Shown: in pieces, positions 1-64,000 of the stretch
How the letters are laid out: each line of letters opens with the position of its first letter
Numbering within the stretch: the first letter of the stretch is position 1
Program-made: the position numbers and the translations under genes
From: a virus
Strand: one strand, 5' to 3'
IMG/VR virus record: IMGVR_UViG_3300042400_000421
Location: 1 to 64,000 of that record
Length of the DNA stretch: 64,000 nucleotides
Notes under the pieces: generated by a model
Told to the model about the DNA's origin: nothing
Seen by the model: only the letters and a program-made list of their open reading frames with translations
Database searches by the model: none

Positions 1-35
1 TGGGGAAAAGTAGAGTATGTAATATTACACGGCAT

Positions 36-342
36 ACCTTTATGGAAATCCTAACCATATTCTATATTTATTCCCTAATCTTTATCTAGCTCTACCTTTA
101 TGGGAGCATATAGGGTTAGCCAATACCTGATCTAATCTCCGGGGCTATGCAGAACCTAATTGACAACCTATACATAGGTATTACATCAGTGTAATTTGCA
201 TATTTATGACCTCAAAACACACACTAAAATTCTCACAAATAAAAACAGCTTCATTTATGAGCATTTTACTGCCTTTTTGATTCATTTAATAGACAAATAG
301 TCTATTTATTCGATAATTTATAACATTTATGCACCTTTATGG
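36..342. repeat. Three dispersed copies of ACCTTTATGG
   Basis: Copies lie at 36-45, 94-103 and 333-342, all in the same orientation. A fourth is at 1378-1387 and a fifth overlaps the terminase ribosome site at 24893-24902. Read on the minus strand the element is CCATAAAGGT. Four of the five are in non-coding DNA, which suggests a binding site or remnant regulatory element; the role is unknown. Confidence 0.5.
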
Positions 343-379
343 GGACTATATTAGTGTACTGTTATACATATGAACAAGC

Positions 380-388
380 TTATCCACA
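380..388 (+). promoter_or_regulatory. Perfect DnaA box (TTATCCACA)
   Basis: The nine bases match the bacterial DnaA-box consensus TTATNCACA exactly, in a non-coding stretch 38 bases after a copy of ACCTTTATGG. One box alone can occur by chance, so its role as an origin element is inference. Confidence 0.35.
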
Positions 389-530
389 ACCTGTTGACAA
401 CTTTAAAGCCGGGTTATAAGTCTTATTGTTTCCCCTAGATAGATAGATACCCTTACTAATAGCTTTCCCGCACACATTTGAGCGCGCTTTATAGGATCGC
501 TATACATATTCTGGGATATCTCCAAATAAG

Positions 531-564
531 TTCCTTTTAGATATCTCGTATCTAATTAAAGGAA
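531..564 (-). terminator. Imperfect hairpin beyond the last leftward gene
   Basis: TTCCTTT and TAGATA pair with TATCTA and AAAGGAA around a five-base loop, with a three-base bulge. It lies about 50 bases after the stop of the last leftward gene. There is no clear T run, so a terminator role is only possible. Confidence 0.25.
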
Positions 565-583
565 GTTATCTTGAAGAGATACT

Positions 584-633
584 TCTATCTAAGGTCTATC
601 TAGGACTCTATCTACCTATCTATTCTTCTATCT
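584..633. repeat. Phased TCTATCT repeats
   Basis: Identical heptamers start at 584, 595, 607 and 627, spaced 11, 12 and 20 bases, with related CTATC/GATAG units nearby and a TAGATAGATAGATA tract near 437. The rightmost copies overlap the 3' end of the first gene. The near-helical spacing suggests protein binding on one DNA face, or simple slippage of a microsatellite. Confidence 0.45.
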
Positions 634-806
634 GTATTAGAACCCTTCAGCCCGAATTTTTCAATGTTTTCTATTAGGGTATTGGTTTCCTGTTCCTTAT
701 CCTGTTTGATAGTCTCTACAACCCCTTGAAGGAATGATTTTTTAAATATCATTTTCAGCTGCCTATTGGCTTGCCAAATGATAATCCGGTTCCTTATCTT
801 TCTCAT
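612..806 (-). CDS. Small basic hypothetical protein
   Basis: Encodes 64 residues with a strongly basic first half (MRKIRNR start, KMIFKK) and a charged helical second half. No family is recognised. The ATG at 806 is preferred because it lies two bases after the stop of the membrane-protein gene at 809-979, fitting translational coupling. A TTG at 818 with AAAAGG upstream is an alternative that would add four residues. This is the last gene of the leftward series. Confidence 0.45.
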   Translation of the reverse strand: MRKIRNRIIIWQANRQLKMIFKKSFLQGVVETIKQDKEQETNTLIENIEKFGLKGSNTDRRIDR

Positions 807-808
807 AC

Positions 809-979
809 CTAAAACCAACCTATAACCTTTTCTATGGCATCTAATACTAGAAATAATACCCCGAAACCGACCAACAAAAGAAATAGCATATCCCCCAAGT
901 TATCATCGTCATTTAGTGAAGTAATAGCCTTACGAGTTACATATAGTAATATCAAGCATAAAAACTCTAAAATTAACAT
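809..979 (-). CDS. Small two-helix membrane protein
   Basis: Encodes 56 residues. It shows two hydrophobic segments, at about residues 2-14 (LILEFLCLILLYV) and 31-47 (MLFLLLVGFGVLFLVL), separated by a charged turn TSLNDDDN. The ATG follows the stop of the upstream gene after three bases (TAA GGT ATG) and its own stop sits just before the next ATG, so it is embedded in an operon. Size and layout would suit a holin or other inner-membrane protein, but no family match is claimed. Confidence 0.6.
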   Translation of the reverse strand: MLILEFLCLILLYVTRKAITSLNDDDNLGDMLFLLLVGFGVLFLVLDAIEKVIGWF

Positions 980-982
980 ACC

Positions 983-1159
983 TTAAACCCGACCTTTCTT
1001 GTTATTGAATATCCCATCAATCATGTCCATAAAAGCCTCTTGATATCCTGGTCTATAAGTCATCTCAATTGGTTCTTCTTTTCCTTCGCAATCATGCCCA
1101 TAATTGGTTTCCTCAATGGATAGCCAATTCTCGCACTCTTCACACTTCATTTCTATCAT
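983..1159 (-). CDS. Small zinc-finger-like protein
   Basis: Encodes 58 residues. A CEEC pair near the N terminus and a GHDC motif about 17 residues on could bind one zinc ion. The C-terminal half is acidic and helical and ends in NNKKGRV. The ATG at 1159 has AGGAAGAG upstream; a GTG at 1219 would extend the frame but lacks a ribosome site. Function unknown. Confidence 0.55.
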   Translation of the reverse strand: MIEMKCEECENWLSIEETNYGHDCEGKEEPIEMTYRPGYQEAFMDMIDGIFNNKKGRV

Positions 1160-1272
1160 TATATTTCTCTTCCTTTTTCTATTAATTCCTTGATACTGGA
1201 TAGTATCTTTTTTGGCCACTTTTGACCAACCTTAATGTCCACAATAATGTCCACATCTTTTCCACAACTATG

Positions 1273-1281
1273 TGTGGATAA
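1273..1281 (-). promoter_or_regulatory. Perfect DnaA box (TTATCCACA)
   Basis: Exact consensus on the minus strand, with the one-mismatch form TTTTCCACA on the other strand at about 1258-1266 and two TGTCCACA units just left of it. The clustering makes this a better origin candidate than the isolated box at 380. Confidence 0.4.
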
Positions 1282-1377
1282 TTCCTCAAACGAATAAGGC
1301 TCTAAACAGTTGAGACAATATCTCATTCCATATACCATCGTCTATTCCAACCCATTCCTTTTCTTTGATAAAATCGT

Positions 1378-1387
1378 ACCTTTATGG
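1378..1387. repeat. Fourth copy of ACCTTTATGG
   Basis: Same orientation as the copies at 36, 94 and 333. It is followed directly by a G-run that pairs with CCTCCCC at 1398-1404 to form a short hairpin. Confidence 0.45.
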
Positions 1388-1554
1388 GGGGTGCAAAACC
1401 CTCCCCTATTCTTTGCTGAGAGATAACTCTAAGGCAATCTCACGACTTTTAAGAATAGAAAAGGGTCTTGAAAGCCCAACTAATTTCTTTACAATTAATG
1501 CAGCTTATTGAAAATTATCCTAAGTATTATTTATACTCACCCTTGGGGCAATTC

Positions 1555-1827
1555 TTAGGCTGTTTTTCCTTCTGCAATCATAGCATCATCCAATGGCGAA
1601 ACAATAATTGATTCACCTTTTGAAGTCAATCCAAAAAGACATCCGGCATTATTTCCTTCAGGATCAGAAGAAGCATAAATCTTACTTCCATCGTCAAAGA
1701 TAATCATAACTGGATACCCGCCATAATAATTTTCCCAACCCTCAGCTTCAAGTTCAAGATTATTCATCATCCTGACTTCTTTAACTTTTAATCCAATTGG
1801 GTAGGCTACTTGCTGTGTTTTACTCAT
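1555..1827 (-). CDS. Hypothetical protein, 90 residues
   Basis: Starts MSKTQQVAYP and has a central YYGGYPVMIIFDDGSKIYA segment that reads as a beta-rich fold around a bound loop. No family is recognised. The ATG at 1827 has AAGGAATAAA directly upstream and follows the stop of the next gene (1829) closely; an upstream extension to 1881 would lie inside that gene. Confidence 0.75.
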   Translation of the reverse strand: MSKTQQVAYPIGLKVKEVRMMNNLELEAEGWENYYGGYPVMIIFDDGSKIYASSDPEGNNAGCLFGLTSKGESIIVSPLDDAMIAEGKTA

Positions 1828-1828
1828 T

Positions 1829-2338
1829 TTATTCCTTTTCTGTATTTGGTTCGTAATCTCCGTATTTGTCAAAGAATACATTTAATCTTGATAATTCTAC
1901 TTCCCATTGTTCTGGGCAATTGCCATCGTGAATGTTCTGTAATTTCTTCAACATCATATAAGAATTATCTGTCAATTTCCAAGCAGGATTTGATTTAATA
2001 ACAGAATCCCAAATTTCTTGATTAGGTTCAATTGTTTTACCTTCAAATTCTCGATCATAAAATTGATCTAAAATCAAACAGCCAACTGCACATTTAGCGT
2101 CAGAAGCAGTTTCAGCCAATATATCATAAAATATATCGAACTCATAATCTTCACTATGGCTATTAGGATTTTGTTCTCTATAAGAATCTATAGCCTGTTC
2201 TCTTACATCATCTAAAGTTGTAGAAAGATACCCACGATATTGACAATCCTCAGTATCACTCCACGCTTTAGCATTTTGTGTTAGCAAATGCTCTTTAACA
2301 AATACAAATGCTTCATAATCATTTGTAATTAACGACAT
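1829..2338 (-). CDS. Hypothetical acidic protein, 169 residues
   Basis: A largely helical, acidic protein (TASDAKCAVGCLILDQFYD in the middle) without recognised domain. The start overlaps the stop of the upstream gene as TAATG. Its ribosome site (GAGGAGGAAG) is formed by the acidic-tail codons of that gene, so the two are translationally linked. Confidence 0.8.
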   Translation of the reverse strand: MSLITNDYEAFVFVKEHLLTQNAKAWSDTEDCQYRGYLSTTLDDVREQAIDSYREQNPNSHSEDYEFDIFYDILAETASDAKCAVGCLILDQFYDREFEGKTIEPNQEIWDSVIKSNPAWKLTDNSYMMLKKLQNIHDGNCPEQWEVELSRLNVFFDKYGDYEPNTEKE

Positions 2339-2532
2339 TATTCTTCCTCCTCATCGTCTTCAATTACTTCCCCTTCAATAACACTGAAAAGACCATTTAA
2401 ATACCCTTTCAATTGGTTAGGGCTAATCCCCCTCAATTCAGATTCAATCTGGTTAATAATAAACTCAGTCATATCCTTACTTTCAGGAATTTGGGCAATA
2501 TAGCGCCCAACTACATAATATTCTTTTAGCAT
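2338..2532 (-). CDS. Hypothetical protein with acidic tail
   Basis: Encodes 64 residues ending in EDDEEEE. The GAG/GAA codons of the tail double as the Shine-Dalgarno sequence for the next gene. AGAAAG precedes the ATG. Unknown function; the acidic tail is reminiscent of small phage DNA-mimic or SSB-tail-like proteins, but that is only a resemblance. Confidence 0.75.
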   Translation of the reverse strand: MLKEYYVVGRYIAQIPESKDMTEFIINQIESELRGISPNQLKGYLNGLFSVIEGEVIEDDEEEE

Positions 2533-2546
2533 TTGTTTTCTTTCTT

Positions 2547-2756
2547 TTATTGAGGTTTAGGGATGCAGGTTCGTGAACAATATAATGTATTCAACTCTTC
2601 ATAGATAATACCTTTTATAAGCGTTCTAGAACAAATTGGGCAAGTAAAAGGTGGAGCTGTTTTTGAACCAAAATACTTGACTGCTTTGCCAAGTAAAACC
2701 TTCTCCTTCACAGTCATAGTTGTTATATTCTTTTTTGCTGGCTTTTTTGCGGCCAT
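2547..2756 (-). CDS. Small zinc-ribbon protein
   Basis: Encodes 69 residues. A Lys/Ala-rich N terminus (AAKKPAKK) is followed by a C-x2-C (CPIC) and a C-x3-C (CSRTC), a plausible single zinc site. The basic leader suggests nucleic-acid contact. The start directly follows the stop of the upstream gene, with GGAGAATAAT upstream of the ATG. Confidence 0.7.
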   Translation of the reverse strand: MAAKKPAKKNITTMTVKEKVLLGKAVKYFGSKTAPPFTCPICSRTLIKGIIYEELNTLYCSRTCIPKPQ

Positions 2757-2757
2757 A

Positions 2758-3249
2758 TTATTCTCCTATTTTTTCTGGATTGTTGAATGAGTCTTCAAAC
2801 TCTTGTTTTGCTTTCCTCAAAAATGCTTTAATTTCATTTTCTGAAACTAGATTATCTCTGTAATGACGAGCATGTTCTTGGATGTATTGCTTAGCGATTC
2901 TCTTAACCCAAACCGACTCTGATTCAGTAGAAACATTTGTTCCTAATCCAAAATGCTTTACAACAACTTGAGGCGTAAGATATGTATAAACAACTTCTTC
3001 ACCATCCCAAACGCTATATAGATGAAAATTATCGTACTTTTCAAAGAACTTCCATCTTGCATAATAGTCTGGAGCCGATTTATAAGTAATAGAACCAACA
3101 CCTAATGCCATAGAACCAAAGATTAATGATTTTGTTTCTACATTTACATCTTCATGTTCACCCGGTTTACCTTCATTTACCTTTGTCCAAAGCTCATCTG
3201 GATGATCTTTGAAATACTTTACTTTTTCTGTTGACCAATTAAGGCTCAT
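2758..3249 (-). CDS. Hypothetical protein, 163 residues
   Basis: Begins MSLNWSTEKVK; a mixed alpha/beta protein with many aromatic residues and a helical, charged C-terminal third (NEIKAFLRKAKQEFED). The start at 3249 is chosen for AAAGGAAATAAA upstream and an ATGA overlap with the small zinc-ribbon gene before it. An extension to 3312 would lie wholly inside that gene. No family recognised. Confidence 0.75.
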   Translation of the reverse strand: MSLNWSTEKVKYFKDHPDELWTKVNEGKPGEHEDVNVETKSLIFGSMALGVGSITYKSAPDYYARWKFFEKYDNFHLYSVWDGEEVVYTYLTPQVVVKHFGLGTNVSTESESVWVKRIAKQYIQEHARHYRDNLVSENEIKAFLRKAKQEFEDSFNNPEKIGE

Positions 3250-3404
3250 TTTATTTCCTTTGTTTCTGTTTCTTTTATTTGATAAGCATGATCCATACCA
3301 CAATCGCGGCATTTATAATAAAATAATCTTCCAAGCCTGCCTAATGGCATTGCTTGACCATCACACATAGTGCAATAGATTCCTGATTCATACGGCTCTT
3401 CCAT
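3246..3404 (-). CDS. Micro zinc-ribbon protein, 52 residues
   Basis: Too short for a 60-residue cut-off but well supported. It overlaps the upstream stop as TAATG and the downstream start as ATGA. The protein has CTMC at about residue 11 and CRDC at about residue 32, a classic two-knuckle zinc ribbon with about 18 residues between the pairs. Likely a nucleic-acid-binding or adaptor protein; function not known. Confidence 0.75.
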   Translation of the reverse strand: MEEPYESGIYCTMCDGQAMPLGRLGRLFYYKCRDCGMDHAYQIKETETKEIK

Positions 3405-3742
3405 TACTTGCTCGTATACTTTTTTAAATCATCAAGCAATTCTTGAGGATAATCTGTATCATTCCCCTCATCGTCTACTTGCCCAAAAAATACAACATTG
3501 CCAGCAATATAATCCCCAATAAGGATTCTTTGTCCTGAGTCATACCATAAGTCAGTAGCAATCTTATTTTGCTCCAATTTAACCATTTTCCCTTGGTCAT
3601 TGCAATAACAAAAGTATGGCTTGTCTCCAAAGCTAATTGGTTCAATATATCCATCCACAATGTACTGCAATTCTTTGTAGCCATTTCCATATTCATATTC
3701 TTCAATTAGCCCATCAAAGCTAACAATCAATGCCTTAGTCAT
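3404..3742 (-). CDS. DUF3846-like protein
   Basis: 112 residues matching the layout of DUF3846 proteins common in actinophages and mobile elements: an N-terminal strand (KALIVSFDG), LQYIVDGYIEPI, a CYCNDQGKMVKLEQN segment, and a C-terminal GDYIAGNVVFFG loop with a hydrophobic-Gly pattern. The family has no established function. AAAGGAGAATATA lies just upstream of the ATG. Confidence 0.7.
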   Translation of the reverse strand: MTKALIVSFDGLIEEYEYGNGYKELQYIVDGYIEPISFGDKPYFCYCNDQGKMVKLEQNKIATDLWYDSGQRILIGDYIAGNVVFFGQVDDEGNDTDYPQELLDDLKKYTSK

Positions 3743-4139
3743 TATATTCTCCTTTTAAAATATATTCTTTAACTAACTCAATCATTTTGTCGAGATTATC
3801 GTCAATAATACCTAAATCGTCATAAGTTTCATGACCGGCTACTTCATCATAATTATTAGTAATATCATAAGCTGCAAACCAAGGTGTATCGTCAAAGTTA
3901 TCTGGATTTAATTTCTTTAAATCAGCATCAGTTTTAATGCCATTATTTAATAAATCCCAAAAGTCTTTCATGACGATATCTTTATATCTAATCGTCATCT
4001 CCCCATCACAGGAAATTAAAACTTTTCTTTCATTCCCAGTTATAATACAAACTGGGGTGTGATGATAACCTTCACAATAGAACATATCCGTTCTTTGTTT
4101 TGGTTCATTTTCTGTAAACCACTCAATATTAAATTCCAT
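3735..4139 (-). CDS. Hypothetical acidic protein, 134 residues
   Basis: No domain recognised. It has a beta-rich N-terminal part (YHHTPVCIITGNERKVLISC) and a very acidic helical C terminus. It overlaps the DUF3846-like gene by eight bases and the upstream gene by one (TAATG), which places it firmly in the operon. Confidence 0.75.
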   Translation of the reverse strand: MEFNIEWFTENEPKQRTDMFYCEGYHHTPVCIITGNERKVLISCDGEMTIRYKDIVMKDFWDLLNNGIKTDADLKKLNPDNFDDTPWFAAYDITNNYDEVAGHETYDDLGIIDDNLDKMIELVKEYILKGEYND

Positions 4140-4570
4140 TAGTATAATCCCAATTCTTGTCTTTCTTCTTCTGTTATATTTATTAATAAAGTTTTACTCC
4201 CCATTGGGGCATCGTGATGTGAAAGAGAATATTCAATTTTATTTTTATATACACTTCCACGCATAATCCAACCACTGCGAACAGTCATACCTTCAACCAA
4301 TTGTTCAATACTTTCGGCATAAAATAAACCACTATGATTACCATCCCATAGTTTTAAGTTTGATACTTTCCACCAAGATGTTTCACTATTGTCAAATAGT
4401 TCTTTTGTAGCCATAGTAAAATAGTCCAACTGATCATTAAAGCAATCTCCATAGCAATCTGATGAAGAAGTAAATGATTCAGTTTCTTCATTATAATCTT
4501 GACAAATACATTCGTTTGTTAATTCAAATGGAAATCCAATTATTTCTTCTTCATTAATCTTCGTTGACAT
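4139..4570 (-). CDS. Hypothetical cysteine-containing protein
   Basis: 143 residues. The N-terminal third has four cysteines in CICQDY and CYGDCFND, possibly a metal site; the C-terminal half is Trp-rich and beta-like. Coupled to its neighbours by short overlaps. Unknown function. Confidence 0.75.
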   Translation of the reverse strand: MSTKINEEEIIGFPFELTNECICQDYNEETESFTSSSDCYGDCFNDQLDYFTMATKELFDNSETSWWKVSNLKLWDGNHSGLFYAESIEQLVEGMTVRSGWIMRGSVYKNKIEYSLSHHDAPMGSKTLLINITEEERQELGLY

Positions 4571-4751
4571 AAATCTCTACCCATTCTCCTTCGTCTGGTA
4601 AATTACAATTCTTATCTTCAAAAATATCTAAGGTCGATTTATGACCCCAGCCATTCTCATTACTCCACCATTGACTTTCCCAATACCCTGGGGTATTTGG
4701 CAATGCTAATAATGGAGTTCCAATAAGATGTATTCCGTAGTTAATTCTCAC
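4554..4751 (-). CDS. Hypothetical protein with GWGHK motif
   Basis: 65 residues, Trp-rich (YWESQWWSNENGWGHK), acidic towards the end. The GWGHK motif followed by an acidic D-I-F/I-F segment recurs in the protein at 4951-5202, so the two may share a small fold. It overlaps the upstream and downstream genes by a few bases. Confidence 0.7.
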   Translation of the reverse strand: MRINYGIHLIGTPLLALPNTPGYWESQWWSNENGWGHKSTLDIFEDKNCNLPDEGEWVEIYVNED

Positions 4752-4951
4752 TTTTTATTCCCTTCTATAGTTGGATTATATCCTTCTACAGATTTAATTC
4801 CATAGTGAACTTCTCCACTACCTAAAACAGATTCACTATTTCTACCTAACAATGCTTCATAAACCATATCTTGGGCTTCTCCGTGACTCATTGCTTCAAC
4901 AAAATATGTACCTGTTGCTGTAACTGTAAACATTTGCATTTTTCTCTGCAT
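4748..4951 (-). CDS. Small DpnD/PcfM-like protein
   Basis: 67 residues. The pattern MFTVTATGTYFVEAMSHGEA (a strand, then V/VEA and an Ala/Glu helix) resembles the DpnD/PcfM group of short plasmid and phage proteins, and the protein at 5486-5668 has the same pattern. GAGAGGAATATTA lies before the ATG, which overlaps the upstream stop as TAATG. Function unknown. Confidence 0.6.
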   Translation of the reverse strand: MQRKMQMFTVTATGTYFVEAMSHGEAQDMVYEALLGRNSESVLGSGEVHYGIKSVEGYNPTIEGNKK

Positions 4952-5202
4952 TAATATTCCTCTCCATTTTCATCCATAAAGATAAGATCATTCATATCTG
5001 CTTTGTGACCCCATCCACAACTAAAATCATCATTTGCATAATGATGAATCATTTCAATAATGTCATCTAAGCCGACTTCAATATCATTACCAGTAGATCT
5101 ATTGTCTTCTAGTATCTGATTGTAAATATGCTCTGTCTCGTATGTAATTGTTTTAATTACATTGATTCTTGTAGGCCATTCTTCATTAAATTCTTTGGTC
5201 AT
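4951..5202 (-). CDS. Hypothetical protein with CGWGHK motif
   Basis: 83 residues from the ATG at 5202, which has AAAGGA six bases upstream; a TTG at 5208 is less likely. Acidic, with SCGWGHKADMNDLIFMD near the C terminus, resembling the Trp-Gly-His-Lys segment of the gene at 4554. Unknown function. Confidence 0.7.
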   Translation of the reverse strand: MTKEFNEEWPTRINVIKTITYETEHIYNQILEDNRSTGNDIEVGLDDIIEMIHHYANDDFSCGWGHKADMNDLIFMDENGEEY

Positions 5203-5204
5203 TA

Positions 5205-5489
5205 TCAATCCTTTACTTTAAATAGGTAATCTATTTTTTCAGTCCAAGTTGCAATAAAATCTTGTTTGTTATCCTCAGTCTTAAAAGATTGAAGATTAGC
5301 CATATTATTGACTTCAAGTTTTAGAGTAGCAATATCATCAGCAGACCATTCTCTGCTTTTAGCAAAATGTTTTATTTCACTCATTGATGCTTCGCCTCTT
5401 TTCCATACTGAATAATCATCTGAGTAATTGTAATACCAATCTACTTTTCTAATCTTCCATATAATCTCTTGTGCTTCTATTGAATTCAT
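5205..5489 (-). CDS. Hypothetical protein, 94 residues
   Basis: A helical, charged protein with several Tyr/Trp residues near the N terminus (VDWYYNYSDDYSVW). The start has AGGAGATAA upstream and overlaps the preceding stop as ATGA. No family recognised. Confidence 0.75.
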   Translation of the reverse strand: MNSIEAQEIIWKIRKVDWYYNYSDDYSVWKRGEASMSEIKHFAKSREWSADDIATLKLEVNNMANLQSFKTEDNKQDFIATWTEKIDYLFKVKD

Positions 5490-5668
5490 TTTTTTATCTC
5501 CTGTGCTTCATAAAAATCAAACTCTTGATAGATATCATCTGGCTCACCAAATTCACCACTCAAAAGTCCTTCATCTAATTTTTCAATTGCTTCTTTTTCT
5601 GTTTCAGCTTCAACATCATACATTTCTGCATAATGATAAAACTTAGTTACTATGAATTGTTTCTTCAT
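5486..5668 (-). CDS. Small DpnD/PcfM-like protein
   Basis: 60 residues. MKKQFIVTKFYHYAEMYDVEAETEKEAIEKL shows the beta strand plus VEA-x-T/S-x-E-E-A signature of DpnD/PcfM-type proteins, followed by an acidic tail; listed here in part only as FIVTKFYHYAEMYDVEAE. ATGA overlaps link it to both neighbours. Role unknown. Confidence 0.65.
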   Translation of the reverse strand: MKKQFIVTKFYHYAEMYDVEAETEKEAIEKLDEGLLSGEFGEPDDIYQEFDFYEAQEIKK

Positions 5669-5871
5669 TGGGTTTTCCTATACTCAGATACAGGCAACAA
5701 TCTGTGACCTGTATTCTTATCTAGACTCTTATAATATTCTTCCCATTTAAAATCATAACCGGCTCTTTCAATAATCTCGATTACTTCATCAAGGCATTCT
5801 CCATCTGTATAATCTTCTCCTGGCAATTGAATTGCCTGAATGATTAACTTAACCATTTTACTTTTTCTCAT
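5665..5871 (-). CDS. Hypothetical protein, 68 residues
   Basis: Helical N terminus (MVKLIIQAIQL) and an acidic middle with ECLDEVIEIIERAGYDF. The ATG at 5871 sits inside the end of the upstream gene with GGA eight bases before it; an ATG at 5856 is an alternative. No family recognised. Confidence 0.65.
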   Translation of the reverse strand: MRKSKMVKLIIQAIQLPGEDYTDGECLDEVIEIIERAGYDFKWEEYYKSLDKNTGHRLLPVSEYRKTQ

Positions 5872-6115
5872 TATTTTCCAATACTCTAGATGTTGCTAGA
5901 TTTGCAAATGCTATTGAAAGCTGAGCGTGAATCTGAGCTTCAATCAACCCAAAAGGAGTTGTGTTATAAAATACTCCTTTTTCTGGTTTTTGCGAAAGCA
6001 TTAACTGACTTGCACAATCTGCGTGAAAGATAGCCAATGCTTCATAATTTTCTGTTTCAATATATTGATCTTGTACTTCAATATCATCAATTGACCAACT
6101 TAGTGCTTTTCTCAT
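5858..6115 (-). CDS. Hypothetical protein, 85 residues
   Basis: Begins MRKALSWSIDD; an Ala-rich helical C-terminal half (AQLSIAFANLATSRVLE). The ATG at 6115 has AAAAAGGAAATAAAT upstream, so the longer reading to 6157 is rejected. Function unknown. Confidence 0.7.
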   Translation of the reverse strand: MRKALSWSIDDIEVQDQYIETENYEALAIFHADCASQLMLSQKPEKGVFYNTTPFGLIEAQIHAQLSIAFANLATSRVLENNEKK

Positions 6116-6131
6116 ATTTATTTCCTTTTTG

Positions 6132-6590
6132 TTAGAACTGTCTGGTATCAAAATCATCTGTTGGATGTAATACCAATGTAAAGATACCCTCGGAAGGTAA
6201 ATCTACTTCTTTTACATTAATCCACCAATCATTTTTCTGATCACTGATTACAATTTGAACATCATCTTCAAGTACTGATAGAATCTGTTTCAAATCTTTT
6301 ACAGTAACTGTTGGGTTAAAGTTTGTTGTTTTAGTTTCAAACTTTTCAGTCATTACTGACAACCAGTCAAAGTATTCTGCAATCCATTCATCAAACGACA
6401 ATGGGAATGGGCAATTAACTGATGTTTCTCCATTATCTTCATGTGATAAATTTTCCCAAGCCATAGCCAAAGAAATAAACGGTTTCCATAGCGCACTAGC
6501 AGCTTCTATGAATTTCTTTCTTGTATTATAACTCTCATTGAAGAATGTCATTTCTTCTTCTGATACTAATCTATTTGGTTTTCTTTCCAT
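6132..6590 (-). CDS. Hypothetical protein, 152 residues
   Basis: An N-terminal helical part (residues 1-85, Trp-rich: LWKPFISLAMAWENL) and a C-terminal alpha/beta part with VKDLKQILSVLEDDVQIVI. That segment resembles the start of small phage domains in which a 'DLK..L..L.DD..V' helix precedes a strand. AAAAAGGATAG precedes the ATG. First gene of the operon left of the tRNA-Arg hairpin. Confidence 0.7.
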   Translation of the reverse strand: MERKPNRLVSEEEMTFFNESYNTRKKFIEAASALWKPFISLAMAWENLSHEDNGETSVNCPFPLSFDEWIAEYFDWLSVMTEKFETKTTNFNPTVTVKDLKQILSVLEDDVQIVISDQKNDWWINVKEVDLPSEGIFTLVLHPTDDFDTRQF

Positions 6591-6620
6591 TACTATCCTT
6601 TTTGTTTTTGGGTATAGAAA

Positions 6621-6673
6621 AAGAGATTAAGCATAGGAAGGAATATCCAGTAACGACCTATACTTAATCTCTT
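6621..6673 (-). terminator. 17-bp hairpin just 3' of tRNA-Arg
   Basis: On the minus strand a 17-base arm (6673-6657) pairs fully, with one G-T pair, to 6637-6621 around a 19-base loop, followed by TTTCT. It starts two bases after the tRNA discriminator base. It could terminate the tRNA transcript, guide 3' processing, or both. Confidence 0.6.
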
Positions 6674-6675
6674 AG

Positions 6676-6747
6676 TGCTTCCATTAGGATTCGAACCTAA
6701 AATAACGGATTAGAAGTCCGTAGTTATATCCCTTTAACTATAGAAGC
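6676..6747 (-). tRNA. tRNA-Arg (anticodon UCU)
   Basis: A full cloverleaf: acceptor GCTTCTA/TGGAAGC with one G-T pair, D stem GTTA/TAAC, anticodon stem ACGGA/TCCGT with loop CTTCTAA, T stem TTAGG/CCTAA with loop TTCGAAT. U8 is present and the discriminator base is A. CCA is not encoded. It reads AGA (and AGG), codons favoured in this AT-rich genome. Confidence 0.95.
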
Positions 6748-6827
6748 GTGGTAACATATTGATTGTTTTTATTCACACATATGTTAGGCATGAGGTTTTA
6801 CGGTAACAATCAACCGTTGCTTATTGC

Positions 6828-7478
6828 TTACTTATACTTTTCGTATTCAGCAATTAGATATTTTCTGTACTTGCTCATAAACTTATTGTAAACGGAATCT
6901 GTATATGGTCCGAAATAACCATCTACAAACTTAACGCCAATAATTTTCTGTATACCAAATACATGCTTACTTCTTTCGCCAAGATGATATTCACGAAGAA
7001 GCGTTTTTGCAGGGAATTTTTTAAACAAAACTGGATTTCCAACATTCTTTTTACATCCCCAGCCACCAAAGCCAACTGGTTCTCTAAAGAATGGTTTATT
7101 GTTTTGTCTATCCTCAAATGTACGGAATTCATTTTTGGTTTGATAACCCTGAGTTGAAATCCTATTAGCAATAATAATTTGCTCATCTATTGTTGCTAAT
7201 TCTGGTTTTGATGCAAATTCTAATCCACCAAAACCTTTCCAAGTTTGTTTATAAATACCCAAACCCCCAGACCATTGCCCAGTATCTTTCCAATCGCCAC
7301 CAGTTTCACATTGTGCCATTCTATGCCAATATAAATCTAAAGCTCTTGCTTTACCATTTTCGCTAAATGCGAGTTTTGGTTCTACTACAACATTTTTTGC
7401 TGACGCATTGGTAGTTGTAACACCAATTAATAATGCTGTACATAACAGCATGTTTGTAATTTTCTTTTTAGTTTTCAT
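6828..7478 (-). CDS. Secreted Rpf/transglycosylase-like muralytic protein
   Basis: 216 residues. The first 27 form a signal peptide: KTKKK, a hydrophobic stretch, then a likely cut after NASA. Residues 47-110 match the resuscitation-promoting-factor/lysozyme-like fold: RMAQCETGGDWKDTGQWSGG with catalytic-type Glu58, then GLGIYKQTWKGFGG and IDEQIIIANRI. Cys57 and Cys142 could form the family's disulfide. Residues 174-202 (FGIQKIIG..VDGYFGPYTD) resemble a peptidoglycan-binding type 1 repeat. AAGGAG lies just before the ATG. It probably cuts peptidoglycan from outside the membrane, either as a lysin or as a wall-remodelling factor. Confidence 0.8.
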   Translation of the reverse strand: MKTKKKITNMLLCTALLIGVTTTNASAKNVVVEPKLAFSENGKARALDLYWHRMAQCETGGDWKDTGQWSGGLGIYKQTWKGFGGLEFASKPELATIDEQIIIANRISTQGYQTKNEFRTFEDRQNNKPFFREPVGFGGWGCKKNVGNPVLFKKFPAKTLLREYHLGERSKHVFGIQKIIGVKFVDGYFGPYTDSVYNKFMSKYRKYLIAEYEKYK

Positions 7479-7628
7479 TTTCGCTCCTTAAAACTTTTGG
7501 TTTTACATAGGGCTAATTTGTGTCTACAAACACATTAATCCTAAGTATTAGCATTTTGCTAAGGTTGCAAAACAAGATCACTGCAAAATTTTATAATGCT
7601 ACTTGTTCTACATGTTTATATTAATAGG

Positions 7629-7664
7629 CACCACCTCCTTAAAAAATGGATAAATACAATTATA
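7629..7664 (-). promoter_or_regulatory. TATAAT and strong SD in the leader of the Rpf-like gene
   Basis: On the minus strand TATAAT (7664-7659) is followed by TTTTTTAAGGAGGTGGTG (7646-7629), the strongest Shine-Dalgarno sequence in the window. Yet only a seven-codon frame (GTG CCT ATT AAT ATA AAC ATG, stop TAG) follows it. No good -35 box is seen. It may be a leader peptide or a decayed gene start about 150 bases before the lysin-like gene. Confidence 0.3.
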
Positions 7665-7682
7665 TCACTTAATATAATTTAG

Positions 7683-7756
7683 TACCGAATATGGGAATTG
7701 AACCCATTCAGGAAACTTATAAGATTTCTTCCGTCAAACCGTTCGGACCATTCGGT
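7683..7756 (-). tRNA. tRNA-Ile (anticodon UAU)
   Basis: Acceptor ACCGAAT/ATTCGGT is fully paired. The other arms are D stem TCCG/CGGA, anticodon stem GAAAT/GTTTC with loop CTTATAA, and T stem ATGGG/CCCAT with loop TTCAATT; the discriminator base is A. The anticodon TAT reads AUA directly, unlike the usual bacterial CAU-lysidine tRNA. Position 8 appears to be G instead of the nearly invariant U, which is odd. Confidence 0.85.
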
Positions 7757-7768
7757 AAATTTAATTAA

Positions 7769-8149
7769 CTAATTATCACTAGGTTTTTCATTAAATAAAT
7801 CTTCAATCTCTTTAAGTTCTAATAGAATCTTATCTAATACGCCTTTTGCTTTACTAACATTGAGTAATGGATTATCGAGCAAATGCTCTCTAGCAATTGC
7901 ATAATCCATAGCATAATCGCTTAGTATTCTTTCAACTGGAACATCACTTGCTTCTGATACTAGTCTAATAAAAGAACCTAAGTGATACAAAAGGCCATAG
8001 ATTAATCCCGGTAAAAAGATTTCATCAGACTCTTTGCCTTCATTTTTAAACGATTCTAGAACCATTTGCATAGAAGCAATGTCTTCAATTAGGTAAGATG
8101 AAAATATCTGAATTGCATAATCTGTGTATAAATCCTGTCTTTCTGTCAT
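7769..8149 (-). CDS. Hypothetical helical protein, 126 residues
   Basis: Almost all-helical by sequence, with an amphipathic GLIYGLLYHLGSFIRLVSE segment and an acidic C terminus. Starts MTERQDLY with an ATGA overlap to the 23-residue membrane peptide gene. The stop lies 12 bases before tRNA-Ile. No family recognised. Confidence 0.75.
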   Translation of the reverse strand: MTERQDLYTDYAIQIFSSYLIEDIASMQMVLESFKNEGKESDEIFLPGLIYGLLYHLGSFIRLVSEASDVPVERILSDYAMDYAIAREHLLDNPLLNVSKAKGVLDKILLELKEIEDLFNEKPSDN

Positions 8150-8217
8150 TTTCTAATACTTCTCCAAACCATGAATATAGCAGCTATTGTATAAACAAGA
8201 AAGAATACATCAAGCAT
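8146..8217 (-). CDS. 23-residue membrane peptide
   Basis: MLDVFFLVYTIAAIFMVW followed by RSIRK: one hydrophobic span and a basic tail. Both ends overlap neighbours: the ATG sits inside the last codons of the upstream gene and the TGA overlaps the next ATG as ATGA. That is the pattern of real genes here, although a chance frame of this length cannot be excluded. Confidence 0.45.
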   Translation of the reverse strand: MLDVFFLVYTIAAIFMVWRSIRK

Positions 8218-8791
8218 TTTGTTTAGCAATCTCTTGTGCTTCTCTTTCGGCTTTCCACCTCTTTGACCATTCTGCTAATTCAGTATCTGATTTACTCATT
8301 TTACCAAATTCGTAAGCCTCGGCTTCATGTTTATCATAGTCAATAGACATTTCACCTCTTTTAAGTAGCATCTTGCCATTAGTAAATACATGTTGATAAT
8401 AATCACCATCTTCTTCACCTTTCCATTCAATAAAACTACCTTCTTTTACAAAGCCGGCAAAGCAAGACAAGAAGTAATCTTCTGATCCAACCTTATCGTT
8501 ATAGTGAAGAGAATTTAAATTGCCATCTTCGTCATACCCAATTTCAAACCCAATTGCCAGCAAGATAGAAGCCATATCAGAATAAATTTCTGGATAGTTA
8601 TATTCCATCCAAGAAAACCAAGCGTTTTTGTTGTATCTTTCTTTTGATCCATCTTCATCTTTATTTCCAATCATTCCACCACGCTTTAACTCATCAAAGT
8701 CGTTTAGTTCACACATTTTCTTATAGACATCTTCAAAGTGTTTCTTATCAAGAAACAGATCTGAATCTATTGTTGTTACATAATAACCCAT
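8210..8791 (-). CDS. Hypothetical phage protein, 193 residues
   Basis: A mixed alpha/beta protein starting MGYYVTTIDSD, with aromatic and acidic residues throughout and a charged helical C terminus (ELAEWSKRWKAEREAQEIAK). The N-terminal pattern is familiar from unassigned phage proteins, but no function is known. It is the first gene after tRNA-Leu. Confidence 0.75.
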   Translation of the reverse strand: MGYYVTTIDSDLFLDKKHFEDVYKKMCELNDFDELKRGGMIGNKDEDGSKERYNKNAWFSWMEYNYPEIYSDMASILLAIGFEIGYDEDGNLNSLHYNDKVGSEDYFLSCFAGFVKEGSFIEWKGEEDGDYYQHVFTNGKMLLKRGEMSIDYDKHEAEAYEFGKMSKSDTELAEWSKRWKAEREAQEIAKQNA

Positions 8792-8824
8792 TTTTATTTT
8801 CCTTTTTTGTTGTTGTTATTAGGG

Positions 8825-8908
8825 TAGGGATAATGGGACTTGAACCCATATAATATTTCTATTGGAAAGTTTTAAGCCTTCTGCGTATGCCAATTCCGCC
8901 ATATCCCC
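8825..8908 (-). tRNA. tRNA-Leu (anticodon UAA)
   Basis: Type II tRNA: acceptor GGGGATA/TATCCCT, D arm with GCG/CGC, anticodon stem GAAGG/CTTTC with loop CTTAAAA, a long variable arm with AATA/TATT around GAAA, and T stem ATGGG/CCCAT with loop TTCAAGT. The discriminator is A. It reads UUA, a rare codon in GC-rich actinobacteria. Confidence 0.93.
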
Positions 8909-8994
8909 GAGTTTATTCGTGAGGCAATTTACACCAAGCAATCTTTTAGCTAATGCTTTAGAAAGTTTAGTATGTGTTTGAATCACGAATAGAA

Positions 8995-9441
8995 CTAATA
9001 CAGAGTTTCTTGTTTTTGAAACTTATCTGTATATTTAAATAATCTCTTTGTATAGTTTGCCCAATCATTCTTATGCAATTCCGTATGGCAATCGTAGCAA
9101 AGCAAAACCAAATTGGTTAGCTCATCATTTCCTCCATTAGATACCGGAACAATATGATGAACCTGCAATGAATGACTATCAGGTTTTTCCATACAAAGAC
9201 GACATGTAAAGTCATCTCTAAGTTTAATTTGCTCTCTTAGTTCTGACTCAACTCCATGTCTAAATGTTCCATTTTTAATTTTCTTTTGCGCTTTCTTATA
9301 GTTAGCGTGTGTTACTTTGCTATCAATGATTTCTTTACATTTATCATTTTGACACCACCTTTTATTCCTATAGAACTTAGTTTGTGGTATGTAATACATA
9401 CAACTACATCCAGCACAAATAACTTGGCGATTACTTGACAC
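8995..9441 (-). CDS. HNH endonuclease with zinc knuckles
   Basis: 148 residues. The N-terminal third has CAGC and CQNDKC pairs (possible zinc finger). Residues about 75-130 form an HNH nuclease core: CRLC, LQVHHIVPVSNGGND, TNLVLLCYDCHTELH. Starts at GTG 9441, overlapping the upstream TAG. Probably a free-standing homing-type or phage nicking endonuclease; it could also act in DNA processing. Confidence 0.85.
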   Translation of the reverse strand: MSSNRQVICAGCSCMYYIPQTKFYRNKRWCQNDKCKEIIDSKVTHANYKKAQKKIKNGTFRHGVESELREQIKLRDDFTCRLCMEKPDSHSLQVHHIVPVSNGGNDELTNLVLLCYDCHTELHKNDWANYTKRLFKYTDKFQKQETLY

Positions 9442-9737
9442 TATAAAAGACCAATCTTCCTAAGTGGAGATTGACCTTGAGCATCACCAATATTCTTATA
9501 GGAATAGTTCATCCTAATGTTTTTAGAAAAAGCTGCCCCAACTGAATCAGATTGAAATATGCTAATAATTTCGTTGATACCAACATCACTATAAACATAC
9601 GAATCACCTGACTTAAATGTAACACCTAACATTCCTTTATCCCCATCGTTATGATAATGAATAAACTCAATGGAAGATGATTCAACATCTGACCAAGTAA
9701 TATCGACTTTTCCTTTTTTATTTCCAATATTAATCAT
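9441..9737 (-). CDS. KTSC-domain protein
   Basis: 98 residues. The core SSSIEFIHYHNDGDKGMLGV, the strand VTFKSGDSYVY, a VGINEI helix and final NIRMNYSYKNI match the KTSC domain, a small fold found alone or fused to nucleic-acid enzymes; its role is unknown. The ATG overlaps the end of the upstream gene. Confidence 0.7.
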   Translation of the reverse strand: MINIGNKKGKVDITWSDVESSSIEFIHYHNDGDKGMLGVTFKSGDSYVYSDVGINEIISIFQSDSVGAAFSKNIRMNYSYKNIGDAQGQSPLRKIGLL

Positions 9738-10038
9738 CTTTTTTAATTCCTTCTGGCAATTCGCCTTTTTCTATCAAATCTGCGTGATAGGCAATGTTCT
9801 TAGTAATTTCTCTATGTGTTGCAGAATTCGGATTATAAAAGAATTCTTTTACATATCCGGAAACATTAGAGTCAGTTGAATACTGAAAGATTCTTGCATT
9901 CCAATTGTCAGGCTTAAACCCATACTGATTCTGAAACACTTGTGAAGCCATAGACATAGCTTCTTGTACAGATTTTACAGACTCAATTTTAATTGGGAAT
10001 CTATATTCAACAATAAAATATTCATTATGCTTTGGCAT
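9730..10038 (-). CDS. Hypothetical protein, 102 residues
   Basis: Begins MPKHNEYFIVEYRF: strand, helix with SVQEAMSMASQVF, then a beta-rich part, so probably a small alpha/beta fold. The ATG at 10038 overlaps the stop of the membrane-protein gene (TAATG); the longer reading to 10149 covers that gene and is rejected. Confidence 0.7.
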   Translation of the reverse strand: MPKHNEYFIVEYRFPIKIESVKSVQEAMSMASQVFQNQYGFKPDNWNARIFQYSTDSNVSGYVKEFFYNPNSATHREITKNIAYHADLIEKGELPEGIKKDD

Positions 10039-10196
10039 TATACGAGCAAAACTCCTAACATTCCAATAGCATATAGTGTTCCAATAATTATGATAACCGG
10101 GAAGGCTATTACAAATAGAAACATACAGGCTAGAACTAACATAGCGCATCTGATTAGATACATTTTGCTCTCTTTCATATAGAAGGTTCTAGCCAT
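10038..10196 (-). CDS. Small membrane protein, 52 residues
   Basis: Found in a gap. MARTFYMKESKMYLIRCAML, then a long hydrophobic stretch to the C terminus (VLACMFLFVIAFPVIIIIG, LYAIGMLGVLLV), enough for two spans or one long hairpin. TAATG overlap with the next gene; the ATG is 14 bases after the stop of the ATPase/protease-like gene. Function unknown. Confidence 0.65.
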   Translation of the reverse strand: MARTFYMKESKMYLIRCAMLVLACMFLFVIAFPVIIIIGTLYAIGMLGVLLV

Positions 10197-10210
10197 TCTA
10201 TATGCTTCAG

Positions 10211-11656
10211 CTATTCAATGCTTTCCAAACCATGCCTTAGTTTAAAAATTTCACAAGTCAGATTGCCAATCTTAGAGTCTGCTAAAGACCTAAACAATCT
10301 TCCTTCCATATCTCCATCGCCAACACTTGTCGAATAATGATCATATTCATGAATCAAAGTTGCAACAAGTTCTTCAATTGTTCCATTTATAAGATGTAGG
10401 CTGCTAATAAGAATTACTTTCTCCATTTCAGCATTATCACCATTTGGTACGTGCAAAGTCATACCCAAAGCAGGAACTTCTGAATCCTCATCTTCAATAT
10501 AAACTCCAACAATACCGTTAAAGTTATTTTGAGGAAACACATCTTGAACAATATCAATAGCATTATTAAGCCTTGAATAACTATCAATATCCATAGTATA
10601 TTGATACTTAAATGCCTCACCAAAAATGCTACCAGCTGTCTCAATCTTTTGAGAAGTCAAAAAGTTATATACACCTTCATTGTCAATCTCAATCGCACTA
10701 TAACCTCTTGATTCAATTGTTTTTTCAACATTAAAAGATAGGTCTTTTTGTTCAATGATTACAGATTGAGGAAATACTTTTTCAAATGTATTATTCCATT
10801 CTGGGTTTGTTAAAAATGCATACCCAAATATATGAGCTGGAATGTTACTGGTTTCATAACTATTTTCCAATTGATCATTAACCATTTTGATAAGAACTTC
10901 TTCAATAAGTTCTGAACTCCTCATTTCAGCCAAAGCCCGGACTATTTGCAAATGCATATTCCATTGACTAGCAACAGTTCTCTCTTCATTCAAATCAATA
11001 TCGTGAAGTTCATAATCAAAATAACCTTCCATTGGTTGCAAACTTTCATTGTTTTCGTCAGTAAAAACCAATACGCCTTTTGTATAAACACGAAATGAAC
11101 CATCATAAGGCTCATACAAAGAAAAAGTTTTACCTTCATATATTGGCTCACGATTTACTGAGAAATACTTATCAAAATCCTTATGAATTTTAAGCATCTC
11201 TTCTGTAGCAGTAAAGTAAACAGAAAACTCACCTTCAACGGATTCAATTTTATCAACATCTACGATATCAATTGTCCAGGGCAATCCGTTAAGCGTATGC
11301 TCATCCATTGCATTAGCGACTACTTCACGATAAATCTGAAAGTCATTTGTCCACGAAAGAATACCTGCTTCTGAAGTAAAAGACGAAGGCTTTTCATAAT
11401 CATCATATTTATAAAAGATGCAAGGGATATCGTCATCATCTTTTACGACATATTGAAGAACATATTTACCCTTCTTATCGCTTCCTGCAAAAGCCCAGTC
11501 CATTCCTTTTCTAATTGCAGCAATTGGGGCAAACTTAATACCAGAACCAAACTGACCTATTGTCTCATTGTTTTCTCTCTTAGTAGACAAACCTAATTTC
11601 TCAAGGCCAAGACGATTTACTTCTTTAACCTGATTTGTGACTTTGATGTATTTCAT
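10211..11656 (-). CDS. Hsp90/GHKL-like and HExxH metalloprotease-like fusion
   Basis: 481 residues. Residues 32-43 (TIGQFGSGIKFA) closely resemble the ATP-lid motif of Hsp90 (IGQFGVGF-type), and 110-119 (REVVANAMDE) resemble the N-box of GHKL ATPases (E-x3-N-A-x-D). The order is reversed relative to Hsp90, where the N-box comes first. Near the C terminus 436-440 reads HEYDH inside ELVATLIHEYDHY, a zincin HExxH motif, with Glu451 a possible third ligand. The middle is unassigned. It may be an ATP-gated protease or a protein acting on a host target. Both assignments rest on motifs only; the gene itself is certain. Confidence 0.65.
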   Translation of the reverse strand: MKYIKVTNQVKEVNRLGLEKLGLSTKRENNETIGQFGSGIKFAPIAAIRKGMDWAFAGSDKKGKYVLQYVVKDDDDIPCIFYKYDDYEKPSSFTSEAGILSWTNDFQIYREVVANAMDEHTLNGLPWTIDIVDVDKIESVEGEFSVYFTATEEMLKIHKDFDKYFSVNREPIYEGKTFSLYEPYDGSFRVYTKGVLVFTDENNESLQPMEGYFDYELHDIDLNEERTVASQWNMHLQIVRALAEMRSSELIEEVLIKMVNDQLENSYETSNIPAHIFGYAFLTNPEWNNTFEKVFPQSVIIEQKDLSFNVEKTIESRGYSAIEIDNEGVYNFLTSQKIETAGSIFGEAFKYQYTMDIDSYSRLNNAIDIVQDVFPQNNFNGIVGVYIEDEDSEVPALGMTLHVPNGDNAEMEKVILISSLHLINGTIEELVATLIHEYDHYSTSVGDGDMEGRLFRSLADSKIGNLTCEIFKLRHGLESIE

Positions 11657-11683
11657 AATATATTTCTTTCTTTATGGGCGACA

Positions 11684-11713
11684 TAAAGGGGTGACTTTAT
11701 AGCCACCCCTTTA
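11684..11713 (-). terminator. Hairpin terminator candidate
   Basis: A perfect 10-base stem (TAAAGGGGTG/CACCCCTTTA) with a 10-base loop lies between the stop at 11727 and the start at 11656. On the minus strand only a short T-poor stretch follows (TGTCGCCC), so it may be an RNA stabiliser or weak terminator. Confidence 0.5.
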
Positions 11714-11726
11714 CATCATTGATTGA

Positions 11727-12338
11727 TTAAACTAAATCCAAAGGGATTTCTGTAGGATATAACGCTGCTAAACGCCTTGCTTCACTTCGCTCTTTTTCAG
11801 CATTCAAAGCGTCATTATATTGCGTAAGTTCCATTTGAAACTGTTCACGTAGCAAAGGCTTTGCCTCTTCAATAATCTCATTCTTAGCATCTTCAACTAA
11901 TTTACGAGCTTTTCTCTTATCAAGAGCGTTTTGAATACCATCAACAAAATCTTCATCTTTAAGCAAAAGGTAACGAATAGTTGATTGAATAACTTCAATC
12001 GCAGCTTGACCAGTACTACAAGCATTAACTGGACTAAAACTTTGCATCAAATTTCTAACATTGTTTTCAATATCAAGATCGCTAGTATCAATATACTCAC
12101 TCAAATCCATATGCCGAATTACATCTTTAATGTCGCTTTCAACATCTAAGTTATAGTCAACCCAGCTTTGAATCTTATCATCAAAGTCGTAATTATCAAT
12201 TGATGATTCAATTTTGTCATCAAAATCACAACTGTCAACTGCTAACTGAACCTTATCTTGAAGGTCTTCTAAAATAGCTTCAGCAAGAGTTTCTAAACTT
12301 GATTCGCTAATGTCCATTGTTACTTCTAATTTTTCCAT
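11727..12338 (-). CDS. Hypothetical helical acidic protein
   Basis: 203 residues. The first half contains spaced copies of a D-F-D-D-K-I unit (SCDFDDKIES, NYDFDDKIQS) and other acidic helices; the second half is charged and coiled-coil-like (KRKARKLVEDAKNEIIEEA). The ATG at 12338 follows the upstream stop at 12344; the reading to 12389 is rejected. A scaffold-like or DNA-mimic role is possible, but there is no family evidence. Confidence 0.75.
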   Translation of the reverse strand: MEKLEVTMDISESSLETLAEAILEDLQDKVQLAVDSCDFDDKIESSIDNYDFDDKIQSWVDYNLDVESDIKDVIRHMDLSEYIDTSDLDIENNVRNLMQSFSPVNACSTGQAAIEVIQSTIRYLLLKDEDFVDGIQNALDKRKARKLVEDAKNEIIEEAKPLLREQFQMELTQYNDALNAEKERSEARRLAALYPTEIPLDLV

Positions 12339-12343
12339 TTTAC

Positions 12344-12709
12344 TTATCTTTCTGTTTCTGTTTCTGTTATTTGTGCTGCAAAATCCCAAAGATACGAATT
12401 CTCTGAGATTTTTCTTTCGGCGTGGTCAAACCAATCTGCATAGTGATATTCCATTCCTCTAATGTAACCATCATTATCAGTTTTAACTTCAATCCAATCT
12501 GCTGGCCCACCACCTGACAAAGTAATTTTAATTACTTTATAAGATTCAATATGAGCAGGGAAGTCTGACAATGCTCTTAATGCTTCTTCAACCTTTTCGG
12601 CTTCAGCTTCATTATCTCCAAAAATGTCATTTAGTTCTTCTAAATATTCATTTCTATTTTTCATATATGAGTCAATTATTTGCTCACAATTTTTATCTTC
12701 TGTTTTCAT
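12344..12709 (-). CDS. Hypothetical protein, 121 residues
   Basis: A helical acidic N terminus and a beta-rich core with ITLSGGGPADWIEV and MEYHYADWFDHAERK. The paired Asp-Trp motifs are distinctive, but I cannot assign a family. ATGA overlap with the upstream gene. Confidence 0.75.
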   Translation of the reverse strand: MKTEDKNCEQIIDSYMKNRNEYLEELNDIFGDNEAEAEKVEEALRALSDFPAHIESYKVIKITLSGGGPADWIEVKTDNDGYIRGMEYHYADWFDHAERKISENSYLWDFAAQITETETER

Positions 12710-13143
12710 AGTGACATATACCTTTCCATATTTGTCATAAAATCCTCAAATGTTTTTGAGTATCTTAGTATTTTTTTCATAGATGCAAATACTTCTGCAA
12801 TTTGTACAAACAACGAAGCCATTCTATCTTCTAATATATATTCTTCAAATGACATATAGTCATCAAATACTGCTTCCAAAGGCTTACCGTTATAGTGAGG
12901 CTTAAGCCAACCTTCAGATCTACCTTCCATACTGTAAGTATCAAAACCATAAAGATTACATAAAGTCATAATTTTACTACGAAAGAAGTAAATTGCTTCG
13001 TCATATGCTTTCTCAAAGTCTTCTTCAGACATTTCATTAATATGGGCATAAGGATGTTTTGCATTAAATGCATAACACTTTTCATGAACCATAAGTCTAT
13101 GTGGATTCTTGTAGTTATTTATTGATATAAAAACTTCGCTCAT
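12706..13143 (-). CDS. Hypothetical protein, 145 residues
   Basis: Mostly helical, with several His/Tyr residues near the start (NPHRLMVHEKCYAFNAKHPY) and a C-terminal amphipathic helix (FVQIAEVFASMKKILRY). The ATG directly follows the TAG of the 55-residue gene. No recognised domain. Confidence 0.75.
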   Translation of the reverse strand: MSEVFISINNYKNPHRLMVHEKCYAFNAKHPYAHINEMSEEDFEKAYDEAIYFFRSKIMTLCNLYGFDTYSMEGRSEGWLKPHYNGKPLEAVFDDYMSFEEYILEDRMASLFVQIAEVFASMKKILRYSKTFEDFMTNMERYMSL

Positions 13144-13311
13144 CTAATCTTTCTTCCCGGATTTGTATCCTTTTTCATATTCTTCTAAAATATTTACTTT
13201 TGTTATTGATTTAATATAATCAACTTCTTCCTTATGAGGTGGATTATATTTGTTTGTTTTAGCATGATAGAACCCAATGGCATACCAATATTTTTCTACC
13301 GACCGGGCCAT
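13144..13311 (-). CDS. Small basic protein, 55 residues
   Basis: Found in a gap. MARSVEKYWYAIGFYHAK is followed by a lysine-rich tail ending YKSGKKD. It ends immediately before the next ATG (TAG ATG). Base composition and coupling match neighbours. Function unknown. Confidence 0.6.
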   Translation of the reverse strand: MARSVEKYWYAIGFYHAKTNKYNPPHKEEVDYIKSITKVNILEEYEKGYKSGKKD

Positions 13312-13338
13312 TAATCAATTTCCATTCTAATTTCACAA

Positions 13339-13461
13339 TTAATTCTCATCTTCCTCAATATCCTGATCCTTATCTTTCTCTACGATTACTGGTATATTTA
13401 ATTTCTTAGATATTTCAGCCATAGATACTTTTACTTCAAAATTAAGATTTTCATCTATCAT
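13339..13461 (-). CDS. Small acidic protein, 40 residues
   Basis: Found in a gap. A charged peptide with one likely amphipathic helix (VSMAEISKKLNIPVIVE) and the acidic tail DIEEDEN. The ATG overlaps the upstream stop as ATGA, the main support for it being a gene. Confidence 0.5.
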   Translation of the reverse strand: MIDENLNFEVKVSMAEISKKLNIPVIVEKDKDQDIEEDEN

Positions 13462-13625
13462 TCTACTTTCTCAATTTCACTATAAGTATAAGAAATGTTA
13501 CCTAAAAATGTAGGAATAGAACTTCTCATTTCTAACATGTCTGCAATTTGTTTTGCTTCATTTAGTGAAACATCATTAAGGATTGTTTCGCTAATGATTT
13601 TTACTCTAATTTTAGTTTCTAACAT
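13458..13625 (-). CDS. Hypothetical protein, 55 residues
   Basis: MLETKIRVKIISETILND, a helix SLNEAKQIADMLE, then strands: a small alpha/beta protein. The ATG at 13625 lies within the last codons of the WhiB gene, so expression is coupled to WhiB. Function unknown. Confidence 0.65.
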   Translation of the reverse strand: MLETKIRVKIISETILNDVSLNEAKQIADMLEMRSSIPTFLGNISYTYSEIEKVE

Positions 13626-13899
13626 TACTTTTAACCACAACTGATGCAATTTCTTTAGTTAGTACAGAATACTGTCTACGAACTTTGCTTCTTTCTTTTG
13701 GGGTTAGTCCACCCCAAATACCAAACTGTTCATCATTTGCAATTGCTTCTTGTAAACATTCAACCGATACTGAACATAATGCGCAAAGTGTTTTCACACT
13801 CCTTACCTGTTCAGCAGCACCTTTCGTACCAATTTCTGGATAGAAAAAGTCAGTCTCTTTGCCTTTGCAATACGCTTCCAAACGCCATTTCTCATTCAT
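13612..13899 (-). CDS. whiB: WhiB-family transcriptional regulator
   Basis: 95 residues with the four cysteines of the Wbl family at 11, 39, 42 and 48 (C-x27-C-x2-C-x5-C), expected to hold a 4Fe-4S cluster. The glycine turn GIWGG is at 60-64 and is followed by basic ERSKVRRQ. Wbl proteins bind the principal sigma factor and tune host transcription; phage copies (for example TM4 WhiB) can repress host whiB genes and affect superinfection. That role here is inference from the family. Confidence 0.93.
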   Translation of the reverse strand: MNEKWRLEAYCKGKETDFFYPEIGTKGAAEQVRSVKTLCALCSVSVECLQEAIANDEQFGIWGGLTPKERSKVRRQYSVLTKEIASVVVKSNVRN

Positions 13900-14284
13900 T
13901 TCCCAAATCCCAATACGGTAGAGATTTTGATTCTTCTCTCATTACTGGAAGCACTTCTTCCTTCAAAAAGTCATAATATTCTTTAGTCTGAAAACCATCT
14001 GTTATGAGATTAGAAAGAATGTTGGAATAGTTAAAGCAAATGCCTAACACAACTCCAAACACATTGTCTTCTACTAAGACAGTTTCTCCATCTTCATCTT
14101 CATAACAAAGGTTAATACAACTCATCATCATTTCCATACGACTGTCATCGGATGTGAAATCTGTTCTAGAAAATATATCTACAATATTTTCTAGAAGCAT
14201 ATGCGATTCAGAACCGTCTGTCATTCCGTCAGCCATACTACTTTTCATTTTTTGAATATGATCAAAATCTTCTTGTTCAAACAT
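13892..14284 (-). CDS. Hypothetical protein, 130 residues
   Basis: An acidic helical protein; Met-rich near the middle (MEMMMSCINLCYEDEDGE). The C terminus (PYWDLGNE) overlaps the WhiB start by eight bases, so the two are probably co-translated. No family recognised. Confidence 0.7.
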   Translation of the reverse strand: MFEQEDFDHIQKMKSSMADGMTDGSESHMLLENIVDIFSRTDFTSDDSRMEMMMSCINLCYEDEDGETVLVEDNVFGVVLGICFNYSNILSNLITDGFQTKEYYDFLKEEVLPVMREESKSLPYWDLGNE

Positions 14285-14317
14285 TTTACTCTTTAATTAT
14301 CTCTTTCTTTTTTTCTT

Positions 14318-14809
14318 TTAATACCAGATGGCAGAGCCATCTCCATTTTTACCAACAAACTTAAGCCACCACGCAGCATAAATCCAATCCCTAATATAGC
14401 TCTCTTTGTTTTGCTCAGGTAATTCGCCATTCTTAACCATTTTATTAACAGTATGTGACCAAGATTCTGCATACTGAAACATAACATCAGACATTTCTAA
14501 ACAAGTATCTGAGTCAATACCATCATCACTATTTCCGTAGAAGTCGGAAGGCATATCATTATCAAAATCACTATTGTATTTTTTCAAGTCAGCTAGCATA
14601 TAATTGCCATACTTACCTCTATACCAACAATCAGTTCCAAACATTCCATAAACTGGAGATGTATCTTTTAGTAATGGGTCATTTTGATACTCATTCATAT
14701 ATGGACAATTACCACATTGTTGAGTTGCTTTGCAATCAATTTGATTATCTTTATTCTTTACTGCAATGCTTTCACAAGGGTAAGTTTTTGGCATATTGTC
14801 TAAACCCAT
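14318..14809 (-). CDS. Cysteine-containing hypothetical protein
   Basis: 163 residues. The N-terminal 60 residues hold cysteines at PCES, DCKAT, CGNCPY and DCWY, suggestive of a metal or Fe-S site. The rest is acidic with a Trp-rich end. It overlaps the upstream gene as TAATG. A frame at 14293-14487 on the same strand is a shadow of its 3' end. Confidence 0.75.
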   Translation of the reverse strand: MGLDNMPKTYPCESIAVKNKDNQIDCKATQQCGNCPYMNEYQNDPLLKDTSPVYGMFGTDCWYRGKYGNYMLADLKKYNSDFDNDMPSDFYGNSDDGIDSDTCLEMSDVMFQYAESWSHTVNKMVKNGELPEQNKESYIRDWIYAAWWLKFVGKNGDGSAIWY

Positions 14810-15243
14810 TACTCACCCCTAAAAAAATCAGTAAATGCATCAGAAAGACTACCTGTAGCGTCACCAAAATCAAAAACTGGTGAATCAGGCTCATCACTAA
14901 AATTAAGAATACTTCCAACCAATCCTTTTTCAGAACTTGAACCGGAGATAATAAGTTGAACTCTACGCTTTTGTGGATGCTTACTTGGAGCTCCATCTAC
15001 TTCACCATTTGAATTCAAAGGTGCAGCCCAACCCCAAGTAATAATTGATAGATAATCAAATGATTTTACATTCTCAAAATCTGAAAGACTACTGATAAGA
15101 TCATATACATCTGCTGAGCGAGTAATAACCTCACATTTTAGATTATCTCCATCATGATGCAAACCATAAGCAGTTGCTGAGTCTTGATTCATATCAAATC
15201 TCAATGCATTATTGATAAGCTCTAGTGTTTTTGTTTTTTCCAT
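14809..15243 (-). CDS. Hypothetical protein, 144 residues
   Basis: A beta-rich protein with YLSIITWGWAAPLN, then KHPQKRRVQLIISG and an acidic C-terminal tail. The WGWAAP loop followed by a basic strand resembles regulatory or ligand-binding loops, but no family is recognised. AAAGGAAAAAAC precedes the ATG. Confidence 0.75.
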   Translation of the reverse strand: MEKTKTLELINNALRFDMNQDSATAYGLHHDGDNLKCEVITRSADVYDLISSLSDFENVKSFDYLSIITWGWAAPLNSNGEVDGAPSKHPQKRRVQLIISGSSSEKGLVGSILNFSDEPDSPVFDFGDATGSLSDAFTDFFRGE

Positions 15244-15276
15244 TGTTTTTTCCTTTTTATTTTTTTCTATTTTTAT

Positions 15277-15816
15277 TTACGGTTCGCCGATTACATATTC
15301 TTCAAAAAGATAACTTTCATCAAAATATCTTGATACTAATTCTGCTTCATATTGTTGCTGACATTCTCCTTTTGACCAAATATTTGATCCACAAAAACCC
15401 ATTCCCGGTTCTTCATAATAAAGACAAAACAAGATGTTAGGATAATCTTTTGAAATTTTATTAAATGCTTCAATAGGTGGCGACCAAGCACTATTAAAAT
15501 TAAAAGCAATTGTCGCAGTACCATCGTTATTGATAGTATATTCTTGACCAATTTCCAAATCAGATTCTGACCATTTAGTTCCCCATTTATCAATTCTCCA
15601 GTCATACCAACTCTTGTACCCAAACTTTTCAAAGTTTGCAATTTGTTGCTCATCAGGATTCATTGAAACATTTCCAATGTTCAATTCTTCAGGAGTTGGA
15701 TAAAGCTTATCCAATAATGAATACTCATCTTCACTAATGGTAATTACTTCCATTAACTTTTCCATATCTTCTTTCCAACCGTGAATTGATAAATTATTTT
15801 CACACCAATTTGGCAT
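15277..15816 (-). CDS. YubB/Api92-like ferredoxin-fold protein
   Basis: 179 residues. It begins MPNWCENNLSIHGW, the signature start of Api92/YubB-type (DUF1281) proteins found on plasmids and phages, which carry a ferredoxin-like fold. It also has the typical SAWSPPIEAFNKISKDYP and YYEEPGMGFCG segments. The function of the family is unknown. The ATG at 15816 is placed by the conserved PNWCEN; the upstream ATG at 15837 would only add MKRKKKK. Confidence 0.85.
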   Translation of the reverse strand: MPNWCENNLSIHGWKEDMEKLMEVITISEDEYSLLDKLYPTPEELNIGNVSMNPDEQQIANFEKFGYKSWYDWRIDKWGTKWSESDLEIGQEYTINNDGTATIAFNFNSAWSPPIEAFNKISKDYPNILFCLYYEEPGMGFCGSNIWSKGECQQQYEAELVSRYFDESYLFEEYVIGEP

Positions 15817-15943
15817 CTTCTTTTTCTTCCTTTTCAAAAAGTGAATCCCAACTGGACTTCACATATTTAACATTTCCATTTTCATCAACATAAGCTGTTA
15901 ATACCATTGATGCACTAAATAGTGCATTATTGTTTTCTTCCAT
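15800..15943 (-). CDS. Small hypothetical protein, 47 residues
   Basis: Found in a gap. MEENNNALFSASMVLTAYVD then a charged tail (EKEEKEDAKLV). TAATG overlap with the upstream gene and a 17-base overlap with the Api92-like gene, whose ribosome site lies in its lysine/glutamate codons. Confidence 0.6.
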   Translation of the reverse strand: MEENNNALFSASMVLTAYVDENGNVKYVKSSWDSLFEKEEKEDAKLV

Positions 15944-16134
15944 TATTCCTTTTCCCATTCTGGGTTATTAAGAATTACGAGTGCTTTATCGTAATCTTCT
16001 TGTGTTTCTTCTAATTCATCTGTCCGATTAAGCAATTGACAAATCATTGTGTATTGCTCATCATCAATAAATTTGATTTCTTTATCGATATTTACCCCAA
16101 CTAAGAAGTAAATTATTTTGTCTTTAGATTTCAT
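15943..16134 (-). CDS. Hypothetical protein, 63 residues
   Basis: An N-terminal hydrophobic strand (KIIYFLVGVNID) and an acidic helical rest. It overlaps the zinc-ribbon gene by 11 bases and the next gene by one. No family recognised. Confidence 0.7.
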   Translation of the reverse strand: MKSKDKIIYFLVGVNIDKEIKFIDDEQYTMICQLLNRTDELEETQEDYDKALVILNNPEWEKE

Positions 16135-16369
16135 TTAATACTTTCTCCCAGTTTACTGAATAACGTAATACTGTTTTATATTCAAGACCAACAGCTTTCT
16201 TAACTGCGATATATCCATTTTCTACTTCTAATAGATGTCCACAATTCAAACAATCATATTGCTCCCATTGTGAACATTCTTCTTTAAATTCTGGCGAACT
16301 ATAAGAGAAGTTTTCACTACTATCTACTAAAACTATATCTTCTAATCTACATACTGGACATTTGTTCAT
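16124..16369 (-). CDS. Zinc-ribbon protein, 81 residues
   Basis: CPVC at the N terminus and CLNCGH about 36 residues later form a rubredoxin-like zinc ribbon. A basic/beta segment follows (VKKAVGLEYKTVLRYSV). Likely a small adaptor or nucleic-acid binder. AGGATTAAAA precedes the ATG. Confidence 0.75.
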   Translation of the reverse strand: MNKCPVCRLEDIVLVDSSENFSYSSPEFKEECSQWEQYDCLNCGHLLEVENGYIAVKKAVGLEYKTVLRYSVNWEKVLNEI

Positions 16370-16371
16370 TT

Positions 16372-17070
16372 TTAATCCTCAAATAACTTTAATTGGTTAG
16401 GGTTTTCTTTTGCTGGGAATATAGGTCTATCAAAACCTTGTTCATCACACCATTCGTACCATTCACCCCATCTTTCAGGTAGGCACAATCCTGATTTCAA
16501 AACTGCTTCTAAAATCTTATTGTCATTTGGATACTGATCAGCATCTACATTGAATTCAAAATTTAAATCATTTGTCAAAGTAAAATACAACTTTTCAGCC
16601 CAACCATTTTCTTCTGTATTGGTTACAAGAAGCAAATGCTCATCCATATTTTCAATGCAATCAATAGCTTCATCTTGAAGTTTTACATAATAGTCATCTT
16701 CATCTGCTATTGGGTAATCATTAATTTTATCATGCCAATTCATAGATTCTTTAAATGATTCTGCTATGTTATCTTCATCGCAGCCTTTAGCCTCATCAAT
16801 TAATATACGGCAAGTCAAACGATCAACCGAACCAACAGCCCAATGATTAAATGTTTCAATCCTAAAATCATTAGGGTATCTATCAATCAAGTCCTCAGTA
16901 ATTACTTTGAAGTTTGATTTCTCCATAATATTTGAATCTCTTGATTGATTATGCCCAGTAAATCCCCAAGTCTTAAACATATCTTCATAGCCCCAATAAC
17001 CAAAATCATCAGGTTTTTGCAGTGCCATTTCAGCAAGTTTATTTATTGTATAATTTTCAATATTTATCAT
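16372..17070 (-). CDS. Hypothetical phage protein, 232 residues
   Basis: A large, acidic protein with conserved-looking aromatic segments (FGYWGYEDMFKTWGF; FNHWAVGSVDRLTCRIL; ERWGEWYEWCDEQGF). The middle GSVDRL and the overall layout recall an unassigned family in large phages, but no function is known. It ends PNQLKLFED. Confidence 0.75.
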   Translation of the reverse strand: MINIENYTINKLAEMALQKPDDFGYWGYEDMFKTWGFTGHNQSRDSNIMEKSNFKVITEDLIDRYPNDFRIETFNHWAVGSVDRLTCRILIDEAKGCDEDNIAESFKESMNWHDKINDYPIADEDDYYVKLQDEAIDCIENMDEHLLLVTNTEENGWAEKLYFTLTNDLNFEFNVDADQYPNDNKILEAVLKSGLCLPERWGEWYEWCDEQGFDRPIFPAKENPNQLKLFED

Positions 17071-17079
17071 TTTTAATAC

Positions 17080-17631
17080 TCATTCATATTCATAGTGTCC
17101 TAATTCTTGAAGGAGGTATTTTGCTTCTTCAAAATCAAATTCTTTATCAATATCAATAACTCCATTAGCAACATCTCTAATAACATACGCTGCAGCTATA
17201 TTTGTTATATTCTTATAGCAATCTTCATATTCATCAAGTTCAAAACCAAATTTATCAAAATAATCTGTCCACACAGTATCGATTCTTGTTAAGAAAAGAT
17301 TTCGCCCTTCCATTCCGGTTAAGTCTAACCATTGCAATGCTCTATCTTCAATTGTTTTCCCATCTTGAATAAGGGCAATAGGTTTAAAATTATCTTTCAT
17401 TGCAGTTGCCCATCCAGCAATACAACAAGCAGTTCCACAATCTAAAGGTTCTAGTGTTTTAGTATTCTGTTCACTATTATGAATAATAGGATAAGAATCA
17501 GTTGACCAATAAGGTTTACCATTCCACATACCTTGTTCTATTTTTGTAGAAAGCCAATACTGCATTTCAAATTTATGTTCTGGCAAATTCTCAATATAAT
17601 CTGCAAGTTGCAACATTCTTTCCTTATTCAT
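17080..17631 (-). CDS. Hypothetical phage protein with CGTACCIAGWA motif
   Basis: 183 residues. The motif CGTACCIAGWA at about 65-75 is characteristic of a recurrent unassigned phage family and could bind metal. The N-terminal helix (MLQLADYIENLPEHKF) and the acidic C terminus agree. ALQWLDL follows the motif as in relatives. Function unknown. Confidence 0.75.
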   Translation of the reverse strand: MNKERMLQLADYIENLPEHKFEMQYWLSTKIEQGMWNGKPYWSTDSYPIIHNSEQNTKTLEPLDCGTACCIAGWATAMKDNFKPIALIQDGKTIEDRALQWLDLTGMEGRNLFLTRIDTVWTDYFDKFGFELDEYEDCYKNITNIAAAYVIRDVANGVIDIDKEFDFEEAKYLLQELGHYEYE

Positions 17632-17950
17632 TAGTTTTTCCTAACTCTTTCTTTGCTTCTTCATCCCAATAACTTGGCAATTCTCTTTCAATTTCATAAA
17701 CATATACATCTGCTTCTTCATTGTTTGTATCCCAATACATACAAACTTCGCCATAAGAACCAAAATCGTGATTAAACCACTTAACTCTAAAACGAATACC
17801 AAGGCTTTCAGCAGCTGGAAACAATCTATTAAGTTGATTCATATAAGCAAACAATTCCTTATTTGCTTTTTCAACATAACCATTACTTCCAACTTGAGCA
17901 CAATCTTCTTCATAAGGTGAAGAGCCAATTTCCATATATTCCATAACCAT
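17624..17950 (-). CDS. Hypothetical protein, 108 residues
   Basis: Acidic; a helical centre (NKELFAYMNQLNRLF) and strands around IRFRVKWFNHDFGSYGEV. The start overlaps the upstream stop as TAATG. No family recognised. Confidence 0.75.
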   Translation of the reverse strand: MVMEYMEIGSSPYEEDCAQVGSNGYVEKANKELFAYMNQLNRLFPAAESLGIRFRVKWFNHDFGSYGEVCMYWDTNNEEADVYVYEIERELPSYWDEEAKKELGKTNE

Positions 17951-18063
17951 TAGTTAATCCTTCCTTCTCTGTCTTTGTAAACGCTTTGTTCAAAACAAAC
18001 TGAACAAATATTATCTTCTGGTTCTTCTTCATAAACTGTTTCACAGTTATTACATTTATACAT
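17950..18063 (-). CDS. Micro zinc ribbon, 37 residues
   Basis: The ATG at 18063 gives a protein beginning MYKCNNCETVYEEEPEDNI with a second CSVC: two C-x2-C knuckles 15 residues apart, a rubredoxin-type zinc ribbon and almost nothing else. The upstream extension to 18138 overlaps the gene at 18068 and lacks a ribosome site. Confidence 0.65.
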   Translation of the reverse strand: MYKCNNCETVYEEEPEDNICSVCFEQSVYKDREGRIN

Positions 18064-18067
18064 TCTA

Positions 18068-18322
18068 TTATTCATCCTCTTCAGCATCTTCATCAAGATC
18101 TGCAAACATTTCATTCCAACAATGAGAATGAGTTCCACTAATCATAAACTCTCTATCTTCTTTTGGCATATTTGGATATACATCTTGAATGTATTCCTCA
18201 TTTATAAACAATCTTTTGTATTCTTCATAAGAGATACGAAAACTGCTTTCTTCTTCACAATGGAAACAGGTTCTATTAAACCCATAAGTATTGTCATCTA
18301 TAAGGTAAACATTAGCTCTCAT
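18068..18322 (-). CDS. Hypothetical protein, 84 residues
   Basis: CFHCEEE and a later HSHCW segment could form a zinc site. The C terminus is very acidic (DLDEDAEEDE). ATGA overlap with the upstream gene. Function unknown. Confidence 0.7.
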   Translation of the reverse strand: MRANVYLIDDNTYGFNRTCFHCEEESSFRISYEEYKRLFINEEYIQDVYPNMPKEDREFMISGTHSHCWNEMFADLDEDAEEDE

Positions 18323-18576
18323 TTTACTGCTATCTTTCTTTTAAATAATTCCGGATTTTTCTTTTCAAGTTCATCATATGGGTTATACCACCATTCATCA
18401 TATGATGCTACAAATGGATTAATTAGTAATTCAACAAAACAATGAACTTGTTCTGCTCTCGCAACTGTTCTATAAAACAAATCTAATTCGTCATAGCTAT
18501 CAAATGGACCAAAAAATACTCTATCTGTTGATCTAACATGATGCAATATCCATTGATATTTTGGTTTATTGTTCAT
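18319..18576 (-). CDS. Hypothetical protein, 85 residues
   Basis: A compact alpha/beta protein: strand YQWILHHVRS, GPFDSYDELDLFYRTVARAE helix, strand CFVELLINPF, then a basic C terminus (KRKIAVK). The 'GPF..Y.EL' pattern resembles small single-domain phage proteins, but no function is assigned. Confidence 0.7.
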   Translation of the reverse strand: MNNKPKYQWILHHVRSTDRVFFGPFDSYDELDLFYRTVARAEQVHCFVELLINPFVASYDEWWYNPYDELEKKNPELFKRKIAVK

Positions 18577-18865
18577 TTTGTTTCCTTGATACTACAACCT
18601 TAGCTTCATATGAAACACTTGCTGAAGGATTATCATAAGCCAAAGACCCTGGCTTAGCTTTAGATATAACTGGTAGTTCATCTCTATGAATATAGATAAC
18701 TGCACCATTGATTTCAATATCTAATCGATATCCTTCATACCCAATAAAATCAGCAATTGCTTCTTCTACTGTATCAAAAAATGTAACTACACCATTTTGA
18801 TTTCTTGTTGCGTATGGAGTATCTTTCATAAGATATTCCTCTGGGATTTCGTCAATCATTTTCAT
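18566..18865 (-). CDS. Hypothetical protein, 99 residues
   Basis: A helix TVEEAIADFIGY and strands GYRLDIEINGAVIYIHR give a plausible small alpha/beta fold. It overlaps both neighbours by about 11 to 14 bases. No family recognised. Confidence 0.7.
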   Translation of the reverse strand: MKMIDEIPEEYLMKDTPYATRNQNGVVTFFDTVEEAIADFIGYEGYRLDIEINGAVIYIHRDELPVISKAKPGSLAYDNPSASVSYEAKVVVSRKQNEQ

Positions 18866-19109
18866 TCTCCATTGTGTAATCGTTTGTTACATCTTCATTG
18901 ATCATAAAGACTCTTTCTTTCATTTTTTGTTCAATACATTCATCACAAATCCAAATAAGCATTTGAGAAAGATCAAATTTAGAACCATAACCACCTTCAA
19001 CCAAAACTTCAATTGCGTCATTTATCTCCATTAAAGAACTCTTTCCAAATGTTAAATAAGTAATTTGTTTTCCACAAGAAAAACAAGGACATACTGTAAC
19101 CATTTCCAT
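18852..19109 (-). CDS. Zinc-binding hypothetical protein, 85 residues
   Basis: CPCFSCGKQ near the start and ICDECIEQ at about residue 55 provide two cysteine pairs for one zinc ion, flanking a helical insert. The C terminus is acidic. TAATG overlap with the upstream gene. Confidence 0.7.
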   Translation of the reverse strand: MEMVTVCPCFSCGKQITYLTFGKSSLMEINDAIEVLVEGGYGSKFDLSQMLIWICDECIEQKMKERVFMINEDVTNDYTMENEND

Positions 19110-19477
19110 TATTTGACCTCCAAATACTCAGGGAATTTTTTATAAAACAAAAATGTTCTAATCTGATACAACATCATTTGATGTACATAGTTAGAAGCAA
19201 TGCCCATTTTTATTGCACTGCCTACTCTTTTGTTTTGACTAAGGTTTTTAATTGCAGAGTCTTTAACTCTTTGTGCATAAAAACATTCTCTATCTTTTTT
19301 GATATGAAAAGAATTAATTGTTTTAACAATTTCTTTTCCAATTGTTTTATTTCCAGATTTTGAATTAACTCCATAATCAGCAGAAAGGAAAACTTTAATT
19401 TCGTCTTCCTTCAATTGATATGAAACAAAATCGGGGTGTATTGACAATTGATAATTTGTAAATTCTTCATAATCCAT
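19109..19477 (-). CDS. Hypothetical basic protein, 122 residues
   Basis: Basic and helical in the second half (VKDSAIKNLSQNKRVGSAIK, then MMLYQIRTFLFYKKF). Starts MDYEEFTNYQLS. Possible DNA binding by charge alone; no family recognised. Confidence 0.7.
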   Translation of the reverse strand: MDYEEFTNYQLSIHPDFVSYQLKEDEIKVFLSADYGVNSKSGNKTIGKEIVKTINSFHIKKDRECFYAQRVKDSAIKNLSQNKRVGSAIKMGIASNYVHQMMLYQIRTFLFYKKFPEYLEVK

Positions 19478-19480
19478 TAT

Positions 19481-19711
19481 TTAATCTCCTGTTTGTAACA
19501 TATCTGCTCTAACATTTAAGTCTCGCAGTTCGCTTTTCTTTATCCAAAAGTAATTGCATTTATGCAATAATGCCGGAGTATAAACTTTACGAAATTCTCT
19601 TTCTCTTTCGTCAAGTCCAATACGATTACATACTTCATCTAGGCAGTAATCATAACCAGCTTCATATCTTTCTTCAATGAATTCACATTGACAAAATCTA
19701 CAATTTGCCAT
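19481..19711 (-). CDS. Zinc-finger-like protein, 76 residues
   Basis: CRFCQCEF at residues 4-11 and CLDEVC about 15 residues later form a likely zinc knuckle, followed by a charged helical tail. The frame overlaps the coiled-coil gene at 19698 by 14 bases. Confidence 0.7.
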   Translation of the reverse strand: MANCRFCQCEFIEERYEAGYDYCLDEVCNRIGLDEREREFRKVYTPALLHKCNYFWIKKSELRDLNVRADMLQTGD

Positions 19712-19877
19712 ACTTTTCCTTATACTTAATTAATTCTTCGGTATTGTTTTGATGCTGAACCATAAGTTTATTTATAAGTTCTTTCTGAACATCAACAATC
19801 TTTTTTATTGTTTTAATTTTATCTTCTAAAGAAGTAATCATCATTGTGTATATTACTTCATCACTATTTACGTTCAT
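19698..19877 (-). CDS. Small coiled-coil protein, 59 residues
   Basis: Just under a 60-residue cut-off. MNVNSDEVIYTMMITSLEDK, then an uninterrupted charged helix with heptad-like hydrophobics (IKTIKKIVDVQKELINKL). The ATG follows the upstream TAA by one base. Function unknown. Confidence 0.7.
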   Translation of the reverse strand: MNVNSDEVIYTMMITSLEDKIKTIKKIVDVQKELINKLMVQHQNNTEELIKYKEKYGKL

Positions 19878-19878
19878 T

Positions 19879-20142
19879 TTACCAATCTACCTTAATTGTT
19901 ACAAATGTCTTATCTTTTGACATTTTTTTCTGAATGTGTATGTTATTATAAAAAGCTGAGTTTTCAATAATTTTAATTACTTCCCTTACTCCCTCAATTG
20001 TCGCAGACAATACTGGAATTTCTATTTTTTCTCCATACCTGATATTTGAGACAGTCTTATGAATGCTCTTTTCTAGATCTGTTTCAAATCTAAGTTTTTC
20101 TTTTTTCTCGCTAAAATGTCCGATTTTATTTACTACTTGCAT
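19879..20142 (-). CDS. Hypothetical protein, 87 residues
   Basis: Basic N terminus, central strand (KIEIPVLSATIEGVREVIK), basic tail (IQKKMSKDKTFVTIKVDW). It reads as a small alpha/beta domain. It is the first gene after the hairpin at 20158-20185, so it opens the next segment of the operon. Confidence 0.7.
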   Translation of the reverse strand: MQVVNKIGHFSEKKEKLRFETDLEKSIHKTVSNIRYGEKIEIPVLSATIEGVREVIKIIENSAFYNNIHIQKKMSKDKTFVTIKVDW

Positions 20143-20157
20143 TGTTCCTCCAAATGG

Positions 20158-20185
20158 AAAAGGGATAGCATTTGCTATCCCTTTT
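20158..20185 (-). terminator. Strong bidirectional hairpin
   Basis: A perfect 13-base stem (AAAAGGGATAGCA/TGCTATCCCTTTT) with a two-base loop in the 69-base gap between 20142 and 20212. The A/T ends give a T run on either strand, fitting a bidirectional intrinsic terminator. Confidence 0.75.
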
Positions 20186-20211
20186 GTTAATATTTTTCTT
20201 TCTTTATGGTG

Positions 20212-20592
20212 CTAATTATTAGATACTTCTTCAAACGAAAAAGAAGGCTCAATTATTTGCAAAAGCATTTCGCCATCGCAATCTTGAACAATTTCATATT
20301 TATTTTCTGTAATCAAAATACCTAACATTTCTAATTGATACATACGCAATTCATCACGATATTCTTTAAGTAATACCCTGGTCAAATCGTAATCATCAAT
20401 GTCAATCAATTTCAAATTCTTGATACTTTTACGAATGTGAATACGAGCTAATGCCATAGTCAATTCTGTTCCTGCATCATTACCCCAATATGTTCTATCC
20501 TCTAATCTGCTATCAAATAGCGAAGGAGTTTTTTTAGTTCTAGGTGAAGTTGAATACTCAATTTCACTCTCATCTATAAACTCAAAATCCAT
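20212..20592 (-). CDS. Hypothetical protein, 126 residues
   Basis: Acidic, with a charged disordered N terminus (MDFEFIDESEIEYSTSPRT) and helical centre (LTMALARIHIRKSIKNL). It abuts the upstream gene and ends just before a strong terminator. No family recognised. Confidence 0.7.
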   Translation of the reverse strand: MDFEFIDESEIEYSTSPRTKKTPSLFDSRLEDRTYWGNDAGTELTMALARIHIRKSIKNLKLIDIDDYDLTRVLLKEYRDELRMYQLEMLGILITENKYEIVQDCDGEMLLQIIEPSFSFEEVSNN

Positions 20593-20793
20593 CTATTTTA
20601 CCATACCTTTCTCAGTTACTTTTTTATGATTAATAATAAGATCAATAAGAATTATTAGGCGTTGTGTATTATAACTTTCACCACCAATAATACCTCTTTC
20701 TTTTTGCTGTTGTATTTTATCAAGTTGCATCATAGCAATTTCAAAAACACTTGTATTTTCAATATTTGTTTCCAATTTATTGTCCTTTCTCAT
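20593..20793 (-). CDS. Hypothetical helical protein, 66 residues
   Basis: MRKDNKLETNIENTS, then two helices. The ATG at 20793 lies in the last codons of the upstream gene (stop 20777); the reading to 20823 has no advantage. Function unknown. Confidence 0.6.
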   Translation of the reverse strand: MRKDNKLETNIENTSVFEIAMMQLDKIQQQKERGIIGGESYNTQRLIILIDLIINHKKVTEKGMVK

Positions 20794-21211
20794 TTTTTGT
20801 ATTATATTCTTCAGGAAAAGCACCAGCAGAAGTCACAGTAGAACTTATATTTATACTTTCACCATCAGAAAACTTTGCAACATTTGTAATACTTGCACCA
20901 GTAACAGAACGCATACCTGAACGCCTAACTCTCATTGCACGTCTTTTCATAACTGTATCTGAACCATCAGGATAAACAATAGCAATAGCAGTTTCACCTT
21001 CTAATTTTCTGCGATAAGCCCTCATAAAACGCAAAGCAGAACCTGCATCTATTCTACGACCTGTATCTGTAACAAATACATAACGTATTCCCATATTTTC
21101 GGTAATTGTAATAAAATCTACAATCTTACCGAAATCTTTTACGCCATTAGATAATTGAGTGCCAAGCAAAGCAATTACCCTATCTTGATAAATATCATTT
21201 GAGGAAGTCAT
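20777..21211 (-). CDS. Hypothetical protein, 144 residues
   Basis: A distinct Arg-rich beta protein: TENMGIRYVFVTDTGRRIDA, FMRAYRRKLEGETAIAIVYP, KRRAMRVRRSGMRSV. The basic middle suggests nucleic-acid binding. It is the first gene of the leftward accessory operon, right after a 376-base non-coding stretch that probably holds its promoter. Confidence 0.7.
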   Translation of the reverse strand: MTSSNDIYQDRVIALLGTQLSNGVKDFGKIVDFITITENMGIRYVFVTDTGRRIDAGSALRFMRAYRRKLEGETAIAIVYPDGSDTVMKRRAMRVRRSGMRSVTGASITNVAKFSDGESINISSTVTSAGAFPEEYNTKNEKGQ

Positions 21212-21587
21212 ATCCCAACCTTATCTTTTATGCTATGAATTATGACGTGCAATTCCCAACATAATTGTTGAGAAATGTATGTCATATTGCTAGGCTATCG
21301 GTTAGGAATTAGATTACCAACCTCGGGAATTATATTTCTTTTGAAAAATTCAACGTAGCAATCAATCGGTAGAAAAGGGATCGGAATATCTATAATTTTT
21401 TATATAAAAAAAAGAGCTAAAAGATCAGGCCGCGGGGGGCGTGTAATTTTAGCTTAATTCGTGCTGTGTAATTTTAGCAATTCTTTGATGCAATACACAC
21501 CCTGCAATATTTTAGCAAATAATGCACAAATTTTAATATATTTTTGCAACCCTATATGGGTTTTATGGAAAATACCAAAAAGGTAAA
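21212..21587. other. Non-coding control region of the leftward accessory operon
   Basis: No gene is seen in 376 bases. It contains a GC island (GGCCGCGGGGGGCG near 21429-21442) in otherwise AT-rich DNA, three GCTAAAAT-containing repeats, and minus-strand TATAAT-like sequences (for example near 21320). It lies upstream of about 50 leftward genes and is the obvious place for an early promoter and operators. Confidence 0.55.
21441..21516. repeat. Three copies of a GTGTAATTTTAGC-type repeat
   Basis: Identical 13-mers at 21441-21453 and 21466-21478 (25 bases apart) and a diverged copy, GCAATATTTTAGC, at 21504-21516. On the minus strand each reads GCTAAAAT, two of them preceded by T or TT, resembling an extended -10 box. 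They may be tandem promoters or repressor sites for the accessory operon. Confidence 0.5.
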
Positions 21588-22409
21588 CTATTCCGGAGTT
21601 TCAATATCCTGTGAGTTATTCACTAAGAAATCAATTAATTTACCTGTATATTTCATGCGGCCTAAATGTGTTAATTCAATAGATGGGTCAGTCCAAATGT
21701 CACCATTCATCTTTTGCCAATAACGACAAAATCCATAATCCTCAGATAAGAACCTTTGATCTTCATCAACATAAGAATTAAACAAAGCATAGCCATACTT
21801 TCTTTCTTCCTCATTAAGCAAGCCTGTATCGTCAGTGTATTGTAATTCAGGATACTCTTCAAACATCTTCTCAAATACGCTACGCTTTATCAACATAAAA
21901 CCAGTACCAGCATCATGAACAGATATCGCACCTTTATCAACACGAATTTTTGAATCAGCAAAGCGAACTGGATTGACAACAAATCTGATACTTGAGTCTA
22001 ACAACTTATCTGATTCAATTCCATTCTTTACTGCATTTGAAACTTTATCCCAGTTAATATCCTTTATGGGATAAGCTCCTGTCATAATTTCTTTATCGTG
22101 CCATAGCATTTTTAAAATGTCATCTGGATTAAAAGATAAATCAACATCAATAAACATTAAGTGCGTGTATTCTTTATTAGCCATAAATTTAGCAACTAAT
22201 TGGTTTCTCGCCCGGCTAATCAAAGAGTCAGACAATGTACTAACAGAAAACTTAAGGCCAATCTCTTTAAAACCAATTGCCGTTTTTAAAAACGACATAA
22301 AAAATGGTTCTGTTAGTTGTTGATCATAACAAGGCAAAGCAAAAAGCGGATGCCAACCATTTATTTCATCAGATGTAATTTCAATTTCTTGTTCTTCAGT
22401 TGTAAGCAT
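21588..22409 (-). CDS. Glycosyltransferase (GT-A type)
   Basis: 273 residues. SRARNQLVAKFMANKEYTHL leads to MFIDVDLSFNPDDI, a DxD-type nucleotide-sugar site, followed by IMTGAYPIK and VHDAGTGFMLIKRSVFE, the usual layout of small phage GT-A enzymes. LSEDYGFCRYW near the C terminus fits an acceptor-side acidic motif. The ATG at 22409 is used because the upstream extension to 22451 runs into a terminator hairpin. It may modify virion proteins or DNA. Confidence 0.8.
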   Translation of the reverse strand: MLTTEEQEIEITSDEINGWHPLFALPCYDQQLTEPFFMSFLKTAIGFKEIGLKFSVSTLSDSLISRARNQLVAKFMANKEYTHLMFIDVDLSFNPDDILKMLWHDKEIMTGAYPIKDINWDKVSNAVKNGIESDKLLDSSIRFVVNPVRFADSKIRVDKGAISVHDAGTGFMLIKRSVFEKMFEEYPELQYTDDTGLLNEEERKYGYALFNSYVDEDQRFLSEDYGFCRYWQKMNGDIWTDPSIELTHLGRMKYTGKLIDFLVNNSQDIETPE

Positions 22410-22423
22410 ATAAATAAGTATAC

Positions 22424-22457
22424 ACAAAAAAAACCCCCTGCGTTTCCGCAAGGGGTT
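22424..22457 (-). terminator. Rho-independent terminator
   Basis: Minus strand: AACCCCTTGCG, GAAA tetraloop, CGCAGGGGGTT, then a run of eight T. It follows the gene ending at 22484 and precedes the glycosyltransferase start, separating packaging-region transcription from the downstream genes. Confidence 0.88.
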
Positions 22458-22483
22458 CTTTTCGCAATTATTTTAGCTAATAA

Positions 22484-22822
22484 TTACTTAGATACTGTTT
22501 TTTCTTTTGGCTTAACACCGGCAACTTCTTTTGCGTTTACTGATGCTGTTTCAGTTACATCAGCACTAGCCTTGAAGAAAAGAGTGTTATCATTCGCATC
22601 AAAACGGATAACAATATTATAACCCAATTTCTTAGCCTGAGCACGAATACGCTGTTGCATTGAATTGTAAGCCTTACCTTTTTCAATTCCCTTAATGCAA
22701 AACTTATCGCCAGTCTTTACCGACATATCAAGGGCTTCAATAATCATTTTCAATTCTTCTGACACTCTGCCTGAGCGAGAGATTTCAGGGAAGTTATCTA
22801 CTTTTTGAATATTAATTGACAT
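22484..22822 (-). CDS. Hypothetical protein, 112 residues
   Basis: Starts MSINIQKVDNFP. The core EKGKAYNSMQQRIRAQAKKL then GYNIVIRFDANDNTLFF suggests a basic helix followed by a beta hairpin, like a small DNA-binding or structural protein; a Lys/Thr-rich tail ends KPKEKTVSK. AAAAGGAAAAATTAAA precedes the ATG. It lies after the large terminase and ends at a strong terminator. Confidence 0.7.
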   Translation of the reverse strand: MSINIQKVDNFPEISRSGRVSEELKMIIEALDMSVKTGDKFCIKGIEKGKAYNSMQQRIRAQAKKLGYNIVIRFDANDNTLFFKASADVTETASVNAKEVAGVKPKEKTVSK

Positions 22823-22960
22823 TTTAATTTTTCCTTTTGTTATATGGATTGTGAGTAGGTCGCCCAACTCGTTGAAGATAACTATAACAGCACCACAACA
22901 AGAAAGATGCTCGTTTGCAGGATTTCTTTTAAAAAATGTTTTGCCCAGGATTATTCATGA

Positions 22961-23173
22961 TTAAAATGTCTCAGTATTAATTTTAGAGTTTACATGATCA
23001 TTTTCATGTGTATGTTCACTCATATCTTGTAGCGCATTTTGCAGCTTTTGAATTGCTAATCTGCTTGCCGTTAATTCAAAGTTTAGGCTAGCAATTTGCT
23101 TATTCAATTCTACAACTATATCTTCAAGAGTAACTTGAAGGCTATTCTGAGTATTTACAGTAGTTCTATCCAT
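22961..23173 (-). CDS. Small coiled-coil protein after terminase
   Basis: 70 residues; a long helix (LEDIVVELNKQIASLNFELT, then ASRLAIQKLQNALQ) and a His-rich tail. It overlaps the terminase 3' end by 19 bases; GGAGGAGGTG of the terminase codons is its ribosome site. Function unknown. Confidence 0.7.
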   Translation of the reverse strand: MDRTTVNTQNSLQVTLEDIVVELNKQIASLNFELTASRLAIQKLQNALQDMSEHTHENDHVNSKINTETF

Positions 23174-24888
23174 TTGTCCACCTCCTCCTTATTCATAGTG
23201 TTTACATCAATAAATTCTTTTGTTTCTTTATGGAGCATATAAACTTTACCTTCATCATCAAAATCGTCATCCATTTCAAAATCAATACTTGGAGTCAATA
23301 CTTCAATCTCCAATTCTGCATTAACGGCAATATGATCTAAAGAATTATACACAGCTCCGGCTAATGCATCAGCCAAGTCTTTTGAGCCAGTAGAAGGGTG
23401 ATCAATTTTGTTATTTCCATAAAGTTTTAATTTGAGAAGTTCTTCTTCAACTAATAGTTCATTCCAATAACCACGCAATCTTGTATCATACATACAAGAC
23501 ATTAATGTATCATAATCGGTTTTCTTAACGCTGTGAAAGTCTGAATTAATTCCCATACTTCTAAGACTCTGAATCATTTCAATAGATTGCCAACGGTCAA
23601 ATGTAACTAATCCAACATCAAATTTCCTATGCAAATCAACAATCATTTGTCTAATAGATGCAAAGTTAATTTCAGCACCAACCGTTGCTTCCCAAGAGTA
23701 AACTAAATCAACATTAATAATAGGAAGTTGCTCTACACCCATAGAGGTTTTAATTTCTTTAAAACCGGCACAATGTGACATACAAAGAGCAGCCCTATCT
23801 CGCTTTAATGCTAAGTCAACATGAATAAATCTTGTATGCCCATCACTATTATTAAACCAACTTTTAAAAGTTCCATCTTCATTCATAGGATCTTCACGAT
23901 ACATAAAAGCTTTTCTAACTTGATCTGCATCTCTAAAGTATGCATCTTCCATATTCGGTGGTTCACATTCAAATCTAGCTCTAGCCTGAATAGGATTACG
24001 AATATATTCTGATTCTAATTGTTCTCTCTTAATCGTAGGATTAACTTCCCAAGTAGCAGCTTTCATTGACCAAGTTTTTGGCTCTTTATTATTTCTAGAA
24101 TCAAAATACCTCTGTTGAATAAAGTCACCTTTATAGCGAGGGAATGACAAAAGAATAACTTTGCCGACTTCTGGGAAACGAGACATAACAGATAACTTAC
24201 TCATATTGTAAATAGCAGAAGCAGAACCTTTTGATCTTGTTTCTCCTTTTAATTCCACATCTGTTTTAAAAGCTGCAATCTCATCCAAAATGATAGTCAT
24301 AACTTCATAACCTTCCCAACCTTCACTTTCAGAGTGACCAGAGAAGCATCTAACAGGTCTACTAAAGAAAAAGATTTCTGAAACTCTTGGCTCAAATCCA
24401 ACTTCATTAAAGAATGGAGAACCTAGCAATAAGTTCTTGAAAGGCTCAAAGAAAACTCTTTGCGCTTGCTGTGCATTAACAGCAAGGTTTAGCAAGTCAA
24501 TATACACACCTTTTGCTTTACCGTAGTAACCAAGAGGATCTCTTAAGCAATGCATTAGATAGGCCGTATAAGCCATTGATATACGAGCGCAATGGTCTTT
24601 ACCAGAACCTTTTCCTAACATACAGATTACTTCGTTATCAGTATATTTATCGTAATAGTCTGAACCTTCCTGTTCCCCCATCAAATGTTGCAATGTAGTT
24701 TTTTTAAAAATTTGTGTGGAATGGCGAACAATTTCTAATTGAATAGGCGATAATGGTGGTAAGCCAAGGTAATGTTGATCTTGAACAAATTGTTCTATTG
24801 ATACTGGTTCCATAGTGAATTCATCTTTGCTAAGCAATCTCTCAAAGTCAGCCAAATCTAAATTCATACCCATAAAATCAGACATCAT
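23155..24888 (-). CDS. terL: Terminase large subunit
   Basis: 577 residues. ATPase: Walker A LGKGSGKD (91-98), Walker B TIILDE (198-203). The nuclease domain is of the RNase H type, with FIHVDLALKRDRA (Asp358), VTFDRW (Asp429) and KDLADALAGA (Asp505) carrying the metal-binding acids. It pumps and cuts the DNA during packaging together with the small subunit just upstream. The AAAGGTG ribosome site lies inside CCCATAAAGGTG, an ACCTTTATGG motif copy. The gene overlaps terS by 11 bases. Confidence 0.95.
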   Translation of the reverse strand: MMSDFMGMNLDLADFERLLSKDEFTMEPVSIEQFVQDQHYLGLPPLSPIQLEIVRHSTQIFKKTTLQHLMGEQEGSDYYDKYTDNEVICMLGKGSGKDHCARISMAYTAYLMHCLRDPLGYYGKAKGVYIDLLNLAVNAQQAQRVFFEPFKNLLLGSPFFNEVGFEPRVSEIFFFSRPVRCFSGHSESEGWEGYEVMTIILDEIAAFKTDVELKGETRSKGSASAIYNMSKLSVMSRFPEVGKVILLSFPRYKGDFIQQRYFDSRNNKEPKTWSMKAATWEVNPTIKREQLESEYIRNPIQARARFECEPPNMEDAYFRDADQVRKAFMYREDPMNEDGTFKSWFNNSDGHTRFIHVDLALKRDRAALCMSHCAGFKEIKTSMGVEQLPIINVDLVYSWEATVGAEINFASIRQMIVDLHRKFDVGLVTFDRWQSIEMIQSLRSMGINSDFHSVKKTDYDTLMSCMYDTRLRGYWNELLVEEELLKLKLYGNNKIDHPSTGSKDLADALAGAVYNSLDHIAVNAELEIEVLTPSIDFEMDDDFDDEGKVYMLHKETKEFIDVNTMNKEEVDKWIELL

Positions 24889-25510
24889 TTACACCTTTAT
24901 GGGCGACTGTTTCGGTGACCTTGTTTTCTGTGTCAGAAATTACCTCTGCATCTTGTATATCTTCATCTGCAGATTTCATAATGTCAAAGGCTACAGCGAG
25001 TTCTCTTCTTACCTCATCAGCAATGTTTGGATACTTAGATATAACATCTCTCAAAATCTTAGAAAGAATCTGATTAACATTCTCAGCCTTCTGCATTCGG
25101 GCAATGTAATCGTTATCGCCAGAAACACCACTCATTAATTTATGAAGTTGTGCTTTTTTATTTGCAATCTCTGAGGCTAATTTAAGTGCTTGAATTCTTG
25201 CCGGAACCATTCCATGATCTGTCGCAATATTGACAGTCTCCCAAGCCTCCTTGCTTAACTGGTCAAATTCCTGAAGGGCTTTGATTGTATTAAATTGGAT
25301 TCTTTCAAGAAAATAAGGGTCATCATCAGCCTGCTTATTTAGTATTTTTTTGTACTCTTGAATGTACTCTTTTGCTTCGGTTACTTTTAATGAAAGAAGT
25401 GTTGCAATTTCGTGGTGAGAATATCCTTTAACAAATAAAAGACCTACTTCCTCAACTTTACGCAACTTATCAATCATGCTGTAATTGCTTGCTGGTTCAA
25501 TATTTGACAT
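24878..25510 (-). CDS. terS: Terminase small subunit
   Basis: 210 residues. An N-terminal helix-turn-helix (VGLLFVKGYSHHEIATLLSL, then KVTEAKEYIQEY) for DNA recognition, a long helical centre for oligomerisation, and an acidic tail. Position directly before terL supports the call. The family is diverse, so the assignment is by context and the HTH. Confidence 0.75.
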   Translation of the reverse strand: MSNIEPASNYSMIDKLRKVEEVGLLFVKGYSHHEIATLLSLKVTEAKEYIQEYKKILNKQADDDPYFLERIQFNTIKALQEFDQLSKEAWETVNIATDHGMVPARIQALKLASEIANKKAQLHKLMSGVSGDNDYIARMQKAENVNQILSKILRDVISKYPNIADEVRRELAVAFDIMKSADEDIQDAEVISDTENKVTETVAHKGVNDV

Positions 25511-25537
25511 AATCTATAGTTTATCACACTAATGTAG

Positions 25538-25570
25538 AAATAAAAGCGAAAAGCCCCGCCGAAGCGAGGC
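25538..25570 (-). terminator. Rho-independent terminator
   Basis: Minus strand GCCTCGC, loop TTCG, GCGGGGC, then TTTTCGCTTTTATTT. It ends the transcript that includes the 28-residue frame at 25589 and separates it from the terminase genes, which must then have their own promoter or be read through. Confidence 0.85.
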
Positions 25571-25588
25571 AATTCACCATTATGTCTT

Positions 25589-25675
25589 TTACTGAGAAAC
25601 AACTCGGTAAATTGTGAGCTTGTCGGTTTGCGAGAAAACGACAAAAGTTTCTTGTACTTGTACTGGGTGATTCAT
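25589..25675 (-). CDS. Possible 28-residue peptide
   Basis: MNHPVQVQETFVVFSQTD, then KLTIYRVVSQ: a balanced hydrophobic/polar peptide between the gene ending at 25738 and a strong terminator. AAGAG precedes the ATG and TATGAT lies 15 bases upstream. It may instead be a non-coding RNA ending at the terminator. Confidence 0.35.
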   Translation of the reverse strand: MNHPVQVQETFVVFSQTDKLTIYRVVSQ

Positions 25676-25737
25676 ACTCTTATCATACCACTCTTTGAAC
25701 AGTTATTAGGCCGTTTGTTTTGTTTATATAAAAATTA

Positions 25738-26490
25738 TTAATCTTCTTTAAAACCCAATTTGTCATCATTTTTTGTAGCAAATGATTCAAGTTCTTTATA
25801 ATCATATCCATGCATTTTAGTGAATGTTAATCGATAGTTATACCATCCTCTAACACCTTCCCAAAATCTTTGGTCAGTCTCGTCAGATAAAGCTGCCAAT
25901 TCATCACTCGTTAAAAGAAAACTTAACACTCCTAATGGCATATAAACAACGCTGTTATATGTTGGATCTTTATCCTCACCATATTCCTGAAGTAAGTCTT
26001 GGAACTGTTTAATAATCTTAGAAACGCCATCTCCGGAATAATGGTCAACCTGTCCATAGGCATTTCTTATTCTTGGGCAATAATCATCAACATTAGTGAT
26101 AGTGCCAAATGTTCTACAGACCATTGGGCGGTATCCATAGATTGTGCAACCACCCTTATAGAAAGCACAATGGCGTTTGGTTTCACCATCAGCTTGCCAG
26201 TCTTCATCATGCATTGCTTCTTTAAGGCTATCTATAACGCCCTGCATCCATTCATTAGCAAAGTCTTCACCTTGCCCCTCCATCTTTAAATAGAATTCCT
26301 GCGTCAGCCTGAAGGCAATGTTAGAACATTCTGCGAGAGGTATGCGTAATCCGATTACACAACACCCTCCAGAGCCTAAGCATTTAGATTCAGAACTATT
26401 CTGCTTTGCTTCAATAAATCTAACTTGGTTATATACCATATCTAATTTAGCAAAAGTCGTAATATCTTTAGAAGATACTGCTCTTTTCAT
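25738..26490 (-). CDS. YkgJ-like cysteine-cluster protein
   Basis: 250 residues. CLGSGGCCVIG near residue 37, HCAFYKGGCTIYGYRPMVC at about 107-125 and a further Cys (DDYCPR) give the CxxCxxCC-type cluster of the YkgJ family (zinc or Fe-S). The family is uncharacterised. MVCRTFG is the usual end of the motif. It starts next to the HTH gene (26490). Confidence 0.75.
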   Translation of the reverse strand: MKRAVSSKDITTFAKLDMVYNQVRFIEAKQNSSESKCLGSGGCCVIGLRIPLAECSNIAFRLTQEFYLKMEGQGEDFANEWMQGVIDSLKEAMHDEDWQADGETKRHCAFYKGGCTIYGYRPMVCRTFGTITNVDDYCPRIRNAYGQVDHYSGDGVSKIIKQFQDLLQEYGEDKDPTYNSVVYMPLGVLSFLLTSDELAALSDETDQRFWEGVRGWYNYRLTFTKMHGYDYKELESFATKNDDKLGFKED

Positions 26491-26783
26491 TATAATTTTC
26501 CTCTTTTCTTTAAGTCATTTTGTTTGCGCATCTCTCTGCGTCTTTGTTCAACCATTTTTTGGGCTGGAGATCTTGGCACTTTTGCACGACCGGCACCTAA
26601 GTTGCGGCCTTTGCCTCTGTATTTTAAAAGCTCATACTTCTTACACCAGTTGTAAACAGTTTGAGGACTTGTCTTGATATTATAATTCTTTTCAAGGAGT
26701 TTGACAATATCTGTGAGATTCATTCTTTTAGTAACGTAGTGTTCATATAAAAAACTTTTATCTTTATAAGGTTCAAGACCCAT
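26490..26783 (-). CDS. Helix-turn-helix protein
   Basis: 97 residues. The pattern FLYEHYVTKRMNLTDIVKLL and SPQTVYNWCKKYEL is a homeodomain-like HTH as in transposase or resolvase N termini and phage terminase-like adapters. The C-terminal half is very basic (RGKGRNLGAGRAK; RRREMRKQNDLKKRGK). The ATG at 26783 overlaps the RuvC-like gene. A DNA-binding regulator or nuclease helper is likely. Confidence 0.75.
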   Translation of the reverse strand: MGLEPYKDKSFLYEHYVTKRMNLTDIVKLLEKNYNIKTSPQTVYNWCKKYELLKYRGKGRNLGAGRAKVPRSPAQKMVEQRRREMRKQNDLKKRGKL

Positions 26784-27354
26784 TGTTACCACCTGTCTTG
26801 TAATACCATAATGCAATTCCTAATGCATCAACAATATCTTCATCTTCAATACCGGGGGTATCATCACCATATGCAATAGAAACTATCTCTCGGACCCTTT
26901 GCTTTCTTTCATTCTTCATTTTAATTTGAATTGAGCCTTTCTGACCATTATTCTCTAAAGAAGCCTTATCTTGCTTAGTCATATTTTTATAACCAATGCC
27001 CGGTTTCCAGCTTAGAGGATTAATATCTCTAGTTCTTATTCCATTCTGATACAGCAATCCCCAAGTAAAACCAATCATATAAGAGATAATACGACTGCTT
27101 TGAAAATTCTGAATATAGACGGACTGTTCAATAGCAGCGACATCAGGCTTGTATTTATTTATAATTGTTAACAACTCATCTGCTATTTTTGCGAATTTTT
27201 CTGATTCAGTTTTATCTTTTTTAAGATCAATTTTCCCAGTAGCAATAACATTTTTATCTGAATCAATAACTGCCCAAGCCAGAGAATGAGAGGCCGGATC
27301 TATGGCTATAAGCTTTGACCAAGTTTGTTTAGCAACAATGCTTTTAATACTCAC
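26773..27354 (-). CDS. RuvC-like Holliday junction resolvase
   Basis: 193 residues. The RNase H-like catalytic acids are visible: AIDPASHSLAWAVID (Asp19), VAAIEQSVY (Glu75) and DEDIVDALGIA (Asp173/Asp176). A basic C-terminal region (KMKNERKQRVREIV) precedes the last acids. It should cut branched DNA before packaging; its position near the terminase agrees. Confidence 0.85.
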   Translation of the reverse strand: MSIKSIVAKQTWSKLIAIDPASHSLAWAVIDSDKNVIATGKIDLKKDKTESEKFAKIADELLTIINKYKPDVAAIEQSVYIQNFQSSRIISYMIGFTWGLLYQNGIRTRDINPLSWKPGIGYKNMTKQDKASLENNGQKGSIQIKMKNERKQRVREIVSIAYGDDTPGIEDEDIVDALGIALWYYKTGGNNGS

Positions 27355-27375
27355 TTATATAGTATAGCGCATAGC

Positions 27376-27687
27376 CTAACGCTCTTCTTTACGGAGTTTC
27401 TCTTCATCCCAACCCCAACCGACAAGCCTTTGGATGAATCTCTCACCCTTGCACTGCTCGCAGATATCCTCATCATTATATGACGATAAGACGGTGGTAC
27501 AACCGTCTGTTACGCATACTCGTTTACGAGTTTTATTCTCTTTTTTTCTGTAGTAATTATCTAAGAGTTTTTTATTTGTTACGACTTTTCTACAGTCGGT
27601 TGAGCAATAGATTGTATTATATACCTTTGCAACAAACTCTTTCTTGCATAAATCGTTACTGCATATCCTTATTTCACCTTCAAACAT
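27376..27687 (-). CDS. Zinc-finger protein, 103 residues
   Basis: Two cysteine clusters: CSNDLCKKEF with YCSTDCRK, and CVTDGC with ICEQC, separated by a Lys/Arg-rich linker (YYRKKENKTRKR). This suggests two zinc modules binding DNA or RNA. The ATG at 27687 overlaps the stop of the Cas4-like gene; the long upstream extension lies inside that gene. Confidence 0.75.
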   Translation of the reverse strand: MFEGEIRICSNDLCKKEFVAKVYNTIYCSTDCRKVVTNKKLLDNYYRKKENKTRKRVCVTDGCTTVLSSYNDEDICEQCKGERFIQRLVGWGWDEEKLRKEER

Positions 27688-28402
27688 TCCCTGACCAGCA
27701 TTTATCAGCCAAATTGCAGTCTGCACACTTTGCAGAACTACGCTTGTAAGGCTGTGTGGGTATCTCTTTGGCCAAGAAGGCTTCATAAATCCCTGTATAT
27801 TTTTTGAATAATTTATCAATAAAAGCATCGTCACGCTCAATGAAGATTGGCAATATTTCTTGATTATTTTTATTCTCGTATATAACAAAACCACTAGGCA
27901 AATCTAAGCAGCGCATATAGATTTGTGCTTGGCGAATATGATCATCTTTTGGTTTGTTATGCAATTTCCTATAATGGAAACCTTCATTTGAAATTGATTT
28001 AAGTTCAATGAGTTTATGACCATTAAGATCAATAATCCCATCAGCAGTGCCCTCAATAGGCGGAGAATCATGAGTAACAGGAATTTCTTCTGCTACTAAG
28101 ATACCCATACCACGAAGATAAGTGTAAAGTCTTTCATGGACTGCATGACCGTTATCAAAGATACGATAAGTCTGTGGTTTAAATGAGGGAGTCATTTCTG
28201 TTCCTTCAAAAAGGTAATACCAATATCTAGCACACTGATTTGTGTAACTAGGATGGAATCCACCTACCTTTTTCTGTTCTGGAGTGTTCCTTGCTTCCAA
28301 ATAAGTATCAATAGACTTATTTAGTTCGTCAACGAGTTCCTCGCCAGTTTTTTTTATAATGTTCGTTGGCTTAGGCAAACGAAGTGCATTTAAAGATTTC
28401 AA
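27680..28402 (-). CDS. Cas4/RecB-like PD-(D/E)XK nuclease
   Basis: 240 residues. The nuclease core has GTADGIIDL (Asp121), LIELKS (Glu133-Lys135) and HIRQAQIYM (Gln motif). Cys57 together with Cys226, Cys229 and Cys235 (CADC..DKC) matches the 4Fe-4S layout of Cas4/AddB nucleases. It starts at TTG 28402 with AAAGGAGC upstream. No cas1/cas2 or array is present, so it is taken as a phage recombination exonuclease. Confidence 0.85.
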   Translation of the reverse strand: MKSLNALRLPKPTNIIKKTGEELVDELNKSIDTYLEARNTPEQKKVGGFHPSYTNQCARYWYYLFEGTEMTPSFKPQTYRIFDNGHAVHERLYTYLRGMGILVAEEIPVTHDSPPIEGTADGIIDLNGHKLIELKSISNEGFHYRKLHNKPKDDHIRQAQIYMRCLDLPSGFVIYENKNNQEILPIFIERDDAFIDKLFKKYTGIYEAFLAKEIPTQPYKRSSAKCADCNLADKCWSGNV

Positions 28403-28716
28403 TTAGCTCCTTTAGCTGATAGCTTTAATGTATTAATATTCTCTTGAAGAGCTTCATACATAGTTTTCCAAATATCGTTTACGAATTTATCGTTGTCACT
28501 CATAATGGAAGATTTTCTTTTAAACGCTTGAGATTTTACAATCATCATTGTTCTATAGGCTGCTAATATATTAGCATACTTGATAGCTTGCGATCCTACA
28601 TAAGTCTCTGGATTGTCAATAATATCTTGAACAATTCTCATACACTCAATAAATTCATCTGCCTTATCACCCATATGTTGGGCAAGCAGTTCAGGGCTTA
28701 CAAAAATATCAGCCAT
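28399..28716 (-). CDS. Hypothetical helical protein, 105 residues
   Basis: All-helical by sequence (CMRIVQDIIDNPETYVG; IKYANILAAYRTMMIVKSQA), ending LKLSAKGAN. It sits between the cytosine methyltransferase and the Cas4-like nuclease and overlaps both by a few bases, so it may be a partner of one of them. No family recognised. Confidence 0.75.
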   Translation of the reverse strand: MADIFVSPELLAQHMGDKADEFIECMRIVQDIIDNPETYVGSQAIKYANILAAYRTMMIVKSQAFKRKSSIMSDNDKFVNDIWKTMYEALQENINTLKLSAKGAN

Positions 28717-30100
28717 TTACTTCTCCACTTTCTATTAGTTTCTTTAATTCTACACCAATCCACTCGGCTACTGGCGATGCAATTGCGTTTCCGCACATTT
28801 TATATCTATTTGTGTCGGCAATCTTCTTGCCAGTGTAATCAACAGCCGTATGGTTGTCGGGAAAACCCATAAGCCTTTCACATTCAATAGGAGTTAATCT
28901 TCTGAGTATAAGTTCAGGAGACATTACCCCATGTTGAGATATTGTATCTAATGTATAAGAAGGATCACCAATATCCCCAAAACCCTTGCCCTGCGGACCG
29001 GAGGTGTCTGCACGACCAATAATTGTTCCTTGAATTGGGATTGCAATATGGTCTGCTGAATCAACACCTGTACGGATTGTACGATAGATATCTTCAGTAA
29101 TCTTATTGTTATAACCATCATAAGCAAGAACAGGAACTTGACCACCGCCAGTACCCATACGGTGCTTCAATGTTGGAACCATATCATCATCATAAACACG
29201 AACATCATTAACTCTTGTACCATCAACAACTAAGACTGTCGCTCTTGACTCGCCAGTATTATCAAATGCATTAAGCGTTGGAGCTACTGCATTATCAATC
29301 CATGATTCATCATCAGTAGAATTCTGTGCTCTTCTAGACTTTACGAATGGCTCAAGGACAAAGTTTCTCTCAGGGCGTTTGTAATCACTGGCAGCAAGAG
29401 TTACTCCTCCTTCTGTCCACTTTGCGTGTCCAGATTGTCCGTACCAGACAGTTTCTGTAGTGCTACTCTCAGTAGTTCTGGCAGACTGTTTCCTTTTCTT
29501 TCTGCCCTTCTTAATATCCCCCCTGCTGTCTTCGGGGACAGGTAGTATTTTTCCGCTACTTCGTTCAATGGCTGAAGAGTCCCAGCAAGCGAGGACAAAG
29601 ATTCTTCTTCTGCGTTGTGCGACTCCGAACCATTGTGCATCCAAGATGTGCCATTCAATTGCCAATGCCCCGATGTTAGCCATTTGGTTGAGGACTTCTG
29701 CGAAGTCTTCTCCCTTATTACTTGTGAGGGCACCTGGTACATTTTCCCAGATTGCCCATTTAGGAAATTCTCCATTAGTTGCTTCTCTCATTTCTTTTAT
29801 TATTCTTATACCTTCAAAGTATAAACCTGAACGATCTCCTTCAAGACCGGAACGCTTACCTGCTACAGATAAGTCTTGACATGGTGAGCCAAATGATATT
29901 AAATCAACTGGCGGTAACTCTGCACCATTTACATCTCTTACATCTTCAAATTTGGGTACACTAGGCCAGTGTTTTTTTAATACACTTTGGCAGTTCTTAT
30001 CCCATTCAACTTGGAATGAGCATTCCCATCCCGCCGAGTCAAATCCTAAATCAAATCCGCCGACTCCTGCGAATAGGCTTCCATACTTTAATTGCTTCAT
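28709..30100 (-). CDS. dcm: DNA cytosine-5 methyltransferase
   Basis: 463 residues. Motif I FAGVGGFDLGF (10-20), motif IV GSPCQDLS with catalytic Cys74, motif VI WENVPG (Glu119), motif VIII QRRRRIFVL, and motif X KMCGNAIASP near the C terminus; the region between VIII and IX is the target-recognition domain. It probably protects the phage DNA from host restriction. No cognate restriction enzyme is seen nearby. Confidence 0.93.
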   Translation of the reverse strand: MKQLKYGSLFAGVGGFDLGFDSAGWECSFQVEWDKNCQSVLKKHWPSVPKFEDVRDVNGAELPPVDLISFGSPCQDLSVAGKRSGLEGDRSGLYFEGIRIIKEMREATNGEFPKWAIWENVPGALTSNKGEDFAEVLNQMANIGALAIEWHILDAQWFGVAQRRRRIFVLACWDSSAIERSSGKILPVPEDSRGDIKKGRKKRKQSARTTESSTTETVWYGQSGHAKWTEGGVTLAASDYKRPERNFVLEPFVKSRRAQNSTDDESWIDNAVAPTLNAFDNTGESRATVLVVDGTRVNDVRVYDDDMVPTLKHRMGTGGGQVPVLAYDGYNNKITEDIYRTIRTGVDSADHIAIPIQGTIIGRADTSGPQGKGFGDIGDPSYTLDTISQHGVMSPELILRRLTPIECERLMGFPDNHTAVDYTGKKIADTNRYKMCGNAIASPVAEWIGVELKKLIESGEVNG

Positions 30101-30102
30101 TA

Positions 30103-30498
30103 CTATTTTCCTTTAAAAACTACAACAACCGAGGGGAACGGTGCCGGATTCTTTTGATCATCAAATTTTAGTCTACCCTTGATAAAGCGAATTTCATCAG
30201 AGTTCATGACAAAATTATGCCACCACCGAGTATCTGTGCGACTAGGGATTAGAAATACAGAGGTCTTACCTTTTTCCTGCTCTCCGACAGCCTTCTCTAG
30301 CCATTTAGCAATAACATTGCCATAAGGAGGATTAACAAAATTGCAGTTACCCCATTCAATCTCTAAACCGTCAAAAGAAGGGTCAGGAGGGCAAGGATCA
30401 AAATCAAAGTTAAACTCTTCATTAAGTTTTGCATAAAAAAGTTTTGGTGTTTTCCAATTATCTCTGCTGGCTGTAAAATGGACTCTACTTGTATTCAT
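30103..30498 (-). CDS. DNA N-6-adenine methyltransferase (Dam-type phage family)
   Basis: 131 residues. It has the short phage family layout: NWKTPKLFYAKLNEEF, FDFDPCPPD, NFVNPPYGN (motif IV, NPPY) and SVFLIPSRTDTRWWH. The family methylates adenine in DNA. It lies between two cytosine-type methyltransferases, within a few bases of both. Confidence 0.88.
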   Translation of the reverse strand: MNTSRVHFTASRDNWKTPKLFYAKLNEEFNFDFDPCPPDPSFDGLEIEWGNCNFVNPPYGNVIAKWLEKAVGEQEKGKTSVFLIPSRTDTRWWHNFVMNSDEIRFIKGRLKFDDQKNPAPFPSVVVVFKGK

Positions 30499-31141
30499 TA
30501 TATTTCTTCCTATTGTTTGTAATTGAGTTTAGGATTTCTAAACCTAAATCGTAAGGAATGCGAGATCTATCTCTCGCTCCCTTGATGCCTTGTGTACCAG
30601 TTATTGAACCTCTAGGAGCAGCAACATGGCATGAGTCACCATTCTTGCAAGGAATACGAGGCTCCCAGTTTAAAACTTCACCCCATAAGTCAGTAGGTTT
30701 CATTCTTTTGTCCCCATACGAACAATATGTAATTGTATTTCTTGGCAACCCCTGAACAGCAGGGAGTTTGCGAAGCACTCCTCTTGGGTTTTCAATTAAA
30801 TAACCATAAGTAGGATTTAAATTTTCAATTATGTTTCTAACATGCGTAACAAGATTTTGACTCTGAATAGCCATTTCTGTTTTAGGAATATAAGCACCTT
30901 TCCCTCCTGTCCAATGATGACCAATAGATGCAACGCTGAAAGCAGTGCAAGGGGGTGATGCCCAAATAAAATCTGGTGTCCCATAAGTATTGTATAACCA
31001 TTCACTTGTTATATCCATCATGTCAACAGTATGTGTTGATTCAAAGTCTGGACTTAATTCAAAGCTAATGACTGTATGTCCGGCATCCTTAAATGCCTGT
31101 GTTGAGGAACCTGTCCCCGAAAAGAAGTCAAATATCAGCAT
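30485..31141 (-). CDS. Divergent cytosine-type DNA methyltransferase
   Basis: 218 residues. FDFFSGTGSSTQAF (motif I), ASPPCTAFSVAS (motif IV with PPC) and YLIENPRGVL (ENP, motif VI) give the C5-methyltransferase core. The usual QRR motif and a long recognition domain are missing. The short length means a solitary or partner-dependent enzyme, or a modified-base role. Overlaps the adenine methyltransferase start by 14 bases. Confidence 0.8.
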   Translation of the reverse strand: MLIFDFFSGTGSSTQAFKDAGHTVISFELSPDFESTHTVDMMDITSEWLYNTYGTPDFIWASPPCTAFSVASIGHHWTGGKGAYIPKTEMAIQSQNLVTHVRNIIENLNPTYGYLIENPRGVLRKLPAVQGLPRNTITYCSYGDKRMKPTDLWGEVLNWEPRIPCKNGDSCHVAAPRGSITGTQGIKGARDRSRIPYDLGLEILNSITNNRKKYNEYK

Positions 31142-31298
31142 CCCATTTTTTCCCTGCTATTAGTTTTGGTGATTGATGGCAGATTCCACATTTACCGAAA
31201 TATCCATCTCCGTAGTGCGTCTTCCACTCACGACAGCATAGCACTACTACTTCCATCCCAAAGCGTTGCTCAAGTTTTTTTCTTTCTTCACTTTTCAT
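31128..31298 (-). CDS. Small zinc-ribbon protein, 56 residues
   Basis: Found in a gap. MKSEERKKLEQRFGMEVVV, then LCCREWKTHYG and KCGICHQS: two cysteine pairs 15-17 residues apart. It overlaps the methyltransferase start by 14 bases and follows the upstream gene at once. A partner of the methyltransferase is possible from position only. Confidence 0.65.
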   Translation of the reverse strand: MKSEERKKLEQRFGMEVVVLCCREWKTHYGDGYFGKCGICHQSPKLIAGKKWDADI

Positions 31299-31301
31299 TG
31301 A

Positions 31302-31928
31302 TTACTCAATGTCATAATGGTATCTATTGTCATCAGATGTTTTCCACTTGTTAGCATCTTCAACATCCCATTTTCTAGTATTAACAAATCTCTCAATCAA
31401 AGTTCCAGTCTTTGTTGTAAAAGATGGATCAAATAATCTAACTCTATTGTTTGGCTGTATAGCATAGTTTCCGTCATCTCTAAGCATTACATGGCCGCAT
31501 TTGTGTTGCCCAGGGTTTGTACTAAATCCAAGGTTTATGGTGTTATCATCGGGGGCATGCCAATCAAGCGTGAATAAATACTTAGCGTTTACAAACTCAC
31601 CAGAACGAGCAACATAAGTCATTCTCATATTTCTCATTGCTTGAAATTCAGTAACCGCTACATGAGGACTAAAAGAGTTCCAAAGAACAAGTTCATGAAT
31701 ATCAACTTCAGGAACATTTGGTCTTTCACAAAAAGCATTTATAGGCATTCTCCACCAAACCCCTCCATCCTCCATTAAGAAGTGAAATAAAGGACTTCTC
31801 CCTTGAATACTTGTTACTCCAAAAATCATGCAAGGGAAGTATTCATCATGAGAATCTAATTGATCTCTTAAGAAGTTACCTCTAACGTAACATTCAATCA
31901 TTGGTATATTGGCATTAAGTTCTGGCAT
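31302..31928 (-). CDS. Hypothetical protein, 208 residues
   Basis: A beta-rich protein: YFPCMIFGVTSIQGRSPLF, GVWWRMPINAFCERP, ELVLWNSFSPHVAV. Its pattern resembles unassigned proteins of large phages. The ATG at 31928 follows AGAAAGATAAACAAA; the reading to 32003 overlaps the PD-(D/E)XK gene. Function unknown. Confidence 0.75.
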   Translation of the reverse strand: MPELNANIPMIECYVRGNFLRDQLDSHDEYFPCMIFGVTSIQGRSPLFHFLMEDGGVWWRMPINAFCERPNVPEVDIHELVLWNSFSPHVAVTEFQAMRNMRMTYVARSGEFVNAKYLFTLDWHAPDDNTINLGFSTNPGQHKCGHVMLRDDGNYAIQPNNRVRLFDPSFTTKTGTLIERFVNTRKWDVEDANKWKTSDDNRYHYDIE

Positions 31929-31944
31929 TTTGTTTATCTTTCTT

Positions 31945-32244
31945 TTATTCGTAATCTGAATCTTTAATAAGTTCCTTAAAAACTTCCCATTCAATGATGG
32001 CAACTTTTACATCAGAATCTTCTCCAAGAACAACGGAGATGCAGGGGTGTTTATGGTTAGACTTCCAAGCGTCTTTTCTCATCTTTAACCAGTTAAGTCT
32101 AGTTAGACTAAACGAAGAACCATTGTGTTTATAGTCCAAGAGAAAACTGTGAAACTCAGCATCACCTTTTTTCAAACCCCTACCAGAATTCTTAACAGCC
32201 TTGGCAGCGTCTTTTTTAATCTCTTCTTTTTCTGTTCTTTTCAA
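31945..32244 (-). CDS. PD-(D/E)XK nuclease-like protein
   Basis: 99 residues. RGLKKGDAEFHSFLLDYKH gives the (G)D...D-x-K pattern. It is followed by SFSLTRLNWLKMRKDAW and PCISVVLG, the layout of phage Holliday-junction-resolvase-like or VRR-type endonucleases in which a helix after D-x-K contacts DNA. Start is TTG 32244 with AGAAAG upstream, since the frame is closed by TAG further up. Part of the recombination cluster. Confidence 0.6.
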   Translation of the reverse strand: MKRTEKEEIKKDAAKAVKNSGRGLKKGDAEFHSFLLDYKHNGSSFSLTRLNWLKMRKDAWKSNHKHPCISVVLGEDSDVKVAIIEWEVFKELIKDSDYE

Positions 32245-32259
32245 TGCAATTCTTTCTGA

Positions 32260-32388
32260 CTATTCCCAAAAATAATCATCGTCTTCAAAATCTTCCTCAA
32301 TCTTCTTAATTAAGGCAATAGTTCCTATGACTAAAAGACCCGAAGCAATAGTAAAGGGTAGTGTTATAAATATAAGCAGTTTTTTCAT
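32260..32388 (-). CDS. Small membrane protein, 42 residues
   Basis: Found in a gap. A single span, MKKLLIFITLPFTIASGLLV then IGTIALIKK, with an acidic tail EEDFEDDDYFWE. ATGA overlap with the RecA-like gene, which argues for real translation. It could be a lysis-related or membrane-tether peptide; no family match. Confidence 0.6.
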   Translation of the reverse strand: MKKLLIFITLPFTIASGLLVIGTIALIKKIEEDFEDDDYFWE

Positions 32389-33302
32389 CCTACTAATATT
32401 TTAGCACTAATCTCCTCAATCTGCTTTTCGGTTAACTCAATCTTACCCATACCATTCCACTTCTCTTCCTGATAGAAGAACCAAGCGCCTCTGCGTTCAA
32501 TAATCCCCATCTCAATGGCGATATCAAGCATTTCACGATACTTATCAATAGAAGCCTCTTGGGGGAGAACATAATACTCACCCTTTGTGCCGATACTCGC
32601 TCTTTGCTTTGTCTTCTCAATAGTCCAAGCAACCTTCTGAGAAGTAATCATATTACGATCATCTCTTTCCATTTCCTTAGATGACTGTGACAAGAACAAC
32701 TTAACAATATTATGCATATTATGGAAAACTGAGTTACCAATTTTTGCCTTAGTAACTGCATACATTCCACTCAAGTCCATTGTCTGATGAGCAATAAAGA
32801 TCATTATGTTTCTCTCTTTATGGAGGTAGTTAACCAACTGCTGAAGAAGAGCGCCTTGAGAGCGAGCAAGCAAACCAATTGCTTTACTTCCTTCCGGCTT
32901 GTCGTATGCTTCCTGTCTAATGATATTTGATAGAGAGTCAAACAAGAAGATGTGCTTCTCTTCTTGATGGTTCAGGTAAGGATAAAGATTCTTTAGAATA
33001 TCCTCAACAACTGTTGATTGAATTACAACAATATCCTCAATGTTTACACCACACTTAGCAGCATACTCTTCATTAAATGAATATTCAGAGTCAACTATTA
33101 CAGGCCTAAAACCTTTAGCCTGAGCTTCAGCAAGAATTCTGAAACAAATAGTTGACTTACCTACTGAGGGGTTGCCCCAAAATAAATGAGTAGCCCCAGT
33201 ATTTAAACCACCGCCTAGTGCTCGGTTAAGACCGACACTTGGAGTTTCAATAACCTCATGGATTGGCATGAGGTCGCCTTTACGCTTATCTACAATTAGC
33301 AT
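32385..33302 (-). CDS. recA-like: RecA/UvsX-like recombinase
   Basis: 305 residues. Walker A GNPSVGKST (43-51), Walker B HIFLFDSLSN (Asp122), and IMIFIAHQTMDLSG as the switch region. The N terminus is short and there is no obvious C-terminal acidic tail, as in phage UvsX-type proteins. It should pair homologous DNA in recombination-dependent replication. The start at 33302 has AAAGAAAG upstream; Met12 is an alternative. Confidence 0.85.
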   Translation of the reverse strand: MLIVDKRKGDLMPIHEVIETPSVGLNRALGGGLNTGATHLFWGNPSVGKSTICFRILAEAQAKGFRPVIVDSEYSFNEEYAAKCGVNIEDIVVIQSTVVEDILKNLYPYLNHQEEKHIFLFDSLSNIIRQEAYDKPEGSKAIGLLARSQGALLQQLVNYLHKERNIMIFIAHQTMDLSGMYAVTKAKIGNSVFHNMHNIVKLFLSQSSKEMERDDRNMITSQKVAWTIEKTKQRASIGTKGEYYVLPQEASIDKYREMLDIAIEMGIIERRGAWFFYQEEKWNGMGKIELTEKQIEEISAKILVG

Positions 33303-33348
33303 ATACTTTTCTTTCTTTTATAGTTTTTATTATCATAACACATGGATA

Positions 33349-34383
33349 CTATAGAGTTCCCATCCAATTATGAATTATTTCCGCACAATATTCAAAATCA
33401 ACACAATTTTTAAATGTTTTATATGCATTAATAGACATTTCATCTAATACATCTTTATTGATATAAATTTCTTTTATTTTCTTTATTGCATCGTCATTTG
33501 AATACTGATCTAAGTCAATGCAACTTTTATCATTAAATAGTTCTTGAGCTAACTGATTTCGGTACAGAGAACTTCTTATGATTGTTGGTCTTCCACAGGC
33601 GTAAGCATTATAAATTATATGACCATACCCATCACCATGATCTTTGACATGAAAAACTAAATCATCATTATTCATTGAGTTTGCTAGGTCTACAACACCT
33701 GACATATTACCATCACGGCACTGACCACCATAGCTGTTGAATTTAATTTCTGGTATGGACTTCTCAAGTTCATTAAAATCTCTCCAGCCAATTGGTAATT
33801 CCTGTAACAAATTTACATAGCTACTTATTCTTCCAGATTCTTTATGACTTGTTGGCTTAAATATATTTGTATCAAACTCTTGATGATAGTAGATTACATT
33901 AGCATCTTCAATAGTCCCCGGATTAACAGATCCCATAACATTAAGTCCTCTGAATATATTAGGGTCCCAATTATTTCCAATTTGAATTATCAACTTAGCC
34001 TGTGGTTGAAACTTTTTGATTAACTCTTGAAATACAGAAATGTGCGCTGGTATTGAAGCAATCATGAAATCAAATTTCTGGCTCTTAAAAGCTTCTAATG
34101 TTATTCCATTATGTGTTGTTATATTGCCGGGGTCATACACGCTATATACACCATCTGAATGTTCTTTAACAACATTAAGAGGAGGAGTGTTATCTGCTAA
34201 TACTTGGGTTTTAACATCAAGAAATTGTTTAGCAGTATCTAATTGGTCATTGATAGCCCAGTAGCCTTCATAGAACCATTCAAGCCCGATTGGTCTATAT
34301 ACATTCATTCCTAGCCTCTCCTCAAAAAGCATCACCAATGAACGCAAAAGAGAGTTGTGATGAAAATCAGTTAAGATATTCAT
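33349..34383 (-). CDS. Glycosyltransferase-like protein (GT-B type)
   Basis: 344 residues. Two Rossmann-type halves are suggested by QPQAKLIIQIGNN in the first and VFHVKDHGDGYGHIIYNAYA-C-GRPTIIRSS in the second. The latter is the donor-binding end of GT4-like enzymes, although the EX7E motif is not obvious. It overlaps the FkbM gene by four bases. Likely part of a virion or host-surface sugar pathway. Confidence 0.7.
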   Translation of the reverse strand: MNILTDFHHNSLLRSLVMLFEERLGMNVYRPIGLEWFYEGYWAINDQLDTAKQFLDVKTQVLADNTPPLNVVKEHSDGVYSVYDPGNITTHNGITLEAFKSQKFDFMIASIPAHISVFQELIKKFQPQAKLIIQIGNNWDPNIFRGLNVMGSVNPGTIEDANVIYYHQEFDTNIFKPTSHKESGRISSYVNLLQELPIGWRDFNELEKSIPEIKFNSYGGQCRDGNMSGVVDLANSMNNDDLVFHVKDHGDGYGHIIYNAYACGRPTIIRSSLYRNQLAQELFNDKSCIDLDQYSNDDAIKKIKEIYINKDVLDEMSINAYKTFKNCVDFEYCAEIIHNWMGTL

Positions 34384-35129
34384 TGTTTTTCAAAATATGC
34401 TAAACCAATAGTTTCATAATTTTGTACATCTGCAAAACGCTTGTTTGTTACATCTTTAAACTGATTGCCAATAAGAGTATTAAATTCTTTATACATCTCC
34501 TTGGTTGTTGGCAAAGCATGAAGTTCTGCAACAATGCTATTAATCTTCTCCAATGTCTCAGGAGATGCTCCCTTGAAAGCACTCCACTCAGCGCCTTCGC
34601 AATCAATCTTAAGAATATCTACATTATCAATATCACCAAGAACATCATCAAGACTAATTGTGCTTACTTTAATTTCGCGGCCTTCTGTCCAAAGATCCTT
34701 TTGCCATTCTGAAGAATCGATAGTATTCCCAATAAAGCGATGATGTGAACCTGATTCTGTATTCTCATTGCCATATCTTAATACAACTTCCTTACCTGAT
34801 ACTTCATTAATAGCTTTATGGTGGAGAGTAAAATTGTTTTCCCATCCATTTGCTTTAACATTCTTCATAATAAGTTCAGCATTCTCCGGCAATGGCTCAA
34901 CTGCAATCACTTTGAATCCACGACTGAGCATTGCGAGTGAGCAACCTCCAGCATGTGCGCCAATATCTACTGCTGTAGATTTTTCAAGGTCAACCTGCAA
35001 GTCGCCAATCTTGTATTCATCCTCGGCAATGCAAGAATACAAAGTATTCCAGTCATTAGTTCCTTGTCTTGTGAATATAGTTACCTCCACACCCCAAGGT
35101 GTTTTAATCTTATCTTCTTTATATTGCAT
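34380..35129 (-). CDS. FkbM-family methyltransferase
   Basis: 249 residues. AVDIGAHAGGCSLAM (motif I, SAM site), VIAVEPLPENAEL, and SLDDVLG followed by DILKIDCEGAEW, the family's signature. FkbM enzymes O-methylate sugars and related groups. Flanked by glycosyltransferases on both sides with short overlaps, so it probably methylates the glycan they build. Confidence 0.88.
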   Translation of the reverse strand: MQYKEDKIKTPWGVEVTIFTRQGTNDWNTLYSCIAEDEYKIGDLQVDLEKSTAVDIGAHAGGCSLAMLSRGFKVIAVEPLPENAELIMKNVKANGWENNFTLHHKAINEVSGKEVVLRYGNENTESGSHHRFIGNTIDSSEWQKDLWTEGREIKVSTISLDDVLGDIDNVDILKIDCEGAEWSAFKGASPETLEKINSIVAELHALPTTKEMYKEFNTLIGNQFKDVTNKRFADVQNYETIGLAYFEKQ

Positions 35130-36117
35130 CTAAAAATTCCTTCCATTGTTTCATTATTTTCTTTTTACCAAATACATCAATAGCGTAGGCTCTTTGCTTT
35201 TCACTAATCTGTTTTGCGTATGCATCGTTGTCAATCAACTCTTGTGTTTGTGAAATCATTTCCTCAATGCTTCCACATACGATTCCACCAAAATCCCTAA
35301 GAATATCTTCCACTTCATAGAAATCAAAATTATATATAATATTTGCCATTTGATTACTGATTGCGACAATTGGCAATCCCATCATTAATGCTTCAATAAA
35401 AGACAGCGTATATGATGCAGGAGCAGTTCCACCATATGGCATAACTCTTGCCTCTTGCATTCTCTTTATCTGAGCCTCGTAAGGTATAGCACCGCCGTTA
35501 TATTTACCTAAGTCATCATTGCCGGGGCCATAGATTGTCCCATCAAATTTCTCAATAACAGCCATGACTTCATCGTAATGACAATGATCTCTTCTACCTT
35601 TTAATGTCTGGGCAAAGTTAACAACATTGCGACCATCGCCAGTCCAGCCCGACAACTCATCTTCATCTTTGCAAAAACGAATGAGTATATCTTCCCCAAT
35701 GTAATTAGAAATCCTTCTTTCGTTTGGAGAGTATCTAATAATCTTTAGACCTTCATCACGCATTGGTTTCAAAGCTGCCTCTACTGCTTCAGTAGACTGA
35801 CCTATTGTTCTCCAAATTACATTCTTATGCTTAATCCGACTCCAGTTTTCAATAATTACATTAGGCGAATGCATTACGATAATGACATCAAATGGGTCAA
35901 TAAGTTCACTTGGCAAGTTTGTCTTTGGAAAATTGGTTGCAAAAGGTACATACTCATGATACATAACCGCATTCTTAATTGCTGGTCTTGGATGACTGAT
36001 ATGCCCCGCCGGATCAATGTATGCTCCATTAGAGAATACCTCATGACCCAAATCTGTTAGCAGCTGTACTTCATCATATTCCAATATTGAATGACAACTT
36101 AAATAATGTATTTTCAT
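35119..36117 (-). CDS. Glycosyltransferase, GT4-like
   Basis: 332 residues. The N-terminal half starts MKIHYLSCHS and contains DVIIVMHSPN. The C-terminal half has GTIYGPGND, RVMPYGGTAPASYTLSFIEA-L-MMGLPIVAIS, the donor-site end of GT4 enzymes with a Glu near SFIEAL. The ATG at 36117 overlaps the upstream stop (ATGA) with GAGGAAG upstream. Confidence 0.83.
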   Translation of the reverse strand: MKIHYLSCHSILEYDEVQLLTDLGHEVFSNGAYIDPAGHISHPRPAIKNAVMYHEYVPFATNFPKTNLPSELIDPFDVIIVMHSPNVIIENWSRIKHKNVIWRTIGQSTEAVEAALKPMRDEGLKIIRYSPNERRISNYIGEDILIRFCKDEDELSGWTGDGRNVVNFAQTLKGRRDHCHYDEVMAVIEKFDGTIYGPGNDDLGKYNGGAIPYEAQIKRMQEARVMPYGGTAPASYTLSFIEALMMGLPIVAISNQMANIIYNFDFYEVEDILRDFGGIVCGSIEEMISQTQELIDNDAYAKQISEKQRAYAIDVFGKKKIMKQWKEFLDAI

Positions 36118-37190
36118 TTTACTTCCTCTAGTATTTCCCATGCTCTTTTGATGTACGGTTGAGATACTTTCTCCCAAGTCATGTTTTCACTTATATACAA
36201 CGCACTATTATATGTGTGTTGTGCAATCTGTTCGTAGTTACTAGTAACATGAATCATTTTGTCACACAAGTCGTCAAAGATTGGCTCTGCCCATAATCCA
36301 CAGTTCTCATACCGACCAAACATTTTCCATGTACTCCAATTAAAATCAAGAGGTACTGACATATCTGCGAACTCAGTGCAGGCTAATGCATTTGTACAAA
36401 TTGTTGGGATACCTTTAGCAATTGATTGAAACGGTATATTCCCCCATCCTTCTCCGCTGGTCGGATAGATGAGACAGTCAGCCATATCATAAATCTCTCC
36501 CAGTTTCTCATGTGAAACTTCATCATCAATAATCTCAATCTGGGGATGGCGAAGAGAATGCATCTCTCTACCTCTAAAGATTCTTCCATCAGGTTCACCA
36601 TTGGATTTATAAATTAAACGGTAGTTATCGTTACCCTCATACAATCTTAAAAAAGCATCAACAGCCATTTGAGAGTTCTTCCGGCTGGAAGGTGAACCCA
36701 TAGACAAGAATGTAAATGTTGAATGTGGTGTTCTTAGCTTGGGAGAATAAATATTGGGGTCAACTCCAAGCTTAAACTCATGAACCGGCCGATGAACACC
36801 CGACTCAATGAATACCTTTTGCATAGCAACACTGCATGTCCAAATCTCATCCATGCTATTGCATAGATCAACCCAATAATTAGGAAGTCTATTTGTCTCC
36901 CAGAATGTAAATCCAACGGAATAACGTTGTGACTTTACAAAACCATCAGGTACGGAATGATTAATGATAATCTCTTGTGTGCAATCATCTTTCTCCATGT
37001 ACCCGATACCAAGACCTTCCAGCATCGCCATATCAGGTGGCATTTGAATCTTTCCAATCTCGGTCCAGTCCGTGGGCTTGCTTCTACGGATTGGCAATCC
37101 GCTTGACCCAATGAAGTCCCATAGGCGGTCGGGCGTGTATCCGTAGCCCTCACTAAATTTTGGTATTTGGTTATCCGACCAAACCAGCAT
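36114..37190 (-). CDS. Glycosyltransferase, GT4-like
   Basis: 358 residues. The C-terminal domain has FTFLSMGSPSSRKN, IYDMADCLIYPTSGEGWGNI-P-FQSIAKGIPTICTN, a clear GT4 donor-binding signature (E in GEGWG, with SIAKG). The N-terminal half (YSVGFTFWETNRLPNYWVD) fits phage/virus-type GT4 relatives. It overlaps the polymerase gene end by 20 bases, so sugar transfer and DNA replication genes share a transcript. Confidence 0.85.
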   Translation of the reverse strand: MLVWSDNQIPKFSEGYGYTPDRLWDFIGSSGLPIRRSKPTDWTEIGKIQMPPDMAMLEGLGIGYMEKDDCTQEIIINHSVPDGFVKSQRYSVGFTFWETNRLPNYWVDLCNSMDEIWTCSVAMQKVFIESGVHRPVHEFKLGVDPNIYSPKLRTPHSTFTFLSMGSPSSRKNSQMAVDAFLRLYEGNDNYRLIYKSNGEPDGRIFRGREMHSLRHPQIEIIDDEVSHEKLGEIYDMADCLIYPTSGEGWGNIPFQSIAKGIPTICTNALACTEFADMSVPLDFNWSTWKMFGRYENCGLWAEPIFDDLCDKMIHVTSNYEQIAQHTYNSALYISENMTWEKVSQPYIKRAWEILEEVK

Positions 37191-40100
37191 GCACTAATCC
37201 TTTCATATCTATATACTTTGCAATTGGAATCATTGCTCTCTCATTTTCAATCTTGTACGAGTCAAGCCGTGTCAAAGTTTTCTTGTCCTCAATTTTAGCA
37301 AGTTTTGCAGCATACCATGAACCCTTTTTGATGATACTTTTTACCTTACCAAATACCCCAGGGAATACAACAATCTTAAAGATCTGTTCCCCATCCCAGC
37401 AATAAAGGTTTGCCATATCCTTACCAGTCTGTGTTGTAAAGAATCTAGTGTGAAAGATATACAACAACGTCTTTTCATCGTCAGCGCCACCCAGTCCCGA
37501 TGGATACAGCCACGCATAGTCATGCTCTTTTGCCTTAGCACGAAGTTTTACAAACTCATGCATCGGTGTATCTATATAATGGTATGCGTCACAAAAAGAG
37601 TGAAGTGTCCGGTCACCAATCAATGCGTACACATAGTCTCTCACGGCCACTTCTGTATCACGCTCTGCAAACACCGTAGCAGAGCCTGACGCATCTTCAA
37701 ACTCAATACGGAGGTATTGTGGTGTTTTCTTAGTAGAACGCACCACAGCCTTTACCATCGTCAATGGAGAGTTAATCTCATGGAAGTTCGCTATGTCTTC
37801 TACGAATTCATCCATCTCGTTCTTCTCCGAATGAATTGTAATTGGAAAACCCAAAATTGGAAGATAGTAACGCTCATGTTCATATTGAGAAGCAAACCCA
37901 ATTGATTTGAATGCGCCTACCTTATCTAAGTTATCTTTAACATTAACTCTAACTGCTCTCTTAGAGCATTTGTTTGTGAATTCATCGTAAGAGTTAAATG
38001 GTCGCTTAGCTTTAATCTCGTCAATTGCTGTACGACCACATGCCTGAACATTGCTTAGTCCAAACCTAATTCCTACTTGCCCATCAACATAACCAACGGT
38101 AAAGTACTCATCTGACTCATTAATATCGGGAGGAAAGATATTCACACCCAATCTCTGCGCTTCCATCAAGTAAGCCGTAATCTTATCCGTTGCATCTTCA
38201 TTGCAAAGCAAAGCCCAAGTGAACTCAAGCGGATAGTTGACTTTGAGCCACATAGTCTGGTAAGACAACATTGAATAAGCAACAGCATGAGACTTGTTAA
38301 ACATGTACAAGGCTGCTAACTCAAAGTCCAGCCAAATCTTTTCCGCTTTCTCTTTTGTAATATATTGGTTATTGACAAACTTTTCTCTGTATTCATCAAA
38401 TCCAGCAGCGTCACGCTTCTTACCAATGATTTTTCTAAGTTTGTCTGCTTCAGCCCAAGTGAAGTCTGCAAGCAACACAGCCATTTGCATTAGTTGCTCT
38501 TGGAAGATGACAGTTCCGTAAGTTTCACGAAGAATATCTTCAACCAAAGGGTGAGGGTAGCGAGGCTTCTTCTCACCTTTCTTGCAGTCAATATAAGTCT
38601 TACCTTGTGACAACAATGCCCCCGGTCTTACTAATGCGTTACTAACTACTAAATCATTGAAGTTATCCACGCCCATTCTTTCAATAAGATTTCGATAAGC
38701 AGCAGCATCGGCTTGGAATACACCTACTGTATTTCCGTCATTAATTGCTGTATATACTTTAGGGTCATTAAGCTCAAGAGATTGTTCTGTTACATCAATA
38801 CCAGTTCTCTCTTTGATCTTAGACAAGCAATCCTTAATCACTGAAACGGTTTTAAGACCTAATACGTCAATCTTAATTAACCCAACCGCTTCGGCATCTT
38901 CCATGTCAAAGGCTGTTACGACTGAACGAATACCAGCATTGACATCTTTTCTAGACTCAACAGGGCAAATTTCAGTTAAAGGAATAGATGAAACGACCAT
39001 TCCGGCAGCATGAATGCCTGCATTACGAATACGACCTTCAAGTTTCTTTGACAACTCTGCAACATCAGGATACTTCTTACAAAAGATCTTACCCTTATCA
39101 GATGTTTCTAATTCTTCAATTGTCTCAAAGTATGGAGTAATTGCATTAATCTCTTGAAATGGAACTTGGAAAACTCTAGACACATCCTTAACAGCAGACT
39201 TAGGCTTATATGTTCCATAAGTAGTAATTGCTGCTACTTTGTCATGACCCCATCTATCACGAAGATAATTTCTTACTTCATGTCTGCGCTTATCTTCAAA
39301 GTCCAAGTCAATGTCGGGGTAGTCATTACGCTCAGGGTTAATAAATCGTGCAAACAACAGATTATATTTGATTGGATCTACTTTAGAAATATCAAGAAGA
39401 TAGGCCATAAGGCTTCCTCCAACTGAGCCACGACCAGTGCCACGACCAATATTATTTGCGTCTGCCCATTTAACAAGATCCCAAACAATTAAGAAGTAGT
39501 CAGAGAAACCAAGTTGTTTAATAATTCCCAACTCTTCTTCAAGACGAACTTTGTATTCTTCTCCTAGATTGCGATTAGATAATTCAAATTCTGTAAGTTC
39601 ACGAATGTAATCATCAGAATTAAATAACTTTGAATATTTAGGAAGAAGATTCTTTCTCTTCTCAATCTTTGCAGTGCATTTCTCTGCAACTTCAATAGTA
39701 TTTTCAAGATATGAGATATCAGAGTACCCAGCATCTTGAAACCAATTATAAACGGTATCGGCATCTGCCATGTAAGGATTGATATCGTCAAACCGGAGGC
39801 TTCTCTGCGGATACATTTTATTAATCTTGTCTACGATAGAAGAGTCGGGGTCGTTAAGAACCGGCATATTTTCTTTTGCGTAGCGCTCTTCTCCTGCACT
39901 TAGGCTTGGATACTGGGAAACCATCAACAATACTTCTTCACAACCCTTTTCATCATGTGTAGGAAAGTGACAGTCAGCAGTTGCAACAACTTTCTTATCA
40001 AAGGCTTTTGACAAGTCAATAAGCCCATCATTTATAGACTTTGGATTCCATGCTTGAATCTCAAAATAGAAATCGTCTTTGAATATCTTTACAAATCGTT

Positions 40101-40575
40101 CGGACAATTGTTCAGCTCTTGAATAGTTGCCTGACTCAATAGCCTTTGCAATAGAGCTACCACGACAGCCTGATAATGCAATGATATCGTCATCAACTAA
40201 ATCTTCTAGTAGCTCAAAGTCCATTCTTGGTTTATAGTAGAAGTTGTCAACCCAGCCAGTTCTTGATGCTTTGAATAACTTATTCAACCCCTCGTTGTTT
40301 TTTGCAAGAAGAATTAAATGGAATCGCTCATGTTTCCCATCACCATCACCTTTAATCTCTGGAACAAAGTATGCTTCAATACCGAAGATTGGCTTAACGC
40401 CTTCTTTAACGCATGCATCTTGAAACTTCAAGACACCGCCCATTGTTCCGTGGTCAGTGATAGCAGAAGCGTACTGACCGTTCCGGCTAGATGTTTTAGC
40501 CATTTCCTGAGGCGTAGACATTCCATCAAGGAGTGAATACTCCGAATGGCAATGCAGGTGAACAAAATCAGTCAT
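37171..40575 (-). CDS. dnaE: DNA polymerase III alpha subunit (DnaE-like)
   Basis: 1134 residues. PHP domain: HLHCHSEYSLLDG at the start, AITDHGTMGG. The palm carries DYPDIDLDFED near residue 420 and IKIDVLGLKTV near 568, giving the three catalytic Asp. A thumb/fingers region with RIRNAGIHAAGMVVS follows, and an OB-fold-like C-terminal part starts near 945. It is the phage replicase, close to cellular DnaE1 in length. It overlaps the nucleotidase-like gene by eight bases. Confidence 0.95.
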   Translation of the reverse strand: MTDFVHLHCHSEYSLLDGMSTPQEMAKTSSRNGQYASAITDHGTMGGVLKFQDACVKEGVKPIFGIEAYFVPEIKGDGDGKHERFHLILLAKNNEGLNKLFKASRTGWVDNFYYKPRMDFELLEDLVDDDIIALSGCRGSSIAKAIESGNYSRAEQLSERFVKIFKDDFYFEIQAWNPKSINDGLIDLSKAFDKKVVATADCHFPTHDEKGCEEVLLMVSQYPSLSAGEERYAKENMPVLNDPDSSIVDKINKMYPQRSLRFDDINPYMADADTVYNWFQDAGYSDISYLENTIEVAEKCTAKIEKRKNLLPKYSKLFNSDDYIRELTEFELSNRNLGEEYKVRLEEELGIIKQLGFSDYFLIVWDLVKWADANNIGRGTGRGSVGGSLMAYLLDISKVDPIKYNLLFARFINPERNDYPDIDLDFEDKRRHEVRNYLRDRWGHDKVAAITTYGTYKPKSAVKDVSRVFQVPFQEINAITPYFETIEELETSDKGKIFCKKYPDVAELSKKLEGRIRNAGIHAAGMVVSSIPLTEICPVESRKDVNAGIRSVVTAFDMEDAEAVGLIKIDVLGLKTVSVIKDCLSKIKERTGIDVTEQSLELNDPKVYTAINDGNTVGVFQADAAAYRNLIERMGVDNFNDLVVSNALVRPGALLSQGKTYIDCKKGEKKPRYPHPLVEDILRETYGTVIFQEQLMQMAVLLADFTWAEADKLRKIIGKKRDAAGFDEYREKFVNNQYITKEKAEKIWLDFELAALYMFNKSHAVAYSMLSYQTMWLKVNYPLEFTWALLCNEDATDKITAYLMEAQRLGVNIFPPDINESDEYFTVGYVDGQVGIRFGLSNVQACGRTAIDEIKAKRPFNSYDEFTNKCSKRAVRVNVKDNLDKVGAFKSIGFASQYEHERYYLPILGFPITIHSEKNEMDEFVEDIANFHEINSPLTMVKAVVRSTKKTPQYLRIEFEDASGSATVFAERDTEVAVRDYVYALIGDRTLHSFCDAYHYIDTPMHEFVKLRAKAKEHDYAWLYPSGLGGADDEKTLLYIFHTRFFTTQTGKDMANLYCWDGEQIFKIVVFPGVFGKVKSIIKKGSWYAAKLAKIEDKKTLTRLDSYKIENERAMIPIAKYIDMKGLVHAGLVG

Positions 40576-41095
40576 TGATTTCCAATTCTAAAAGACTACC
40601 AATTGTAGGTAGTTGATTCCAATATTTTTTATTGTACCATGCTCGTCTGAGGAAAGCGTTGTGCCCCTCCTCAAGAAGTGTGATTACTTCGTTTGGATTA
40701 TCTTCTACAATGAATTCAGCGTTAAGATCATTAATAACATTATGCTTTTCACCCATATTACAAAAAATTGGTGTCATTGTTGATATTTGCCATTCATCAA
40801 GCCATTGCTGAGTCACACTCATTGATGCATCACTTCTTCTTGCAGTTACAATGTATACATCGTTGCCTTTGGCAAACCATTTATTAACTTGATACCAAGC
40901 ATCCTCAAAAGGTTTTAAATTTTTCCAAAATAATAAGTCTTCCATTATTTCATTTGATAAGTCACACTCATGATATGTTGTTAACCAGTCTGTGTAATCA
41001 TAATCAAAATGCCCTCTTATTTCAAGAGCTACGGTTAATGATTCGCCAATATTAGCGATTACACCGTCAAGATCTAAAGCAATTGTTTTTCCCAT
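40568..41095 (-). CDS. HAD-family 5'(3')-nucleotidase-like protein
   Basis: 175 residues. ALDLDGVIA (Asp8/Asp10 nucleophile motif), YIVTARRSD (motif II Thr), and VEDNPNEV (motif IV acids) fit the 5'(3')-deoxyribonucleotidase branch of the HAD superfamily. It would dephosphorylate nucleotides, perhaps to balance pools before polymerisation. Directly before dnaE. Confidence 0.83.
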   Translation of the reverse strand: MGKTIALDLDGVIANIGESLTVALEIRGHFDYDYTDWLTTYHECDLSNEIMEDLLFWKNLKPFEDAWYQVNKWFAKGNDVYIVTARRSDASMSVTQQWLDEWQISTMTPIFCNMGEKHNVINDLNAEFIVEDNPNEVITLLEEGHNAFLRRAWYNKKYWNQLPTIGSLLELEIND

Positions 41096-41106
41096 ATAAA
41101 TAGCAA

Positions 41107-41130
41107 GCAGGGGAGATTTCTCCCCCCTGC
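41107..41130 (-). terminator. Hairpin terminator candidate
   Basis: Minus strand GCAGGGGGGAGA, AA, TCTCCCCTGC: a stem of at least 10 pairs with a small loop between the SSB stop and the nucleotidase start. The T run after it is weak (TTGCTATTTATA). It could reduce read-through from the abundant SSB transcript. Confidence 0.6.
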
Positions 41131-41151
41131 GCCATTACCTCTCTATTAGAG

Positions 41152-41799
41152 TTACCACTCGTCTTTTGAAATTTCGCCAGTTGTAAAGAATCGCTCTTGC
41201 TTGTCATATGACAATGTTAAATAAACATTGTCAAGATCATGCATTGGCAGTTCTGCTACATCCTTTGGCATTTCTGAAACACTCAATGGAATAAGGCTAT
41301 AGTTTGTGTCTGACGCACCTGAACCTTGACGAGAATACTTGTACTCTCTATCAGTAATGCTACCGAATTCCTTTGCATACTCAATAAGAATTGAACCAAT
41401 ATGACGCTGATTGAATGTTGTATCAATAATTCGTGGTTCCCAAACTCCCGGCTCTACCTCAACTGCAACATTAATTACTAAGTGAGTCTTTGGCTTCCAT
41501 GCCTTATCTTTATGAGTTTGTTCCGAACCCCAACAACGGAACCCAAACTTTTCAAGTCCGGCGGTAGAGGCTGCTCGCCACTTCCAGTTGATTGGTGATG
41601 TAATAACTGGAACCATTACTCCAGTCCCAAACTTTTCATCAAAGTTTTTTGCATCTTCTGTCAACTCTTGACGGAAGCGCACCTTGATTGATTCTCCTGC
41701 TTGGATTGTTAGGTACTTCTTAGTACCAGTTTTATTTGCACCCTGTGCAGGTGCAACTGCTTTTTCTAGCTCTGATAGTGTTTTTACTGTTTTAAACAT
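41152..41799 (-). CDS. ssb: Single-stranded DNA-binding protein candidate
   Basis: 215 residues. A beta-rich middle (THLVINVAVEVEPGVWEPRI; FGSITDREYKYSRQGSGAS) with aromatic and basic residues, and an acidic aromatic end ISKDEW, match phage gp32-type SSBs that occur between primase and polymerase genes. The assignment is by layout and context; no motif is decisive. Confidence 0.7.
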   Translation of the reverse strand: MFKTVKTLSELEKAVAPAQGANKTGTKKYLTIQAGESIKVRFRQELTEDAKNFDEKFGTGVMVPVITSPINWKWRAASTAGLEKFGFRCWGSEQTHKDKAWKPKTHLVINVAVEVEPGVWEPRIIDTTFNQRHIGSILIEYAKEFGSITDREYKYSRQGSGASDTNYSLIPLSVSEMPKDVAELPMHDLDNVYLTLSYDKQERFFTTGEISKDEW

Positions 41800-41810
41800 A
41801 TTTATATCTC

Positions 41811-42755
41811 CTATATATGTGATTGTTTGTTTGTTAATGTGTTTATTATTTCTTCCTGTGTCATCTCTCCTGCGTCTTTTTTGTCCGCAGGCAATTGCAC
41901 AGTGTAGAGGTCTTTACCGCTACAAGCAAATAGTATATCACGCTTCATGTACTCTCCTGCCTCATCATTGTCTGAAAATACAATTATTGAATCAAAATAT
42001 TTTTTCAATAACTTGAACTGAAAATCAGAAATCTTTGAGCCAAGTGTAGCAACAACATTGGGGAAACCAGCCTGATGAATGAACATTGCATCAATACTTC
42101 CTTCCACAACTATGCATGAATTATACTGTTTAGCATTTTGAATGTTAAATAAAACATTGGCTCTCTTAAAGCCTTTGTTGTACAAGTATCTTGGTTCTTG
42201 CTCGCTCTTTATAGCACGACCAATAAAACCAACAGCCTTATACTGTGCATCCCTAACAGGGATTACAACTCTCTCTTTTGCTGCCGAATATCCAACTTCA
42301 AAATGTTCTAATATATCATACTCCAAGCCTCTCTCATAGAGAGTTAAGAGTTTTTGTAAATCTTCATCATTGGTATAGTCAATTTCAACATCAGATATAT
42401 TGAGTTGTTCTTCCTCAGCCTCTTCATAATTAAGTTCTCTATCAATATGATTCTGAAGAGCAACATGATCTAGCTTGATATCTTTACCAAAAGGTTTCCC
42501 AGTAACTTGTTTATACAAGTGCCTGAAGTTACCTTTTTTACCGCAAGATGGATTAAAGCATTGCCATAAACCAGTCTTGATGTTGATATAAAACGCTGGA
42601 CTATGCAGATTTTTATGGAAAGGACAGAAGATATTTACTTCACTCATGCCCTCACTTTGGACATGAATGTTGTAGTCATTAAATAAATCTCTAATGTTCT
42701 TTTCGAGATTACTTGATGAAATGTAACTGGAATTTGAAAATGTTTGATTTCGCAT
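41811..42755 (-). CDS. dnaG: DnaG-like primase
   Basis: 314 residues. Zinc-binding: CPFHKN (Cys44, His47) and WQCFNPSCGKK (Cys66, Cys71), the CHC2-type finger. The TOPRIM domain has CIVVEGSIDAM (Glu219) and VFSDNDEAG (Asp262/Asp264). Residues 160-190 carry VVIPVRDA..AVGFIGR. It should make RNA primers with the helicase just upstream. Shorter than cellular DnaG, lacking the helicase-binding C terminus. Confidence 0.93.
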   Translation of the reverse strand: MRNQTFSNSSYISSSNLEKNIRDLFNDYNIHVQSEGMSEVNIFCPFHKNLHSPAFYINIKTGLWQCFNPSCGKKGNFRHLYKQVTGKPFGKDIKLDHVALQNHIDRELNYEEAEEEQLNISDVEIDYTNDEDLQKLLTLYERGLEYDILEHFEVGYSAAKERVVIPVRDAQYKAVGFIGRAIKSEQEPRYLYNKGFKRANVLFNIQNAKQYNSCIVVEGSIDAMFIHQAGFPNVVATLGSKISDFQFKLLKKYFDSIIVFSDNDEAGEYMKRDILFACSGKDLYTVQLPADKKDAGEMTQEEIINTLTNKQSHI

Positions 42756-42885
42756 TATAATCTGTTACCAATTTTGTTTTAATAAAGCTTCCATGAACGG
42801 CTCTCCATTCATCTTCTATCCAAGGTCTTAACCTTACAATAGTCTCAATATCTTGAGCCTCTCCATTAATGTATCTTTTGGGCAT
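42709..42885 (-). CDS. Small hypothetical protein, 58 residues
   Basis: MPKRYINGEAQDIETIVRL, then a Trp-containing basic stretch. The ATG overlaps the helicase stop as TAATG, with GGGAG upstream, and the frame runs 47 bases into the primase gene. Position suggests a replication accessory peptide, but no evidence for a role. Confidence 0.6.
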   Translation of the reverse strand: MPKRYINGEAQDIETIVRLRPWIEDEWRAVHGSFIKTKLVTDYNAKSNIFKFQLHFIK

Positions 42886-44102
42886 TATAGCTCCCATTCT
42901 TCATTCCACTTTCCTGTTTCAAGGTTCCATCTAAGATAGAAACCAAATTGTGTTGATCTTCTTACTTTTCGTGATACAACCTGAAAAACATCAGAGTTAT
43001 ATTCACGATGAATTGCTAATACTAAGTCGGCATCATAGGCCAACTGCTTACTCCATGCTACTTCTTCAAGTTCAGGTGGTCGCTCTGAGTGACCCTCATT
43101 CATTGTTACAGCAGCAACATCGATAATGGGGATACCATTCTTAACAGCCATACGCTTGAATGCTTTAGAAAGGTTCTTTGCCTTTTCTGTTTCATTCTTT
43201 GCGCCAGTCGCATCATCAAATAGGCCGTGATAGTCAAGAATAACCATGTCCGGATGATACTGGTCAATCTTTGCTTGAACCATATTTTGGTCAGCAGATT
43301 CTAACCCCTCTGATGTCACCAAATAGATTGGATGCTTACCCTCAAATGTATTCTCAGCCCATACTGCATAGTCATCCACAATGCTTCTGTTGGCTTTTAC
43401 AAGGTCTGTATTGGTAAAGTGCCCCTCGCCGTTATTTAAAAGCGTGTCCAGTCTCTGACCTTCCTGTTGTTTATTCATTTCTAATGAAATAATCAAAGGT
43501 CGGTATCCTGCCCGCCATGCATTTACTGCAAATAAACGAGCAATAAAACTTTTACCAACGCCAGTCCAACCAAGAAGAACAACAAAGTCTCCCGGTTGCC
43601 AACCGCCGAAAGACTTATCAAGAACTTTAATTCCACTAGGTATTCCAGGAATATCTCTTGACTCTTCTAGTGATCTTCTTTTTAAATCGCTAGCTCTATC
43701 TTTCCACTCACTTACAAGGTCAGTATCCTTAAGACTACTGGAGAACTTATATAATTGAGATGTTGATTGCATGAGATATGCCATAGCCTCTTTAGGGCCC
43801 ATATCCTTAAGCATATTATTGGCTTTAGAAATAATCTGCCGTGTTTGATACGACAAAGATTCTTTCTTTGCTTCTATTAAGTAATAACTTAATGGTTCAG
43901 GAGTATTGATAAACTCAAAGTCTGGATAGTGGTGTTTTACCGTATCCTTTGAAGGAGTCTTTTTATGCTCGTCATAATGTTGCACTACGAAGTTCCAAAT
44001 GTCACGATGTTCAACAAAGACATTTTCAATGCCCTCATTAACCGCCTCAACATAGTTACCCGAATTAAGTAAAGAGTTAATAACTCTTATTTCATAATTC
44101 AT
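42885..44102 (-). CDS. dnaB: Replicative DNA helicase, DnaB-like
   Basis: 405 residues. A helical N-terminal part (1-120) and a RecA-like motor: Walker A GWTGVGKS (178-185), ISLEMN (H1a), Walker B MVILDYHGLF (Asp290), IPIIDVAAVTMNEG (H3) and VVSRKVRR (arginine finger region). It should form the hexameric helicase that drives the fork with the primase. Slightly short against cellular DnaB. Confidence 0.92.
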   Translation of the reverse strand: MNYEIRVINSLLNSGNYVEAVNEGIENVFVEHRDIWNFVVQHYDEHKKTPSKDTVKHHYPDFEFINTPEPLSYYLIEAKKESLSYQTRQIISKANNMLKDMGPKEAMAYLMQSTSQLYKFSSSLKDTDLVSEWKDRASDLKRRSLEESRDIPGIPSGIKVLDKSFGGWQPGDFVVLLGWTGVGKSFIARLFAVNAWRAGYRPLIISLEMNKQQEGQRLDTLLNNGEGHFTNTDLVKANRSIVDDYAVWAENTFEGKHPIYLVTSEGLESADQNMVQAKIDQYHPDMVILDYHGLFDDATGAKNETEKAKNLSKAFKRMAVKNGIPIIDVAAVTMNEGHSERPPELEEVAWSKQLAYDADLVLAIHREYNSDVFQVVSRKVRRSTQFGFYLRWNLETGKWNEEWEL

Positions 44103-44400
44103 TTTCCATTCGCTTTCTTGTTTCTTCTAATATTTCTTGGAATCTGTTATCAGACTTGTTGTTGAACTGCACTCTGTCTATATGTGTTTTAGATTCAATT
44201 GCAAAATCAAATACTAAAACCGGCCCTGTCTTCCCTTTGACAAAAGATTCAATAGCTTTAAACAATAGTTCTGATTCATAAAACTCAGATATTGCTTTGG
44301 CTACTGGCTCTTGTCTAGGGGAGTCAGGAATAAATAGCTTAGAGTGCTTTTTGCAACAATCCTGAAAGAATAGAATCGTCTGCTCTCCAGTTGCTTTCAT
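44092..44400 (-). CDS. Hypothetical protein before the helicase
   Basis: 102 residues: MKATGEQTILFFQDCCKKHS, then VAKAISEFYESELLFKAIES, VFDFAIESKTHIDR and a charged helical end. Its place just before the DnaB-like gene suggests a loader or helicase regulator, but no AAA+ motif is present. It overlaps the second WhiB gene by 62 bases, which is more than usual here, so its start is uncertain. Confidence 0.6.
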   Translation of the reverse strand: MKATGEQTILFFQDCCKKHSKLFIPDSPRQEPVAKAISEFYESELLFKAIESFVKGKTGPVLVFDFAIESKTHIDRVQFNNKSDNRFQEILEETRKRMENEL

Positions 44401-44635
44401 TTTCCCTCGTTGCTTCTTGCCAAGTGTGGACTAGGTAATCATACTCGGAGATACCGGCAATTACCCCAACAAAAGAGGTATTTTTTAAAGCAGTAATTAG
44501 ACATTCTTTTTTGACAGTACATCTTGAGCAGCCTTCTTTTGCATACTCAACTTCTTTAATGTCATAAGATAACCAACTACTTGCTTTGGCATCACCTGTG
44601 CAGATTGCTTTAGATCTCCAATTACTTTGCATCAT
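44339..44635 (-). CDS. whiB: Second WhiB-family protein
   Basis: 98 residues with Cys12, Cys36, Cys39 and Cys45 (C-x23-C-x2-C-x5-C), the Wbl iron-sulfur signature. The G[IV]WGG turn is replaced by GVIAGISEYD and no basic tail follows. It may therefore bind sigma factor without the usual DNA contact, or act as a decoy. It lies in the replication operon, unlike the copy at 13612. Confidence 0.85.
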   Translation of the reverse strand: MMQSNWRSKAICTGDAKASSWLSYDIKEVEYAKEGCSRCTVKKECLITALKNTSFVGVIAGISEYDYLVHTWQEATRENESNWRADDSILSGLLQKAL

Positions 44636-44819
44636 CTAATTCTTGAAGCTTTGCCTCAATTTGCATATCAATGGAATCCCATAACTTCTTCCACGAAGCC
44701 TCATCATCCAACGATGGTGCCATTGTTTTAGCACCTGCGTCAAGACGAAGTGACTCGTAGTTTCCAAGGTTCTTGGTGATTCCAAGGGATGCCCATATTT
44801 CTACTTTTTCTTCACTCAT
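44622..44819 (-). CDS. Small acidic protein, 65 residues
   Basis: Begins MSEEKVEIWASLGITKNLGN and ends in a charged helix. It abuts the WhiB gene with a 14-base overlap and the MerR-like gene with an ATGA overlap. A partner of either regulator is possible; no family evidence. Confidence 0.65.
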   Translation of the reverse strand: MSEEKVEIWASLGITKNLGNYESLRLDAGAKTMAPSLDDEASWKKLWDSIDMQIEAKLQELDDAK

Positions 44820-45250
44820 AACTTTAACTTTACCTTTTCCTGTATTGTTTTAATTTTGGCATTGATGCCAATATTTTTTTCTTGTGTTGGTCTACCGGGT
44901 GTTCTATCATTAAAGAATTCAATCATTTCATAAACATCTGATTCTTCATAATAGCGCCAATTCTGGTAGCTCTTATACTTTTCACCAAATTTACTTGGCT
45001 CTGGTATTAGATTCTTTTTTTCATATTTTCTAATTGTGTCAGTTCTACGCTCAACAATTTTAGCAACTTCTCCAACAGTATATAGCCTGATTAGGAGAAG
45101 TTCTGACTGCTGATACGGAATTAAAATGTTTTCTCCATTATCAAGTCTTTCAGCATAAATTTTATTGCTATTTTTATTTACTTTCTTTAACTTAACGATA
45201 GTATCAGAATAGCGATAAAACTTATTTAGGACTGGTTTTTTTGTAATCAT
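44816..45250 (-). CDS. MerR-like HTH regulator
   Basis: 144 residues. The C-terminal half, LYTVGEVAKIVERRTDTIR followed by KYEKKNLIPEPSKF and WRYYEESDVYEMIEFF, is a MerR-type winged helix. The first 50 residues (KFYRYSDTIVKLKKVNK) are beta-like and are not part of the MerR fold. It may regulate late or replication genes, or set up DNA at an origin. Confidence 0.8.
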   Translation of the reverse strand: MITKKPVLNKFYRYSDTIVKLKKVNKNSNKIYAERLDNGENILIPYQQSELLLIRLYTVGEVAKIVERRTDTIRKYEKKNLIPEPSKFGEKYKSYQNWRYYEESDVYEMIEFFNDRTPGRPTQEKNIGINAKIKTIQEKVKLKL

Positions 45251-45434
45251 TCCTTGCCCTCTTTCCTTGCTTTAGTTTCTCTAAAAATAATTCTAGTTTT
45301 GCAACTTCTATATCCTTAGTATCACCACACACAACGCATGTAACATCTACATAATAAGTTCCATTGGCATAGTAATCTGCACCAATAAACTTTTGCTGTC
45401 CACATTTAGAACATTGCAATCTTATGTTTCTCAT
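45222..45434 (-). CDS. Zinc-ribbon protein, 70 residues
   Basis: CSKCGQQ at residues 8-14 and CVVCGDT about 22 residues on form a treble-clef-like zinc ribbon. A basic C terminus (KLKQGKRARNDYKK) suggests DNA or RNA contact. It overlaps the MerR-like gene by 29 bases. Confidence 0.75.
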   Translation of the reverse strand: MRNIRLQCSKCGQQKFIGADYYANGTYYVDVTCVVCGDTKDIEVAKLELFLEKLKQGKRARNDYKKTSPK

Positions 45435-45440
45435 AGAATT

Positions 45441-46607
45441 TTAATCAAGCCAGCATGTATATTCTGCTGTAACAATTCCTCTTTCTGGATGAACAAACAT
45501 CAACGGTTGAGATGCTTGACCGATAGCAGCAAGACTCTCCATAGCGTAAGTATTAGTTGACTCAGGGCTTCCTGAGATACGACACTGCACACTGTTAAAT
45601 GTCATCTTAGTTGGGGTATGGAAATGACCAAAGTAAACATCATCAAATGGCTCTTCAATTGCTCCAACTTTCCATCCAAAGATTTTCTTTTGGAATGAAT
45701 AAAAAGTTGAAAGACTGCCAAATTGATCACCGTGAATAAGCAATGACTTATAGTTGCCAATTGTATCAATTGCGTACCAGTTTCTTTCTCCACGACCATC
45801 GGGGATGTGGAACTTAATACGCTTTTCATTCTCAAACATAAGTTGAAGAATCCTATAAAGCATACGATCACCATTAGTTTCAGGATCATGGTCACGCCTT
45901 GCACGACCTCCAACTGAGCCATGATTACCAATTACACCAACAAATGTAACTGTCTCAAAATTCTCAAGCATTTTAGTAACAAAGTTCTTTAAAATTCTTG
46001 GCCCATCAACAGTAATTTGACGATATAAACCACCATCAATTAAAAATGATTGACCAGGGAAAATTAATTCTCCCTCAATAATGTCTCCTAATGCCCAAAT
46101 ATGCAAGTGCTTAACTGGGTGTTCTGCTCTTTGAATTTCTGTCAACTTAATAACAGTTTCTGCATACTGCTCAATTCTGCGCTCACATATTTCAGAGTTA
46201 TAAGTAGGTGTTACCTTAGCAAGTTGCCAGTCTGCTAGAACAGCAACAGCAACTTCCTCAGAAGCCTTTCTCTTATCTTTTGCAGGAGTTGGAATGCGAT
46301 CAATTTTATTGTCCGCAATGTCCTCTTTTACTGCACGATAAACGGCACTTGCAAGTTCAGTACTCTTGCCCTTAAGTTTTTCATACTCTTGCAAAAGCTT
46401 TGCATATGAAACCTTAAGTTCTGATTCATTTGTCGGTGTTTTTCCAACCACCGGATTTACAGGGATTTCCACAAATCCATTTTCTTTTCTAAATTTACAC
46501 AGACCCATTGAGTCAATAGACTTTCTACAACTTGCATCTGCGTATTTTTGGTTTTGTGTATTTGGTTCAAAGGTCTGATTACAGCCTTCTGCTCCACATT
46601 CTTTCAT
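45441..46607 (-). CDS. Mre11/SbcD-like metallophosphoesterase
   Basis: 388 residues. The phosphoesterase motifs are LADWQLAK (Asp126), LGDIIEGE (GD-x2-E), GNHGSVGG, LLIHGDQFG and YFGHFHTPT, which coordinate two metal ions. The N terminus has CGAEGC and further Cys residues as a possible zinc finger. Probably a DNA-processing nuclease, as an SbcD partner (SbcC) is absent. Confidence 0.8.
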   Translation of the reverse strand: MKECGAEGCNQTFEPNTQNQKYADASCRKSIDSMGLCKFRKENGFVEIPVNPVVGKTPTNESELKVSYAKLLQEYEKLKGKSTELASAVYRAVKEDIADNKIDRIPTPAKDKRKASEEVAVAVLADWQLAKVTPTYNSEICERRIEQYAETVIKLTEIQRAEHPVKHLHIWALGDIIEGELIFPGQSFLIDGGLYRQITVDGPRILKNFVTKMLENFETVTFVGVIGNHGSVGGRARRDHDPETNGDRMLYRILQLMFENEKRIKFHIPDGRGERNWYAIDTIGNYKSLLIHGDQFGSLSTFYSFQKKIFGWKVGAIEEPFDDVYFGHFHTPTKMTFNSVQCRISGSPESTNTYAMESLAAIGQASQPLMFVHPERGIVTAEYTCWLD

Positions 46608-46648
46608 TCGGACTCCTTCGTAGTCTCGAATATCATACCATAGGAAAG

Positions 46649-47086
46649 TTAGATATTTGACCTTTTAAGTCTATTTTCTATGGGTTTATTTTGAGCATGA
46701 TTTCTCTTTTTAGTATGGGGTTTTGTATTCTTTACAGTCTCTCTCATCTTTGTTTTATGAGCAGCTGAGGACTTATGACCTTCTTTATGCAATGCACTAT
46801 GTTCTATATGAGTACATAAAAAAAGATTATCTAAACGATTGTCATCTTTAATTTCATTAATATGATGGACCGTTTCCCAAGGCTGCAAATAGCGTTGCAC
46901 GTACTCTTCCATAACAAGTCTATGCTCATAAGCATAACCACGAATATTCTTTGGGTGATCTGTTTTTAATACCCTGACGTAACCTTTATCGTCAATGTAC
47001 TTTCCACCATTATAGTTTGCACTATCTTCGCCAGAAGGCGGTTTGTCTGACCAACTCACATCTTTACGCTGTGATGCAAGAGCCAA
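46649..47086 (-). CDS. HNH endonuclease (HNH_3 type)
   Basis: 145 residues. AYEHRLVMEEYVQRYLQPWE then TVHHINEIKDDNRLDNL and CTHIEHSALH form an HNH_3 nuclease core; the rest is a basic tail (HKTKMRETVKNTKPHTKKRN). It starts at TTG 47086. Such enzymes are often mobile homing endonucleases. It lies between tail and replication modules without an intron being evident. Confidence 0.83.
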   Translation of the reverse strand: MALASQRKDVSWSDKPPSGEDSANYNGGKYIDDKGYVRVLKTDHPKNIRGYAYEHRLVMEEYVQRYLQPWETVHHINEIKDDNRLDNLFLCTHIEHSALHKEGHKSSAAHKTKMRETVKNTKPHTKKRNHAQNKPIENRLKRSNI

Positions 47087-47088
47087 GG

Positions 47089-47730
47089 TTATGCAACTCC
47101 ACCGATATCTTCGATATAGAATTGAACTAGTGACGAATCAGTAAGCGCCCATGTACTTGGGTTTGCAGAACTTGCACCAGCGATTCTTTGTACTTCAATA
47201 AAGAATGATTCGTTAACTTCATCTGAAGAATAAATTGAAGAGTAAACTCCAGCCCCAAAAGTCTTTCCAGTTCTTAAAGTTGTATTTGCAATATTCGCAC
47301 CACCACTGACTAAGTTGATAAAAGTTCCAATTCCAGAATTAAGTGTGTATGTTGTTATTGTATTACCACTACTTACTCCATTTCCTTTGCAAAACCTAAT
47401 CTCGTATCGGCTATCTTCTCCACCAGAACTCGCTTGGGTTATTCCAGGAAGATGAAGAGTTAATCTATAATATCTTGTTGACTCAACTGTAACACGATTA
47501 TCAGCACCTCCGACTAAATCAAGAGAGGCTAATTTGACATTGGCAAACTCTGCTGAGACTGAGGAGCCATTAGTAATGACAGTATTAGAAATTTTAAGAA
47601 GACCTTTAGGCTTATCTTCATTAAAAATTTTAACCTGCTCAATATTAGTAGACATCTGGTTAAGACGAACGCTACTAATCGGGGTTAAATCTGTCCATGT
47701 AACAAGGGAGTAGTTTGTATAGTCAGCCAT
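47089..47730 (-). CDS. Tail-associated structural protein
   Basis: 213 residues; Ser/Thr/Gly/Asn-rich and beta-like in the middle (ITNGSSVSAEFANVKLASLD), starting with MADYTNYSLVTWTDLTPISS, a pattern common to the N termini of phage collar or fibre partners. It lies just after the S74 fibre gene. No enzyme motif. Confidence 0.6.
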   Translation of the reverse strand: MADYTNYSLVTWTDLTPISSVRLNQMSTNIEQVKIFNEDKPKGLLKISNTVITNGSSVSAEFANVKLASLDLVGGADNRVTVESTRYYRLTLHLPGITQASSGGEDSRYEIRFCKGNGVSSGNTITTYTLNSGIGTFINLVSGGANIANTTLRTGKTFGAGVYSSIYSSDEVNESFFIEVQRIAGASSANPSTWALTDSSLVQFYIEDIGGVA

Positions 47731-47739
47731 ATCTATCTA

Positions 47740-49677
47740 TTATACACCTTCTGAAGTTTGTCCGCTGCTCTCTAGCTCTTCAACTCTTGCTGTCAATTCT
47801 TGAATAGCTCTAACTGCAATCGACATAATTGCATTCTCTTTATACATTGTAGGCTTAATATCTTCAAAATCTTCTTCTAAAGAAAAAGGTGTTCTATCGA
47901 CACGATCAAATTTTCCAGGATCAGTCGCTTCATATGACAATAGTGACACATCTATTTGGTCTTGAACTTCTTCAATGTCTTCAATAATAAACCCGGCTTC
48001 AGTACTGAGTTGTCTAAGAGCATAAGTGTAGTCAGTATCCCTTTCATTGCGCTTCACTGTGAACTTGACTGGGCGCAACTTCTTTAATATGTTCGTAGCA
48101 GCAACGCTAGGGTCTTCATCAAAATACTCAATGTTTTCTTTAATTGCTCGTGTTGACGATCTGAAATAAAGAAATCCGTCTAATCTAAGCACAGCGCTTC
48201 CACCAGTAGCTAGACCCGGAAACTGTGAACAGGAAACAAAGCCATTGGCTCTTGTTGATAAGGCAATACCCCCACCACTTCTTTGTGATTCAAACATGAT
48301 GCCTTCAGCGTCATTACCTTGGCTTGTTGTCAAAGAGAAATTAGAAACAGTTGCGCCCCCCAATGGCATCAATGATGGTTTAGAAGTTATTTCCGAATAT
48401 GAATGTGTATGACTAGAAGTTGCATATGTATTTGCAACACCGCCATAAACTTGAAGTGTTCCACCGCTTGTGATGCAAACTAACTTATTGCTAGATGTTG
48501 TGGATGGATCATCATATAAAGCAGTCGCATTGACCACACGCATGGTTCCGGTTGAAACGCTGTCAGAGTCTCCACCAAGATATGTGTATGTGCCTCTTCC
48601 TCTAATTCCATAACCAGAACCGACCCAGATATTAGTAGCTGACTCAAGATACAGCCCCGCACGAATTACGGATGATGTTATAGAGCTAGTAAGATCAGTT
48701 CCATTTGTCGTTCCTCTTACGGTTATTCCAGCGTCAGTATCATTTATATCGACATTTACCCAATAATCATTACCAATAATATTATCAACATATTTATAGG
48801 CTATAAAATGTCCAGAAGCGTCTATTTTTACATATTCTCCAACTGCACTAAGTGCAACTTCATCACCTGCTACCAAGTTACCACCAGTAACATCTAAACC
48901 GCCAACAGAACCTGCTGCTAAAGCACCTCTGACAGTTACATTATTAAATTCAGCATTTCCATCTGCGCCTATTCTAAACCCAGCAGAGCCAGCAGAAAAA
49001 CCATTACTTTGAATTTCACTTGCATTAATATTAATACCACCAATGAAACCATCAGTAATTGCATCGCCATTGTCAAAAGTGCCAGGCGTTGAACCATCAG
49101 GAAATTGCAGAGTTCCTTTTATTGTCAAGGTACTTCCATTCCAAGTAAAATTGCTTCCTAAAGAAAAATATCCACCTATGTTTGCAAATATTGGCGTATT
49201 AGTGTTTGCATAAACACCAGTTCCAGCAACTAAGTTTCCTCTAATCTGAATGTTATTAAAAATTCCAGTACCATTACTGTAAATAGCCCATCCAGTTTGA
49301 GTTGTTGTATTGTTAATAAAGTTATTACTTCTAATAATATTATTAACTAATACAATATTAGAGGATAACTCATCTGCCGTAATAGTTCCTGCAATAATCT
49401 CTCTGGCAGAAATGGCATTGGCCTGAATGCGAATACCTGCAGGATTTAAAACCCTACCCTCAATAGTGTCAATAATAAAAGTTTTAAGAACATTTTTATT
49501 ATTCTGCTGTCTTGCAGACCTAGAAGTATCTCTAGCGTTTTCAGTAGCAACAAAATCAAACATTGAATATTTTGATGTATCAATCAGTGTAGAGGTAAGA
49601 CCATCATGCTTATGCCCCTCAACCCTTTTAAAAGTTACTTGGCCTTCACTTATTACAACATTAGATTTAGCAGCCAT
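47740..49677 (-). CDS. Tail fibre with C-terminal S74 intramolecular chaperone
   Basis: 645 residues. The Asn/Gly/Thr-rich, beta-helix-like body (residues 60-500) contains repeated short strands, as in trimeric receptor-binding fibres. The last 140 residues start STRAIKENIEYFDED and run LKKLRPVKFTV, AGFIIEDIEE, SIAVRAIQELTARVEELE, the S74 peptidase/chaperone layout. In that family it helps the trimer fold and cuts itself off. Overlaps the next gene by one base. Confidence 0.85.
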   Translation of the reverse strand: MAAKSNVVISEGQVTFKRVEGHKHDGLTSTLIDTSKYSMFDFVATENARDTSRSARQQNNKNVLKTFIIDTIEGRVLNPAGIRIQANAISAREIIAGTITADELSSNIVLVNNIIRSNNFINNTTTQTGWAIYSNGTGIFNNIQIRGNLVAGTGVYANTNTPIFANIGGYFSLGSNFTWNGSTLTIKGTLQFPDGSTPGTFDNGDAITDGFIGGININASEIQSNGFSAGSAGFRIGADGNAEFNNVTVRGALAAGSVGGLDVTGGNLVAGDEVALSAVGEYVKIDASGHFIAYKYVDNIIGNDYWVNVDINDTDAGITVRGTTNGTDLTSSITSSVIRAGLYLESATNIWVGSGYGIRGRGTYTYLGGDSDSVSTGTMRVVNATALYDDPSTTSSNKLVCITSGGTLQVYGGVANTYATSSHTHSYSEITSKPSLMPLGGATVSNFSLTTSQGNDAEGIMFESQRSGGGIALSTRANGFVSCSQFPGLATGGSAVLRLDGFLYFRSSTRAIKENIEYFDEDPSVAATNILKKLRPVKFTVKRNERDTDYTYALRQLSTEAGFIIEDIEEVQDQIDVSLLSYEATDPGKFDRVDRTPFSLEEDFEDIKPTMYKENAIMSIAVRAIQELTARVEELESSGQTSEGV

Positions 49678-52600
49678 TAAACAACCTTCCTTAAAACAAG
49701 AGAATGAGATATAGACTCACCATAAGAGAATTCTTGTGATGTAACCCAATACTCTCCATCAATTATATCAAATGCATCTAATGCACCAATCTTAATACGA
49801 TCCCCAAGCTGAATTGTTGGAATTGCCATTATGCTGACATTGATAATAGGGACTGGCTCACTCATCTTTTCAATGATAAATTTAGCAATCTTGCTGGCAT
49901 GCTCAAGTGATGTTATGTATGGGCTATCAATAGTTAATTCTTTTAATCCATATTTTCTTATATTCTCTTGGAGCAATTCTGTCTGTTCGCTCACTTGCTC
50001 AGTGCTTGAAACAACTGTGACTGGAATGCCAGAAATGGAGGTAAAATATTCCTTCTCACTGATGGGGTCTTTCCCTTGTGCGTAAACAATTGCACCATAG
50101 TCGTTTTGATCAGAAGCTGCGATAACTAATTTTGCACTATAGCCACTATACTCAAACTTAAGAATATTGATTATATCTGGATTTTCATCATTAATACCAA
50201 TAATAAAAGGTTGATTAACACCAATTGCCGGAGATTTATCATAGTTAATCTGAAAATATCTTGCTTCTCTAACCTTTGTGTCGGCATCAAAGGCAAGAGC
50301 AGTCGTGTCAAACTGAGCTCTTTCAACCTCAAGAAATGATGTGTCAGTTTTAGATTTATATTTAATAATCTCAGTTTTAACTTCTGAACTCACAGTTTTG
50401 CTTAGTGCTAAATATCCAGTGTTAGAAAATATAGGGTCAGTTGTAGTAGATACAGGAATCAATGTATCGTCTAGTGTAATGTCAGATGTTAATTTTACAA
50501 CTGCTAAAGTAGTAGGGCTAGGTGCAGTCCAAAGAGGTTGAGTACCTGAGTCAATATTTGCAACCGAACTAATTTTTACAACAACTTTATTAGTCTGCAA
50601 TTGGCTAGTGTAATCACTACTTATAATGTCTGATGAATCATTGATTGTATATTGGACATTTGCATGTTGATCAATTGATTCCTCAAAGAAGCGATTATAT
50701 GACTCATATCTAGCATAACCTTCTTCATCAATATAGAAACGACCTAAATCTCCGAGAGTAATTGCATCAACTGCTTCTCTGATATGCCCAATTCCTGAGT
50801 ATAGGAATGGGAATGTTTGAGGAGTGTCAACCTGTGATGATATATATCTATTAAGGACATCTGCAGCAGACAAAGTTTTTTTATAGATAGCAAATTCATC
50901 AAATATAAAATCACGGCCTGTTACGATTGGGACTTCTCCAACTCCCGCAGTAAATGAAGCACCTCGCCCCCCGATTGTAATATCACCTGTTTGTGTAACA
51001 ATATTTCCAACAAGAGTTGTTTGCCCTTCCATTGAGCCATTTAGGTAATATTTTAATTTTTTATCATCAGTATTATATGTTGCAACAATATGATAAAAAG
51101 TATCATTAATTAGCTCAGATGTTCCAGTTGCTGAATAAGTTCCGGAAGATGTTTTTATCTTAATACCATGTGATGAATCATCATTGAAATAAAACTCATA
51201 CCCATTTGCTGGAGATGAATTTGCCCATGTTGACAAGTACTCTCCTGAACCAGTTGTAAAATGACCGTCATAAAATTTAGCAATAAGTTCAATAGAGAAA
51301 TCTTTTTCACTTATAGTAATTGATGAATGGTTTGGAATTCTTACATAGCCATTATCAATTAATAGAATTCCACGATTATTTTCCTCAGTTGTAATGCTGT
51401 CAGCATAGGCTAACTGAACATTGGAAGATAAAAAACCATCGTTTTGATGATGACTTAATGCGACATTACCAATGCTGTATGAACCAAGTGCTTCGTTGGA
51501 ATTACGCCCCCCTAACCCATCTCTTGCGACTACGGATCTAACTTCAGAACTTGGCATAAGCGTATATGCTAAAGATGAATTCCCCCTGTAAAGACCGATA
51601 GAGAAGTTTGCATCGCCAGAGCCATGCCAAAATTCAACCCTTAAGCGATAGGGGATACCGGCTTCTAGATTTAAAAAACTATTACCTCTAAAAGTGTAGG
51701 CTGAAAAGTCAGCAGAGGAAGTTGCATCTCTCCTAGTATCAATAATAAGTAAATCATCTAAATAAACTCTTGCCCCGCCATTTGCAATCCTAAGCATTAA
51801 GTCTTGATTGCCACTATTTAATGGCATGTAATAACCATCAACAACTCCATTAAAGTATTTTGTAAAAGTCTCTGAGGTTAATATTGAAGTAAAAGTATAG
51901 TTACTATATGATAGTGCGTGAACTGCTGAACCGGGGTTCTCTGTTGTTAAAACTGTATTGTCAGGTGTTGAAAAAGATTTGACACCTGCAATCTTCTCTT
52001 CAATAGAAAGATTCTTTTCAAGAACATCAACTTTTATATTCTTATATTCTTCTAACTTATCGCTTCTCATTCCCCAAAAGCGAGCTCTTAATCCTGGTTC
52101 TAATGATGCAATAGAGCCTGTCTTGTCAATTGAGTTCTCACTAAATGAATAACTAGCAACTGCTCCATAATTAACACCATCTTTTGAATAAGCGGATGTT
52201 TGTTTAAATTTACTCTTTGGAAAATTAGCTTGCATTAAAAGATTCAATACACCACTCCCTACCGTTGAGTTTTCAACAAGAAAGCCATTTGTTAAGTTCT
52301 TCTCAGAAAGGAACTTAGAAAAATCACTAGCTTTAATTGAAACAGTCATGTCAGAAGTTGAAGATGCCCATTCGTCTACATAATATGTTCCCATATCTAC
52401 ATATTCATAAGGATCAAATTGAACGATTGCGCTGTCAGCATGGGCTATAGGGTCAGAGTCGTAATATCCACGCTCTAGAAAACTTACCGTATTTGTACCA
52501 GTTACGGTGTTACAAAGTATAATTTCGCGGCTCTCGTTGTCTGGGTCAATAGTGACATAGAAAGAGCCTGACGGGCCTCCTGATGGGAATATGGCGGTAT

Positions 52601-53570
52601 CTAGCACCGTCATTGAAGTCGCAGAATTAGAGAGGCTTTCTGCCAAATGGGTGTGAGAAAGAATGTCGTCTGTTTTTTTAATTCTCCAGCCAGTAGCAAC
52701 TGTTACCTTCAAGTCTTTCTTCATATATTTGCCATAGCCAGTTGTTTGATTAAAAGCATTCCATTGCTTATCCGTATTATCTAATTTAATATTTACGCTA
52801 GGGCTCTGTGTTCCGCCAATTGGGAGACTTGACTCATGTGTATCTCTAGACCTTGACACTGAGTAATCAATTACTTCATCTGTAATGTCAAGTTCATATA
52901 TTGGTGCAATCTCATGTATTCTTGCAACATCCGACCCATTTTTGGTAGAAATAACAGTAAAGATTATTTTGGCAGCATTATATGAGGCATTAGATGCATT
53001 TGTAGACTTTAAATAAAAATCTTTATAGTATTCATCTTCAGTAAGTGTTACTGTTTTATCAAGCAAATCAATAAAGGTAGCACTTTGAACACGAATTCTA
53101 AATTGTTTAATTTGACCTAAGCTTTCTGATGTTACAACTCTAACCTTATTTACTTTTCTTTCATCAAATGTAATTGTCAGAACTGGAGAAGAGGCAAAAA
53201 CACCATTTGCTTGACTCTTAGTTTTTGACCACCAGCCAAACTCATAATCATCTTCTAGGACTGCCGGAGTTGCATGGAATCTTCCATCAGCTTTAATGAC
53301 AGTTCCATCTTTTTCTTTAGCATCGCATACAGCCCAAGTAAAAGACTCTTGCTCATATCCATTCATTAATTGATTATTAGTAAAATAATAACCAACAGAA
53401 CCTTTAGTGTTTACGGTATGGACATCAGTATTGGTAATAACAACATTTGACAAGTGCCTACTATCTAGTAAGTCAATTGTAATCTTTGGTTTTACTACCT
53501 GTGAATACCCAGAGATGGCTGAGCTGAAAAAGGTAGACAGTGTTTTACCATATATGTCATTCTTTATCAT
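49677..53570 (-). CDS. Large tail protein with PA14- and LamG-like domains
   Basis: 1297 residues. Residues 490-675 (PGLRARFWGM..DLMLRIANGGARVYLDD..LEAGIPYRLRVEFWHGSG) resemble a PA14 sugar-binding domain. Residues about 740-905 (YVRIPNHSSITISEKDFSIE .. YYLNGSMEG .. FIFDEFAIYKKTLS) match a LamG/concanavalin-like lectin fold. The ends resemble a tail-tip/hub protein (C terminus LGDRIKIGALDAFDI..EYWVTSQEF). Such modules probably bind host surface sugars. Confidence 0.75.
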   Translation of the reverse strand: MIKNDIYGKTLSTFFSSAISGYSQVVKPKITIDLLDSRHLSNVVITNTDVHTVNTKGSVGYYFTNNQLMNGYEQESFTWAVCDAKEKDGTVIKADGRFHATPAVLEDDYEFGWWSKTKSQANGVFASSPVLTITFDERKVNKVRVVTSESLGQIKQFRIRVQSATFIDLLDKTVTLTEDEYYKDFYLKSTNASNASYNAAKIIFTVISTKNGSDVARIHEIAPIYELDITDEVIDYSVSRSRDTHESSLPIGGTQSPSVNIKLDNTDKQWNAFNQTTGYGKYMKKDLKVTVATGWRIKKTDDILSHTHLAESLSNSATSMTVLDTAIFPSGGPSGSFYVTIDPDNESREIILCNTVTGTNTVSFLERGYYDSDPIAHADSAIVQFDPYEYVDMGTYYVDEWASSTSDMTVSIKASDFSKFLSEKNLTNGFLVENSTVGSGVLNLLMQANFPKSKFKQTSAYSKDGVNYGAVASYSFSENSIDKTGSIASLEPGLRARFWGMRSDKLEEYKNIKVDVLEKNLSIEEKIAGVKSFSTPDNTVLTTENPGSAVHALSYSNYTFTSILTSETFTKYFNGVVDGYYMPLNSGNQDLMLRIANGGARVYLDDLLIIDTRRDATSSADFSAYTFRGNSFLNLEAGIPYRLRVEFWHGSGDANFSIGLYRGNSSLAYTLMPSSEVRSVVARDGLGGRNSNEALGSYSIGNVALSHHQNDGFLSSNVQLAYADSITTEENNRGILLIDNGYVRIPNHSSITISEKDFSIELIAKFYDGHFTTGSGEYLSTWANSSPANGYEFYFNDDSSHGIKIKTSSGTYSATGTSELINDTFYHIVATYNTDDKKLKYYLNGSMEGQTTLVGNIVTQTGDITIGGRGASFTAGVGEVPIVTGRDFIFDEFAIYKKTLSAADVLNRYISSQVDTPQTFPFLYSGIGHIREAVDAITLGDLGRFYIDEEGYARYESYNRFFEESIDQHANVQYTINDSSDIISSDYTSQLQTNKVVVKISSVANIDSGTQPLWTAPSPTTLAVVKLTSDITLDDTLIPVSTTTDPIFSNTGYLALSKTVSSEVKTEIIKYKSKTDTSFLEVERAQFDTTALAFDADTKVREARYFQINYDKSPAIGVNQPFIIGINDENPDIINILKFEYSGYSAKLVIAASDQNDYGAIVYAQGKDPISEKEYFTSISGIPVTVVSSTEQVSEQTELLQENIRKYGLKELTIDSPYITSLEHASKIAKFIIEKMSEPVPIINVSIMAIPTIQLGDRIKIGALDAFDIIDGEYWVTSQEFSYGESISHSLVLRKVV

Positions 53571-54565
53571 TATGCCTCTTCCAATGTCAAACTACAGTCA
53601 AAATAGTATACACCATCAGATAAATCTCTTCTTAGCAGAGTTTCTGAATATGACCTCACAAATACATTATAAGTTGTCTCTGTGTAAGGAGTTAAGCCGT
53701 TTTGATCTTGATTAATGACTTTAAGGACATGTACATCGGGGTCTTCTGAGACTGAAGAAATAAAGTCCCTTCCGTGTCTAGTATCAACTGTCTTCTCCAT
53801 AAAGTTTGGCAAAAATCTCCATGACAATGAGAAAGTCTTTCTTCCCGACTCCGATGCTCTTTTATAATATCTATTTTTTCTATTATTCCAATTTCTATTT
53901 TCAATAAAAGATGGTGCTATAGAAATATCAAATTCTCTATTATGATTTGTTAATGGCTTACCATCGAGAATTAAAAATGTTCTTATAGAAGAATAATCTA
54001 TAAATGAAGGACTAAATCTCACTGGGGGATTAATATTAGCTTTAGAAACTAAACGAATTAAAGCTAAACCAAAAACAATTTCACCAGCAAGAAATGATGT
54101 AGATGTTGTAACACCGACCACTGATCTACCATTAACAGTTTTAATGGCATTAATTTGCGCCGTTGTTGTTACTGCAATATCAGTATGAGCCTTGGTGATT
54201 CTTGTCCCCGTCATCACAAGTGAAGAAACAATATCTACTGCAGAGGATGCCTTAGCAACCTTCATTGCAGATGCTGTAACGGATGTTTCCGAATCTAAAT
54301 GAATCAAACCTTGCAATATCTCGGTAGGGGTAGAAGTTTTAGATATTGATAAATCGATTGATGAGCTTGCAAATGAAATTTTTGAACTAGAGAATGCGGA
54401 TGACGATTGTATTTCTGAAGAAGATATCCCTGTTGCAATAGTAATTGCAGATGCCGTTACTGATATTGAAAGATCATTAATAAAAGCGCTAGCAGCAAGT
54501 CCACCAACATAGAAGTCAATATCCTTAGCCTGTGGTCCTATATTAAACTTTTCATCACCAGCCAT
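53570..54565 (-). CDS. Distal tail protein, long paralogue
   Basis: 331 residues. The first 190 are Ser/Ala/Ile-rich and low in complexity (SSEIQSSSAFSSSKISF). The last 130 (ESGRKTFSLSWRFLPNFMEK .. GRDFISSVSEDPDVHVLKV .. YNVFVRSYSETLLRRDLSDG) align with the whole second half of the next protein (54565-55023). This looks like a tandem duplication with an added N-terminal part. One-base overlaps with both neighbours. Confidence 0.7.
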   Translation of the reverse strand: MAGDEKFNIGPQAKDIDFYVGGLAASAFINDLSISVTASAITIATGISSSEIQSSSAFSSSKISFASSSIDLSISKTSTPTEILQGLIHLDSETSVTASAMKVAKASSAVDIVSSLVMTGTRITKAHTDIAVTTTAQINAIKTVNGRSVVGVTTSTSFLAGEIVFGLALIRLVSKANINPPVRFSPSFIDYSSIRTFLILDGKPLTNHNREFDISIAPSFIENRNWNNRKNRYYKRASESGRKTFSLSWRFLPNFMEKTVDTRHGRDFISSVSEDPDVHVLKVINQDQNGLTPYTETTYNVFVRSYSETLLRRDLSDGVYYFDCSLTLEEA

Positions 54566-55023
54566 TACTGCTCCTCCAACCCAAGGCTTACATCATAATA
54601 AGCACAATTAGTTTGTAAGTCTCTTCTTAGCAATCTTTCACTATATGAATTAATATAACATGTATATGCTCTATATTCATCATTTGGATCTAGTTTGATT
54701 AATAAATAAACAAGCCCTCTTGTCTGAGCTAGAATATTCAAATAATCACGACCTTTTCTGCCATCGGCGGTTTTATCTTGGAGAGTAGGGAGATATTTAA
54801 ATGACAAAGAAAATGTTCTTTTATTCTTTTGCACATATCTTTTAATACGCCCTCTTGCCAATTCAACATCAGAGCCAGATTGATTTATTTCTGATGAAAA
54901 TGTTCTTCCATGTTCTGTAATCTCACACCCCTGTTTTTGCAACGCTGTAAGAGATTCAAACGGAGTTGCGCTAATCAAAACAAGATGAGTGAGCCCTGTT
55001 TGCTGGTTCTGAACAGCGACCAT
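54565..55023 (-). CDS. Distal tail protein, short paralogue
   Basis: 152 residues. NKRTFSLSFKYLPTLQDKTA, GRKGRDYLNI, YTCYINSYSERLLRRDLQ and LGLEEQ are shared with the end of the protein at 53570-54565 (RTFSLSW/FLPN/GRDFI/RSYSETLLRRDL). Directly after the tape measure gene, the usual place of the distal tail (Dit-like) protein. Overlaps both neighbours by one base. Confidence 0.7.
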   Translation of the reverse strand: MVAVQNQQTGLTHLVLISATPFESLTALQKQGCEITEHGRTFSSEINQSGSDVELARGRIKRYVQKNKRTFSLSFKYLPTLQDKTADGRKGRDYLNILAQTRGLVYLLIKLDPNDEYRAYTCYINSYSERLLRRDLQTNCAYYDVSLGLEEQ

Positions 55024-58000
55024 TAAAGACCTCTGTTCAAGCCGCTGTATGTAGAGATTGTTCTACTTTGCAATCCGGCATTCTTTTGATTTTGTGGTCC
55101 AACATTAATATTGTAATTTTTCATCATAGATTCAAACCATTGCTTTTCACCAATGAAGTTATCAACATAAATATGAACGGTTGATGATGATGTTGTCTGA
55201 GGCTGTACAGGTCCGTTATATGATGGAGTTTTAGGAGTGTTAAATCTCATGTCATTCATTGCCTGAAGAGCAGTGATGCCAATATTCTTAACTGCGTTAG
55301 AGTTAATTACATAATTTCCACCGTGAAGCATTGCAGGGAGTCCGGGAACTGCGCCACCAATTTTATATTCGGGGATTATACCACCGTTTTTAAACGGCTT
55401 TGGCTGATATGTCCCTTGGTTGATATTCTGAAGCATCCCCCAACCGTATTTCTTAACGGCTGAATTTCTTACAACATATTCACCACCATGGAGGATGGCA
55501 GGAATTCCTTGTTGAATTGGACCAGTGGTTGCTCCACCGTCACCATAAGGAATGGGACCACCCATTTCACGAAGTTTGTATCCGTTATATCCTTCCGATC
55601 TAGAGCCTTTTGTATACAAATTTCTAATAATTGTTAATGATGTTTTATTGGCAGTATTTGAAAGTGTTGGGTATTTCTTAACAAAGTTTTCAAACACCAC
55701 TAGCGCATTTTCATTTGCTTTATTATTTTTAAGCATGGTAAATGCAGTTGCGAGGTTGTTAACAATAAACTGTCCATTTGCACCACGGTAATTACTCATC
55801 ATTACCTGAGCCATTCCTCTAGGAGTTACAATTCCACCTTTACCAACTTGCACAAGACCTGTTTCTGTTCCAGTGCCTCCACCAGTGCCTCCACCAGTGC
55901 CATCGCCAGTGCCTCCACCTTTTCCACCACCAGTGCCTCCACCAGAGGATTCTCCTTCATTCTTTGCAACAAGTTCTTTGTAGTCTGCGTAAATCTTGAA
56001 TAGTTCTGCAAACTTAGTTGAAGACTCTCCAACGGCTGTGTTTAAAGTATCTGTAAGACCGATGTACTTTTGCTTCATCCCTTCAATTGAGGCATCAATG
56101 GTTGTTTGCCACACACCATTCTCACCAAAAGGATTATTCTTAGCAATAGTGTCAGCTATTGATGCAAGACTCGTAGTCAATGGGCCTTGAGCGTCTACTC
56201 CAAGTGCTCCAAGTGCACCTGTAAATGTTCCAGCAAAACTACCGCCAGCAGATGTTCCATATTCATTTGCAGCAGTCTTTAATTTTTCTAGCTGTTCATT
56301 AAATTTATCAGCAGTTGTTGGAGGGAATTCAGTAATCTTCTTTGCCGCGTCTGTAAAGTTCTTGATCATGTCATCAAAATACTTAGTTGCAATTTCTTTT
56401 GCATTCTTGATTGAATCAACCAAATCTGCTTTTCTTTGGTCTGCTAATTCTTGATTTCTTGAAACTTCAAGATCTGCTATTTCTTTCTGAGAATCTACTT
56501 CAGACTTTCTTCCTTCAAGTGAAATTTGTCTTGCATCGTCAATACGACCTTCATAAATTGCAAGTTGATAGTTGCGCTGAGAGTTGAGTTGGTTAAGAGC
56601 TCTCTTCTCTTCCATCTCTCTTTTCTTATTTTCATATTCTTTTGTCTTAGTAAGTCTTTCTTCAGCCTTGGCAACCGTTTCAATTTTTGTAATTTGATCG
56701 TCATAAAGCTTAAGAGATGCTTCTTTTTGTGTTTTAAGACCTTCAGTAAGAGCAGTTACTGTGTCTGACATTATTGTTTTAATGCGGTCTTGGATATCGT
56801 TCTGCAACTCTTCCTTTAAAGATTTCGAGTAACTTGCCATCCTCTTGGCAAGAGCTTTACCACCCTTATCTGCACCTTCCTCAATGCCAGTACCAATATC
56901 ATTAGCAATCTTTTCTTGCATTGATTTTGTATTGGGGACAGGGACTACTGGAGTAACCTTGACAGTTGCCTTAACAGACTTCATGCTTCGTGCTTTGTCA
57001 ATATATTCTGCAGTTGCGTCTAATGCCTGCGCAGCCTTTTTAAATACTCCTCCAACAAATGGGAGTTTGCCCATAGCCCCAATAACTTTGGAAATCATTT
57101 TTAATATTCCGGAGAACAGACCACCAAATGGTCCCATTAATCCAACAACAGTTTTTCCAATTCCATCAGCAATTTGACTGAAACCTTTAGCAAAATCTCC
57201 TTTAAATAGATTAATAATTCCAGAAACAAAAGATATTACACCACGGATAACTGCAAGCAATGGCTTAAGAGCCTGACCAACTCCACCACCTATTACATTT
57301 TTAAATAACCAGCCAATAAGTTTAGCAATAAACTTAATAACATCTGCAAGAATATTAAATGCGGTAGCAATGACTTGAACGACCATACTGCTACTGCTGG
57401 CACCGCCTGTTAGTTCTCCAAAGAAGTCAATGATTGGTTGAATTGCACCCTTAACACCGTCAACAATAAGACCCCATGCCTCTTGGAATGCTTTAATGCC
57501 AGGAGCGATTGCTTGTTTAAATTCTTTCCAGTTTTTTACAAGAATAATTATGATTGCAATAACAGCAGCAATAACAGCACCTACACCCGTGAACATTAAG
57601 AATCCACTACCCATGCTCGCAATAGCAGGGATTATTCCCATAATTGTTGAGCCAAGACTTGCAAACATTGGGCCAATTTTTGCGAGAAGGGACATTGGAT
57701 TTTTAAGAGCAGTCATAAAGCTTGGTCCAACCTTTGCCAACGCTGACCCCATGTCTTTGATGCCAGTAACTGGGTTCTTGGCAAAACTTGCAACGCCCTC
57801 TACTGCCCTAAATGTAGTTGCACCACCAAGGAATTTTGATCCAACTGCTTTTGTTGAGTCATAGGCTTTAGGAACAAAGTCTTTAACTTTGTCAGCAGCT
57901 AAACCAACATTTAACTTAGTTGTCGCTAGTCTGCCCTTAAATCCACCACCCATAATTGTGTCAACTGTGCTTTCATCAATTTTTTTACCTTTGAAGAATC

Positions 58001-61000
58001 TTTCCTTTATGAGTGTTCCTGTGCCAACACCACCAAGTTTTGTTGTTATACCCTTTGCTTCAAGTTCAAGTTTACGCATTGTTGCAACATGCTTACGCAT
58101 TGCATTTTCTTCAGCGAGCAAAACAAGAACTTGCTTGTCTCTATTGAGAACCATTGCATAGAATTTTTCTAATGCAATTTTATTTGAATCAGTTAAATCG
58201 GCTCTAAGCAGTGCAATCCTGTCTGCATTAAATTTTTTAAGGCGAGCAAGTCCTCTTGCATTTTCCAATGATTCAACTCTTGCTGAGACAGCAGCAGCCT
58301 CTAAAGCTGCTTGTGCTTGTATTTTTCTCCAGTTAAGAATTCTTCCACCGACTTTTGTGCCATCGGCTGCAGTTGAACCTGCAGGATAACGATACATTCC
58401 AGTAGGGCTAACGCTGGGTTTGAAAGCAGGTGTGCTTGCAGGAAGCATTCCTGCAGCAAGTTTTTCAGAGTAAGACATTGCTCCTCCACTTGCTAATGGA
58501 ATTGGTCTACCCCCAAGAAGTCTTTCAATTGTTCTCTTGTATCTATCAGCATAAGCCGCTGCTGCTTTTTTAGCGACATCTGCCTCATGAGCAATTCTGT
58601 CTGCATCTGGTAAACTTAATTCAGCAGCAGTAAGTTTTCTTGGGACTGGCATGATAGGCATGTCAGGCATTCCTCCAGCAGTTTTAGCAGAAAACATTCC
58701 TTTAAACCCTTTTGCTGGAGAACTACCATCTCCTGTGCGACTAAACATTCCAGAAGACATGAGATCTGCTGTCATAGCAGCCTCTCTTGAAGAATTTAAT
58801 TCAAGGACTGATTTTGATAATGCGATATTTGCAGTTGTTTGTTTCTGAAGAACGCCAGTTACTAAACCAATCTTCTCAGCAAACTTAGCTATTGGGCCGC
58901 CACCGCTAGCCATCTGTGAAATGAACGTTGCAAACTTACCACTTGTATTTACAACAGTATCGCCCATAACAGTAAGAGGCTTAGTTAAATTAAGCATCTT
59001 TGTATTTGCAGCGACCATTTCAACTGTCATTGTTTTTAGACCCGGCAAGAATCCAAATACAACTTTTGCAACGCTTCCAATTGCCAGCCTTACTTGACCA
59101 AATGCAAAAATTAATGGTCCAATCGCAGCAGTTGCAATCCCAATCCCAACAACTAGTTTTGCTATAAATTCTTGAGTTGCAGGGGTAAGCCTTTTCCATG
59201 CATCATAAAGGTTTGATGCAACTTCTGCAATCTTTTCAATTCCTGGTCTAACAATTTTAAGGATATCAGTAGCAAAACCCTTAAATGTGTTCTTAACCCT
59301 TTGAATGGTTACGTCTAACGAAGCTAGCGCTGTTTCTAATTCTCGGTCAGCAACTTCTTGAGCGTTTTTAACACCAGCAAGTTCAACATACATCGCTTTA
59401 CCCGCTTCAGTTGCTGTTTGTCCAATTAAGTCAATGCCTTCTTTTTGTGAAACATTTTTAATACCTTCTGCAACGGCATCTCTTACTTTGATAGCCTCGT
59501 CAATTTGCGATTGCGTTACGCTCGCAGAAAAACCTTCAACTGCTTTGCCCGCTTGTGCGGTTGCAATTCTTGCGATAATCGCAATATCTTTGTATGATTT
59601 AATTAATGGTAATTGAGCATTCTTTGTTGCATTGGCACTAGTAATAGCATTATTAGCAAAACCTTGAAGTCTTGCATCAGCAGAATTAATTGATTTGTTG
59701 GTATCTTTAAGAATAGAGTCAAACTCAGCAAGTTGCTGGATTGGAAGCAACATTCTTGTTCCCTGTCTTTTACCAAAGACTTGAGAGAAGAATTGAAGAA
59801 TACCTTCATTGCCAGGACCACCAGCTTTACTAAGAGCACCATACGCATCAATTAAAGCTTGAATGGCATCTAAGCCAGTTCCTCTTACTAATTTAAAGTG
59901 ATCTCCATACTTTTCTGTAAGGCTTGCAAACATTTTTTCTGTCTTTACAGTTGGATTTATTAGACTCTGCAAAGAGAACTTAATACCATTAGCAGAAGCA
60001 CCAACTTCAAGACCAGCAGCTTTCATAGGGGCAAGAAGACTTGCTGCTTCAGTCATTGACAAACCGAAAGTTGTTGCAGCAGATGCAACTTCAGGGAATG
60101 CTTTAGCAATGTCTTTCATGCTTAAGGCTGTTTGGTTTTCAATAATGTTGAAAAGATTTAATTGGGCGGTAGCTGCAGCAATCGCCCTTGTTTCAAATTG
60201 TTCAGCAGTTAATCCTTTTGACTCACCGCTCTGCTCCATCGCTCTTCTCGCTTGGAAATATAAACTCTGGACAAGATCTTGCGCAGCTCCAATATCCATA
60301 CTACCAAGTTTTTCAGTCTTAGCAGTTAGCTCAGTTATCTTGGCAATACTTTCTGCAGTTTGAATACCTAATTCAGCAAAGTCTGCAGCAAGACCAACGG
60401 TGAGGCTTTTTGCTATACCGAATCGATTACTTGTTGCTGAGAGTGATTTATCAAGTTGATTAAATTTATCAACCATTGTATTTAACTGTTCATTCTGAGC
60501 CTTTGTTCCTGCCCCCAGAACGCCCATCTTGCGAGCAGCAGCATCAAGATTTGGAGCAACACCTTCAAGAATTTTATTTAAACGAACAAACTCTTTATCA
60601 ACAGCGACAACCGCTTGCAGACCATAACGACCAAAAGCCATAATTGGTGTTGTAAGACCAATGATAAGACTTCTACCAACGAATTGTGCGTCTTTACCTA
60701 AACGCTTTTGTTCTTGTGAAACAGATTTTAAATCCTCAACTAAAGCACCGAGCTTAACGCTCTTGATTGCTTTTTGATAATTTTGCATATCTTTGATTCC
60801 GGCCCGTGAAAAAGCCGCAGAATGCCCGCTAGCAAGGCTGAACTCTTTGCCAAGCCCAGCAATCTCTTTTTTAACTCTTCCCATTTCATTGGAAAGCACG
60901 ACCTGATTACGAGTTAACTGAGAAAGTGTTTTAGCATGGCTTTTAAGTGATGAGTCAGCAGAACCGACTGCTTGTGACAATGCTCGACTTCTTGCGTCAA

Positions 61001-61124
61001 GATTTTTCATTGGATTAGATACGCTGTTAATCGCACGATTAAGTTGCGTCATTGCATTACTAAGTTTGTAGACTTCCTCTACACCCGTAGTGGCAATTCC
61101 TAATACAATATCTACATCACTCAT
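55023..61124 (-). CDS. Tape measure protein
   Basis: 2033 residues, the largest gene. The N-terminal 650 residues match the tape-measure layout (VDIVLGIATTGVEEVYKLSN; GFANNAITSANATKNAQLPL). There is a hydrophobic centre with possible membrane spans (MFASLGSTIMGIIPAIASMG; VGAVIAAVIAIIIILV) and a charged coiled coil (KEASLKLYDDQITKIETVAK). A Gly-rich linker (GGGTGGGKGGGTGDGTGG) precedes two C-terminal units HGGEYVVRNSAVKKYG and HGGNYVINSNAVKNIG. At about 0.15 nm per residue the tail would be about 300 nm. Confidence 0.9.
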   Translation of the reverse strand: MSDVDIVLGIATTGVEEVYKLSNAMTQLNRAINSVSNPMKNLDARSRALSQAVGSADSSLKSHAKTLSQLTRNQVVLSNEMGRVKKEIAGLGKEFSLASGHSAAFSRAGIKDMQNYQKAIKSVKLGALVEDLKSVSQEQKRLGKDAQFVGRSLIIGLTTPIMAFGRYGLQAVVAVDKEFVRLNKILEGVAPNLDAAARKMGVLGAGTKAQNEQLNTMVDKFNQLDKSLSATSNRFGIAKSLTVGLAADFAELGIQTAESIAKITELTAKTEKLGSMDIGAAQDLVQSLYFQARRAMEQSGESKGLTAEQFETRAIAAATAQLNLFNIIENQTALSMKDIAKAFPEVASAATTFGLSMTEAASLLAPMKAAGLEVGASANGIKFSLQSLINPTVKTEKMFASLTEKYGDHFKLVRGTGLDAIQALIDAYGALSKAGGPGNEGILQFFSQVFGKRQGTRMLLPIQQLAEFDSILKDTNKSINSADARLQGFANNAITSANATKNAQLPLIKSYKDIAIIARIATAQAGKAVEGFSASVTQSQIDEAIKVRDAVAEGIKNVSQKEGIDLIGQTATEAGKAMYVELAGVKNAQEVADRELETALASLDVTIQRVKNTFKGFATDILKIVRPGIEKIAEVASNLYDAWKRLTPATQEFIAKLVVGIGIATAAIGPLIFAFGQVRLAIGSVAKVVFGFLPGLKTMTVEMVAANTKMLNLTKPLTVMGDTVVNTSGKFATFISQMASGGGPIAKFAEKIGLVTGVLQKQTTANIALSKSVLELNSSREAAMTADLMSSGMFSRTGDGSSPAKGFKGMFSAKTAGGMPDMPIMPVPRKLTAAELSLPDADRIAHEADVAKKAAAAYADRYKRTIERLLGGRPIPLASGGAMSYSEKLAAGMLPASTPAFKPSVSPTGMYRYPAGSTAADGTKVGGRILNWRKIQAQAALEAAAVSARVESLENARGLARLKKFNADRIALLRADLTDSNKIALEKFYAMVLNRDKQVLVLLAEENAMRKHVATMRKLELEAKGITTKLGGVGTGTLIKERFFKGKKIDESTVDTIMGGGFKGRLATTKLNVGLAADKVKDFVPKAYDSTKAVGSKFLGGATTFRAVEGVASFAKNPVTGIKDMGSALAKVGPSFMTALKNPMSLLAKIGPMFASLGSTIMGIIPAIASMGSGFLMFTGVGAVIAAVIAIIIILVKNWKEFKQAIAPGIKAFQEAWGLIVDGVKGAIQPIIDFFGELTGGASSSSMVVQVIATAFNILADVIKFIAKLIGWLFKNVIGGGVGQALKPLLAVIRGVISFVSGIINLFKGDFAKGFSQIADGIGKTVVGLMGPFGGLFSGILKMISKVIGAMGKLPFVGGVFKKAAQALDATAEYIDKARSMKSVKATVKVTPVVPVPNTKSMQEKIANDIGTGIEEGADKGGKALAKRMASYSKSLKEELQNDIQDRIKTIMSDTVTALTEGLKTQKEASLKLYDDQITKIETVAKAEERLTKTKEYENKKREMEEKRALNQLNSQRNYQLAIYEGRIDDARQISLEGRKSEVDSQKEIADLEVSRNQELADQRKADLVDSIKNAKEIATKYFDDMIKNFTDAAKKITEFPPTTADKFNEQLEKLKTAANEYGTSAGGSFAGTFTGALGALGVDAQGPLTTSLASIADTIAKNNPFGENGVWQTTIDASIEGMKQKYIGLTDTLNTAVGESSTKFAELFKIYADYKELVAKNEGESSGGGTGGGKGGGTGDGTGGGTGGGTGTETGLVQVGKGGIVTPRGMAQVMMSNYRGANGQFIVNNLATAFTMLKNNKANENALVVFENFVKKYPTLSNTANKTSLTIIRNLYTKGSRSEGYNGYKLREMGGPIPYGDGGATTGPIQQGIPAILHGGEYVVRNSAVKKYGWGMLQNINQGTYQPKPFKNGGIIPEYKIGGAVPGLPAMLHGGNYVINSNAVKNIGITALQAMNDMRFNTPKTPSYNGPVQPQTTSSSTVHIYVDNFIGEKQWFESMMKNYNINVGPQNQKNAGLQSRTISTYSGLNRGL

Positions 61125-61172
61125 TAATTAGCACCTCTTAAATTATCCCATTTTAATCTGCAAAACGCAATG

Positions 61173-61819
61173 TTATTCTTCAATAGTTTCAAATCCGAGA
61201 GATATTGGAAGTGATCCATAGTTAGAACTGTTAATGTATGGAGCTTCTTCTTCCGGCATAGGGTCGTACCAATCATCACTAAAGTCAACCTCACCACCAA
61301 AAGCAACTGCTGACGCTTTAATTGACTTTGTATATTCATTTCCACATGCCCGATACAAAAGGAACAACTCATGCAAAAGCAATGAGTCTTCCAGTTCTTC
61401 TAGGCTTTTCCAAGCACCGATTTGTACGAATATTTCTGATTCGTATTTAAGCAGGGGGAGGTCATCCCAAGCGATTGGTTCGCCTGTGCCTCCAGACTCC
61501 CCCTCTATTGGTTTGGGTCGCCACCCATAGCAACCAACATGAGCTCTTGGAAAGAGCGTAAGTCAAGTGCGTCTTCCAATGCTTCATCATCAGCAGCAAG
61601 TTCTGGGTCTACCTTTTTAAGAGCAATCTTTGCCGCAGCAACCATCTTATCAATGTCCTCATCCGAGAGTGAACCTTCGTCAGTTGACTTCATATCATTG
61701 GCAACCTTCATAAATTCTCTAAGCGAGCGAATTGTAAGAGGCTTGATAGATCTCGTTTTTCCGTCTGCAAATACAATATCTGTACCCTTATGCATATCGA
61801 CATTCTTATTATTAGCCAT
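61173..61819 (-). CDS. Tail assembly chaperone, -1 frameshift product
   Basis: The stop of the short form (61505) can be bypassed by a -1 slip at CCCAAAC (61517-61511), in frame C CCA AAC. The -1 frame is open from there to TAA at 61173 and has no good start of its own, giving a 215-residue fusion. This is the lambda gpG/gpGT arrangement found between tube and tape measure genes. The downstream part is acidic (DFSDDWYDPMPEEEAPYI). Confidence 0.85.
61505..61819 (-). CDS. Tail assembly chaperone, short form
   Basis: 104 residues, starting MANNKNVDMHKGTDIVFADG and ending MGGDPNQ. Acidic and helical (KSTDEGSLSDEDIDKMVAAA). The start at 61819 has AAGGTAGGAAATTACAAA upstream; the reading to 61882 would cross a hairpin. 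It should chaperone the tape measure protein before tube assembly. Confidence 0.85.
   Translation of the reverse strand: MANNKNVDMHKGTDIVFADGKTRSIKPLTIRSLREFMKVANDMKSTDEGSLSDEDIDKMVAAAKIALKKVDPELAADDEALEDALDLRSFQELMLVAMGGDPNQ
61511..61517 (-). promoter_or_regulatory. Slippery heptamer CCCAAAC
   Basis: Exactly X XXY YYZ in the reading frame of the short chaperone (C CCA AAC), two codons before its stop. Both tRNAs can re-pair at CCC AAA after a -1 slip. No strong downstream stem was found by eye. Confidence 0.8.
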
Positions 61820-61853
61820 TTTGTAATTTCCTACCTTTGCGTGTATACAGAGA

Positions 61854-61890
61854 AATCCTCTGTGCAGTATATAATACCACACAGAGGATT
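61854..61890 (-). terminator. Hairpin after the tail tube gene
   Basis: A perfect 11-base stem (AATCCTCTGTG/CACAGAGGATT) with a 15-base loop, 30 bases after the tube gene stop. No T run follows on the minus strand. It may stabilise or partly terminate the very abundant tube mRNA. Confidence 0.55.
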
Positions 61891-61919
61891 GCCCAAGTAC
61901 TAATTTTAAATGTTATTTA

Positions 61920-62519
61920 TTAAGCTGGCTTCTGGTCAATAATCTTGCCGTACTCGTATCCAGTATCATCAGATGCTGGGAGAACACGGAATGAAACTGC
62001 GAAGACTGTTGCCTCTGCTCGCTTCATGCTGATTGTTGAAGATTCCATCGAAATAGCTCTCTTTGTTCTAAACTTACGGGTATAAGTCGTTGAAGCGGTT
62101 GAGTTTGGCGCATTTCCTTCAATCTGAACTGCTTTTTCGAATGGGTAAACATTCTGACCACCAAACTTGAATGTTGTGGTGTTTGTACCGTCAAGGTTGT
62201 TAACAATATCAGAAGCTGCTGAGTCAGAGTTTGCAACTGTTGAGTTGTAACTCCATGCTACAGCAAGGTTCTCCAATGTGCCTTCAGCCATAGTCGTCTT
62301 GACCATAACCTTAACCTTCGACTGGATGACTTTTGCAGCGTCACCGAACTGGTCAACCTCAATGTCAACCATATCTGGTTGCCATGAAATTTCTACTCCA
62401 CCTTGCGTGTATCCCACATGGCGGAGGGCATCGAAATCGGATCCAGTCATTGTCAAGTTGGATGTTCCAACTCTTACGACTGCTTCACCTACGACTATAT
62501 TTGCGGCTGTTGTTGCCAT
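61920..62519 (-). CDS. Major tail tube protein
   Basis: 199 residues; MATTAANIVVGEAVVRVGTS, GYTQGGVEISWQPDMVDIEV-D-QFGDAAKVI, and strands ending SFRVLPASDDTGYEYGKIID. The pattern (an N-terminal beta hairpin, an 'F/Y-G' loop, a stretch of Ser/Thr) is that of siphophage tube proteins. The position between terminator and chaperone genes agrees. GGAGGAATCTAAA precedes the ATG. Confidence 0.85.
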   Translation of the reverse strand: MATTAANIVVGEAVVRVGTSNLTMTGSDFDALRHVGYTQGGVEISWQPDMVDIEVDQFGDAAKVIQSKVKVMVKTTMAEGTLENLAVAWSYNSTVANSDSAASDIVNNLDGTNTTTFKFGGQNVYPFEKAVQIEGNAPNSTASTTYTRKFRTKRAISMESSTISMKRAEATVFAVSFRVLPASDDTGYEYGKIIDQKPA

Positions 62520-62535
62520 TTTAGATTCCTCCTAA

Positions 62536-62730
62536 TTATTCGAGAAAAAAGATTTTCTTTCCTCTTTTGTCACGCCATTTAGCGATCTTTTGTACATGAT
62601 CTGGGCTAACTTCTTCTTTTTTATTACCAATTCCCAAGCCTTTTTGCCATTCAAACTCGTAAGATTTAGCGCCCATTTTAACGGTATACCCTTCGGCCTT
62701 ACCAATGTATGTAATAGTAGTATACTTCAT
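62536..62730 (-). CDS. Small tail-region protein, 64 residues
   Basis: MKYTTITYIGKAEGYTVKMG, a basic C-terminal half (HVQKIAKWRDKRGKKIFFLE). It lies between the tail terminator and tube genes, where some phages have a small accessory protein. No family recognised. Confidence 0.65.
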   Translation of the reverse strand: MKYTTITYIGKAEGYTVKMGAKSYEFEWQKGLGIGNKKEEVSPDHVQKIAKWRDKRGKKIFFLE

Positions 62731-62752
62731 ATCCTATTAGCATACCACAAAT

Positions 62753-63169
62753 TTAAAGACTTGTTGAGAATATGCGGAAATCTAAGTCCATCTGATACCA
62801 GCCTTCTTTTTCAAGAGGTTCAATCAAACTAGAACCCAGAAACACAGAGGATTTGAACCGATGATTGGCACTTGTAATACCACCAGACTGCTGCACACTG
62901 TCCCCATGACCTAATAAATAAATTATTCTTTCTGCTAATTTAAAGAGTCTATCAACATCGCTATCATACAAAGAATACCTGACCAAATCATTCCTATTCC
63001 AAAACGCCTCTACTGACGGGATTGAAGGACTAAAGAAGTAAACAACAAAAGGAGGGGACTCAGTTCCATATCCGATAACTGGGAAGAAGTTCATGGTCTT
63101 CCCAGCAATACTTTGAAGAGTTGCATCATTCTTTAAAAATGTATTTACATCATAAACGCTTATTGTCAT
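62753..63169 (-). CDS. Tail terminator-like protein
   Basis: 138 residues. TISVYDVNTFLKNDATLQSI opens like tail-completion (gpU/gp13-type) proteins; PPFVVYFFSPSIP and ERIIYLLGHGDSV follow, and GWYQMDLDFRIFSTSL ends with a strand. Place between a gp10-like protein and the tube gene fits. ATGA overlap with the upstream gene. Confidence 0.7.
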   Translation of the reverse strand: MTISVYDVNTFLKNDATLQSIAGKTMNFFPVIGYGTESPPFVVYFFSPSIPSVEAFWNRNDLVRYSLYDSDVDRLFKLAERIIYLLGHGDSVQQSGGITSANHRFKSSVFLGSSLIEPLEKEGWYQMDLDFRIFSTSL

Positions 63170-63711
63170 TTCGCTCTACTCCTAACTCTTGGCAAATCAA
63201 TTATGCCAGTTGCCCCGCCTCTTGGACCAAAGCCAAAACGAGCCAATGCATATTCCAAGTTCTTAATAATCTGCTCTTTAGCCTCTCTCTTGAGTTCATC
63301 TTCATGCCCTGGCATTCTCGGAATTTTTGCATCCCATAATGCGGATGGATAAGGGGGGACAGATTCTTTTCTTAATTTCATACGATAATCGCCTTTTGCT
63401 TTTACAGAATAAGATTTACGACCTTTAAGAAATACTGAAGCTGCAATATATGCATCACCACCAGCAGATGTCTTTGCAGTCTTTGTTGGTGCTATTGTCA
63501 ATTTATAACCTAATTTACCAGATGCAGCAATAGTGTATTCCAGATATTGTGATGCTGGATATTTCCTATAAAGATTTTGACCAAGATTATTTGCTGTACG
63601 AAACAAAGCTGATTGCTGGGCAGAAGCAACTCTGTTTGGAAAAGTATCAATTTTATTCATAATAGCTTCCATCTGTTTAGTCGCATTAGAATTAATAGTC
63701 ATTTTAAGCAT
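63166..63711 (-). CDS. HK97 gp10-like head-tail protein
   Basis: 181 residues. A helical N terminus (KQMEAIMNKIDTFPNRVASA), basic middle (KGRKSYSVKAKGDYRMKLRK) and ELKREAKEQIIKNLEYALAR, the layout of gp10-type head-tail joining proteins. The ATG at 63711 has AGAAGG ten bases upstream and overlaps the previous stop; the ATG at 63702 is an alternative. Confidence 0.7.
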   Translation of the reverse strand: MLKMTINSNATKQMEAIMNKIDTFPNRVASAQQSALFRTANNLGQNLYRKYPASQYLEYTIAASGKLGYKLTIAPTKTAKTSAGGDAYIAASVFLKGRKSYSVKAKGDYRMKLRKESVPPYPSALWDAKIPRMPGHEDELKREAKEQIIKNLEYALARFGFGPRGGATGIIDLPRVRSRAK

Positions 63712-64000
63712 TTTCAACAACCCTTCTTGCGCCAACAATTAGATGATGAAGTCTTCCACCAAAACCCATTTGCTTACGGATACTTATTATTTCCAATGGA
63801 CCAGTTTCAATTACATTTCCATAACGATCTTTTACATTTAAAATTCTATTATTGTAAGAGATAAAACCAGAGTCTTGATAAGAAATGTAAAACTTATATT
63901 CTTCAATGTTTTCAATATATGGCTCAATTCTTCTTTCGCTGACTCCTGACTGGTAAGAGGCAGGGATAGTCGCTGTTTTTGTAAATGTTATTGTTTTTTG
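63704..64000 (-). CDS. Head-tail connector candidate, 5' end cut by window
   Basis: An open frame of 98 residues runs in from the edge and ends ARRVVENA. It contains SERRIEPYIENIEEYKFYIS and DRYGNVIETGPLEIISIRKQ, a beta-rich fold as in head-closure proteins. Position before a gp10-like gene agrees. The start lies outside the window. Confidence 0.65.
   Translation of the reverse strand, partial: QKTITFTKTATIPASYQSGVSERRIEPYIENIEEYKFYISYQDSGFISYNNRILNVKDRYGNVIETGPLEIISIRKQMGFGGRLHHLIVGARRVVENA

Follow-up and report, generated by a model that had tools for sequence, protein, structure and literature searches.

The gene studied here lies at 10211-11656 on the minus strand of the window, by which we mean the whole stretch of 64,000 nucleotides that was analysed; its source is an IMG/VR virus record of 86,058 bases. 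It is an open reading frame of 481 aa with an ATG start, and its product is predicted by AlphaFold2 and Foldseek to consist of a permuted GHKL ATPase, an Hsp90-middle/S5-like segment and a minigluzincin-like zincin. The earlier note, made from the sequence alone, had placed IGQFGSG at residues 33-39, REVVANAMDE at 110-119 and HEYDH at 436-440 of this protein; these positions held, and the strand, which it had not given, is minus. No match above the cut-off was found in Pfam, and in PHROGs the protein matched only the unknown-function families 8203 and 6077, together with RIIA (612) at an E-value of 0.04.

Small accessory genes surround the gene, which lies outside the structural region: the tape measure, tail and terminase genes are far away, at about 23-64 kb. 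The downstream neighbour (9730-10149, minus) encodes a small protein for which family searches gave nothing significant, and a homologue of it lies just downstream in 62 of 64 genomes. Two upstream genes are each present in 56 of the 64 loci, including the upstream neighbour at 11727-12389 (minus), whose listed start is TTG and whose true start is perhaps internal. A WhiB-family regulator is encoded at 13612-13899 (minus; Pfam E 4e-19), and a WhiB-like gene was found near the ATPase gene in 60/64 loci. The other neighbours in the window include a transglycosylase-like (Rpf-type) protein, an HNH-type open reading frame recognised by eye and three tRNAs. Two genes downstream, at 9441-9737 (minus), a small KTSC-domain protein was matched by Pfam above the cut-off. 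A GC-rich hairpin (AAGGGGTG...CACCCCTTT) with a short T run was noticed by eye at 11681-11711, in the gap that separates the gene from its upstream neighbour, though the scan missed it; it may be a terminator or a processing site. A further upstream neighbour at 12344-12709 (minus), conserved in most of the relatives' loci, gave a weak Pfam match below the cut-off to Tad4 (E 0.0056), an inhibitor of type I Thoeris, and an anti-defence role for this gene is therefore a possibility.

The terminase of the window phage is nearest to those of Streptomyces phages such as LukeCage (42%), and from this we infer that the host is probably an actinobacterium. Twelve of 14 contigs picked through a related terminase carried the gene, which suggests that it is common in this phage group; the gene had been known beforehand in several of the 12, and the two contigs without it (54 kb and 39 kb) are perhaps partial.

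Searches with a single sequence, either the window protein alone or the jumbo-phage homologue L003, found no relatives. When IMG/VR was searched with an alignment seeded by phage homologues, 254 relatives were confirmed, of which 80 were fetched, so that the description of this architecture as belonging to one phage protein failed. Cellular genomes rarely carry the gene; ten loci were found in GTDB contigs, several of them on viral-looking MAG contigs. The GTDB contigs L102-L104, labelled Anaerolinea and Microbacteriaceae, encode proteins almost identical to that of the Pseudomonas Yuavirus and are likely to be phage contigs mis-binned into MAGs.

Motifs of this kind in one sequence alone are not significant, as shuffling of the window protein produced HExxH in 1.8%, GxxGxG in 10% and ExxxNxxD in 19% of cases. 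We therefore examined conservation in 64 non-redundant full-length sequences, made up of the window protein plus 63 relatives from IMG/VR with about 32-58% identity to it. In the N-terminal part, N8, R15, G22, S24, K26, I33-G34, F36-G37-S38-G39, K41, A43-P44-I45 and R49 were invariant (64/64), and the same was true of R110-E111, N115, D118, E224, R226 and E268 from the N-box onward and of H436-E437, H440, D447, F455-R456 and A459-D460 in the C-terminal part. A separate alignment of 52 rows confirmed these residues. Because the exact residues are conserved across the relatives, we take the motifs to be real.

The AlphaFold2 model of the window protein, built from a 52-sequence alignment, had a mean pLDDT of 88.3. 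The top eight Foldseek matches in the PDB were all Hsp90 (E 1.1e-7 to 5e-4, best probability 1.00), and the next, much weaker ones were an isolated Hsp90 middle domain, MutL and the minigluzincin selecase (probability 0.72). Against a viral library, the named matches, which ranked behind uncharacterised phage proteins, were RIIA of KVP40 (probability 0.99) and, after it, SprT-like proteins. When the phage M6 homologue was modelled as well (pLDDT 88.3), Hsp90 was retrieved again (E 3.8e-3). The model thus predicts a GHKL alpha/beta sandwich, and the nucleotide pocket was not measured. The TM-scores to Hsp90 were low, about 0.25 under sequential alignment; such a value is expected when a permutant is aligned sequentially, but it is no proof of permutation.

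In the predicted structure, a strand (residues 2-9) is followed by a helix (15-21), the lid, a helix (39-49), four strands, the N-box helix (105-123) and strands at 127-133 and 143-149. The ATP lid and G2 box occupy residues 22-39 (GLSTKRENNETIGQFGSG; 11540-11593, minus), an invariant stretch that aligns with the lid of Hsp90, RIIA and MORC2. The G2 box has the form GxxGxG with the lid before it, and its G34, G37 and G39 are invariant and match MORC2 and HtpG; the earlier note had called the IGQFGSG block an ATP lid, which we correct, as this block is the G2 box and the lid is formed by GLSTKR ahead of it. The N-box helix (11288-11344, minus) carries the pattern E-xxx-N-xx-D and corresponds to R-E-xxx-N-xx-D of Hsp90; R110, E111, N115 and D118 are invariant in all 84 sequences compared, and hhalign aligned it to the N-boxes of Hsp90 and RIIA. 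The LNEER loop at residues 222-226 (10979-10993, minus) holds R226, a candidate for the catalytic Arg of the Hsp90-middle/S5 domain; E224 and R226 are invariant in the 84 sequences, and the loop is aligned by hhalign to LNVSRE of Hsp90. It varies among LNEER, INESR and LTEDR with R226 unchanged, and the long Hsp90 alignment ends there; the middle segment alone was not significant.

One GHKL motif is missing. The DxGxG of the G1 box is absent, and Asn is present at the inferred position (N8; NxG in the YuA branch), on the strand of residues 2-9 (11630-11653, minus), whose assignment as the G1-box position is itself inferred. Asn in place of the G1 Asp, which contacts adenine, would impair ATP binding in Hsp90, and an altered nucleotide affinity or specificity is thus possible in this family. 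Family models gave limited support. The Hsp90 family model PF00183 had no match in 52 members, and the best RIIA family model, PHROG_612, reached only E 0.0022 in 5/52 members over a short stretch, which does not establish membership. Sub-threshold matches to sacsin and HATPase_c_3 fell in the same segment as the MORC2 match described below, and for the N-box half HMMER gave no GHKL match, this half being found by profile-profile alignment only. A PADLOC run on an M6-type homologue gave only a weak DrmB match (E 0.0026).

The order of the motifs was examined by profile-profile alignment of the family with Hsp90 (42 sequences) and RIIA (10 sequences). For this, the natural sequence was aligned locally for each block on its own, and no rearranged sequence was built. 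Against Hsp90, the two best local alignments joined residues 18-229 to 108-341 (score 41.0; ending on LNEERTV against LNVSREIL) and residues 108-152 to 33-73 (34.3); against RIIA, they joined 105-129 to 41-65 (44.1) and 18-41 to 101-124 (36.3). The block order is therefore opposite to that of both, with G2 before the N-box. In 60 shuffles of the template columns for each comparison, the first alignment scored at most 25.7 and 23.4 and the second at most 19.2 and 20.3, and as a positive control RIIA and Hsp90 were colinear with a score of 107. A profile of residues 1-100 compared with all PDB sequences matched only MORC2 and HtpG, at weak E-values of 0.05 to 1.2, and mapped to residues 78-145 of MORC2, a span that holds its ATP lid (82-103). 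It is reported that Ser87 of MORC2 contacts the beta-phosphate and that its active-site Asn39 lies upstream of the lid (PMC5811534). By alignment, S24 falls on Ser87, whereas the family Asn (N115) lies downstream of the lid, unlike Asn39. The swapped order that the earlier note had claimed held in the comparisons with Hsp90 and RIIA and, as far as the N-terminal half goes, with MORC2.

G2 preceded the N-box in all 84 sequences of both branches, and the standard GHKL order of N-box, G1 and G2 was not followed; across this set there is almost no variation in the residues of the lid/G2, the N-box and the Arg loop. The reversed-order alignments to Hsp90 and RIIA score well above the shuffled controls, and a circularly permuted GHKL domain is therefore the best explanation of the swap. 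In this reading, the N-box helix and the strand following it, which normally precede the G1 box, have probably been relocated behind the core strands.

The C-terminal domain (residues 358-475; 10232-10585, minus; approximate boundaries taken from the model) is predicted to be minigluzincin-like, resembling Wss1 and SprT, with Foldseek matches to selecase and abylysin. Selecase was retrieved with the window model, and selecase, jannalysin and abylysin were retrieved with the M6 model at probabilities mostly of 0.9-1.00; the M6 model superposed on abylysin with an rmsd of 3.4 A over 83 columns. A profile of this part had Wss1 as its best PDB match (E 0.01), while the Pfam matches were sub-threshold for both SprT-like (best 3.7e-4, 21/45 members) and WLM (best 5.8e-3, 5/45 members). 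Wss1 and Spartan have been classed as minigluzincins (PMC4559962, PMC5557861), so the fold and sequence evidence agree.

The HExxH motif HEYDH (residues 436-440; 10337-10351, minus) lies in the helix 427-443 of this predicted domain, which supports the earlier claim of a zincin HExxH. Only Asp residues are invariant as candidates for the third zinc ligand, which is usually a His in the loop or a Glu on the helix. D447 (10316-10318, minus) is invariant in both the HExxH clade and the EExxH branch and is the candidate suggested by the Wss1 alignment, being located at H440+7 in the loop that corresponds to that of Wss1, where the third ligand is His125 at H119+6. The alternative, D460 (10277-10279, minus), is on the last helix and is invariant in the HExxH clade but absent in the EExxH branch. 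Zinc binding and proteolysis by this domain are inferred from sequence and model, and the geometry of the zinc site was not measured.

The metal site divides the family. The pattern HE..H..D..FR..AD was present in 66/66 sequences of one group, which forms one side of a single branch with a support of 100/100, and EE..H..D..Q was present in all 15 sequences of a set from YuA, prophages, jumbo phages, Bacteroidota and Pirellulales; in three of the 84 sequences the site is degenerate or absent. All 84 sequences keep the ATPase residues, while 18 have an altered metal site or none. As the EExxH branch demonstrates, some relatives can do without the HExxH site; with its ATPase intact and its metal site altered, that branch may use the clamp without classical proteolysis.

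The protein of the Yuaviruses M6 and YuA (AN14_30, YuA gp29) is homologous over the ATPase module and the C-terminal domain and has the same permuted order, but it is only about 25% identical, is 392 aa long, has EExxH for HExxH and lacks the FRxxAD signature. Proteins of the Yuavirus type are annotated as 'HATPase' (Epa38), as 'hydrolase, metallopeptidase' (AN14) or as hypothetical. In AN14, the gene just before the homologue (L004:3546-3911) is likewise annotated 'putative hydrolase, metallopeptidase'.

Among known systems, Hsp90/HtpG gives the best PDB fold matches and shares the R-E-xxx-N-xx-D N-box, the GQFGxG G2 box and, as a candidate, the LNxxR middle-domain loop. It differs in that the window protein has the N-box after G2, an apparent Asn for the G1 Asp and no PF00183 match, and carries a zincin where Hsp90 has its C-terminal dimerisation domain. 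T4 RIIA is also a phage protein, with a VVRELITNMIDAH N-box, an SSK lid, a GGFGLGSK G2 box, an SRE loop and a variable C-terminal domain; however, it has the standard order colinear with Hsp90, is about 725 aa long, is usually encoded beside rIIB and has no described zincin. Plain membership of the Hsp90 or RIIA families was rejected on the lack of a family-model match and the reversed order. MORC2 and the prokaryotic MORC/paraMORC proteins combine a GHKL domain with an S5-type Arg/Lys finger, and MORC2 is the closest PDB sequence match of residues 15-82 (FGKSAKR..IGQYGNGLK versus LGLSTKR..IGQFGSGIK), but MORC2 has the standard order, with Asn39 before the lid, and no zincin. The minigluzincins (selecase, abylysin, Wss1/WLM, SprT/Spartan) share the fold, the HExxH helix, the T..HE..H...G..D pattern and the Wss1 profile match; the window protein differs from them in its candidates for the third ligand, which are Asp residues (D447 or D460) and not His or Glu, in the fusion behind an ATPase and in an EExxH branch that is off-motif.

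On balance we favour, by a modest margin, the reading that this gene encodes an early ATP-gated clamp, in which a permuted GHKL domain and an Hsp90-middle/S5-like segment are joined to a Wss1/SprT-like zincin; its activities are inferred. ATP binding would close a dimer, as in Hsp90 and MORC, and R226 would be the basic residue near the phosphates, which is usually supplied by the S5 or middle domains (PMC2292703). The ATPase cycle may then load or gate the zinc-protease domain. The protein would act in infection outside the virion, probably early, and would probably cleave or remodel a protein target in the host cell; the leading target classes are DNA-bound proteins, by the resemblance to Wss1/Spartan and MORC, and host defence factors, by that to RIIA. 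Early expression is inferred only from gene positions, namely the small accessory genes of the window and, in Yuavirus, a location near the primase and a nucleotide pyrophosphohydrolase. This reading is limited by the lack of a family model at the cut-off, the apparent G1 Asn, the low TM-scores, the N-box half without HMMER support and the EExxH relatives that manage without an HExxH site.

The earlier note had proposed an ATP-controlled protease aimed at a host factor or phage protein, and had named a fold search and the conservation of Asn115, Asp118, Gly37/Gly39, His436, Glu437 and His440 as its computational checks. Both were passed, with an Hsp90-like N-terminal side, a HExxH helix in a minigluzincin-like domain and all the named residues invariant, so that its reading of the motifs as a GHKL ATP site is supported. 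ATP hydrolysis, zinc binding, protein cleavage and a host target remain inference.

The strongest alternative, which we regard as possible, is a RIIA-like counter-defence or lysis-protection protein, in which the ATPase clamp works and the zincin-like domain is mainly binding or structural. RIIA is the best named viral fold match and shares motifs, and the ATPase residues are kept throughout the family while the metal site is not; moreover, rIIA has been classed among the counter-defence proteins and described as having a GHKL domain and a C-terminal domain that varies (PMC7824862). On the other hand, no RIIB-like neighbour was recognised among the genes tested, the motif order is reversed relative to RIIA, and catalysis in the HExxH clade is favoured by the fact that H436, E437, H440 and D447 never vary in it. 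A role as chaperone or protease in virion assembly would agree with the Hsp90-like fold, and proteases are common in phage head maturation; this is very unlikely, as a long distance separates the gene from the structural genes and the Yuavirus homologue is near the primase, and a virion protease is disfavoured by gene position. Chance motifs in an unrelated protein, for which the frequency of such motifs in one sequence and the lack of a Pfam match above the cut-off could be cited, are all but excluded and were rejected by conservation and fold, since the exact catalytic residues are invariant, two independent models give fold matches and the alignments exceed the shuffled controls.

GHKL ATPases, which include gyrase, Hsp90, histidine kinases, MutL, MORC and RIIA, are among the best-studied ATP switches. 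In the open-licence literature searched, which misses most subscription papers, we found no description of a permuted GHKL/Bergerat domain and none of a GHKL-minigluzincin fusion; within that scope this agrees with the earlier note, which knew of no described phage protein with this motif pair. The parts are of known kinds, and their combination and topology seem to be new. Returning to the clamp reading, a bolder form of it holds that this is the first known natural GHKL circular permutant, acting as an ATP-gated clamp protease that removes or inactivates host or DNA-bound proteins early, with an EExxH sister that keeps the clamp; here the evidence falls a little short of making it the better bet. 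If true, a natural circular permutation kept across a broad phage family would mean that the catalytic geometry survives rewiring, and a GHKL domain joined directly to a zincin would make a compact ATP-gated protease of another type than the AAA+ proteases. Because relatives occur in the cultured Pseudomonas phages YuA and M6, the function and the possible RIIA-type counter-defence link are directly testable.

The relatives also vary in length. Many relatives (L020-L063, most of the long ones) continue past the zincin with a further, unidentified C-terminal domain of about 100 aa, which the window protein lacks. One relative (L084, 884-2665) is 593 aa long with HExxH at residue 538, and thus some 100 aa have been inserted upstream of its zincin site.
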